Source: an uncultured SAR86 cluster bacterium (GTDB lineage: Bacteria; Pseudomonadota; Gammaproteobacteria; Magnimaribacterales; D2472). From it: 35,546 nt of DNA. The notes under the pieces were generated by a model, which saw only the letters and a program-made list of their open reading frames with translations, did no database searches and had not been told where the DNA came from. This document shows, piece after piece, positions 1-35,546 of this stretch (position 1 is its first letter; each line of letters opens with the position of its first letter). Where the stretch lies: positions 1-35,546 of the forward strand of contig CABXFE010000010.1 in NCBI GenBank assembly GCA_902511425.1, in the 5' to 3' direction. The position numbers and the translations under genes are program-made.

Positions 1-210
1 TTGAATGACAGAAGAGGCAGTTGTAACTCCGAGATAATCAAGTCTTTCACTAGCGCTTAAGTTTAATGTTAAAGACCTGATGTGATCGTTTCCTGAAGAA
101 GCAAAAGGTTTTTTTTCAATAATCTTAAAAGGTATTTCTCTTGCCTCAAGCTCAAGACCTAGAAAGGATCCTACAATCCCTCCCCCAGAAATCAATACAG
201 ATTGAGACAT
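1..210 (-). CDS. ubiH: UbiH/VisC-like FAD-dependent hydroxylase, N-terminal 70 residues (runs off the window)
   Basis: Only the first 70 codons are present; the gene continues past the left edge. The translation begins MSQSVLISGGGIVGSFLGLE, a textbook N-terminal Rossmann dinucleotide-binding fingerprint (GGGIVG with a hydrophobic strand before it and an acidic residue about 30 residues in, at IIEKKP). This fits the UbiH/UbiI/UbiF flavoprotein monooxygenases that hydroxylate the ubiquinone ring. It follows pepP on the same strand by 7 bases, and pepP-ubiH is the classic gammaproteobacterial order, so UbiH is favoured. Which ring position is hydroxylated cannot be decided from the N-terminus; UbiI or another family member remains possible. 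Confidence 0.7.
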   Translation of the reverse strand, partial: MSQSVLISGGGIVGSFLGLELEAREIPFKIIEKKPFASSGNDHIRSLTLNLSASERLDYLGVTTASSVIQ

Positions 211-217
211 AAAAGTT

Positions 218-1513
218 TTAAGCCATTAATGCTTCAATCTCTTTTGGATCAGAAGGAACAAAAGCAGTGAGATTTTCATTGCCATCAGCAGTCACTAAAA
301 TATCATCTTCAATTCTAATGCCTATTCCTTTCCATTTATCTTCAACCTCTGCAGATGATGAAATATAGATGCCAGGCTCGACCGTGGTAACCATTCCAGG
401 CTTGAAATTCATGTAATCGCCATCTTCCATGTAGTCACCAGCATCATGAACATCTATGCCCAACCAATGGCCTATTTTATGCATATAAAAGTCCTTGAAA
501 GCTCCAGCCGCATGAAGTTCTTCCATTGAACCCTGCAATATTCCAAGATCAATTAGCCCCTGAGTAATTACCTTTTCTGAAATTATTTGCGCATCCATAA
601 CGTTATTATTTGTAGAAATTGCTTCAATACTTTTCAATTGAGCCTCTAAAACAACTTCATAAATAGCTAGTTGTGGAGCAGTAAACTTACCGTTAATTGG
701 ATAGGTTCTCGTAATATCTGAGGCATATAATTCAAATTCACATCCAGCATCAACCAGAAGCAACTCGCCATCTTTTAGTGATTTTGAGTTTTCTACATAG
801 TGAAGAACGCAAGCATTTTCACCGCCAGCTACGATAGGCGTGTAGGCAGAAAAACGCCCTCCTCTTTTCGAGAATTCATACTGATAAAATGCCTCCATCT
901 CTTGCTCTGTCATTCCTGGCTTTACAAATTTCATCGCCTCAACATGAGCCTCAGCAGAGATTTGACAAGCCTTTTTCATTATTTTGATTTCATCTTCATC
1001 CTTGATAAGTCTTTGATTGCCAACTTTGGATGATGCATCGGCAATATCAATGGCTGAACTGTGCCTATCTTTTGATTTAGCAGATTTAATCCATTCAATA
1101 ATGTCAGCATCCAATGTCTTGCTCTTTCCAACAGGATAAAAAACCTGGTTATGGCCAGCCAATAAGTCAGGCAATCTATGATCAATTTCGGTATTGTTGA
1201 AAGCAAGATCAAAGCCGTGATCTTTCATAGCGCCTTCTGGCCCAGCTCGGTAACCATCCCAAATTTCTTTTAATTCATCTTTTTCTGGAACAAAAGCAAT
1301 AGATTGAACATTATTTTTTTCATTAACTAAAAGCACCAATGTTGATTCAGCTTCATTAAATCCACTTAAATACCAAAAATTGCTATCTTGCCTAAAAGCA
1401 TGTGATGAATCTGCATTTCTGTATTGTGTTGAAGCGCCTGCAATCACTACGGCAGAGTTTTTAGGTAACATTGAACCCAAGTTATTTCTTCGTTCTGAAT
1501 ATCTGTTTTTCAT
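218..1513 (-). CDS. pepP: Xaa-Pro aminopeptidase (aminopeptidase P)
   Basis: This metallopeptidase of 431 aa removes the N-terminal residue when proline is in position two. Residues 1-130 form the AMP N-terminal domain. The pita-bread catalytic domain (about 175-425) carries the dinuclear metal ligands: D255 (LLVDAG), D266 (SDITRTYP), H349 (HKIGHWLG), E379 (VEPGIY) and E402 (RIEDD). H238 and H356 occupy the usual substrate-side histidine positions. Length matches E. coli PepP (about 440 aa). No signal peptide is visible, so it should be cytoplasmic. It is upstream of the ubiH-like gene and probably co-transcribed with it. A -10-like TAGAAT at 1525-1520 places the predicted transcription start on the A of the ATG, and no Shine-Dalgarno is visible. 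Confidence 0.96.
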   Translation of the reverse strand: MKNRYSERRNNLGSMLPKNSAVVIAGASTQYRNADSSHAFRQDSNFWYLSGFNEAESTLVLLVNEKNNVQSIAFVPEKDELKEIWDGYRAGPEGAMKDHGFDLAFNNTEIDHRLPDLLAGHNQVFYPVGKSKTLDADIIEWIKSAKSKDRHSSAIDIADASSKVGNQRLIKDEDEIKIMKKACQISAEAHVEAMKFVKPGMTEQEMEAFYQYEFSKRGGRFSAYTPIVAGGENACVLHYVENSKSLKDGELLLVDAGCEFELYASDITRTYPINGKFTAPQLAIYEVVLEAQLKSIEAISTNNNVMDAQIISEKVITQGLIDLGILQGSMEELHAAGAFKDFYMHKIGHWLGIDVHDAGDYMEDGDYMNFKPGMVTTVEPGIYISSSAEVEDKWKGIGIRIEDDILVTADGNENLTAFVPSDPKEIEALMA

Positions 1514-1550
1514 GTGCTCATTCTACTCTTTTCTTTTTCAAACTTCCCTA

Positions 1551-1581
1551 TTTACATACTAAGACTTAAACTTAGTATATT
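1551..1581 (+). promoter_or_regulatory. Promoter of the TIGR02449-zapA operon, overlapping an 8-bp inverted repeat
   Basis: In the 71-base gap between divergent pepP and the TIGR02449 gene, ATACTAAG (1556-1563) is repeated perfectly inverted as CTTAGTAT (1571-1578) with a 7-base spacer. TTTACA (1551-1556), 16 bases, then TAGTAT (1573-1578) makes a plausible -35/-10 pair; +1 would fall on 1585, the A of the start codon. The palindrome overlaps the -10, so it could be an operator, but no regulator is identifiable here. An AT-rich palindrome could also arise by chance. Confidence 0.45.
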
Positions 1582-1584
1582 CAT

Positions 1585-1797
1585 ATGAGTGATAATTCAA
1601 AAAGTTCTATCAATTATTTAATCAAAAGCACCGAAAAGCTTTTAAAAAGATTTAATGAGCAAAAGGGCATCATTGATGCGTACATTAAAAAAGAGAGGGA
1701 ATGGAAGAAACATAAACTTGTTCAAGCAAATGAAATAAAGAAGCTTGAAAAGGTTAATTCAAAGCTAACAAAAGTTATTAAATCGTATGAGCAATAA
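1585..1797 (+). CDS. Small coiled-coil protein, TIGR02449-like
   Basis: This 70-aa protein is very rich in lysine, glutamate and isoleucine/leucine in heptad-like spacing over about residues 10-68, consistent with one long coiled coil. It has no cysteine, signal peptide or enzyme motif. Position directly before zapA matches the small TIGR02449 family found upstream of zapA in pseudomonads and relatives; the assignment rests on context and coiled-coil character. A ZapB-like structural role in division has been proposed for such proteins only by analogy, so I treat function as unknown. Its end overlaps the zapA start by 11 bases, implying translational coupling. No Shine-Dalgarno is visible and a -10 lies at 1573-1578. 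Confidence 0.8.
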   Translation: MSDNSKSSINYLIKSTEKLLKRFNEQKGIIDAYIKKEREWKKHKLVQANEIKKLEKVNSKLTKVIKSYEQ

Positions 1798-2056
1798 AGA
1801 AGTTTTAGAACTAATGATTATGGGCAAAAAGATATCAATTGCTTGCCCTCCAAAAGACAAAGAAGGCCTTATCAAAGCGGCTGAAATATTAAACGAACAA
1901 ATAGATTCAATTCCAGATAAATCAAATGCATTAATTTTGACAAGCCTAGATTTGGCTTTTAAAAGTCAGCTTCCTCAAGAAGGAGCTACCCTCTCAAAGG
2001 GAGAAGAAAAAAATCTAAATGATCTTGTTTCAAAGATCGAGCAATCCCTTAACTAA
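1787..2056 (+). CDS. zapA: Cell division protein ZapA
   Basis: This 89-aa protein matches the ZapA family, which bundles FtsZ protofilaments at the division ring. The N-terminal globular part has the family pattern of a short strand, then the ISIACPPKDKEGLIKAAEIL block (residues 17-36), corresponding to the usual CPxxxxxxLxxAAxxL signature. The C-terminal half (about 45-89) is the dimerisation helix, somewhat shorter than in E. coli ZapA (109 aa). It overlaps the upstream gene by 11 bases and is followed by 6S RNA and 5-formyl-THF cyclo-ligase, the conserved zapA-ssrS-fau order, which supports the call strongly. Confidence 0.93.
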   Translation: MSNKEVLELMIMGKKISIACPPKDKEGLIKAAEILNEQIDSIPDKSNALILTSLDLAFKSQLPQEGATLSKGEEKNLNDLVSKIEQSLN

Positions 2057-2087
2057 AATAGTCCTCTCTTTTTAATAACAACTGATT

Positions 2088-2093
2088 TATAAT
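2088..2093 (+). promoter_or_regulatory. -10 element of 6S RNA
   Basis: A perfect TATAAT lies at 2088-2093. Counting seven bases on gives a transcription start at about 2100, which is the first base of the predicted terminal stem of the 6S RNA. No good -35 is seen 16-18 bases upstream (TCTCTT at 2065-2070 is weak). Confidence 0.6.
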
Positions 2094-2099
2094 CAAATT

Positions 2100-2272
2100 G
2101 ACTGGTTCATTCGCCAACTTATCGAGATTCTTTGAACCGATAATATATTTAAAGGTGATTTTCCACTGCTGCTGTTGTGCATTACCATTGAGGGAAGCCT
2201 GAGGCAGTATGAGCTTCACCACCTGAGCTTTCGGTTCAGGTAACGATGAGTAGCGGTGAATTGGTTTTCAGT
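2100..2272 (+). ncRNA. ssrS: 6S RNA
   Basis: 6S RNA binds sigma-70 RNA polymerase by mimicking an open promoter. The region has its characteristic layout. The terminal stem includes ACTG (2101-2104) with CAGT (2269-2272) and GGTTCA with TGAATT; the next segment CAACTTATCG (2115-2124) pairs with CGATGAGTAG (2244-2253) over nine of ten positions. GAACCGATA (2133-2141) matches the conserved GAGCCGATA of E. coli 6S at the same place. On the 3' side ACCTGA...TCAGGT (around 2221-2240) is the small hairpin flanking the bubble. The upper stem includes GGTGA/TCACC and ACTGC/GCAGT. Gene order zapA-6S-fau is the canonical one. End points are estimates (plus or minus about 5 bases). Confidence 0.9.
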
Positions 2273-2282
2273 TAACACAAAT

Positions 2283-2849
2283 GTGAAAACGACATATAGA
2301 CAATCTATCCTCCAAAAAAGAAATACTTTAGGGTTATCCGAAGTCTTAAACCTCTCAAAAACAATTCTTAGAAATGCTGATTTAGGATTGAACTTGAGTG
2401 CTATCACAACTCTAGGAAGTTACTTTTCTGTAAATAATGAGGTCGATCTAGTAACCCTTACAAACATAAGGTTGAAAAAAAATCTCTTAACAACCTTTCC
2501 AAAGGTTGAGCCAAATCATTCAATAAGTTTAATTGCTCCCAAAGATTTTAAGAAACTCAGAAAAAATAAATATGATATCTTCGAGCCATCAGACGGGGAT
2601 AAAGTAAACCCAATTGATCATGAGATCATTATTATTCCAACAGTTGGTGTGGACATAAATGGCTATAGGCTTGGATATGGTGGGGGTTACTATGACAGAT
2701 TTTTGGAATCTGTCACGGAGAAAAATAATAGACCTCTGCTGATTGGCTTAATTTATGATTTTCAATTTATCGATGACTCTATCAATGAATCGCATGATAT
2801 AAAACTAGATATTGTTTTTTCCGAACAACAAAGTAAAAAATTTTCTTGA
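2283..2849 (+). CDS. fau: 5-formyltetrahydrofolate cyclo-ligase
   Basis: This enzyme (ATP-dependent, EC 6.3.3.2) converts 5-formyl-THF to 5,10-methenyl-THF and recycles the folate pool. The diagnostic C-terminal ATP/folate motif GYGGGYYDRF is at residues 131-140, and the protein has the family length (188 aa). The open frame extends up to a GTG at 2256, but that start lies inside the 3' strand of 6S RNA; the GTG at 2283 is just beyond the RNA end and gives MKTTYRQSILQKRNTLG, like the usual N-terminal helix. I therefore prefer 2283; neither start has a good Shine-Dalgarno. It is probably co-transcribed with 6S RNA, as ssrS-ygfA is in E. coli. Confidence 0.9.
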   Translation: MKTTYRQSILQKRNTLGLSEVLNLSKTILRNADLGLNLSAITTLGSYFSVNNEVDLVTLTNIRLKKNLLTTFPKVEPNHSISLIAPKDFKKLRKNKYDIFEPSDGDKVNPIDHEIIIIPTVGVDINGYRLGYGGGYYDRFLESVTEKNNRPLLIGLIYDFQFIDDSINESHDIKLDIVFSEQQSKKFS

Positions 2850-2865
2850 TAGGAGAATTTATTTT

Positions 2866-3987
2866 TTAAACTTCTAATTTTGCAGCAAAGCTAAAAATAT
2901 CATCTGAGAGGATTTCTGGGTTCTCTAATGCAGCAAAGTGCCCGCCTGAATATTGATTCCATTGGACAATATTATAGATTTTTTCCGCCCAAACTCTTGG
3001 CGGTCTTGCAATTTCATTTTTAAAAATAGCTCCGGCCATTGGCTGGGATACTGGATTAAATGTAAATCCCAATGGGCCATTCTCATAATAAAATCTTGCC
3101 GAGGATGTGATGGATTCTGTATACCAGTACAGAGATACAATGGCTAGAATCTCATCCAGCGAAACAACCAGTTTGTCTGTGCTATCTTTTGTCCAGCCAT
3201 GAAATTTCTCAATAATCCAGGCAGCCAGACCAACAGGAGAATCATTTAAGCCATAACCAACTGTTTGAGGCTTAGTGCTTTGAATTGCAAAATATCCATA
3301 TCCTGTTGCTTGATATTTTTCTATATTTTTCATTCCCTCAGCTTCTTTGGCTGAAACTCCCTCCATTGGATCTTTTCCATCTGGTGGAAAGGCTATGACT
3401 AAGTTTAAATGGATACCTATACAGTTTTCTGGAAATAGTTCTGCTATCCATTTAGTTATCATTGAACCCCAATCACCCCCTTGGGCAATGTATTTTTTGT
3501 ATCCCAAAGCGAGCATTAGTTCATTTTCAAGTTTGGCAACCTCTTGAGCATTCATTCCTTGCTCGCTTGGTTTATCTGAAAATCCATATCCTGGAATGGC
3601 TGGGCAGACTATATCAAATTCTATTCCATCCTTTCCATTCATTAATAAAGGCATAATCTTAAGAAACTCCTGCACGCTTCCAGGCCAACCATGTGTCAGT
3701 AATAGTGGAATTGCATTTTTAGAGCCTGATTTTTTGTGCAAGTAGTGGAGTTCAAGCCCTGATTCAGTTTTAAATTTATAACTGCCAGCTTCATTGAGTT
3801 TAGCTTCATGCTTCCTCCAGTCAAAACTATTTCTCCAATTTTGAACTGCTTCTTGTAAATATGATTTTTTTGTACCTAAAGTCCACCTTTCATCATTAAT
3901 TTCATCAGGCCATCTAGTTAAATCAATCTTTTGATTTAAAAGTTCAATTTTTTCATCTGGGATAAAAATTTCAAATTCTCGTATCAT
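2866..3987 (-). CDS. Epoxide hydrolase, alpha/beta-hydrolase with EHN domain
   Basis: This 373-aa protein is a microsomal-type epoxide hydrolase. Residues 1-105 match the EHN N-terminal domain (IDLTRWPDEI, then W-rich FDWRKHEAKLNE). The alpha/beta-hydrolase core has the oxyanion motif HGWPGS (99-104), the nucleophile D172 in GGDWGS and the terminal catalytic histidine H350 in SGGHFAALENPE. Tyrosines that polarise the epoxide are plausible in the lid (GYGYF near 229-233 and the YYEN region near 300). No signal peptide is present. Its ATG overlaps the ilvA stop by one base (TAATG), so it is translated downstream of ilvA, although no metabolic link is obvious. The natural substrate cannot be read from sequence. 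Confidence 0.9.
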   Translation of the reverse strand: MIREFEIFIPDEKIELLNQKIDLTRWPDEINDERWTLGTKKSYLQEAVQNWRNSFDWRKHEAKLNEAGSYKFKTESGLELHYLHKKSGSKNAIPLLLTHGWPGSVQEFLKIMPLLMNGKDGIEFDIVCPAIPGYGFSDKPSEQGMNAQEVAKLENELMLALGYKKYIAQGGDWGSMITKWIAELFPENCIGIHLNLVIAFPPDGKDPMEGVSAKEAEGMKNIEKYQATGYGYFAIQSTKPQTVGYGLNDSPVGLAAWIIEKFHGWTKDSTDKLVVSLDEILAIVSLYWYTESITSSARFYYENGPLGFTFNPVSQPMAGAIFKNEIARPPRVWAEKIYNIVQWNQYSGGHFAALENPEILSDDIFSFAAKLEV

Positions 3988-5534
3988 TATCTTAAAAACT
4001 CCTTGTATGCTGTATTGTCTGTTTCTTCGACGAAGCTGTAGTCTAAAGATTTAAGATGCTTCTCTAAAGCATTCTTTGACTTACTTTTATCCTCAATTCC
4101 AATCAATACATTGGCAAATGCAGCTCCAAGATTTCTGTAATGAAATAATGAAATATTCCACTTAGAGCCGAAATCCTTTAAGAATCCCATTAAAGCACCT
4201 GGTCTCACTGGAAATTGGCATCTATATAGTCTCTCTGAGTCTCTTTCAGAAATAACGCTCTTGTGCCCTCCTACCATATGTCGAAGATGGTCATTAGAAA
4301 TTTGATTTTTTGTTAAGTCATTAAATTTAAACTTACTCATTGCAAGCTTGCTTTTAATTTTTTTAAATGCGTCTTCGTTTTCAGTTTTAATTCCTACAAG
4401 AACATGCGCATCTATTTTGTTTGCAAATCTATAGTTAAACTCCGTAATTTGAGATCGGCCAAAAACCTTGCAAAGCTTTAAAAAACTGCCAGGTTTTTCT
4501 GGGATTTTAATGCTCAAAAGTTTTTCTCTATTTTCTCCAACCTCTGATCTTTCAACAATATAGCTAAGTCTTTCAAAATTAACATTTGCGCCACTGCTGA
4601 TAGCTAATAAGCGTTTATCTGAAATTTTGGATGCATATTTTTTAAGACCAGCCAAGGCAAGAGCTCCAGCTGGCTCAGAAAGAACTCTTGTATCTTCAAA
4701 AATATCTTTTACTGCAGCACATAGCTCATCAATGCTCACTGTTATTACCCCATCAACACATTCTCTTATGACGTCAAAGTTATGCTTACCAATACGCTCT
4801 ACTGCAACCCCATCTGCAAACAACCCTACTTCTCGCAACCTAACTCTTTTGTCGGCCTTCACCGCTTCAAACAGACAAGCCGAGTCCTCAACCTCAACAC
4901 CATAAATTTTAGTCTTTGTTTGAGTTTGAGCAGCCCACGCACCAATACCCGCCAAAAGTCCGCCACCACCAACTGGAACAAAAATAACGTCTAGGTTTTT
5001 ATCTAGGTCCAAAATTTCTTTTCCAACAGTGCCCTGCCCGGCTATTGTTAATGGATCATCAAATGCTTCAATGAATTCAAGTTTTTGTTCCTTCGCCATT
5101 TGAATTGCTTTTTTTGAGGCTTGATCAAAGTTATCTCCATGCAATAAAACCTTAGAGCCAAATCTTTTAACGGACTTAACCTTTATTTCAGGAGTCGTTA
5201 CTGGCATTACTATGAAGCAAGGGACTTTTAGCTTTTTGCAGGCATTAGCAACGCCTTGAGCATGGTTGCCTGCTGAAGCAGTCATAACTCCCCTTTTTTG
5301 CTGCTGCTTACTTAAATTCGCAATTTTGTTATATGCCCCTCTGATCTTAAAGGAAAAAATAGGCTGCATGTCTTCACGTTTCAAATAAACTTCATTACTC
5401 AATTTGCTTGACAAATTTCCGGCAAAAGTTATGGGTGTTTGATCAGCAACATCATATACTTTAGATTCGGCAACCAAATCTAAATATTTTTTTGAAAATT
5501 TATATGAGCCTGATTTTTTTATTTTAAGTCGCAT
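3987..5534 (-). CDS. ilvA: Threonine ammonia-lyase (threonine deaminase), biosynthetic
   Basis: This PLP enzyme converts threonine to 2-oxobutanoate, the first committed step to isoleucine. The catalytic domain (about 20-325) has the PLP lysine K63 in SFKIRGAYNK, the substrate loop SAGNHAQGVA (87-96), the phosphate-binding glycine loop VGGGGLLAG (188-196) and SSGAN (313-317). Two ACT-like regulatory domains follow at about 338-415 and 430-510 (PGSFLKLC..., PGALMGFLKDFG..., NISLFHYR), as in E. coli IlvA, so allosteric inhibition by isoleucine is expected. The total of 515 aa is the full family length. It is divergent from rpiA with only 24 bases between starts, an arrangement also known from Pseudomonas. 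The frame continues into an epoxide hydrolase by a one-base overlap. Confidence 0.96.
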   Translation of the reverse strand: MRLKIKKSGSYKFSKKYLDLVAESKVYDVADQTPITFAGNLSSKLSNEVYLKREDMQPIFSFKIRGAYNKIANLSKQQQKRGVMTASAGNHAQGVANACKKLKVPCFIVMPVTTPEIKVKSVKRFGSKVLLHGDNFDQASKKAIQMAKEQKLEFIEAFDDPLTIAGQGTVGKEILDLDKNLDVIFVPVGGGGLLAGIGAWAAQTQTKTKIYGVEVEDSACLFEAVKADKRVRLREVGLFADGVAVERIGKHNFDVIRECVDGVITVSIDELCAAVKDIFEDTRVLSEPAGALALAGLKKYASKISDKRLLAISSGANVNFERLSYIVERSEVGENREKLLSIKIPEKPGSFLKLCKVFGRSQITEFNYRFANKIDAHVLVGIKTENEDAFKKIKSKLAMSKFKFNDLTKNQISNDHLRHMVGGHKSVISERDSERLYRCQFPVRPGALMGFLKDFGSKWNISLFHYRNLGAAFANVLIGIEDKSKSKNALEKHLKSLDYSFVEETDNTAYKEFLR

Positions 5535-5545
5535 AATAATTTAAG

Positions 5546-5552
5546 TATTATA
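5546..5552. promoter_or_regulatory. Shared bidirectional -10 for ilvA and rpiA
   Basis: The seven bases TATTATA read as TATTAT (5546-5551) toward rpiA and TATAAT (5552-5547) toward ilvA. The predicted +1 toward rpiA is about 5558, one base before its ATG; toward ilvA it is about 5540, six bases before its ATG. Corresponding -35 elements are weak on both sides. With only 24 bases between the two start codons, the promoters must overlap whatever their exact position. Confidence 0.5.
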
Positions 5553-5558
5553 CCCATA

Positions 5559-6200
5559 ATGAGCAAATCAAAATTAAATGCTTCAATTGAAGCTATAGAA
5601 TACATTAAGCCAAAAATTAGAATAGATTCAATTATTGGCGTTGGCACAGGATCAACGGTTAATTTCTTTATTAATGAGCTTGCAAAAATTAGACATTTAT
5701 TTAAAGGCGCAGTATCTAGCTCAGATGCTTCAACAAAATTATTGGAAAGTCATGACATCGAGGTATATGAATTAAATGATGTAAATGAAATTCTTATATA
5801 TGTAGATGGTGCTGATGAGGTGGATACTTCTCATAATCTGATTAAAGGGGGAGGCGGAGCACATACAAGAGAAAAGATTGTTGCATCAGCCTCAAATGAA
5901 TTCGTTTGTATCGTTGATGAGTCAAAACTTGTTAACTTATTGGGCAACTTCCCTCTTCCAGTCGAGGTGATAATTAAAAGCAGAAGCTATGTTGCTCGTG
6001 AGATTGTTAAGATTGGAGGATCGCCTGAACTAAGAAAAAACTTCGTAACTGATCAAGGTAACCAGATTTTAGATGTTAAAGATCTAACAATTGAAAACCC
6101 ATTAGATTTAGAGAAAAGAATCAATTTGATTCCTGGGGTTTTAGATAATGGATTATTTGCAAATTGCAAACCACAAAAAGTCATTGTAGGAAAAGACTAA
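5559..6200 (+). CDS. rpiA: Ribose-5-phosphate isomerase A
   Basis: RpiA interconverts ribose 5-phosphate and ribulose 5-phosphate in the non-oxidative pentose phosphate pathway. The protein (213 aa, family length about 219) has the phosphate-binding loop GVGTGST (27-33), the substrate loop DGADE (83-87) and the active-site motif KGGGGAHTREK (96-106) with the catalytic glutamate E105. It works with the transketolase encoded at 26659-28650 in this window. It starts 24 bases from divergent ilvA and ends in a 4-base convergent overlap with the peroxidase gene. No Shine-Dalgarno is seen and the -10 sits about one helical turn upstream of the ATG, so a leaderless message is possible. Confidence 0.96.
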   Translation: MSKSKLNASIEAIEYIKPKIRIDSIIGVGTGSTVNFFINELAKIRHLFKGAVSSSDASTKLLESHDIEVYELNDVNEILIYVDGADEVDTSHNLIKGGGGAHTREKIVASASNEFVCIVDESKLVNLLGNFPLPVEVIIKSRSYVAREIVKIGGSPELRKNFVTDQGNQILDVKDLTIENPLDLEKRINLIPGVLDNGLFANCKPQKVIVGKD

Positions 6201-6721
6201 AGTACTGCAGTTATAGCAGAGACTAACTTTTCAGATTCTGGTGTTACTCTAGACTTGTAATGATCGATGACCTCGCCATCTCTACCAATTAAATATTTTG
6301 CAAAATTCCATCTCGGCTCTTTGCCTGATGCGGCAATAAGTTTTTTATAAAAAGGGTGGGCATTTTTACCCTTGACTTTAGCGGTTGCAAACATTGGAAA
6401 ATCGACTCCATATTCAGTACTGCAGAACTCAGCAACTTTTGCTTCCTCAGAAAATTCTTGCTTAAAATCTCTTGATGGGATACCTATGACCACGAAACCA
6501 TCGTCTTTATATTTAGAATAAATTCTTTGTAAAGCTGCATACTGAGGAGTGTATCCACACCTGCTAGCAACATTGACTACTAGTACGACATTTCCTGAGT
6601 ATTCACAGAGATTTTTTTCATCATCTGAATCTAACACTCTTAAATTGCTGTTAAGCAGGTCAGAGCATGCAAACGAAGCAGACGATAAAGTTAATAATGT
6701 AAGGATAAAAAGGTTTTTCAT
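6197..6721 (-). CDS. Exported glutathione peroxidase family protein
   Basis: A thiol peroxidase of the glutathione peroxidase fold that reduces hydroperoxides. Residues 1-18 are a signal peptide (short basic start, leucine-rich core, SASFA), suggesting the periplasm; the cysteine at 19 makes a lipoprotein thinkable but the lipobox is poor. The peroxidatic residue is cysteine, C55 in NVASRCGYTPQY, not selenocysteine. The rest of the catalytic set is Q88 and W138/N139 (RWNF). C100 is a candidate resolving cysteine, which would make it thioredoxin- rather than glutathione-dependent. Length is 174 aa. It lies 10 bases downstream of a 29-codon ORF with a structured leader and its own promoter. Confidence 0.9.
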   Translation of the reverse strand: MKNLFILTLLTLSSASFACSDLLNSNLRVLDSDDEKNLCEYSGNVVLVVNVASRCGYTPQYAALQRIYSKYKDDGFVVIGIPSRDFKQEFSEEAKVAEFCSTEYGVDFPMFATAKVKGKNAHPFYKKLIAASGKEPRWNFAKYLIGRDGEVIDHYKSRVTPESEKLVSAITAVL

Positions 6722-6731
6722 CCTTTAAATA

Positions 6732-6821
6732 TTACACTAATGGAGAAATAGCGTAAACAGAAGATATAAAGATCGAAACAAGTGTGACTAATTCGAATTT
6801 TTCAACTAACTTTGCATTCAT
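6732..6821 (-). CDS. Possible 29-residue hydrophobic small protein or leader peptide
   Basis: An ATG at 6821 opens 29 codons ending in TAA at 6734-6732, ten bases before the peroxidase start. AAAGG sits about 7 bases before the ATG, a better ribosome site than most genes here have. The product starts MNAKLVEKFELVTLVSIF and continues hydrophobic, so it could be a single membrane helix with a charged N-terminus or a leader peptide. I recognise no family. The case for a real gene is its ribosome site, its position between a structured leader and gpx, and a promoter upstream. At this length chance cannot be excluded. Confidence 0.45.
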   Translation of the reverse strand: MNAKLVEKFELVTLVSIFISSVYAISPLV

Positions 6822-6842
6822 AATAAACCTTTTGTAAGAGGT

Positions 6843-6911
6843 GGAGGGCCTGAGCCCTCCATAATTCCAGAGAATTACCAACAAATCATAGGGGGAGAGA
6901 AGTGTTGGTAA
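6843..6911 (-). promoter_or_regulatory. Two-hairpin 5' leader upstream of the small ORF and glutathione peroxidase
   Basis: Read on the minus strand, the transcript would begin in hairpin 1: nine perfect pairs TTACCAACA/TGTTGGTAA (6911-6903 with 6883-6875) closing a 19-base pyrimidine-rich loop with a run of five C. After 14 bases comes hairpin 2: GGAGGGC/GCCCTCC (6860-6854 with 6849-6843), seven perfect mostly G-C pairs and a four-base loop. The loop segment CTCTCC of hairpin 1 can also pair with GGAGGG of hairpin 2 (six pairs, one G-U), so a pseudoknot or alternative fold is possible. Neither hairpin is followed by a U run, so these are not simple terminators. I do not recognise a known riboswitch class. 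Confidence 0.6.
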
Positions 6912-6916
6912 ACATC

Positions 6917-6944
6917 ATTATATATATTTATAACCATTTATCAA
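6917..6944 (-). promoter_or_regulatory. Promoter for the structured leader / small ORF / peroxidase operon
   Basis: On the minus strand TTGATA (6944-6939), 16 bases, then a perfect TATAAT (6922-6917). The predicted start is 6910, the second base of the first hairpin's 5' arm. This is among the best sigma-70-type promoters in the window. Confidence 0.65.
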
Positions 6945-7026
6945 TATAAATGATAAATAAATTTTAATTATTTTAGAATATAACTAAATATTATCTTTAT
7001 AAGAAATTGGATAAGAATTAACATAT

Positions 7027-7057
7027 TTGAGCCCAAACCTCTAAAAATATATATAAT
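7027..7057 (+). promoter_or_regulatory. Putative promoter of the fatty-acid oxidation gene
   Basis: TTGAGC (7027-7032) is followed after 17 bases by TATATA (7050-7055), or after 19 bases by TATAAT (7052-7057). The start would be near 7062-7064, giving a leader of about 25 bases with a weak AGAG ribosome site before the ATG at 7089. The rest of the gap (about 6945-7026) is very AT-rich and I see nothing else in it. Confidence 0.45.
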
Positions 7058-7088
7058 TTCAGATTAATTTTTTAATCCAGAGATAATT

Positions 7089-9248
7089 ATGACAAACGAG
7101 TTAAAGGGTAAGGTTAATTACACTGTAAACGGGAATATTGCTATTTTAGAGGTAGATAATCCACCCGTTAACCCACTTAGTAGCGGCGTTAGAGCCGGTT
7201 TAGCAGAATATATTGCAAAAGCAAATGAAGATGATTCAATCGAGGGAATTATTCTTACTGGGGCTGGAAGATCGTTTATTGCCGGAGCAGATATTTCTGA
7301 GTTTGGCCAAAAGTCTGATGGTCCTGACCTTCATACCACGTTAAAAGAGATAGAATTCAGCAAAAAGCCCGTTTTAGCTGCTATTAATGGTACAGCTTTG
7401 GGCGGTGGGCTGGAAACAGCATTGGTATGTAACTATAGAATTGGGACAAATAAAGCTATAGTTGGCCTTCCAGAGGTCAATTTAGGCTTACTACCTGGTG
7501 CAGGCGGCACACAAAGGCTTCCTAGATTAATCGGACCATCTCAAGCCCTTAAAATGATGATTGCCGGAACGCCTATTTCTGCTAAAAAGGCTTTGCAACA
7601 GGGTGTGATAGATGCAATTTCAGAAAATTCACTTATGGACGATGCTATTGCCTTTCTTCAAGAAAAAATTGGGTCTAATGATCATCCAAAAGTAAGAGAT
7701 AAAAATGAAAAAATCCTTGAAGCTAAAGGAGATGAAAATGTTCTTGCAGAAGCCAAAGCGTTGGCAGCGAAAACTAGAAGAGGCCAATTTGCTCCTGGTC
7801 AAATTATTGCTTGCGTAGAAGCTGCAATTAATGAAGATGATTTTGATACTGGCATGAAAAAAGAATCAGAATATTTTTTGGAATGTTTAATGAATCCTCA
7901 AAGAGAAGCTATGATTCATATATTCTTCGGTGAGCGTGCTGCTTCGAAAATTTCTGATATCCCAAAGGAAACACCTCTCCTTCCAATAGGATCTGCTGGT
8001 GTTGTAGGCTCAGGAACAATGGGCGGGGGAATTGCAATGAATTTTGCAAATGCTGGTATACCTGTTTTAGTTCTTGATCAGGATGAAAAAAATCTTGAAA
8101 GAGGGATGGGAGTAATTGAAAAAAATTATCAAATGATGGTAGACAGAGGAAGAATGTCTCAAGAACAAAAAGATATGGTTATGGGTTTAATAACTCCAAC
8201 ACTTACATATGATGATTTATCTAACGTTGATATTGCAGTTGAAGCGGTCTATGAAAACCTTGATTTAAAACAAGAGATTTTTAAGAGTTTAGACTCAGTT
8301 ACTAAAGAACATGCCATCCTTGCATCTAATACCTCTGGTTTAGATATTGATGCAATAGCATCATCAACAACAAGGCCTGGAAAAGTAGTGGGCACTCACT
8401 TTTTTAGTCCAGCAAATGTTATGCGACTGCTTGAAGTTGTTAGGGGTAGAGAATCCTCAGACGAAACAATGGCCACAGTAATGTCTTTAGGCAAGAAGAT
8501 GGGTAAAGCTGCTGTTGTCTCTTTAAATGCTCCAGGCTTTATAGGTAACAGAATGCTTGCTGGATACACATATCAAGCAAATATGTTGTTGCTTGAGGGT
8601 GCGTTACCAAATCAAGTTGATAGCGCATTAGAGTCTTTTGGGATGAGTATGGGTCCATTTAGAATGATGGACTTAGTTGGTCTAGACCTTGGATGGAGAG
8701 CTCGTAAATTAGCTGAAATAGAAACTCCATTAGCAAATAAAATCTCTGATGCATTATGTGAACAAGATAGGTTTGGTCAAAAAACCTCAAAAGGTTTTTA
8801 TAATTATTCAGAAGGTTCAAGGGCTCCAAATCCTGCTCCAGAGAATGAAGCACTATACAAAGAAATAGCTGACCAAAATAATATTGAAAGAAGAGAAATC
8901 TCCGACCAAGAGATTATAGATAGATGTATCTTTGCTCTCGTAAATGAAGGCGCTCGTATTTTAGAAGAGGGCGTTGCTCAAAGAGCTGGTGATATGGACA
9001 TAGTCTATATTAATGGTTATGGATTCCCTATATGGAGAGGTGGGCCTATGTTCTATGCAAACCAACAAGGTCTGTCAGAGGTTGTGAGTAAGATAAATGA
9101 TTTTTCAAGCTTGGATGAAAATTTCTGGAAACCAGCTCCATTACTGAAAAAACTTGCAGAAGAGTCTGGAAAATTTGGTGAAGCTCCATTAATTGAGGAC
9201 CGAGCAGAGCTATTAAGCTTTAAAACCGACAATATGGGTGGTGTATAG
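7089..9248 (+). CDS. Bifunctional enoyl-CoA hydratase / 3-hydroxyacyl-CoA dehydrogenase (FadB/FadJ-like)
   Basis: This 719-aa protein catalyses two successive beta-oxidation steps. The N-terminal crotonase domain (about 10-200) has the oxyanion segments AGADIS (65-70) and GTALGGGLE, with both catalytic glutamates: E109 (GGGLET) and E129 (GLPEVNLG). The dehydrogenase part begins at about 300 with the NAD-binding GSGTMG (307-312). The catalytic histidine is H437 (GTHFFSPANVMRLLEV), paired with E449. The usual C-terminal dehydrogenase repeats follow (GFIGNRM near 500, GFPIWRGGP near 650). No thiolase gene adjoins it, unlike fadBA or fadIJ operons. The monomeric peroxisomal-like class (PMFE) is about this size, so an E. 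coli-type FadBA partnership is not assured. Confidence 0.93.
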   Translation: MTNELKGKVNYTVNGNIAILEVDNPPVNPLSSGVRAGLAEYIAKANEDDSIEGIILTGAGRSFIAGADISEFGQKSDGPDLHTTLKEIEFSKKPVLAAINGTALGGGLETALVCNYRIGTNKAIVGLPEVNLGLLPGAGGTQRLPRLIGPSQALKMMIAGTPISAKKALQQGVIDAISENSLMDDAIAFLQEKIGSNDHPKVRDKNEKILEAKGDENVLAEAKALAAKTRRGQFAPGQIIACVEAAINEDDFDTGMKKESEYFLECLMNPQREAMIHIFFGERAASKISDIPKETPLLPIGSAGVVGSGTMGGGIAMNFANAGIPVLVLDQDEKNLERGMGVIEKNYQMMVDRGRMSQEQKDMVMGLITPTLTYDDLSNVDIAVEAVYENLDLKQEIFKSLDSVTKEHAILASNTSGLDIDAIASSTTRPGKVVGTHFFSPANVMRLLEVVRGRESSDETMATVMSLGKKMGKAAVVSLNAPGFIGNRMLAGYTYQANMLLLEGALPNQVDSALESFGMSMGPFRMMDLVGLDLGWRARKLAEIETPLANKISDALCEQDRFGQKTSKGFYNYSEGSRAPNPAPENEALYKEIADQNNIERREISDQEIIDRCIFALVNEGARILEEGVAQRAGDMDIVYINGYGFPIWRGGPMFYANQQGLSEVVSKINDFSSLDENFWKPAPLLKKLAEESGKFGEAPLIEDRAELLSFKTDNMGGV

Positions 9249-9262
9249 GCTGAAAAGGCTTA

Positions 9263-9793
9263 TCAATAGATATTTACGGGCGTTTTGGCTGGAATTATCT
9301 CGAAGAGCTCTAAAACATCATGATTTAGCATCCTGATGCATCCATGTGATGCTTTTTTGCCTATGAGGCCTTCTTCATGCGTGCCGTGAATATAAATAAA
9401 TCTATTGAATGAATCAACATTACCCCCCCTGTTAAAGCCTTCAGTTAGGCCTGTAAGCCACATAATGCGTGTTGTAATAAAGTCATCAGGGGAATCAATG
9501 TCTTCATGAATGATTTTTACTTCCTGTGGTATATGCTGACGACTTACAAAAAATTCATATTTAGGAACTTTTGTTCCAATTTTAGTTTTAACTTCATGTT
9601 TTCCTAGAGGGGTTTTCAGTGAATTCTCTATTTGCCCCTCGCCATATGCTGAACTAGATATAGAATAGCTTCTAATAATGTTATTATTTTTAATTAAATA
9701 TAACCTTTGCTCTTTGATACTGATCTCAATTGAGAAGTTAGCGGTTGCTGACAATGGTAATATCAACAACAAGATTAACGTAAAAAATTTCAT
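9263..9793 (-). CDS. L,D-transpeptidase (YkuD family), exported
   Basis: A periplasmic cysteine transpeptidase that acts on tetrapeptide stems of peptidoglycan, forming 3-3 crosslinks or attaching proteins. Residues 1-18 are a clear signal peptide ending SATA. The YkuD domain fills the rest (about 20-176), with H136 in IHGTHE and the catalytic cysteine C152 in SHGCIRM. There is no LysM or peptidoglycan-binding domain, so this is a minimal form. Its start overlaps the lnt stop by four bases (ATGA), placing it at the end of the phoH-ybeY-corC-lnt operon, all but the first two of which concern the envelope. Whether it makes crosslinks or another bond cannot be told. Confidence 0.93.
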   Translation of the reverse strand: MKFFTLILLLILPLSATANFSIEISIKEQRLYLIKNNNIIRSYSISSSAYGEGQIENSLKTPLGKHEVKTKIGTKVPKYEFFVSRQHIPQEVKIIHEDIDSPDDFITTRIMWLTGLTEGFNRGGNVDSFNRFIYIHGTHEEGLIGKKASHGCIRMLNHDVLELFEIIPAKTPVNIY

Positions 9794-11268
9794 TTCCTTA
9801 ATTTTAATATAAGAATAGTCATCAGCATAATAATAGATAAAATGGGAGAAATAAGGTAGCCATATTTATAAAAGAAGCTTGTTTTTGATGTTTTCTGGAT
9901 GCTTCCTACCAATGAACCTCTGGTACCCTTTTCTAATAAAAAAACAATAGTTCCATTATTATCAACTATTGTCGATATTCCATCAGAGGTGCCTCTTGCT
10001 ATCCATTTATTGGCCTCCAATGCCCTTGCTCTTACTATTTGAAGATGCTGATAAGGCCCATATGAACTTCCAAACCAAGTATCATTGCTAATATTGACTA
10101 TAAAATCAGATTTTCTTACTTCTTTTAGATAGCTCAAAGGAAAAGCAATATCAAAACATATCAATCCTAAAATCTTGAAGTTTCTGAATTGCAGCAAGTC
10201 CTGATTTGCACTACCTGCACTCAAAGAAGACATAGGCATATCAAAAAATTCTATTAAGCCTCTAAATATACCCTCAAAAGGTACATATTCACCAAAAGGT
10301 ACAAGATGTCTCTTCAAATAGGTTTGGTCACTCCCTAAAATGGTCATTGAATTATGCAGCTTATTGTTTTGGTATTGCCAAGAACCAGAGAGAATTGTTT
10401 GCTCTTCACCTAGCTTCGAAATGAGCCGAGTCATTCTAGGATCTGAGTTTAAATATGGAAGGGGTGATTCGGGCCAAATTATTAAATCTGCATCGTTGCT
10501 CTTATTTGTCAGGTCCAACAATGCATCTTCTATGGCTACATCAGATCCTGCCGTATATTTTTTAAAAGGGTCCAAAGATGGTTGAATAATAGACAGGTTT
10601 AATCCTTGGTTAGATTCGTATTTTTGATTAGTTTGATATGGGATAAAAATTAATAAAAATAATATCCCTAAAAATAAAAAGTTCTTTTTCTTTTCTATGA
10701 GAGAAAATGCAATCAATGATGAGAAAAAATAAATTATGTACGAAGCTCCATAAACTCCAAATATTGGTATCGTAGTTTGGCCAAGAGTGTCCATAAATAC
10801 CAAGCCTGGTAACAACCATGGAAAGCCACCTAATAATAAAAATCTAGAGAATTCTAAAATAATTAATATACTTGCAATGGCCAAGCTTTTAAAAAAAATA
10901 TTTTGGTTGAATTGTATGAATCGCGCCAATGCAAAAGGGGCAATAAATACTCCGGATAGAAGTATTCCCATTAATAATATAATAATGCTTGCTATTATAA
11001 TATTAGTGTTTCCATAGTAGTGAATACTTACTATTAGCCACCCAGTACCACATATCCAGTACCCAAGTCCCCATGAAAAAGCGCGCTTGCAGGCATCAAA
11101 AACATTTCTTGAATTAAATGTTGAGTAAATTAAAGCTGATAGGGTGAATGGGATAATCAGCTTAATATTAAATGGACTAAAAGCTAAAGTTGATAGGCCG
11201 CCAACTAGACCAAGGAATATGTAAAATGCAAATGAGGATTTATAAATTTGTTTTAATTGTAATGCCAA
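9790..11268 (-). CDS. lnt: Apolipoprotein N-acyltransferase
   Basis: Lnt adds the third acyl chain to the N-terminal cysteine of lipoproteins in the inner membrane. The first 215 residues hold about seven hydrophobic segments, then a periplasmic nitrilase-like domain (about 220-465) and a last membrane helix (about 468-488). The nitrilase triad is present: E267 (IWPESPLPY), K319 (YLKRHLVPFGEYVP) and C371 (LICFDIAFP). Length is 492 aa against 512 in E. coli. The start overlaps corC by 29 bases; there is no later methionine before the first membrane helix, so I keep it. Client lipoproteins in this window may include LptM. The corC-lnt order is conserved in gammaproteobacteria. Confidence 0.96.
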   Translation of the reverse strand: MALQLKQIYKSSFAFYIFLGLVGGLSTLAFSPFNIKLIIPFTLSALIYSTFNSRNVFDACKRAFSWGLGYWICGTGWLIVSIHYYGNTNIIIASIIILLMGILLSGVFIAPFALARFIQFNQNIFFKSLAIASILIILEFSRFLLLGGFPWLLPGLVFMDTLGQTTIPIFGVYGASYIIYFFSSLIAFSLIEKKKNFLFLGILFLLIFIPYQTNQKYESNQGLNLSIIQPSLDPFKKYTAGSDVAIEDALLDLTNKSNDADLIIWPESPLPYLNSDPRMTRLISKLGEEQTILSGSWQYQNNKLHNSMTILGSDQTYLKRHLVPFGEYVPFEGIFRGLIEFFDMPMSSLSAGSANQDLLQFRNFKILGLICFDIAFPLSYLKEVRKSDFIVNISNDTWFGSSYGPYQHLQIVRARALEANKWIARGTSDGISTIVDNNGTIVFLLEKGTRGSLVGSIQKTSKTSFFYKYGYLISPILSIIMLMTILILKLRK

Positions 11269-12082
11269 TTTTTTTTATTTTTCTTTTGTCAGCAGCTGTA
11301 ACTGCTAGAATCATGTCATCTAGCTCAATCTTATCCCCGACCTTGGGTAAAAATCCTAATTTATTAATAAATAAACCAGCCAATGTTTCAGCATCCATTT
11401 CATTGAATTTTTTATTAAATTTATTTTCAAATTCTGATAACTCTAAAGTAGCATCAGCAATATATTCATGCTCACTGACTTGAATAAGATCTTCATCATC
11501 AGAATCATGCTCGTCTTCAATTTCACCGACAAGCTCTTCTAAAATATCCTCAATTGTTACCAATCCCGATATAGTTCCATATTCATCCATAACAATGGCC
11601 ATATGTGATCGGTCTTTTTTGAACTCTTCAAGCAGCGAATCTGCTTTTTTTGATTCAGGGACAACTTTAATATCTCTAATTAAGTCATTTAGGCTGAGAT
11701 CTTCTAGGTTTTTGTTGATTATTGGAAGCAAGTCTTTGGCAAGCAAAATACCTTGAACCTCATTTTTGGCTGGCCCGAGAACAGGATATCGCGAATGGCC
11801 TGAGTCAATTATTCTATTAATCATGCTCATGGGGTCTTCATCCGGAGCAAGCGTTACCATTTCAACTCTTGGAACCATTATCGCCTTTACAGTCGTATCT
11901 CCTAATCTTATTGCTCGTTCAGCAATAAACTGGGCTTCTTTATCTATTAACCTTGCGCTAAGGGCATCTTCTAGCAATACAGACACATCATCTAAGCTTG
12001 ATGGCTTTATAGTAAAAAAGCGTTTTATTTTATTTAAGAGACTCGACGGAGGTTGATCTTTTTCTGTATCTTGATTTGTCAT
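11240..12082 (-). CDS. corC: CorC/HlyC-type CBS domain protein
   Basis: A cytoplasmic 280-aa protein with two CBS motifs (about 66-185; IMVPRVEMVTL, then YGTISGLVTIEDILEELVGEIEDE) followed by the CorC_HlyC transporter-associated domain (about 195-275). It has no membrane helices, unlike the larger CNNM-type relatives. CorC has been linked to magnesium/cobalt efflux and is also called YbeX, with reported links to ribosome maturation; its biochemical role is not settled. It starts within the last four bases of ybeY and overlaps lnt by 29 bases, so the four genes are translated as a tight unit. Confidence 0.92.
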   Translation of the reverse strand: MTNQDTEKDQPPSSLLNKIKRFFTIKPSSLDDVSVLLEDALSARLIDKEAQFIAERAIRLGDTTVKAIMVPRVEMVTLAPDEDPMSMINRIIDSGHSRYPVLGPAKNEVQGILLAKDLLPIINKNLEDLSLNDLIRDIKVVPESKKADSLLEEFKKDRSHMAIVMDEYGTISGLVTIEDILEELVGEIEDEHDSDDEDLIQVSEHEYIADATLELSEFENKFNKKFNEMDAETLAGLFINKLGFLPKVGDKIELDDMILAVTAADKRKIKKIGITIKTNL

Positions 12083-12531
12083 ATTAAATAAGGATTGGCA
12101 ATGTTAAAAAACTCTAAGTATTTGATCTCTTTTGCTTCCATTATATTGGCATCTTTATCTTCTGTATGATCAAAACCAAATAAGTGAAGTATTCCATGAG
12201 CTAATAAATGCATCATATGATCCTCTATGTCTCTATTCAAGCTCTGTGACTCACTTTGTATGTATGCAAAACTCATTGCAATATCACCAAGCTCTCCTTC
12301 GATACTTTGAATATCTTCGCCCATAGGAAAAGATAGGACATTAGTATCCAATTCTTTATCTCTAAAGTTGCCATTAAGTTTTATCATTTCCTTGCTTGAA
12401 ATAAGCTTAAGGTTAACCTGCATTTCAATTTGATTATGATCAAGCAGAATATGTTCTGTGAGTAAATGTAGTTTTGACTCTAAGTCACCGGAAAGCTCCT
12501 CAAATTCATGCGCTATGATGTTAAGACTCAA
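12079..12531 (-). CDS. ybeY: Endoribonuclease / rRNA maturation factor YbeY
   Basis: YbeY is a zinc-dependent protein needed for 16S rRNA 3' end maturation and ribosome quality control. The metal motif HGILHLFGFDH gives ligands H112, H116 and H122. The conserved T-N-V-LSFP segment (63-69) and the GDIAMSF block (82-88) are also present. Length of 150 aa is typical. It lies five bases after phoH and overlaps corC by four bases. Confidence 0.95.
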   Translation of the reverse strand: MSLNIIAHEFEELSGDLESKLHLLTEHILLDHNQIEMQVNLKLISSKEMIKLNGNFRDKELDTNVLSFPMGEDIQSIEGELGDIAMSFAYIQSESQSLNRDIEDHMMHLLAHGILHLFGFDHTEDKDANIMEAKEIKYLEFFNIANPYLI

Positions 12532-12536
12532 TTTTT

Positions 12537-13505
12537 TTAACCATTAAATTGATCATATGCATCAACAATTTTTCTTACCAAAGGATGCCTAACAACGTCT
12601 TTAGAATTAAAAATTGTAAAGCCAATATCTTCTATTTTTTCCAAGACCTTCAAAGCGTGAGAAAGGCCAGACTCTATATTTTTAGGCAAATCAATCTGCG
12701 TCATATCTCCATTAATTACAGCGTATGATCCGAAACCCATCCTGGTTAAAAACATTTTCATCTGATCAACTGTAGTATTTTGGCTTTCATCCATAATAAT
12801 AAAAGCATTGTTAAGAGTTCTTCCTCGCAAATATGCAAGAGGTGCAACTTCAAGGATTTCTTTTTCTAATAAACGGACAACCTGCTCAAAACCAAGCATT
12901 TCATATAAAGCGTCATATAGCGGTCGAAGATAAGGATCAACCTTTTGTGATAAGTCTCCTGGGAGAAAACCAAGCTTCTCGCCAGCCTCAACAGCTGGTC
13001 GTATTAATATTATTTTTTTTACTTCTTCTTGCACTAGCATTTCAACTGCTTTTGCAACAGCCAAGTATGTTTTTCCAGTTCCGGCTGGGCCAACTCCAAA
13101 GTTAACCTCAAAATTTTTCATGTTGCCTAAATAATCATTTTGATTTCTGCCTCTTGGCTTGATTATTTTTTTTGGTGTCTTGATTATATGTTCGCTCCCG
13201 CTTGATGAAATTGGAGCAGGATTAATGTCTTCATTATTGTTTATCGCCATTTGAATTGTTTCCTTGGAGAGTTCCACTCCTCGAGTCGTTGTAGCATATA
13301 AATCTTGAATTGCATTTGAAGCCTTTTTAATATTTTCCTTATCGCCAGAAATGCTTACCTTATTTCCGTTTTGAAAAATTTTGACACCAAATCCTTTTTC
13401 AAGAATCTTAATATTGCCATTTAGCTCTCCAACAAAAGATTTTAAATTTTTGGTGTTTGCTGGTTCAAGCTTCAGCTGGGTAAGAGATTGATTAATTTCT
13501 GCCAT
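12537..13505 (-). CDS. ybeZ: PhoH-like ATPase (YbeZ)
   Basis: A 322-aa PhoH-family P-loop NTPase. The N-terminal 90 residues resemble the family's KH-like RNA-binding region. The ATPase has Walker A GPAGTGKT (139-146), Walker B IIMDESQN (236-243) and the later GDMTQIDLP segment (266-274). YbeZ binds YbeY in E. coli and is thought to act as its helicase-like partner in RNA processing. The ATG is 6 bases after miaB stop, and ybeY follows with five bases between, giving the conserved miaB-ybeZ-ybeY-ybeX-lnt series. Confidence 0.94.
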   Translation of the reverse strand: MAEINQSLTQLKLEPANTKNLKSFVGELNGNIKILEKGFGVKIFQNGNKVSISGDKENIKKASNAIQDLYATTTRGVELSKETIQMAINNNEDINPAPISSSGSEHIIKTPKKIIKPRGRNQNDYLGNMKNFEVNFGVGPAGTGKTYLAVAKAVEMLVQEEVKKIILIRPAVEAGEKLGFLPGDLSQKVDPYLRPLYDALYEMLGFEQVVRLLEKEILEVAPLAYLRGRTLNNAFIIMDESQNTTVDQMKMFLTRMGFGSYAVINGDMTQIDLPKNIESGLSHALKVLEKIEDIGFTIFNSKDVVRHPLVRKIVDAYDQFNG

Positions 13506-13511
13506 TAAGCC

Positions 13512-14846
13512 TTAAGAAACCCCTTCAGGGCTTAAAATCTTGCCTGTCAATGAACGCTGGTATGCTTTAGTAATATCAATATCTACTAATTTACCTAGAA
13601 TGTTGATGTTTTGGAAGTCAAAATTTACAACTCTGTTGCACTCAGTTCTTGCCTGCAATTGGTTGATATCTTTTTTTGAGACGCCGGTAACCAAGCATCT
13701 TTGAATGGTGCCAACTAAATTATTGCTGTAGTGTAATTGAAGCTCATCAATTCGATTCTGCAGAATATATAAACGCTCCTTTTTCGTCTCTAGCTGAACG
13801 GTATCCTCAAGCTGTGAAGCCGGAGTTCCAGGTCTTGGAGAGTAGATAAAACTAAATGATGCATCAAACTTTATTTCTTCAATCAGGTCCATGGTCTGTT
13901 GAAAGTCAAAGTCCGTTTCATTAGGAAATCCTACAATGAAATCAGATGAGATTTTAATGTTTGGTCTCACCTTAAGTAACTTTTTTATTATTTCAATATA
14001 ATCTTCTCTGGAATAATTTCTTTTCATCTTTGCAAGAATTTCATTTGAGCCTGACTGCACGGGAAGATGCAAATGACTAACTAATTGAGGGACATGCCCA
14101 TAGGCATCTATTAAATCATCGGTCATCTCTAACGGATGAGAGGTTGTGTATCTAATTCTTTCAACGCCATCAATACTTCCACATACCTCAATCAAGTCTG
14201 ATAATCCAAGCAGTCTACCATTCAATGTGTACTTATATGCATTAACGTTCTGTCCTACAAAAACAATTTCTGAAACTCCTTGCTCAACCAATCTTGCTAC
14301 CTCATCAAATATTTGTTCAGGCTTTCTGCTTACTTCATCCCCTCTGGTGTATGGAACAACACAAAAAGAACAATATTTTGAGCATCCCTCCATAATAGAT
14401 ACAAAGCTAGACACACCAGTAGCGTCTGGTTCTGGCAATGAATCAAATTTCTCTTCAATTGGGAAAGATACATCAACAGCTTGAATTTTATTCTCTTCTT
14501 TAATCAATGAGGGTACTTTATGTATGGTTTGTGGTCCAAAAATTAAGTCCACAAAAGGTGCGCGCTTATATATATTTTTACCCTCTTGAGTAGCTACGCA
14601 GCCTCCGACTCCAATTTTTAAATTTGGATTGGTTTTCTTTAATTTATTAAGCCTACCCAATTCTGAATAGACCTTTTCCTCGGCTTTTTCTCTAATGGAA
14701 CAAGTGTTCAACAAAATAATATCAGCATCATTTGGATTATTTGTCTCCTCAATCGTTGAATCTTTTTTTAGTATTTCTAATGTTTTTTGGCTGTCATATT
14801 CATTCATTTGACAACCATAGGTTTTAATATAAAGTTTTGTACCCAT
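13512..14846 (-). CDS. miaB: tRNA-2-methylthio-N6-dimethylallyladenosine synthase MiaB
   Basis: A radical-SAM methylthiotransferase that adds the 2-methylthio group to i6A37 in tRNAs reading UNN codons. The N-terminal UPF0004 domain holds the second Fe-S cluster through C12 (TYGCQMNEYDS), C49 (LNTCSIREKAE) and C83 (GGCVATQEG). The radical-SAM triad is C155, C159 and C162 in GCSKYCSFC, and a TRAM domain closes the protein (about 375-440). The frame is open nine codons further up (ATG at 14873), but that would overlap the divergent DUF1820 start. The ATG at 14846 gives MGTKLYIKTYGCQMN, the canonical N-terminus, and has an AGG-type site just upstream. It heads the ybeZ-ybeY-corC-lnt operon. Confidence 0.95.
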   Translation of the reverse strand: MGTKLYIKTYGCQMNEYDSQKTLEILKKDSTIEETNNPNDADIILLNTCSIREKAEEKVYSELGRLNKLKKTNPNLKIGVGGCVATQEGKNIYKRAPFVDLIFGPQTIHKVPSLIKEENKIQAVDVSFPIEEKFDSLPEPDATGVSSFVSIMEGCSKYCSFCVVPYTRGDEVSRKPEQIFDEVARLVEQGVSEIVFVGQNVNAYKYTLNGRLLGLSDLIEVCGSIDGVERIRYTTSHPLEMTDDLIDAYGHVPQLVSHLHLPVQSGSNEILAKMKRNYSREDYIEIIKKLLKVRPNIKISSDFIVGFPNETDFDFQQTMDLIEEIKFDASFSFIYSPRPGTPASQLEDTVQLETKKERLYILQNRIDELQLHYSNNLVGTIQRCLVTGVSKKDINQLQARTECNRVVNFDFQNINILGKLVDIDITKAYQRSLTGKILSPEGVS

Positions 14847-14856
14847 ATACCTAATT

Positions 14857-15183
14857 ATGAAGAAAAAAACCACATATAAAATAATTTTTATGCAGCTTGG
14901 AGAAATCTACGAGATTTTTGCAAAACAAATTTATCAAAGTGACATGTACGGTTTCATAGAGGTCGAAGAGTATATATTTAATCAAAATAAACAGCTAGTG
15001 GTTGACCCATCATCTGAAAAATTAGAGAAAGAGTTTAAATCCGTTGAAAGATCATATATCCCAATTAATTCGGTGATAAGGATAGATGAAGTAATTGAGT
15101 CTGGAGAGGCAAAGATCAAACAAAATAAAAACCAGGTCTCACCTTTACCCATAAATATTCAGCCTGCAAATAAACAAGACTAA
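14857..15183 (+). CDS. DUF1820 family protein
   Basis: This 108-aa protein matches the DUF1820 family of gammaproteobacteria: YKIIF...GEIYEIFAKQIYQSDMYGF, EVEEYIF, VVDPSSEKLEKEF and the IPINSVIRIDEV block, followed by a charged variable tail. The family's N-terminus (YKVIFxNQGKVYE) is present from residue 7, so the start at 14857 is kept even though an internal methionine follows at residue 12. Function is unknown; no catalytic motif, signal peptide or membrane segment is visible. It is divergent from miaB with only ten bases between start codons, so regulation must overlap. I see no Shine-Dalgarno. Confidence 0.87.
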   Translation: MKKKTTYKIIFMQLGEIYEIFAKQIYQSDMYGFIEVEEYIFNQNKQLVVDPSSEKLEKEFKSVERSYIPINSVIRIDEVIESGEAKIKQNKNQVSPLPINIQPANKQD

Positions 15184-15208
15184 TTCAACAAGATTTGAGT
15201 TTTTTTGC

Positions 15209-15237
15209 TTAGCATTTAAGCAATTGACTGTTAAGAT
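15209..15237 (+). promoter_or_regulatory. Promoter of the PhoD-like phosphatase gene
   Basis: TTAGCA (15209-15214), 17 bases, then TAAGAT (15232-15237). The predicted +1 is 15244, exactly the A of the ATG, and no purine-rich ribosome site precedes the gene, so the message may be leaderless. The 60-base gap also contains GCTTA/TAAGC (15207-15221), a five-pair hairpin preceded rather than followed by its T run, which is not a convincing terminator for DUF1820. Confidence 0.5.
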
Positions 15238-15243
15238 TTTCCT

Positions 15244-16872
15244 ATGAAAAGAAGGCAGGCTATTAAAGTTACTTCCGTTGGTGCCATAGGACTTTCAGCC
15301 TCCATAAGCTCAAGTTGTTCAAAAAATACCTATTCTTTTAACCATGGTGTTGCTAGTGGGGATCCTCTTGAGGACAGGGTAATTCTTTGGACCAGAGTAA
15401 CTCCACAAAAAGCAGGGCCGTTGCAGGCTATCCTTGAAATCTCAGAAAATGAAAATTTTTCTAAAATTGTTTACTCAAAGAAATTGCAAACCTCTTCCTT
15501 GTCAGACTACACCATAAAATATGATTTTTTAGCAAAGCAGTACTGCGATAGTGATAAGGGGTTTTTCTATCGATTCAGAGCTGGAAGTTCCATTTCAGAG
15601 ACAGGCAAATCAAAAACATTTTCTAAAGATACGCTATCAGCAAAAATTGGTGTTTTTAGCTGCAGTAACTTTCCAGCAGGCTACTTTAATGCTTATCAGG
15701 CTGCGGCCGAAAAAAAAGATTTAGACTTGTGGCTACATTTGGGTGATTACTTATATGAGTATCCTATGGGTGGGTATGCTACTGATAATGCAAAAAAACT
15801 AGGAAGAACTCCAAACCCCGCACATGAAATGATTACCCTTTCAGATTACAGGCAAAGGCATGCTCAGTATAAGCTTGATCAGGGCTCCAAGGCTCTTCAT
15901 AAACATGCGCCACTAATTGCTGTCTGGGATGATCACGAGTTTTCAAATGACGCATGGAAGAGAGGAGCACAAAATCATTCGGAAGATGGATCGGAAGGTG
16001 ATTTCTTCGCTAGGAGATCAGCTGCCATCAAGGCTTACTATGAATGGATGCCAATCAGGGAGCAGCAGAATAAAAGAAGAATCTTTAGAGAATTTAAGAT
16101 TGGCAAACTGATACATTTAATCATGTTGGATACTCGACAATATGGAAGGGATAAACAATTACAACCAAAGGATTACCTTAGTAAATCTGGATTTAATCAA
16201 GTAAAGTTCTATAACGATCTAAATTCAGAAAATAGAGAGCTTCTAGGTGCAGAACAGCTTTCTTGGGTTGAAAATAGTGTTTTAAAGTCAAATGCTGCTT
16301 GGACTATCTTTGGCCAACAGGTCCTGATGGCGAAATTAAAGTTTCCTGACCTAAGCAAAATGCTCAAAACAGAAGAAATTCCAAGTTTTCTCAAACCTTA
16401 TTTAAAATTTTTAGGCTTGGGTATTCCTTCCAATCTTGATGCATGGGATGGGTATCCTGCAGCAAGAGATAACCTTTATCAATTAATGAAAAGTGCTAAA
16501 AAGGAATTCATTAGTCTTGCTGGAGATACACATAATAGTTGGGTTTCTGAGCTTGAAGATCAGTCAGGCAAAAAAGTAGGCATTGAATTGGGAACTCCCT
16601 CTGTGACTTCACCTGGAATAACAGATGTATTAAATTTAGATGAAAATAAGTTCATTGATAGCATTGTAAAAATTAATAAAGAGCTTCAATGGATGGACCC
16701 CTCTAATAGGGGGTATCTATTTCTTGATTGCGTGGAAAATAAAATCGTTGCCTCTTTTAATTACATAGAAGAGTTAAATAACATTAATGCTAAAATAAGC
16801 TCATCTCAATCTTTTGTGATTTATAGAGAAGGGCTTAAGCTAGAAAAAATAAAGCCCAGTTCAATCAAATAG
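15244..16872 (+). CDS. PhoD-like alkaline phosphatase / phosphodiesterase, twin-arginine signal
   Basis: A 542-aa secreted metallophosphoesterase of the PhoD family. The N-terminus MKRRQAIKVTSVGAIGLSAS has a twin arginine and a moderately hydrophobic core, then SSSC (C25), suggesting Tat export and possibly lipid attachment, though the lipobox is weak. The Fe/Ca-type active-site blocks are present: FSCSN (138-142), HLGDYLYEY (165-173), WDDHEFSND (228-236), LDTRQYGRD and LAGDTHNSW. The N-terminal PhoD_N domain (GVASGDPLEDRVILWTRV, 35-52) is also there. Such enzymes release phosphate from esters outside the cytoplasm. TatABC is encoded 4 kb downstream. No Pho box was recognised. The 3' end overlaps orn convergently by 12 bases. 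Confidence 0.9.
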   Translation: MKRRQAIKVTSVGAIGLSASISSSCSKNTYSFNHGVASGDPLEDRVILWTRVTPQKAGPLQAILEISENENFSKIVYSKKLQTSSLSDYTIKYDFLAKQYCDSDKGFFYRFRAGSSISETGKSKTFSKDTLSAKIGVFSCSNFPAGYFNAYQAAAEKKDLDLWLHLGDYLYEYPMGGYATDNAKKLGRTPNPAHEMITLSDYRQRHAQYKLDQGSKALHKHAPLIAVWDDHEFSNDAWKRGAQNHSEDGSEGDFFARRSAAIKAYYEWMPIREQQNKRRIFREFKIGKLIHLIMLDTRQYGRDKQLQPKDYLSKSGFNQVKFYNDLNSENRELLGAEQLSWVENSVLKSNAAWTIFGQQVLMAKLKFPDLSKMLKTEEIPSFLKPYLKFLGLGIPSNLDAWDGYPAARDNLYQLMKSAKKEFISLAGDTHNSWVSELEDQSGKKVGIELGTPSVTSPGITDVLNLDENKFIDSIVKINKELQWMDPSNRGYLFLDCVENKIVASFNYIEELNNINAKISSSQSFVIYREGLKLEKIKPSSIK

Positions 16873-17406
16873 CATTTGCTTATACAGCTTTAGCTCATTA
16901 ATAGATTCTTTAATGTCATCTTTGGCTCTATGTGAACCTTTTTTTTCGTATGTCTGAGCGTCGTTCATCCATCTTGAAATAAGTTCTTTTACTGAAGAAA
17001 CATCGACATGACGATAATGAAAATATGATTCTAGGTCAGGCATATATTTTGCAAGAAATCTTCTATCATGAGAAACAGTATTACCACACATTGGAGATGC
17101 TTTGTTTCCTACATATTTTGAAATAAATTCTAAGGTTTCTATCTCTGCTGCTTGCTCTGAAATACAACTCTGAAGAACTGATTGTGTTAAGCCTGAGTTC
17201 CCATGCTGTTTAGTATTCCATTCATCCATATTTTCAATAAGCTCTTTTGGCTGGTTGATAACTAAATTTGGGCCTTCTGCAACAATGGTAAGATTACTAT
17301 CTGTGATAATAGTAGCGATTTCTATAATTCTCTCTTTGTCTGGATCTAGTCCAGTCATCTCAAGATCAACCCAGATTAGATTTTGATTAGATTTTTGAGT
17401 AGACAT
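16861..17406 (-). CDS. orn: Oligoribonuclease
   Basis: Orn degrades very short RNAs, chiefly dinucleotides, to mononucleotides and is usually essential in gammaproteobacteria. It is a DEDDh exonuclease: D14 and E16 (WVDLEMTGLDP), D114 (HDRRFLAKYMP), and H159 with D164 (HRAKDDIKESINEL). Length is 181 aa, as in E. coli. It is divergent from rsgA, the same pairing as in E. coli, where orn and rsgA are also back to back. The promoter seems to share its -10 with that of rsgA. Confidence 0.97.
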   Translation of the reverse strand: MSTQKSNQNLIWVDLEMTGLDPDKERIIEIATIITDSNLTIVAEGPNLVINQPKELIENMDEWNTKQHGNSGLTQSVLQSCISEQAAEIETLEFISKYVGNKASPMCGNTVSHDRRFLAKYMPDLESYFHYRHVDVSSVKELISRWMNDAQTYEKKGSHRAKDDIKESINELKLYKQMLFD

Positions 17407-17424
17407 ATATGTTGTTAAATTTTA

Positions 17425-17432
17425 ACTATAGT
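17425..17432. promoter_or_regulatory. Palindromic -10 shared by orn and rsgA
   Basis: ACTATAGT is its own reverse complement, so TATAGT is read on both strands: 17427-17432 toward rsgA (+1 about 17439) and 17430-17425 toward orn (+1 about 17418). This gives leaders of about 10 and 12 bases to the ATGs at 17449 and 17406. The -35 regions are weak on both sides. A GTG at 17431 would lie inside the -10, which argues against it as the rsgA start. Confidence 0.55.
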
Positions 17433-17448
17433 GTATTTTGAGCCCAAG

Positions 17449-18321
17449 ATGTTAAAAGTTCAAACCGGTCAAATAGTTGAGTTCTACTCTAACTCATGCT
17501 GCGTGATGTCTGAGGGCATAGAATACAAATGCAAAATTCAAGGGAGAATTAATCTTGTTGTCGGCGATTTAGTTGAAATGGAGTTATCTTCTGTGGATAG
17601 TAGCTCTAATGGATTGGTTATCAAACGATTAGATAGAGTGACTGCTCTCTACAAATCAAAAGAAAAAGTTAAAAAACTAATAGCAGCAAATATTTCACAT
17701 ATTGGTATTTTAGTTACCAAAAGCCCTAAAACAAATCTTGAGTTTATTGATAAATGGATAACGATTTCAAAAGTTGCCTCAATAGAGCCATTCATAATTT
17801 ATAACAAAATAGATCTATTGCAAAATAGTGCATTCCAAGAAGATCAAAAAACCTATGAGCGCATTGGAATTAAGACTTTTCAAATTTCTGCAAAATTTTA
17901 TACAAATCTTGATAAGCTAAAAAAATATCTTTCAAAAAGGACCACGATATTCGTAGGTAACTCAGGCTCTGGAAAATCTACTTTAACCTCAGCCATTACA
18001 GGAAAAGAAATATTATCAAAAGCACTTTCGAATAATCAGGGTGTTCATACCACCTCTGTTTCTAGTCTTTATCACGTCAATGAAATGAAAATTATTGACT
18101 CTCCAGGAGTTAGAGATATTGGTATTAATCATCTAAAACCTAAGGAGATTATTTTAGGGTTTCCTGAAATAATCAATTATTCTCTTAATTGCGCTTTTCC
18201 TAATTGCTCTCATCAAGCTGATGAGGGATGCGCGGTAATGGCTGCGCTAAAGAATGGCGATATTGAAGAAAGTAGATACAATAATTTTATCTTTTTAAGC
18301 AAAAGAGAACTAAATGAATGA
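17449..18321 (+). CDS. rsgA: Ribosome small subunit-dependent GTPase RsgA
   Basis: RsgA is a circularly permuted GTPase that checks the decoding centre of the maturing 30S subunit. An N-terminal OB fold (about 1-65) is followed by the permuted G domain with G4 NKID (119-122) before the P-loop GNSGSGKST (170-178), then G3 DSPG (217-220). The C-terminal zinc knuckle has C248, C253, H255 and C261 (CAFPNCSHQADEGC). The frame opens with a GTG at 17431, but that codon sits in the predicted -10, so I use the ATG at 17449 (290 aa). The protein lacks the basic N-terminal extension of E. coli RsgA (350 aa). It overlaps ubiE by eight bases. Confidence 0.94.
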   Translation: MLKVQTGQIVEFYSNSCCVMSEGIEYKCKIQGRINLVVGDLVEMELSSVDSSSNGLVIKRLDRVTALYKSKEKVKKLIAANISHIGILVTKSPKTNLEFIDKWITISKVASIEPFIIYNKIDLLQNSAFQEDQKTYERIGIKTFQISAKFYTNLDKLKKYLSKRTTIFVGNSGSGKSTLTSAITGKEILSKALSNNQGVHTTSVSSLYHVNEMKIIDSPGVRDIGINHLKPKEIILGFPEIINYSLNCAFPNCSHQADEGCAVMAALKNGDIEESRYNNFIFLSKRELNE

Positions 18322-19048
18322 AAAAACACATTTTGGCTTTAAAGAAGTTGATGCCGATAAGAAATCCGAACATGTTGGAGAAGTCTTTCATTCTGTTGCA
18401 GAAGAATACGATCTAATGAACGATGTTATGTCTTTTGGCATGCACAGACTATGGAAAAAAATTCTTATTGAGCTATCTGAGTTAAGTGAAGGCTCTGTTG
18501 TTCTTGATATCGCAAGCGGAACGGCTGATATTCCAAAATTAATTAATAAAGAATTTAAATCAGTCTCAATGCATGTAACAGATATTAATGAATCAATGCT
18601 TTCGCTGGGCAAAGAACGCGCGATAAACGAAAACTTCTTTCACAATTGCAATTTTGCTCTAGCCTCTGGTGAAAGCCTCCCTTATCAAGATAAAACTTTT
18701 GATCTAGTCACTGTTGGGTTTGGGCTTCGTAATTTTACTGACAAGCGGATAGGGCTTGAGGAAATGAAACGAGTCTTGAAACCAGATGGTGTGTTATTAG
18801 TTTTAGAATTTTCAAAACCTACAAATTCCTTTTTTTCTAAGGTTTATGATTGGTACTCATTTAATGTCATTCCTAAATTAGGCAAGCTTTTAGCCAATGA
18901 TTCTGAAAGCTATCAATACCTTGCTGAGTCGATAAGAATGCATCCTGACCAAGAAACATTAAAGGATATGGTTCTCGATTCAGGCTTCAACGAATGTAAG
19001 TTCTACAATCTTGTAAACGGAGTTGTTGCAATCCATAAGGCGAAATAA
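18314..19048 (+). CDS. ubiE: Ubiquinone/menaquinone C-methyltransferase UbiE
   Basis: UbiE is the SAM-dependent C-methyltransferase of ubiquinone (and, where made, menaquinone) synthesis. At 244 aa it is close to the E. coli length (251). The N-terminus THFGFKEV...KxxxVxxVFxSVAxxYDLMND, the SAM-binding LDIASGTAD (64-72) and GLRNFTD further on are UbiE signatures. It starts inside the last eight bases of rsgA with a purine-rich AAAAGAGA upstream, and leads the ubiE-ubiJ-ubiB set. No menaquinone genes are seen here, so the ubiquinone role is the safe one. Confidence 0.95.
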   Translation: MNEKTHFGFKEVDADKKSEHVGEVFHSVAEEYDLMNDVMSFGMHRLWKKILIELSELSEGSVVLDIASGTADIPKLINKEFKSVSMHVTDINESMLSLGKERAINENFFHNCNFALASGESLPYQDKTFDLVTVGFGLRNFTDKRIGLEEMKRVLKPDGVLLVLEFSKPTNSFFSKVYDWYSFNVIPKLGKLLANDSESYQYLAESIRMHPDQETLKDMVLDSGFNECKFYNLVNGVVAIHKAK

Positions 19049-19051
19049 AAA

Positions 19052-19549
19052 ATGCGCGTAGCTTTAGATAAATTTTTGAAAGAAATAGAATCTTTATCTC
19101 CAGGATTTTTAATTAAAATTAAGAATCTGTACCCAATTGATTTTAATATTGAGATTGACTCTGTTTCGAAATTTTCAATTTCATTAAATAATGACTCTCA
19201 AAACTTTAGTTTCATTGAGCACCCAAATCCAAACTTCTCACTTCAACTCAATATTCTGACAGCCTTGAATGCATTAAATAAAAAACAGATACCAACAAAA
19301 TCTATTTCAGGGGATGTAGAAAGCGCGGTAATACTGTTAGGTGCTTTTGCAAATATTGATATAGATTTAGAGCTTTTAGTCTATAAATATTTCGGAGATA
19401 TCCCAGCTTTAATGCTAAGAAAAATTATGTCAAACCAACCTCAGCAAGAAGAATCTCAATTACAGCAAGATGAAGTGAATAGAATTCTGAGGTCTTTTAG
19501 GGATATTTCGATAAGGCTTGATAGACTTGAGCATGTTTTAATAAATTAA
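19052..19549 (+). CDS. ubiJ: Ubiquinone biosynthesis accessory factor UbiJ
   Basis: This 165-aa protein takes the conserved position between ubiE and ubiB. It is divergent in sequence but has the UbiJ plan: an SCP2-like lipid-binding fold (about 1-120, including ISGDVESAVILLGAFANIDIDLE) and a C-terminal helical coiled coil (about 125-163) beginning with a glutamine-rich stretch. UbiJ organises the soluble Ubi complex that handles hydrophobic ubiquinone intermediates. It starts three bases after ubiE, and its stop overlaps the ubiB start (TAATG). Confidence 0.85.
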   Translation: MRVALDKFLKEIESLSPGFLIKIKNLYPIDFNIEIDSVSKFSISLNNDSQNFSFIEHPNPNFSLQLNILTALNALNKKQIPTKSISGDVESAVILLGAFANIDIDLELLVYKYFGDIPALMLRKIMSNQPQQEESQLQQDEVNRILRSFRDISIRLDRLEHVLIN

Positions 19550-21117
19550 TGAATATTCTTTTTTCAGTTCTGGATTGCTTGAAAATTCTCTTTCAGGCCT
19601 TTAGGTATGGAATTGTAAACATACCGATCGATAGCAGCGGCTCTATTGCTATCAAAGCATTGGGTTTATTGAATCCTTTTTTTATCATTAATAGAAAAAT
19701 TCCTCATGGCTTAAGAATTAGAAATTTTTTAGAAAGCTTGGGTCCTATGTTCATAAAATTTGGTCAGCTACTATCAACAAGAACAGACGCAATATCCATT
19801 GACATAGCTTCTCACTTAAAGGGCTTAACTGATCAATGTACTCCGTTCTCAACCAAGCTAGCTAAAGAAATAATTGAAGAAAGCCTTCAAATTAAAATCA
19901 ATAATGTTTTTGATGAGTTTGAAGATGTACCATTGGCGGCCGCATCACTAGCGCAAGTTCACAGAGCAAAACTAAAAAGCACATCTGAAAAAGTTGTAAT
20001 TAAAGTCTTGAGGCCTGGAATTCATAAACAAGTTAGAAGGAATGTTAGGGTAATGAAGGCTGGAGGCTTCTTAATCAACCTCTTTTACAAAGAAAGCCAT
20101 AGGCTCAAATTAAAGGACGTGATTAGTGACTATGAAAAAACAATCTATAAAGAACTAGATTTAAAAGTCGAGGCAGCAAATACTACTGTAACCAAGAAGA
20201 ATTTTTCAGATTCAAATCTATTATTTATACCAAAAGTGTTTTGGGATCACACTGCGGTTAATGTTTTGACACTTGAAGAAATTGACGGCATAGCATGCAC
20301 AGATATCCATGCAATGGATGAGCTTGGCATAGACAGAAAAACCCTTGCAGAGAATGGAGTAAAGATATTTTTAGATCAGGTATTTAGAGATAATTTTTTT
20401 CATGCTGATATGCATCCAGGAAATATTTTTGTCAGTAAGATTAATGTAGCTCAGCCAAGCTATATAGCAATTGATTGCGCCATAGTTGGGTCTTTAAGCA
20501 GAGATGATCAATACAATTTAGCAAGAATGTTGCAAGCTACATTGAAACAAGATTACTACAAACTATCTGAATTATTCATTGGTGCTGGATGGGTGTCCAG
20601 TCAAACTAATAAGGCGGATTTAGAGCAAACTTTAAGAGCCACTTGTGAGCCCATTTTTGAAAAGCCCCTATCAGAAATTGAATTTGGAAATCTATTACTT
20701 TATTTGTTTGATTCAACCAGGCAATTCGGTTTATCAGTTCAGCCATCTTTAATATTGTTGCAAAAGACACTTATACACATAGAAGGCATGGGAAGAGAGA
20801 TATATGCTGACCTTGATTTCTGGGGTCTTGCAGAACCCTATCTTGATCAGTGGATCGAAAAGCAATTCAGTCCACTGAAACTCAAAGAGTTTCTGAAGGA
20901 TAATCAATATGAAATTTTAGATAAGGCCTCTTCGTTGCCAGGTGAAATTTTTAACTTGCTTGATAACATAAAATTTATTGCAAACGATGGGAAAAAAAAT
21001 ATTGATCTCATAAAAAGTCTTGAAGCAAGTTTGCAAAACCAGCGAAAATGGCAAAATCTAACTATACTTACACTAATAGGTATTATTATGATTCTAATGG
21101 GGACAATGTTGGCGTAG
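19549..21117 (+). CDS. ubiB: Ubiquinone biosynthesis regulatory kinase-like ATPase UbiB
   Basis: UbiB is an atypical protein-kinase-like ATPase (ADCK/COQ8 family) needed for ubiquinone synthesis. Family marks are KFGQLLSTR (70-78, the KxGQ motif), the alanine-rich nucleotide loop AAASLAQVHRA (130-140), lysine K152, the catalytic loop HADMHPGNI (285-293) and D309 in the metal-binding position (IDCAIVG in place of DFG, as in other UbiBs). A membrane segment closes the protein (about 498-520). Length is 522 aa against 546 in E. coli. It follows ubiJ with a one-base overlap and precedes tatA by 16 bases. Confidence 0.96.
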   Translation: MNILFSVLDCLKILFQAFRYGIVNIPIDSSGSIAIKALGLLNPFFIINRKIPHGLRIRNFLESLGPMFIKFGQLLSTRTDAISIDIASHLKGLTDQCTPFSTKLAKEIIEESLQIKINNVFDEFEDVPLAAASLAQVHRAKLKSTSEKVVIKVLRPGIHKQVRRNVRVMKAGGFLINLFYKESHRLKLKDVISDYEKTIYKELDLKVEAANTTVTKKNFSDSNLLFIPKVFWDHTAVNVLTLEEIDGIACTDIHAMDELGIDRKTLAENGVKIFLDQVFRDNFFHADMHPGNIFVSKINVAQPSYIAIDCAIVGSLSRDDQYNLARMLQATLKQDYYKLSELFIGAGWVSSQTNKADLEQTLRATCEPIFEKPLSEIEFGNLLLYLFDSTRQFGLSVQPSLILLQKTLIHIEGMGREIYADLDFWGLAEPYLDQWIEKQFSPLKLKEFLKDNQYEILDKASSLPGEIFNLLDNIKFIANDGKKNIDLIKSLEASLQNQRKWQNLTILTLIGIIMILMGTMLA

Positions 21118-21133
21118 GGACCAGGAGTTAATT

Positions 21134-21319
21134 ATGGGAATAGGTGGAATAAGTTTTTGGCAAATATTAATCATACTGGTGGTTATACTAATTTTATTTG
21201 GCGGTAAAAAAATTAGAACAATGGGTTCAGATCTAGGGGAAGGCCTTAAAGGTTTTAAAAAAGCTATCAAAGATGATGACTCAACTAAAGATAGTGAGTC
21301 TAAATCAGACGATCAATAA
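21134..21319 (+). CDS. tatA: Sec-independent translocase subunit TatA
   Basis: This 61-aa protein has the TatA plan: a short N-terminal membrane helix (about 6-22, ISFWQILIILVVILILFGG), the FGG hinge with KKIRTMGSDLGEGLKGFKKA amphipathic helix, and a charged acidic tail. TatA oligomers form the size-adapting pore for folded Tat substrates. It has the clearest Shine-Dalgarno of the cluster (AGGAG before the ATG). It lies 16 bases after ubiB and three before tatB. The short C-terminal tail (about 20 residues) is a common reduction. Confidence 0.95.
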   Translation: MGIGGISFWQILIILVVILILFGGKKIRTMGSDLGEGLKGFKKAIKDDDSTKDSESKSDDQ

Positions 21320-21322
21320 AAA

Positions 21323-21568
21323 TTGTTACAGATTGGATTTCTTGAAATTCTACTTATCCTGCTGATTGGGATATTAGTTATTGGCCCCGATCAGCTCCCA
21401 GGATTCATAAAATCTACATTAAAAACTTTTACCAGATTCCAGAACAAATTTTTTGAATTTAGATCGTCCATTGAAAGAGATATTGGTGCTGAAGATTTGA
21501 AGCAAGATATTTTTAATGAGCTAAAAATGGAAGAGTTTAAAAAGGAAGAAGATGACCGATCCAAATGA
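21323..21568 (+). CDS. tatB: Sec-independent translocase subunit TatB, TTG start
   Basis: The N-terminus MLQIGFLEILLILLIGILVI, then GPDQLPGF, matches TatB (MFDIGFxELLLILVIALLVLGPERLP), the receptor subunit that works with TatC. The start is TTG at 21323, three bases after the tatA stop, with no good ribosome site, so translation probably depends on ribosomes coming from tatA. At 81 aa it is about half the E. coli length (171); the long disordered tail is missing but the membrane helix and amphipathic helix remain. It overlaps tatC by 17 bases. Confidence 0.92.
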   Translation: MLQIGFLEILLILLIGILVIGPDQLPGFIKSTLKTFTRFQNKFFEFRSSIERDIGAEDLKQDIFNELKMEEFKKEEDDRSK

Positions 21569-22268
21569 CATGACATTCATGGAGCATTTAAAAGAATTAC
21601 GCTCAAGAATAATTAGAATGTTTTTATTTACAGGATTAATCTTAATATGCTGTTTGCCATTTACAAACCTCATTTATTCTTTTATCTCGGCACCATTAAT
21701 GGAGTTGATGCCTGCTGGTAGCAGCATGATTGCAACGGAAGTAGCCTCTCCATTTTTAGCGCCGTTGAGGGTTACAATTTATTCAGCCGTGATCATATCG
21801 GTACCATATTTTTTTTTAGAGCTATGGGGTTTTATTTCCCCTGGTTTATATAAAAAAGAAAGGGCGTTTGTAGGTCCTCTAATCCTGTCTTCAATTGTTC
21901 TTTTTTACACAGGAATTGCATTTGCTTATTTCGTTGTAAGTCCTATCATCCTAAGTTTTTTCATGTCCTCTGCTCCAGACTCAATCCAAGTGATGACTGA
22001 CATAAATAAGTATTTAGACTTTGTATTAAAACTTTTTTTTGCTTTTGGTTTTGCTTTTGAGATTCCTGTAGCAACCTTCTTGGTGATCACCACTGGATTG
22101 GTTTCCAAAGCTCGTATCAAAACATTGAGGCCATATTTAATTATTAGTTTTTTTATTATTGGAATGTTTTTGACGCCACCAGATATTTTTTCTCAATTAT
22201 TCTTGGCATTACCAATGTGGCTTCTATTTGAGATAGGTCTTTTTATATCAAAAGATAGAAAAAATTAA
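21552..22268 (+). CDS. tatC: Sec-independent translocase subunit TatC
   Basis: TatC is the polytopic receptor that recognises twin-arginine signals. The conserved N-terminus FMEHLKELRSRI (9-20) carries the E15 and R17 region needed for signal binding, followed by six membrane segments and the conserved PFLAPLRVTIYSAVIISVPY loop/helix (about 56-75) and LWGFISPGLYKKE. Length of 238 aa is near the usual 250. It overlaps tatB by 17 bases and meets the LOG gene in a 4-base convergent overlap. The PhoD-like protein in this window is a likely substrate. Confidence 0.96.
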   Translation: MTDPNDMTFMEHLKELRSRIIRMFLFTGLILICCLPFTNLIYSFISAPLMELMPAGSSMIATEVASPFLAPLRVTIYSAVIISVPYFFLELWGFISPGLYKKERAFVGPLILSSIVLFYTGIAFAYFVVSPIILSFFMSSAPDSIQVMTDINKYLDFVLKLFFAFGFAFEIPVATFLVITTGLVSKARIKTLRPYLIISFFIIGMFLTPPDIFSQLFLALPMWLLFEIGLFISKDRKN

Positions 22269-22876
22269 TCTTTTGGTATCTTGCTAAAATCAACATTAAG
22301 CCTATCTATCCAGGTATCTGAAGAGGGCATTTCGGCTGATAGAACCATTTTTAATAATTCTTTTGGATCATTATGAACAAGAACTTGGTTTTGATTCTCG
22401 AGGGAAACAAACTCCTCATCAACGGAATGCTGTAACCAGCTCAAAAAACCATCATAGTAGCCATTAATATTTAACAAGCCAACAGGCTTATTGATTCCTC
22501 CCAGTTGATTGCTGACCATAACCTCAAGAAGCTCATCCATAGAGCCAACGCCTCCAGGCAGCACAATAAAAGCATCACTCATGTCTAAAAATATTTCTTT
22601 TCTTTCAAAAAGAGAATGTGTAATTATAGTTTCATTAATATTCGGGTTTGTAAGTTCAAATTCATGCAGTGACTTTAATGTAATGCCAGTAGCTTTTCCG
22701 CCATTCTCAATGGCAGTATCTGCAACAACTTTCATCAAACCCACATTGCCTCCACCAAAGATTACTTCCAGGCCCTTTTCAGCCATCGCTTTTCCTATTT
22801 GCTGCGCAGCAATTTTATAATCTGGTGATTTCCCAAGATGGGCACCACAAAATACGGATATTTTTTTGATTGTCAT
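22265..22876 (-). CDS. LOG family / TIGR00730 nucleotide phosphoribohydrolase
   Basis: This 203-aa Rossmann-like protein has the LOG signature pair: GGGNVGLMKVVAD (41-53) and PGGVGSMDELLEV (107-119), with ERK (91-93). In the family motif PGGxGTxxE the threonine is serine here. LOG proteins split nucleoside 5'-monophosphates to free base and ribose 5-phosphate; in plants this activates cytokinins, while bacterial members often act as AMP or purine/pyrimidine nucleosidases. The bacterial substrate is not predictable. It overlaps the acyl-CoA dehydrogenase stop by four bases, at the end of the tkt-led gene string. Confidence 0.9.
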   Translation of the reverse strand: MTIKKISVFCGAHLGKSPDYKIAAQQIGKAMAEKGLEVIFGGGNVGLMKVVADTAIENGGKATGITLKSLHEFELTNPNINETIITHSLFERKEIFLDMSDAFIVLPGGVGSMDELLEVMVSNQLGGINKPVGLLNINGYYDGFLSWLQHSVDEEFVSLENQNQVLVHNDPKELLKMVLSAEMPSSDTWIDRLNVDFSKIPKD

Positions 22877-24045
22877 GTTGGCAGTCCTAATATATGTTTT
22901 GCAATGATGTTTAGTTGAACTTCAGAGCTTCCTCCAGCGATAGTATAAGCCTTAGAGTAGAAAAAGGATTTAGCAATTTCCTGTTTTTGCCCATGGCTTT
23001 TTTCAACGATCTCCAGTCCGCCAGCACCAAGACTTGCTACATTAAGTTCCCACCTTGCCTGAGTTTCCTCTGTGCTGATGTATTTCAATGTAAGTGCTGC
23101 TGGTGAAAAACCACTCTTTGATTCAATACCAGTTCTTGCCATTGTTAAATCAATAAGATGATTTCGCAGTTCATGCTTAATTATTTTCTTATGAAGTTTT
23201 TTTTGCCCAGGTGCATTTAAGGCATCTGTATTTTTAAACGTTTGAATCGGCTCAATATCAACCGCTCCCTCACTCCCAAGGTCTGCCATCATGTTTCTCT
23301 CAAATTCAAGGAGTCTTTTTGCAACCCTCCAGCCTTCATTTTCATAAGCAATTCTATGAGACTCCTTAGCAACAACGTCATCAAAAAAAACTTGGCAAAA
23401 GGGGGATTGGCCGCTCAACAGTTTAATTGGTTTAATTTCAATGTTAGGTTGCTTCAAGTTTAATAGAATAAAAGATATGCCGGCTTGCTTCTTTTCTGTT
23501 TTAGCAGTTCTAACCAAACAATACATCCAGTCGGCTTTGTTGGCTTCAGATGTCCAAATTTTTGATCCACTTATAATGTAGTCATCGCCTTTAAGTTTTG
23601 CTGAGGTGGAGACATTAGCTAAATCTGATCCAGCCCCTGGTTCAGAAAACCCCTGACACCACCAAATCTCTCCTCTTGAAATTTTTGGTAAAAATTCTTT
23701 TTTTTGATCATCAGTTCCGAATTCTAAAATTACAGGTCCTAGCATCGAAATGCCAAAATTAATTTGAGCTGGCCTACATCCAAAAAACTTTAAGCGACTT
23801 CGTAAAATTTTTGCTTCTTCAAAAGATAAACCTCCGCCTCCATATTCAACCGGCCATTCTGGTGTGCACCATCCTTTAGATACCATTGCATCAAACCAGC
23901 TCTTAGAATCGGCAGTAGGAAATTTAATCTCAGAGGAGGCCCAAACCTGCTCAGAAACAGGCATTGATGTTCTCATTGATTTAGGACAATTTTCTTCAAT
24001 CCAAGCATCAACTTCCGTTGCAAAACTATCTAATTGATTGCTCAT
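22873..24045 (-). CDS. Acyl-CoA dehydrogenase family flavoprotein
   Basis: A 390-aa FAD enzyme of the acyl-CoA dehydrogenase fold: N-terminal helical domain (1-120, GWCTPEWPVEYGGGGLSFEE), middle strand domain (GFSEPGAGSDLANV around 134-147, SGSKIWTS) and C-terminal helical domain ending AGGSSEVQLNIIAKHILGLP. The medium-chain enzyme's base in the YEGT motif is not present (AGGSSE instead), so the catalytic glutamate must lie elsewhere or the chemistry may differ, as in branched-chain and steroid side-chain relatives. Substrate is unknown. It follows dtd by four bases. It could supply enoyl-CoA to the bifunctional protein at 7089-9248, but the two are not linked. Confidence 0.88.
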   Translation of the reverse strand: MSNQLDSFATEVDAWIEENCPKSMRTSMPVSEQVWASSEIKFPTADSKSWFDAMVSKGWCTPEWPVEYGGGGLSFEEAKILRSRLKFFGCRPAQINFGISMLGPVILEFGTDDQKKEFLPKISRGEIWWCQGFSEPGAGSDLANVSTSAKLKGDDYIISGSKIWTSEANKADWMYCLVRTAKTEKKQAGISFILLNLKQPNIEIKPIKLLSGQSPFCQVFFDDVVAKESHRIAYENEGWRVAKRLLEFERNMMADLGSEGAVDIEPIQTFKNTDALNAPGQKKLHKKIIKHELRNHLIDLTMARTGIESKSGFSPAALTLKYISTEETQARWELNVASLGAGGLEIVEKSHGQKQEIAKSFFYSKAYTIAGGSSEVQLNIIAKHILGLPT

Positions 24046-24049
24046 AAAT

Positions 24050-24487
24050 TTATATCTTAAACGAAAAAGTTACAGGTCCAGCATTTACAGAATGAATATC
24101 CATATCAGAACCAAACACCCCTGATTGAAAATGTATTGGATATTCATTGAGCCTTTTGATCAATAAGTCATACAAATTTTCAGCTTTCTCAGCACCTGCT
24201 GACTTATGAAAACTCGGTTTGTTACCCTTATTCGTTACAGCAGACAAAGTAAATTGACTAACAATCATCAATTCTCCCTTTATCTCCTTTAAACTTGCTG
24301 ACATTACGCCTCTATCTCCTTTAAAAAAAGAAAAATTTATAATTTTATGTATAAATTTTTCTATGACCTCTTCGCTGTCATCTTTTTCAAAGCAGACATA
24401 GGCCAAGATTCCCCTATTGATTGAAGAATAAACCTTGGAGTCAATATGTATCTTTGCAGATGATACTCGCTGAGCTAAGGCTTGCAA
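24050..24487 (-). CDS. dtd: D-aminoacyl-tRNA deacylase
   Basis: Dtd hydrolyses D-amino acids (and mischarged glycine) from tRNA. With a TTG start at 24487 the product reads MQALAQRVSSAKIHID and is 145 aa, the exact family length and N-terminus (MxALIQRV). The two active-site signatures are SQFTLSA (77-83) and NAGPVT (135-140). The open frame runs further up to an ATG at 24523, but that would overlap the aldolase gene by 25 bases and add a foreign N-terminus, so I reject it. The gene starts 11 bases after the aldolase stop. No strong Shine-Dalgarno is visible. Confidence 0.92.
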   Translation of the reverse strand: MQALAQRVSSAKIHIDSKVYSSINRGILAYVCFEKDDSEEVIEKFIHKIINFSFFKGDRGVMSASLKEIKGELMIVSQFTLSAVTNKGNKPSFHKSAGAEKAENLYDLLIKRLNEYPIHFQSGVFGSDMDIHSVNAGPVTFSFKI

Positions 24488-24498
24488 AAGAATGAAGT

Positions 24499-25512
24499 TT
24501 AATTTTCTAAACTGGCATTCCAAACGCCATTTGCGGCAAGCTTGTTCATTAAAGCTCTATGCGAAAGAGCATCTTGAGCCAAAGGAATATTTTCTTCCTT
24601 ACCAAGCCAAGCCTTTAGTGACGGTTGCTGTAAAGCTCTTCCATAAGAGAAACTTAACTTCCATGGAAAACCACCAATCTTATTCATTGCATCCAAGTGA
24701 GCAGTTGCATCAATATCAGATTGACCACCTGAAAGAAAAGTTATGCCTGGAAGATCTGATGGGACATTCTTGTTAAGACATTTAACAGTCATCTCGGCCA
24801 CCTCTTGCACTGATGCTTGGCTCTCTGCAGTTGATCCAGAGGTCACCATATTTGGTTTTAGGATAGTACCAGCAATATTCACCCCTTCTTGATTTAAACA
24901 TTGAAAAAGTGATCTTAAAGATTTACCAGTTGCCTCGTAACACTGCTCAATTGTATGACTTCCATCCATTAAAACTTCTGGCTCTACCATAGGAACCATA
25001 TTATTACTTTGAACAATCTTCGCGTATTTTGCTAATGCTTGCATATTTGATTCAATGCACTCATCTGTAGGCAAACTCTCAGATATTTTAATGACTGCTC
25101 GCCACTTGGTAAATTTTGCTCCTAGTGAAACATACTCTTGACATCTCTCATCAAGCCCATCCAGTCCTTGGGTAACGGTTTCCTCAGGAGAAGACTCTAA
25201 TGGTGCTAGACCCTTATCAACCTTAATGCCTGGCAAGGCTCCGTGATTTTTAATTAATTCAACTAATGGCGTTCCATCTTCGGCGCTCTGTCTAATTGTT
25301 TCATCAAATAAGATTACGCCGCCAATATTATCTTGCATCCCGCTGGCTCTAAAAAGCATTTCTCTATAATCACGTCTGTTAATCTCTGTAGATTCAACGC
25401 CTATAGAATCAAAACGCTTACCGCAAGTTGGGTTGCTTTCATCAGCCGCAAGAATTCCTTTCCCATCTGAGACAATATAGTTTGCTATTTCTTCCAGTGT
25501 ATTTAATGACAT
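24499..25512 (-). CDS. fba: Fructose-bisphosphate aldolase, class I
   Basis: A metal-independent Schiff-base aldolase that cleaves or forms fructose 1,6-bisphosphate. The 337-aa protein has the animal/plant-type signatures: GILAADESNPTCGKRF (19-34), FKWR-like FTKWRA (134-139), VPMVEPEVL (173-181) and the Schiff-base lysine K219 in GTILKPNMV. This is not the zinc-dependent class II enzyme (FbaA) that usually follows pgk in enterics. A good AGGAG site precedes the ATG. It lies 13 bases after pgk and is in line with tkt, so glycolysis/gluconeogenesis and pentose phosphate steps are co-expressed. Confidence 0.95.
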   Translation of the reverse strand: MSLNTLEEIANYIVSDGKGILAADESNPTCGKRFDSIGVESTEINRRDYREMLFRASGMQDNIGGVILFDETIRQSAEDGTPLVELIKNHGALPGIKVDKGLAPLESSPEETVTQGLDGLDERCQEYVSLGAKFTKWRAVIKISESLPTDECIESNMQALAKYAKIVQSNNMVPMVEPEVLMDGSHTIEQCYEATGKSLRSLFQCLNQEGVNIAGTILKPNMVTSGSTAESQASVQEVAEMTVKCLNKNVPSDLPGITFLSGGQSDIDATAHLDAMNKIGGFPWKLSFSYGRALQQPSLKAWLGKEENIPLAQDALSHRALMNKLAANGVWNASLEN

Positions 25513-25525
25513 GATTCTCTCCTAT

Positions 25526-26662
25526 TCAAAATTTAAAACCTAAAGCAGACAATGATGGTAGCGCTTTTCCCTCCATGAATTCAAGAAAAGCGCCGCCGCC
25601 AGTTGAACAATATGAAATATTACTCTTGTCTATAAACATTTTAATGGCTAGAAGAGTTTCTCCCCCTCCTGCCAAACTATAAGCATTTGAAGATGCAATT
25701 GCTTCAGCAAGTTGTTGAGTGCCTTGCGAGAAAAGTTCTTTCTCAAATACACCAACAGGTCCATTCCAAATAATTTTTTTTGCCATTGCAATTTTATCGG
25801 AGGTTTTTGGACTTAGAATTTGATCAAGTATCATCTCATCATCTTGAACCGCATCAACACTACAGACTCTTGATTCGCTTGATTCAATACTTTTACTTAC
25901 CACCACTTCTTCTGGCAATAATATTTTTTTAGTTGCAAGCAAATCCTTGGCATGTTCCATCATAGAGTCCTCATAAAGCGAGGTTCCAACATTCTTTCCA
26001 CTCGCTTTTAAAAAAGTATTTGTAATGCCACCTCCAGTCAACACTTCATTGGAGATATATAAAAGACTTTTAATGACCTCTAATTTTGAAGATACTTTTG
26101 AGCCTCCAACTATAGCTAAGGTTGGTGTTTCTTTGGAGTCCATTGCTTTTGTTAATGCATTTGTCTCCTCTTGTAATAGAAGTCCAGCACAAGAAGTATC
26201 AGATGAGTTTATTGCACCAAAAGTTGAAGCATGAGAACGATGAGATGCTCCAAAAGCATCAAAAATATAAACATCAGCAAGATCAGAAAGTTGGCTAGAA
26301 AGATCAGGATCATTGTCTACCTCACCTGACAAAAATCGAATATTTTCAATCAAAGAAATATCATTATCAAAATTAACATCATTCAAGGTTTGAAATAATG
26401 GGACCCGTGTATTAAAAATTTCTTCAAGTCTTTTAGCCACAGGAAACAATGAAAATTTTTTATCATGGATTCCTGGTTCGGGCCTGCCAAAATGTGAAAT
26501 TAAAACTGTTTTTGATTTTTGTTTTTTAAGGTAGTGAAGGGTTTGAGTGATTGCAAGTATTCTAGTATCGTCCAAGACCTTGCCATCTTTCACAGGAACA
26601 TTTAGATCTACTCTTAGAGCAACTGTCTTATTAAAGACGTCTATATCGCCCAATTTCCTCAT
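25526..26662 (-). CDS. pgk: Phosphoglycerate kinase
   Basis: Pgk transfers phosphate between 1,3-bisphosphoglycerate and ADP. The protein (378 aa, family about 390) has the N-terminal signature KTVALRVDLNVPV (12-24), SHFGRP, DAFGASHRSHAS, the lysine-bearing GGSKVSSKLEV, NGPVGVFE and the C-terminal glycine loop CSTGGGAFLEFMEG. In GGGETLLAI the usual aspartate after the glycines is glutamate, a mild change. Its start overlaps the tkt stop by four bases. In E. coli epd lies between tktA and pgk; no epd or gap gene is here. Confidence 0.96.
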   Translation of the reverse strand: MRKLGDIDVFNKTVALRVDLNVPVKDGKVLDDTRILAITQTLHYLKKQKSKTVLISHFGRPEPGIHDKKFSLFPVAKRLEEIFNTRVPLFQTLNDVNFDNDISLIENIRFLSGEVDNDPDLSSQLSDLADVYIFDAFGASHRSHASTFGAINSSDTSCAGLLLQEETNALTKAMDSKETPTLAIVGGSKVSSKLEVIKSLLYISNEVLTGGGITNTFLKASGKNVGTSLYEDSMMEHAKDLLATKKILLPEEVVVSKSIESSESRVCSVDAVQDDEMILDQILSPKTSDKIAMAKKIIWNGPVGVFEKELFSQGTQQLAEAIASSNAYSLAGGGETLLAIKMFIDKSNISYCSTGGGAFLEFMEGKALPSLSALGFKF

Positions 26663-28650
26663 TTAGAAAGTAATTTTTTTGCTTGGTTGATTATGTTGTT
26701 TTCTGTAAAGCCAAACTTTTCCATCAACTCACTTGCTGGAGCGCTTTCACCGAAAGTATTCATACCAATAACAGTATCTGCAAGATTGACCAAACCATTC
26801 CAGGAATCAGGATGCAGGGCTTCTACGATAAGCTTCGGTATCATAGGATCAACAACACTATCTCTATATACCTTATCCTGTTGATAAAACTTATCAAGGC
26901 AAGGCATGGACACTAAATTTACCTTGAACCCTTCTTCTCTAATTGATTGGGCAGCACCAACAATTAATTTAACCTCACTGCCGGATGCTATTAAAGTAAT
27001 GTCAGCATTATCCTCATGAGAAAGAAGATAGCCACCATTTTCTATCTGATCAACCTGCTCTTTTGTTCTTTGAATATGGGGTAAATTTTGTCTTGATAAA
27101 ATAAGGCTATGAGGAGTTTTTGTCGAAGTTATTGCCTCTTTCCATCCCACAGCAGTCTCAATAAGATCAGCTGGCCTCCAATTGTTTAAATTTGGGGTTG
27201 CCCTGAGAGTAACAAGATGCTCAATTGGTTGGTGAGTTGGGCCATCTTCTCCCAGCCCAATAGAATCATGGGTATAGACAAAAATATTTGATATCTCCAT
27301 GAGCGCAGCTAACCTAACAGCATTTCGAGCGTAATCCATGAAAACTAAAAATGTTCCGCCATAGGGTTTTATTCCACCATGTAAAAGCATCCCATTCATC
27401 ATGGTTGTCATTCCAAACTCTCTCACTCCATAAAAAATGTGATTTCCTTGTGGATTATCAGGAAGCAGTTCAGAGCTAGCTGAAGAAAAAGTGTTATTTG
27501 ATCCGGTCAGATCGGCTGATCCGCCAATAAGCTCAGGCAGTTGATTGCAAAAGAAGTCCAGGCAAGCCTCTGAAGCTTTACGAGTTGCCATCTCTTTTTG
27601 ATCAGCCGCGACTAGTCCTCCAAGAAAATCTTCATAATTTTCTTCAAAGTCTCTGGGCAAATCATTATTAATTATTCGTTCTAGTTCACCAAAAAGCACT
27701 GGGTGCTTTTTAGAGTACTCATCCATAAGCCTATCCCAATCTGCATTAACATTAGAACCAGCTTCTTTAGCATCCCATTCAGATTTAATGTTCTCAGGAA
27801 TATCAAAAGGGTCATGTTCCCACTCCAGCTGATTTCTTGTTTTTGCTATCTCCTCATCGCCCAAAGGAGAACCATGCACCCCAGATGTACCTGCCTTATT
27901 TGGTGACCCAAATCCAATTTCAGTCTTACAACAAATTAACGTTGGTCGGCTTGATTCCTCTTGAGCGCTTTTTATAGCGTCTAAGATTTGATCTACATGG
28001 TGACCATCTACTTCCAGTACCTGCCAGTTATAGCTTTTAAATCTTTGAACAGTATTATCTGTGAACCAATTAGTTATCTCTCCATCAATTGAGATCCCAT
28101 TTTGATCATAAAAACAAATTAATTTACCTAATCCATGGGTGCCTGCAAAAGAACAAACCTCATGAGAGACTCCCTCCATTAAACAGCCGTCACCAAGAAA
28201 TGAATAGGTATAGTGATTAATTGGATGCAATCCATCGGCTTGATTAAATTTGCTTGCAAGCATCTTTTCGGCCAATGCCATGCCGACCGCATTACCAATG
28301 CCTTGACCCAAAGGGCCGGTAGTTGTTTCGACGCCTATATCAAGATCTAATTCCGGGTGACCGGGAGTTTTTGAGCCTGTTTGTCTAAAGTTTTTTAAGT
28401 CTTCAATACTTAAATTGTATCCAGTTAAATGAAGCAAGCTATAGAGCAACATTGAGCCATGGCCATTAGATAAAACAAATCTATCTCGATTAAACCAATG
28501 AGGGTTTTGTGGATTATGTTTTAAGTTGTATTTCCATAGAGCAACAGCAATATCTGCCATGCCCATGGGCATGCCAGGATGACCAGATTTAGCTGCTTGA
28601 ACAGCATCTATGGATAAAAACCTAATGGCGTTGGCAAGTTCTTTGTGCAT
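26659..28650 (-). CDS. tkt: Transketolase
   Basis: A thiamine-diphosphate enzyme that moves two-carbon units in the pentose phosphate pathway. Length is 663 aa, as in E. coli TktA. Signatures: KSGHPGMPMG (21-30), SNGHGSMLLYS (61-71), the ThDP/Mg motif GDGCLMEG (153-160) and its completing segment near 186 (DQNGI). The pyrimidine domain has GVREFGMTTMMNG with the catalytic glutamate, and GEDGPTHQPIEHL. It is the first gene of the minus-strand string tkt-pgk-fba-dtd-ACAD-LOG. It diverges from metK across a 199-base gap. Its promoter is not clear; TAAATT at 28668-28663 is a weak -10 candidate. Confidence 0.96.
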   Translation of the reverse strand: MHKELANAIRFLSIDAVQAAKSGHPGMPMGMADIAVALWKYNLKHNPQNPHWFNRDRFVLSNGHGSMLLYSLLHLTGYNLSIEDLKNFRQTGSKTPGHPELDLDIGVETTTGPLGQGIGNAVGMALAEKMLASKFNQADGLHPINHYTYSFLGDGCLMEGVSHEVCSFAGTHGLGKLICFYDQNGISIDGEITNWFTDNTVQRFKSYNWQVLEVDGHHVDQILDAIKSAQEESSRPTLICCKTEIGFGSPNKAGTSGVHGSPLGDEEIAKTRNQLEWEHDPFDIPENIKSEWDAKEAGSNVNADWDRLMDEYSKKHPVLFGELERIINNDLPRDFEENYEDFLGGLVAADQKEMATRKASEACLDFFCNQLPELIGGSADLTGSNNTFSSASSELLPDNPQGNHIFYGVREFGMTTMMNGMLLHGGIKPYGGTFLVFMDYARNAVRLAALMEISNIFVYTHDSIGLGEDGPTHQPIEHLVTLRATPNLNNWRPADLIETAVGWKEAITSTKTPHSLILSRQNLPHIQRTKEQVDQIENGGYLLSHEDNADITLIASGSEVKLIVGAAQSIREEGFKVNLVSMPCLDKFYQQDKVYRDSVVDPMIPKLIVEALHPDSWNGLVNLADTVIGMNTFGESAPASELMEKFGFTENNIINQAKKLLSK

Positions 28651-28714
28651 GTTTGTGCAAATAATTTAGGACATGATAATCATAATATGAGGTAAGAATT
28701 ATTTATAGATATAT

Positions 28715-28743
28715 TTGAGTTTATTTTCTAAAACAACTAAGAT
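28715..28743 (+). promoter_or_regulatory. metK promoter
   Basis: TTGAGT (28715-28720), exactly 17 bases, then TAAGAT (28738-28743). The predicted +1 is 28750, three bases before the first helix of the SAM-II-type aptamer, so the riboswitch would be at the very 5' end of the transcript. The rest of the tkt-metK gap upstream (28651-28714) is AT-rich with nothing else I can name. Confidence 0.65.
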
Positions 28744-28752
28744 TCTTTTTAA

Positions 28753-28797
28753 TTGAGTGATTTGCTCCTGCTTGCATACTTAAACTGCTAAAAAGGA
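28753..28797 (+). promoter_or_regulatory. SAM-II-type S-adenosylmethionine riboswitch aptamer upstream of metK
   Basis: The segment has the SAM-II H-type pseudoknot layout. P1 is TTGAGT (28753-28758) with ACTTAA (28778-28783), six pairs with one G-U. The 19-base loop begins with the conserved GATTT (28759-28763) and ends with TTGCAT. A linker with TAAA leads to GCTAAAAAGG (28787-28796), the most conserved SAM-II string, whose A-rich run forms the base triples around SAM. The loop TCCT (28766-28769) pairs with AGGA (28794-28797) to make the pseudoknot. Strings, order and spacing agree with the known metX-type aptamer from memory; I could not run a covariance search. The related SAM-V class shares this core and is the main alternative. 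Confidence 0.85.
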
Positions 28798-28812
28798 CAC
28801 CAACTATTGGTG
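28798..28812 (+). repeat. Perfect hairpin directly after the SAM-II aptamer
   Basis: CACCAA (28798-28803) and TTGGTG (28807-28812) form six pairs around a three-base loop, starting one base after the pseudoknot helix ends, so the two could stack. No U run follows, so it is not an intrinsic terminator. It may be part of the expression platform, possibly affecting the TTG/GTG codons at 28807-28812. Confidence 0.5.
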
Positions 28813-28849
28813 AAAATTCTAATTATTATTACTAAATTATCGAAAAATT

Positions 28850-30004
28850 ATGAGCTATATATTTACATCTGAATCGGTTTCTGGGGGACACCCTGATAAA
28901 GTGTGCGATCAAATCTCTGATGCAATCTTAGATGCGTATTTGGATGAAGATCCAAATAGCAGAGTTGCATGTGAAACCATGATTAAAAATAACATGGTCT
29001 ACATTGCTGGTGAAATTACTTCTCTAGGAAGCCCTGACCTTGAGCCTATTGTTAGAAAAACAATTAATGATATTGGCTATAACACAGATGAATATGGATT
29101 TAATGGTGACACCTGTGAGTTTACGAATCTAGTTTTTGAGCAATCCCCTGATATATCCCAAGGAGTCACTGAAGGTGAGGGCGAAAACCTTGAGCAAGGA
29201 GCTGGAGACCAAGGGTTAATGTTTGGATATGCGTGCAGAGAAACAGAATCATTGATGCCGCTTCCAATTGATCTTTCGCACAGATTGGTTAAAAAGCAAG
29301 CGGATGTTATGAAAAGTGGTGAGATAAAATGGTTGAGGCCTGATGCAAAGAGTCAGGTAAGTGTAATTTACTCTGATGATGGAAAAACCATTGAAGGTCT
29401 TTCTGCTGTTGTACTTTCAACGCAGCATGATGAGGATGTGACCCAAGAAGAAATTAAAGCCGAAGTAATGGACAAAATTATTAAGCCTGTTGTCCCCGAG
29501 GAGTGGATCCTTGATTCAACAAATATTTATATTAATCCAACAGGTAAATTTGTTATTGGTGGTCCGGTTGGCGATTGTGGTCTTACAGGTAGAAAAATAA
29601 TTGTCGATACATATGGAGGTATGGCTCGTCATGGCGGAGGTGCATTTTCTGGAAAAGACCCATCAAAAGTTGATAGGTCTGCTGCATATGCGTCTAGATA
29701 TGTAGCTAAAAATATTGTTGCTGCCGGGCTTGCTGATTATTGCGAGATTCAAGTTTCATATGCTATTGGAGTTGCAAAGCCAACATCCATTCATGTGGAA
29801 ACTTTCAATAGTGAAAAAATATCAAAAGATGCCATTGTAAAAATAGTTGAAGAAGAATTTGACTTGCGACCCAAAAGCCTTATTAATATGCTTGATTTAA
29901 AGCGACCTATTTATCTTCAAACTGCTGCCTATGGGCACTTTGGAAGGTCTGATATTGACCTGACTTGGGAAAAAACAGATAAAGCAGATAAAATCTCACG
30001 ATAG
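28850..30004 (+). CDS. metK: S-adenosylmethionine synthetase
   Basis: MetK makes SAM from methionine and ATP. The 384-aa length equals that of E. coli. Signatures: [15 protein letters not shown] (11-25) with H14 and D16 at the ATP/Mg site, the hexapeptide-containing [12 protein letters not shown] (117-128), and the P-loop-like [19 protein letters not shown] in the second half. The ATG at 28850 has no Shine-Dalgarno nearby; the frame above it closes at a stop at 28820, so the start is well fixed. A SAM-II-type aptamer lies 52 bases upstream, so feedback by its own product is expected. ahcY follows 79 bases later on the same strand. Confidence 0.97.
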
Positions 30005-30083
30005 TGTCTGATTTAATCTAAACAAATGGATATCTGTGACTCTTTTTTAGGTAAAATGCACACATAAAATTACTGGAGCAATA

Positions 30084-31478
30084 ATGGAAAATGATTATAA
30101 AGTAGCTGATATGAGCCTTGCTGATTTTGGCAGAAGAGAGATCTCTTTAGCAGAAAATGAAATGCCAGCTTTAATGGCTTTGAGGACCAAATACAAAGAT
30201 GCCCAACCTCTCAAAGGCGCAAAAGTAATGGGCTGTATTCACATGACTATCCAAACTGCTGTTTTAATTGAAACTTTGGTAGATCTAGGCGCAGAAGTTC
30301 GCTGGTCTGGGTGCAATATTTTCTCAACACAAGATCATGCAGCCGCAGCGATAGCTGCAGCTGGAATACCTGTTTTTGCATGGAAAGGACAAACAGATGA
30401 AGAGTTTGATTGGTGCATAGAACAAACGATCCTTAAAGATGAGCTGCCATGGGATGCAAATATGATATTGGATGATGGTGGCGATCTTACCCATATGGTT
30501 CATACTAAATTTCCAGATATGCTAGATACTATTCATGGGGTATCAGAGGAGACGACTACTGGAGTTCATAGGCTGAAAGCAATGCTTGAAAGTAACAGCC
30601 TTAAAGTGCCAGCAATTAATGTAAATGATTCAGTAACTAAATCAAAAAATGATAATAAATATGGATGCAGGCACAGCCTCAATGATGGAATAAAAAGAGC
30701 AACGGATATGTTCCTTTCTTCAAAAAAAGCCTTAGTTATTGGATATGGTGATGTTGGAAAAGGCTCAGCTTTGAGTTTGGCTCAAGAAGGAATGATTGTA
30801 AGAGTTGTTGAGTCTGATCCTATATGTGCAATGCAAGCCTGCATGGACGGATTTGAGGTTGTTTCAACTTATAATGATGGCGTTGTAACGCGAGATACTA
30901 AAGATATAAATCTAAGAGTTCTAGAAGATACTGATCTAATAGTAACGACTACTGGAAATGTAAATGTTTGTGATGAGGCAATGCTACGATCGGTAAAAAA
31001 TACTGCGGTAATTTGTAACATTGGTCACTTTGATAATGAAATTGATACTCAATTTATGCGAGATGAGTGGTACTGGGAAGAGATTAAACCTCAAGTGCAT
31101 AGAATATTTAGAGATATTGGTCCATCAGACAGTCCTGACCTGCAAAGCAAAAACTACATAATTCTTTTGGCTGAGGGCAGGCTGGTCAATCTTGGTAATG
31201 CTACAGGACATCCTAGCAGAATTATGGATGGGTCATTTGCTAACCAGGTTTTGGCTCAGATGTATTTGTATGAGCAGGGCTTTGCAAATATAAATGATGA
31301 AGACAAAAAGAAAGAAATGTTAACTGTTAAAGTTCTCCCTAAAAAATTAGACGAAGAGGTGGCTGAGCTAATGGTTCAAGGTTTTGGAGGCACAATAACA
31401 AAATTAACAGGCGAGCAGGCTAAATATATCAATGTGCCTGTTGATGGGCCCTTTAAAGAAGAAGAATACAAATACTAA
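30084..31478 (+). CDS. ahcY: S-adenosylhomocysteine hydrolase (adenosylhomocysteinase)
   Basis: AhcY splits S-adenosylhomocysteine, the by-product of SAM-dependent methylation, to homocysteine and adenosine. The 464-aa protein has substrate residues in HMTIQTA (53-59), D131, [11 protein letters not shown] (154-164, E156), K186 and D190, and the NAD-binding GYGDVGKG (220-227). The C-terminus PFKEEEYKY carries the K-x-x-x-Y cap reaching the partner's NAD site. It starts with GGAG six bases before the ATG. With metK upstream it makes a SAM production-and-recycling pair. I looked for a SAH riboswitch in the 79-base gap and found none. A terminator overlaps its stop codon. Confidence 0.97.
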
Positions 31479-31496
31479 TCTTATTAGTTTTTTTTT
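31474..31496 (+). terminator. Intrinsic terminator after ahcY
   Basis: ACTAAT (31474-31479), three-base loop, ATTAGT (31483-31488), then a run of nine T (31488-31496). The stem has only two G-C pairs, so strength depends on the U run. The stem includes the ahcY stop codon. Confidence 0.7.
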
Positions 31497-31519
31497 AATA
31501 AATTACTCATAATAGGTGA

Positions 31520-31621
31520 ATGAAAGCCCGCCTATTGTTCTTTTTAATACTAGTCTCCTTTCTTATTATAGGTTGCGGGATGAAGGCGCCTATACCATCT
31601 GAAGCTTTCTTAAATATTTAA
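31520..31621 (+). CDS. lptM: LptM (YifL-like) small lipoprotein
   Basis: A 33-codon gene in the gap before lysA. The product begins MKARLLFFLILVSFLI and has a lipobox ending at C19 (LIIGCG), followed by GCGMKAPIPSE, the conserved GCGxKGPLxxP-type start of mature LptM. LptM is a lipoprotein that helps the LptD/E lipopolysaccharide transporter mature by promoting correct disulphide formation. It sits seven bases upstream of lysA, the usual place for yifL near lysA/dapF. It would need Lnt (encoded at 9790-11268) for full acylation. A -10-like CATAAT (31508-31513) puts +1 exactly on its ATG; the AGG just before the ATG is too close for a normal ribosome site. Confidence 0.85.
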   Translation: MKARLLFFLILVSFLIIGCGMKAPIPSEAFLNI

Positions 31622-31628
31622 TTCCTTT

Positions 31629-32873
31629 ATGGATCATTTTCATTACAAAGAGAACGAGCTATTTGCTGAAGAAGTTGCATTAAAGGATGTAGCAGAAAAA
31701 TATGGAACTCCATCCTTTGTTTATAGCAAAGCTACGCTTGAAAGACATGCTAAAGCATACATAAATTCATTCAAATCTATGGATGGACTTGTATGTTTTT
31801 CAGTAAAAGCATTATCAAATATTTCGATTCTAAAAACCTTGAAAAATTCTGGTTGTGGATTTGACATTGTTTCTGGTGGTGAGCTTCATAGGGCGCTTTT
31901 GGCTGGTGCAGATCCAAAAAAAATTATTTTTTCAGGAGTTGGGAAATCAAAGTCTGAAATGGCCGCAGGCATTGATAATAATATTCTTTCTTTTAATGTT
32001 GAGTCAGAGCAAGAGCTTGATCAGCTTGGTGTTGTTGCTGGAGAAATGAAAAAAATAGCTCCTGTGGCAGTCAGGTTTAATCCTAATGTAGATGCTGGAG
32101 CACATGAATTCACAAAAACAGGTAGAAAATCTGATAAGTTTGGTGTGAGTATTGAAAATGCAAAGGATCTGATTAAAAAGTGTAATGAAAACTGCAATCT
32201 TAATCTGGTGGGCTTAACCTGCCACATTGGATCACAAATCATGGAACTCAATGGCTTTGAGCAGGCCGCTAAACAAGCTTTAGAGCTTTTAGTTGAACTT
32301 GAGAAACTAAATATTAATCTAGATTTTATAGACATGGGTGGTGGCCTAGGTGTTAACTATGTGGGAGAGGAGACTGTTCAACCAATTGAATTAGTTCAAT
32401 GCTATGAAAAAATATTTTCTGGAAGGACTGAAAGACTAATACTTGAGCCAGGACGCTCTATTTCAGCTAATGCTGGAGTAATGGTAACTAGAGTTGAATA
32501 TAAAAAAAATGATTTTCTTATTGCTGATGCTGCTATGAATGATTTATTGCGACCTGCCCTCTATCAAGCTCATCATGATGTCTGGCCAGTAACAAAAAAT
32601 AATGATGCTACTCTATCAACTGTTAATCTGGTGGGTCCAATTTGTGAAACAGGAGACTTTTTAGCAAAAAATATTAATAGCGAAAGCCTCAAGGGAGATC
32701 TGCTAGCTGTTAAAACTGTCGGCGCGTATGGTTTTGTTATGAGTTCTAACTATAACTCTAGACCCAGAGCAGCTGAAATAATTGTTGACAAGGATAAATT
32801 TTATTTAATTAGAAAAAGAGAAGATTACTCTTCTTTGACTGCACTTGAAGAAGGACTAGATGATCAGATTTAA
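31629..32873 (+). CDS. lysA: Diaminopimelate decarboxylase
   Basis: LysA decarboxylates meso-diaminopimelate to lysine. The 414-aa fold-III PLP enzyme has the PLP lysine K60 (CFSVKALSN), HIGSQI (199-204), the phosphate-binding MGGGLGVNY (236-244), EPGRS (273-277) and the substrate cysteine in GPICETGD (337-344). It overlaps dapF by 14 bases, so the enzyme that makes meso-DAP and the one that uses it are translationally linked. It follows lptM by seven bases. Confidence 0.96.
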   Translation: MDHFHYKENELFAEEVALKDVAEKYGTPSFVYSKATLERHAKAYINSFKSMDGLVCFSVKALSNISILKTLKNSGCGFDIVSGGELHRALLAGADPKKIIFSGVGKSKSEMAAGIDNNILSFNVESEQELDQLGVVAGEMKKIAPVAVRFNPNVDAGAHEFTKTGRKSDKFGVSIENAKDLIKKCNENCNLNLVGLTCHIGSQIMELNGFEQAAKQALELLVELEKLNINLDFIDMGGGLGVNYVGEETVQPIELVQCYEKIFSGRTERLILEPGRSISANAGVMVTRVEYKKNDFLIADAAMNDLLRPALYQAHHDVWPVTKNNDATLSTVNLVGPICETGDFLAKNINSESLKGDLLAVKTVGAYGFVMSSNYNSRPRAAEIIVDKDKFYLIRKREDYSSLTALEEGLDDQI

Positions 32874-33645
32874 AAAAATGCATGGTAATGGCAATGATTT
32901 TATTGTTTTAGAGAACTTAACTAAAACAAATTTACTGTCAAAATCTCAAATAATTAAAATGGGAGACAGAAAGAAAGGGTTGGGATTTGACCAGTTAATT
33001 ACCATAAATCCACCAAAAAATTCTGAACATGATTTTTATATAAAATTTTTTAATTCTGATGGGTCTGAGGCTGATATGTGTATGAATGGCGTACGGTCTG
33101 TTGGGGCGTTTATTTGGGAGGCAGGTCTTGCACCAAAAAAATTACTATTACTTAACACCAAGTCTAAACCTATGTTAGTAGAACCATCAAAAAATAAAAA
33201 AGTTAAAGTTGTTTTAGATTTTCCTACTCAAGAAAACATTCCAAAATCAGAAGCAAAATTCATAGAAAAATTTGGTATCAAAAAATATAAATTCATAAAT
33301 ACAGGTAATAAACATCTAGTTATAGAAACAAAAAGAGTTTTTTCTTACGATCTTGATTCGCTCTGTTCGAGCCTGAGAAAAAGAAAATTTTTCAGAGATA
33401 TAAATATTTCTCTATTTTCCAAACATGCTAAAAATCTCGAGCTAAGAACCAATGAAGCAGGAGCTGGCGAAACATTATCATGTGGATCAGCCTCAGCAGC
33501 TACTGCAAGTTTCAATATTAATAATAAGCGTTATCTAAAAATTATTTCTGCTGGAGGTGAGCTGAGTCTCAGAAAAATAAATGATAAGCTTGAAATGATA
33601 GGGCCGGCTGAATTTATCTGTGAGGGAACATGGCTAAAAAACTAG
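32860..33645 (+). CDS. dapF: Diaminopimelate epimerase, with two unusual substrate-site residues
   Basis: DapF interconverts LL- and meso-diaminopimelate using two cysteines. The 261-aa protein has KMHGNGNDF (6-14), the first cysteine C74 in ADMCMNGVRS and the second C208 in GAGETLSCGS. Both bases are kept, but compared with the usual DGSExxxCGNGxR and YERGAGETxACGSG two conserved positions differ: the glycine after C74 is M75, and the arginine after the substrate glutamate (E199) is A200. In H. influenzae DapF these positions (G74, R209) contact the substrate. The operon position (lysA-dapF-DUF484-xerC) supports a working DapF. It may bind substrate differently; loss of activity is possible but less likely in this context. 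Confidence 0.9.
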   Translation: MIRFKKMHGNGNDFIVLENLTKTNLLSKSQIIKMGDRKKGLGFDQLITINPPKNSEHDFYIKFFNSDGSEADMCMNGVRSVGAFIWEAGLAPKKLLLLNTKSKPMLVEPSKNKKVKVVLDFPTQENIPKSEAKFIEKFGIKKYKFINTGNKHLVIETKRVFSYDLDSLCSSLRKRKFFRDINISLFSKHAKNLELRTNEAGAGETLSCGSASAATASFNINNKRYLKIISAGGELSLRKINDKLEMIGPAEFICEGTWLKN

Positions 33646-34259
33646 ATGCTAAAGAGGTCGAGCTTTACTTGCTCGAAAATACTGATTTTTTCATTTCAAG
33701 GGAGTCGCTTGTAAGCGAGCTTAGCTTTAAGCATGATGCTGGAGGAGCAACTTCGCTGCTTGAAATGCAAGTGCGAAAACTTAGAGATGAGCAGTCAAGA
33801 CTGATGGATATGCTTTCAGGATTTGTTTCAACAAGTAAAGAAAATGAGGAGCTCTTTTTTAAGTCTAAAAACCTAACTTTGTCGCTAATTGCTTCCAGGA
33901 ACTTTGAAGAAGTGAAAAAAACTGTCGAGTTATTTTTTCAACAAAACTTTGCAGTTGATTCATGTATTTTGGAGTCTCTTTCAGGCTCTGAATTGCAAGA
34001 ATTAGAGAAAGTAACTGGCCTAGAAATGAACAAAGATTCAATTCATATGGGGCCTTTGTCAAAAGAGAAATTAGATGCTTTTTTTTCTAATGAGTCAGTT
34101 AAGTCAGCGGTAATTACCGTTATGAAGTTAAAGAATGGCTTTGGTCTTCTAAAGATGGGGTCTAATGAAGCTACAAAATACCTTGGTGATGGAGATACAA
34201 CATTTATAGAGTATATTCGCGACATCATTGTTAGGGTTCTTGAATCAAAAGAGGTATGA
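33630..34259 (+). CDS. DUF484 (GAF-like) family protein
   Basis: A 209-aa protein at the place of yigA in the dapF-yigA-xerC order. It has the DUF484 beginning (VELYLLENTDFFISRESLVSEL), a helical, probably coiled segment with MQVRKLRDEQSRLMDML (about 46-62), then a GAF-like domain (about 75-205). No catalytic motif, signal peptide or membrane helix is visible. Function is unknown; a link to XerC or to sensing is only guesswork from context. It overlaps dapF by 16 bases and xerC by four. Confidence 0.88.
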   Translation: MAKKLDAKEVELYLLENTDFFISRESLVSELSFKHDAGGATSLLEMQVRKLRDEQSRLMDMLSGFVSTSKENEELFFKSKNLTLSLIASRNFEEVKKTVELFFQQNFAVDSCILESLSGSELQELEKVTGLEMNKDSIHMGPLSKEKLDAFFSNESVKSAVITVMKLKNGFGLLKMGSNEATKYLGDGDTTFIEYIRDIIVRVLESKEV

Positions 34260-35164
34260 ATGAAAAAAAATATTTTGTTTCAGAGCTAATCTTTAATTAT
34301 TTAGACTATCTAGAGAACATTAAGGGTTTAAGCAGTAATACAGCTATTTCCTATAAAAGAGATTTGGTAAAGTTATCAAAATTTTTAAACGCATCTGGGG
34401 TAAATGATTTTGAAAGCCTTACAGAGGAAATATGTTCAGCCTGGATTGCAGACCTTTTTCAAAATAATGTTAGTGCGCGCTCTATTCAAAGACACATATC
34501 TGCTTCTAAGGGATTTTTTAATTATTTAAAAAAAAGTGGGTTGATTTCAGACTCTCCATTTCAACTAATTAATTCACCAAAATCTCCGAGTTACTTACCA
34601 AATATTTTATCGCCTGAAGAAGTGTCTCAGTTACTTAACTTCAAGCCAAAAAATTCACAAGAAAAAAGGGATCTAGCAATCATTGAGCTGATTTATTCAA
34701 GTGGATTGCGAGTTTCTGAAGCAGTAAATTCAAATTTAAATGACTTTGAAGAAAATAAAAATTTCCTTAGAGTTATTGGCAAGGGCTCAAAAACAAGACT
34801 GGTTCCTGTTGGAAGATATGCGCAAAACGCCATTAATGACTGGATGCTTGAAAGAGATAAACTATCAACAAAGGATAATGCTTTATTTATTAACTTAAGA
34901 GGAAGCCGAATTTCAACAAGAAGTGTGCAAGAAAGAATTAAAAATATTGCTTTAATGCAAGGATTGCCTCCTGTAAACCCACATATGTTAAGACACAGTT
35001 TTGCAACTCACTTGCTTGAATCAAGCGGAGATTTAAGGAGTATTCAAGAATTGCTTGGACATAGCTCCCTATCTACCACTCAGATATATACTAGGCTTGA
35101 TTATCAACACCTAATGAAGGTTTATGAGAACTCTCACCCAAGGGCACACAAAAAAAATGTCTGA
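34256..35164 (+). CDS. xerC: Tyrosine recombinase XerC
   Basis: XerC with XerD resolves chromosome dimers at dif. The 302-aa protein has an N-terminal SAM-like core-binding domain (about 8-95) and the catalytic domain with R152 (SGLRVSEA), K176 (GKGSKTR), H243 and R246 (HMLRHSFATHL), H269 (LGHSSLSTT) and the nucleophile Y278 (IYTRLD). Position after dapF-DUF484 is diagnostic for XerC rather than XerD or an integrase. It overlaps DUF484 by four bases (ATGA) and the next gene by eight. No dif site was recognised here. Confidence 0.95.
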   Translation: MNEKKYFVSELIFNYLDYLENIKGLSSNTAISYKRDLVKLSKFLNASGVNDFESLTEEICSAWIADLFQNNVSARSIQRHISASKGFFNYLKKSGLISDSPFQLINSPKSPSYLPNILSPEEVSQLLNFKPKNSQEKRDLAIIELIYSSGLRVSEAVNSNLNDFEENKNFLRVIGKGSKTRLVPVGRYAQNAINDWMLERDKLSTKDNALFINLRGSRISTRSVQERIKNIALMQGLPPVNPHMLRHSFATHLLESSGDLRSIQELLGHSSLSTTQIYTRLDYQHLMKVYENSHPRAHKKNV

Positions 35165-35546
35165 AATTCAACTGATTACTTTCGATTTAGATGACACGTT
35201 CTGGGATATCAGAAGCACCATTATTAATGCAGAAATAAACTCTAGAAAATGGTCCGAAGATAGAATTGGAGAAAAAATAGAATGGGGAACATTTGAAGAT
35301 TTTATGAAAATAAGAGACGAACTAATAAAAAAAGATTCATCATTAGAATATGATCTTGGCATGTTAAGAAAGAAGACGATTGCATATCACACAAAAAAAT
35401 ACTTCAGGGATCAAGCTGTTTTAGATGAATTCATTGAAGATGCATACAAGTTTTTTTTAGAAGAAAGGCATAAAGTAACTTTTTATAAAGATGTAATTGC
35501 AGTTTTAGAAGAGCTTTCCTCTAAATATCAGCTTGGCGTTTTAACA
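35157..35546 (+). CDS. HAD-superfamily hydrolase (YigB-like), N-terminal 130 residues; continues beyond the window
   Basis: The ATG at 35157 overlaps the xerC stop by eight bases, and the frame is open to the window end. HAD motif I is FDLDDTFWD (residues 9-17), with the nucleophile D10 and acid D12. A helical cap follows (about 20-100), and the window stops at LGVLT, where the threonine of motif II is expected. Following xerC it corresponds to E. coli yigB, a phosphatase with flavin mononucleotide activity, but the substrate here is not established. The short ORF on the opposite strand at 35168-35362 is a shadow. Confidence 0.88.
   Translation, partial: MSEIQLITFDLDDTFWDIRSTIINAEINSRKWSEDRIGEKIEWGTFEDFMKIRDELIKKDSSLEYDLGMLRKKTIAYHTKKYFRDQAVLDEFIEDAYKFFLEERHKVTFYKDVIAVLEELSSKYQLGVLT

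Follow-up and report, generated by a model that had tools for sequence, protein, structure and literature searches.

The locus lies on the minus strand of the window, by which we mean the whole 35,546-nt stretch analysed here, on contig G000:C10 of the SAR86 genome G000. SAR86 is an abundant uncultured clade of the ocean. In the direction of transcription, a promoter is followed by a hairpin with a C-rich loop, a short linker, a second hairpin, a small ORF and a gene for a putatively exported glutathione peroxidase (GPx), which begins ten bases past the end of the small ORF (Table 1). Direct reading confirmed the coordinates that an earlier, sequence-only reading had given for the promoter and both hairpins, as well as the 29-codon length of the small ORF and its distance to GPx. 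In the following, f1 to f4 are SAR86 families, L numbers are loci and G numbers are genomes.

Table 1. Features of the GPx locus, in the direction of transcription (window coordinates).
Feature	Position	Strand	Basis
Promoter TTGATA-N16-TATAAT	6917..6944	-	TTGATA 6944-6939, TATAAT 6922-6917; direct reading
Predicted small RNA of ~75 nt, comprising hairpin 1, linker and terminator hairpin	6836..6911	-	Predicted ends
Hairpin 1, nine perfect pairs, arms 6911-6903 and 6883-6875	6875..6911	-	Direct reading and covariation
Hairpin 1 loop CUUCUCUCCCCCUAUGAUU, 19 nt, C-rich	6884..6902	-	Direct reading
Loop core CUCUCCCCCUAU, proposed seed for G-run ribosome sites	6888..6899	-	Conserved
Linker UUCUCUGGAAUUAU	6861..6874	-	UCUGRA, conserved solely in the GPx leaders of f1
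Hairpin 2, arms 6860-6854 and 6849-6843, read as a weak intrinsic terminator	6842..6861	-	Direct reading and comparison
Small, probable membrane-protein ORF, 29 codons, MNAKLVEKFELVTLVSIFISSVYAISPLV	6732..6821	-	Conservation, purifying selection
Putatively exported glutathione peroxidase (Cys type), 174 aa	6197..6721	-	Pfam GSHPx, E 2.3e-28; N-terminus signal-like by eye

The window promoter scored 11/12 and ranked first among 11 promoter-like sites between positions 5500 and 8500; because 10.7 such sites are expected by chance, it proves nothing by itself. The single-sequence fold of the leader was modest (z -2.1, with 5/200 shuffles equally good), and the loop was predicted to be unpaired across CUCUCCCCCU. 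Taken alone, the promoter and fold of the window thus hardly exceed chance, and it is their conservation which shows that the arrangement is not accidental.

To assess this conservation, we gathered GPx relatives from 60 genomes and GTDB contigs and obtained 49 distinct upstream regions (GPx e-value of at most 1e-55, duplicates merged). A promoter of the form TTGAT(A/T)-16-(T/C)ATAAT, with a spacing of exactly 16 nt, was present in 47 of them (41 with TATAAT, 6 with CATAAT). The two exceptions were L018, which meets a contig end and has the small ORF, and L065, whose GPx is 53% identical and which has neither leader nor small ORF. A covariance model built on seven sequences (R1) matched all 46 aligned leaders with an e-value of at most 1e-5, its seven source sequences included, and matched the window leader at 6839-6916 with 104.8 bits. 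Among 44 distinct leader rows, 94.7% of the alignment cells were paired and double changes occurred in 14 of 17 pairs; none of 500 shuffles was as good and no slid register came near, although the alignment had been fitted to the model itself, which favours pairing. Most of this covariation came from the helix of hairpin 1, in which all nine pairs showed double changes. Its loop, by comparison, carried CCCC in 46/46 and UCUCCCC in 43/46 leaders. Stem letters that co-vary around fixed loop letters point to the loop as the working part of hairpin 1.

The small ORF was present in 48 of the 49 loci. Its pN/pS in frame was 0.27 (20 sequences) or 0.38 (22 sequences); the two alternative frames gave values of 1.08 to 3.55, with synonymous differences near saturation. 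Residues E10, L14, F18 and P27 were invariant in 25 aligned sequences. Judged by this codon pattern, the small ORF is a genuine gene under purifying selection, and by eye its product looks like a single-pass membrane protein; it had no match in Pfam, NCBIfam, PHROGs or PDB. The arrangement proposed in the sequence-only reading, with promoter, two hairpins, a small coding ORF and the gene in register, was borne out by promoter conservation, covariation and pN/pS. We found no viral contigs encoding this GPx. Most of the genomes searched hold a second, distant GPx (e.g., G000:C21:6542-7009); in many rows of genus g1 this paralogue has in-frame stops where the match begins, a region that probably precedes the actual start codon.

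Hairpin 2 is nearly constant in f1 leaders (GGAGGG in 43/46). Across 47 leaders, nine stand-alone copies of the RNA (described below) and five f4 loci, its stem varied between GGAGGGC, GGAGAGC, GGAGGAC and GGGGCUUCGGCCCC and remained a G+C hairpin throughout, followed in most copies by a T-run. In f4, hairpin 2 was the UUCG terminator GGGGCUUCGGCCCC in 5/5 loci. A sequence that can be exchanged while the G+C hairpin and the usual T-run persist has the look of an intrinsic terminator, and hairpin 2 reads as an interchangeable one, at which transcription would partly end. The mean longest T-run in the 12 nt after hairpin 2 was 3.7 in the leaders, which is weak, and 4.4 in the nine stand-alone copies, a small difference given without a significance test and with the wrong stem taken for L183. 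The linker motif UCUGRA occurred in 43/46 f1 leaders but was not observed in any of the nine stand-alone copies and five f4 loci; this restriction to f1 may hint at an added function in cis.

We then searched 151 genomes of the order with a further model (R2), which matched 50 f1 genomes. The five f1 genomes listed without a match were G023, where the contig ends, and G020, G083, G155 and G163, where the sole GPx found was the distant paralogue. In nine f1 genomes, the match lay away from GPx. These stand-alone copies (L137-L145) have their own promoter, the same hairpin with its C-rich loop, and a terminator with a U-tract. The next long ORF is convergent on the opposite strand, encodes 467-488 aa and ends 69-79 nt past the first base of the RNA; the small ORF was absent from the stretches read around all nine copies. 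Genome G030 (94% complete) keeps a stand-alone copy, and no close GPx was found there. A tRNA was located near the stand-alone RNA in 8/8 loci scanned (L137-L143 and L145).

The RNA was also found in two further families. In f4, all five GPx loci read contained the promoter, hairpin, terminator, small ORF and GPx, and the hairpin had the form GUCAGUC-UCUCCUCUCCCCCA..-GACUGAC or a near variant. Some f4 genomes (L180, L182) have an extra ORF of ~34 codons between the terminator and the conserved small ORF. In f3, a hairpin-only model that includes two f3 sequences (R3) matched 14 genomes of one genus at 32.9-43.1 bits. The f3 copies show hairpin 1, lie between polA and engB in all four contexts seen, and show no G-rich terminator arm. 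The engB flank of G009, G032, G062 and G044 contained no such hairpin. Neither the RNA nor the small ORF was present at the f2 (7/7) and f3 (6/6) GPx loci read, where a different ORF immediately precedes GPx; the one such ORF scanned encodes a YkuD L,D-transpeptidase. GPx thus does not need the RNA. The expectation that an intact peroxidase would keep the paired arms accordingly held in f1 (47/49, one miss being a contig end) and f4 (5/5), and failed in f2 and f3.

Weak R2 matches in f2 (L147, L148) were judged to be chance. In three f2 genomes (L361, L362 and L363), hairpins with CCCC or CCCCC loops lie beside engB; these might be a diverged counterpart of the RNA or simply terminators. Outside SAR86, the hairpin model gave no convincing match among 274 genomes of the class. 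It yielded 19 matches outside the SAR86 order with at most 26.6 bits, and the nine inspected were judged to be chance matches, which were coding or had no C-rich loop, with no engB or polA nearby.

Searching the window against Rfam 15 at gathering thresholds returned only 6S RNA, elsewhere in the window (RF00013, 65 bits, 2096-2271 on the plus strand). A permissive scan of 6600-7100 stayed far below gathering, 16 loci gave only tRNAs, and the L146 region gave nothing near gathering. We consider a riboswitch unlikely because an aptamer would always lie upstream of its gene, which the stand-alone copies do not, and because there was no Rfam match.

These distributions bear on how the leader could work. 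A cis-acting attenuator would let the C-rich loop pair with GGAGGG of hairpin 2 and undo the terminator, with a ligand, a protein or the redox state favouring the pseudoknot and switching GPx on. Base-pairing between the two elements is possible, since the GGAGGG of 43/46 leaders is complementary, with G-U pairs, to CUCUCC; the leader stands directly ahead of the small ORF and GPx, and the UCUGRA linker is conserved in GPx leaders only. However, the loop is pyrimidine-rich and hairpin 2 purine-rich, both are of low complexity and nearly invariant, and complementarity between them is expected anyway. In the window RNA no alternative fold wins, the f3 copies do not show the G-rich arm, and the stand-alone copies lack a gene that they could control in cis. 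We consider the attenuator unlikely, and found nothing in support of the ligand- or peroxide-sensing cis riboregulator put forward in the sequence-only reading. The other option raised there, a small-RNA precursor, proved the better one, as the RNA stands alone in nine genomes and hairpin 2 behaves as an interchangeable terminator.

Looking for partners of such a small RNA, we counted the pattern AGGGGGAG-N1-15-ATG in 26 genomes of the genus and found 94 sites, compared with 34 for the reversed control, a number that Shine-Dalgarno (SD) bias alone would raise and that includes some sites antisense to the RNA itself. Among 30 sites examined, two looked by eye like true gene starts, and both belonged to TonB-dependent receptors. 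As the complement of the loop, (A/U)GGGG(G)A, thus appeared at receptor starts, we tested receptors systematically. From 134 plug-domain matches in eight genomes we retained 129 usable starts (four were left out, and L220 was excluded because it meets a contig end). A rule set the start codons in both gene sets, and for receptors alone it included a term for a hydrophobic N-terminus. We replaced a first background of 131 ORFs, which covered few gene families and included antisense ORFs. Its successor of 203 ORFs still came from a simple ORF rule, and we therefore added an SD-bearing control.

GGGG occurred at positions -20 to -4 in 64/129 receptor starts and in 4/203 other ORFs (Fisher 4.8e-27), the genes of related genomes not being independent; merging similar N-termini left it in 46/97 receptor clusters (Fisher 2.5e-22). 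GGGGG was found in 27/129 and 0/203, respectively. By genome, the counts for GGGG were G000 5/10, G009 8/17, G002 10/21, G024 8/17, G032 8/16, G062 11/18, G044 4/13 and G039 10/17; roughly one receptor in two is thus without it. The G-run sits at the Shine-Dalgarno position (64/129, compared with 1/129 at -37 to -21). In f1 it is followed by A in 48/50 sites, with a gap of 4-8 nt to the start in 45/50.

We further compared predicted binding energies. Receptor sites bound the RNA loop at -10.3 kcal/mol versus -7.4 kcal/mol for the SD-bearing background (p 6e-6), whereas binding to the anti-SD hardly differed (-7.5 versus -7.0 kcal/mol, p 0.04). For f1 receptor sites, none of 100 shuffled loops paired as well as the real one, and the strongest sites formed about 9-13 near-continuous predicted pairs with the loop.

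The G-runs could instead be a translation feature of the receptors that is unrelated to the RNA, which would be real and have other targets. G039, an f2 genome with no match to the hairpin model, has GGGG in 10/17 receptor sites, so a different cause of the G-runs, or a different partner for them, is conceivable. Furthermore, in 14 f3 receptor sites (L368-L381), GGGG was present in six and five or more G in five; the prediction that these sites, facing a loop with four C, would carry G4 rather than G5 was not borne out, and site length did not change together with loop length. Two results speak against this explanation, which we regard as improbable: receptor sites stay near the SD-bearing background in anti-SD affinity while their affinity for the loop is much higher, and GGGGG occurs in 25/99 f1 receptor sites and in 0/17 of those of the f2 genome.

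A search for Hfq (PF17209) found none in eight genomes (G000, G009, G032, G062, G026, G044, G039 and G040), seven of which are at least 92% complete, while control genomes matched. A search of open-access literature returned no paper on SAR86 TonB-dependent receptors together with a small RNA and nothing relevant on SAR86 Hfq (most subscription papers lay outside this scope).

On balance, we favour a model in which a ~75-nt small RNA with a C-rich loop, which doubles as the leader for GPx and a small membrane protein, pairs with receptor ribosome sites and represses them independently of Hfq. From a sigma-70-type promoter, an RNA would be made that consists of a 5′ hairpin displaying the fixed loop core CUCUCCCCCUAU and a terminator hairpin. 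Part of the transcripts would pass the terminator, so that both downstream products, the membrane protein and the exported GPx, are expressed; the ~20 nt that separate hairpin 2 from the small ORF are too short for another promoter, which suggests read-through from the same promoter or from one further upstream. The loop of the freed RNA would pair, without Hfq, with the (A/U)GGGG(G)A ribosome sites of TonB-dependent receptor mRNAs and would block their translation. Going by the site enrichment and the predicted pairing, the RNA probably turns these receptors down. An active GPx promoter would then mean fewer outer-membrane receptors, and oxidative stress may be the link between the two. That the small membrane protein is instead the main product of a dual-function RNA whose hairpins mainly stabilise the mRNA is very unlikely: its ORF follows the RNA in 48/49 loci and in 5/5 f4 loci and is under purifying selection, but it is missing from what was read around the nine stand-alone copies.

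By its working principle, the RNA would belong with trans-acting small RNAs with C-rich loops of the sX13 and GsrN type, a functional class and not a homology family. It has a stable hairpin that exposes a C-rich loop; its own transcription unit, read from sequence, is given by the nine stand-alone copies and the 5/5 f4 terminators; and G-rich sites lie at the starts of the candidate targets, also in the f2 genome without a detected copy. The earlier statement that the leader matches no known class holds for Rfam 15 and does not hold for the principle, for which sX13, GsrN and ChvR are analogues.

The comparisons that follow draw on excerpts of the cited papers. In Xanthomonas, the C-rich apical loops of sX13 are described as pairing with 4G motifs near starts, Hfq is dispensable and the gene lies beside polA; in one receptor case, the mRNA was lower without sX13 (PMC3771888). 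For the SAR86 RNA, pairing of a C-rich loop with G-rich sites and independence of Hfq are likewise proposed, and its f3 copies also lie beside polA and engB. In contrast to the three stem-loops described for sX13, it has one C-rich hairpin and a terminator; unlike sX13 as described there, it leads a GPx operon (f1 and f4) and appears to be aimed at a receptor family. GsrN of Caulobacter, which is controlled by sigma-T, binds G-rich leaders with a C-rich 5′ loop and is linked to survival of peroxide via katG (PMC5869019). According to that account GsrN activates katG in trans, whereas the SAR86 RNA sits before the GPx gene and we propose no activation of GPx by pairing. ChvR, also of Caulobacter, is reported as an Hfq-independent small RNA that represses a TonB-dependent receptor, with one of two sites covering -20 to -10 (PMC6237742); it is described with one target and two stem-loops, while the SAR86 motif is common to about half of the receptor genes. 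The polA-engB locus is also that of ErsA (PMC8575079) and of Spot 42, which needs Hfq (PMC3771888). This is the locus of the f3 copies in four genomes, and the window copy is found at the GPx locus instead. The requirement of Spot 42 for Hfq differs from the SAR86 genomes examined, in which Hfq was not found (0/8), and the Rfam model of Spot 42 did not match the SAR86 RNA in the L146 region or the 16 loci.

Neither the RNA nor the ~29-aa membrane protein has a match in the libraries searched. TonB-dependent receptors decide what SAR86 takes up from sea water, and we know of no regulation described for them. We tentatively suggest, as a possibility that goes further than the model itself, that a single RNA with a C-rich hairpin governs a large part of the SAR86 TonB-dependent receptors via a common G-run ribosome site, and that two families couple its production, by terminator read-through, to that of an exported peroxidase and a novel small membrane protein. 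One promoter would then both detoxify peroxide and close the gates for nutrients and iron. If true, this would be a regulon that the sequences of uncultured genomes suffice to reveal, a clear example of outer-membrane control without Hfq, and a connection of oxidative stress to nutrient uptake that can be tested.
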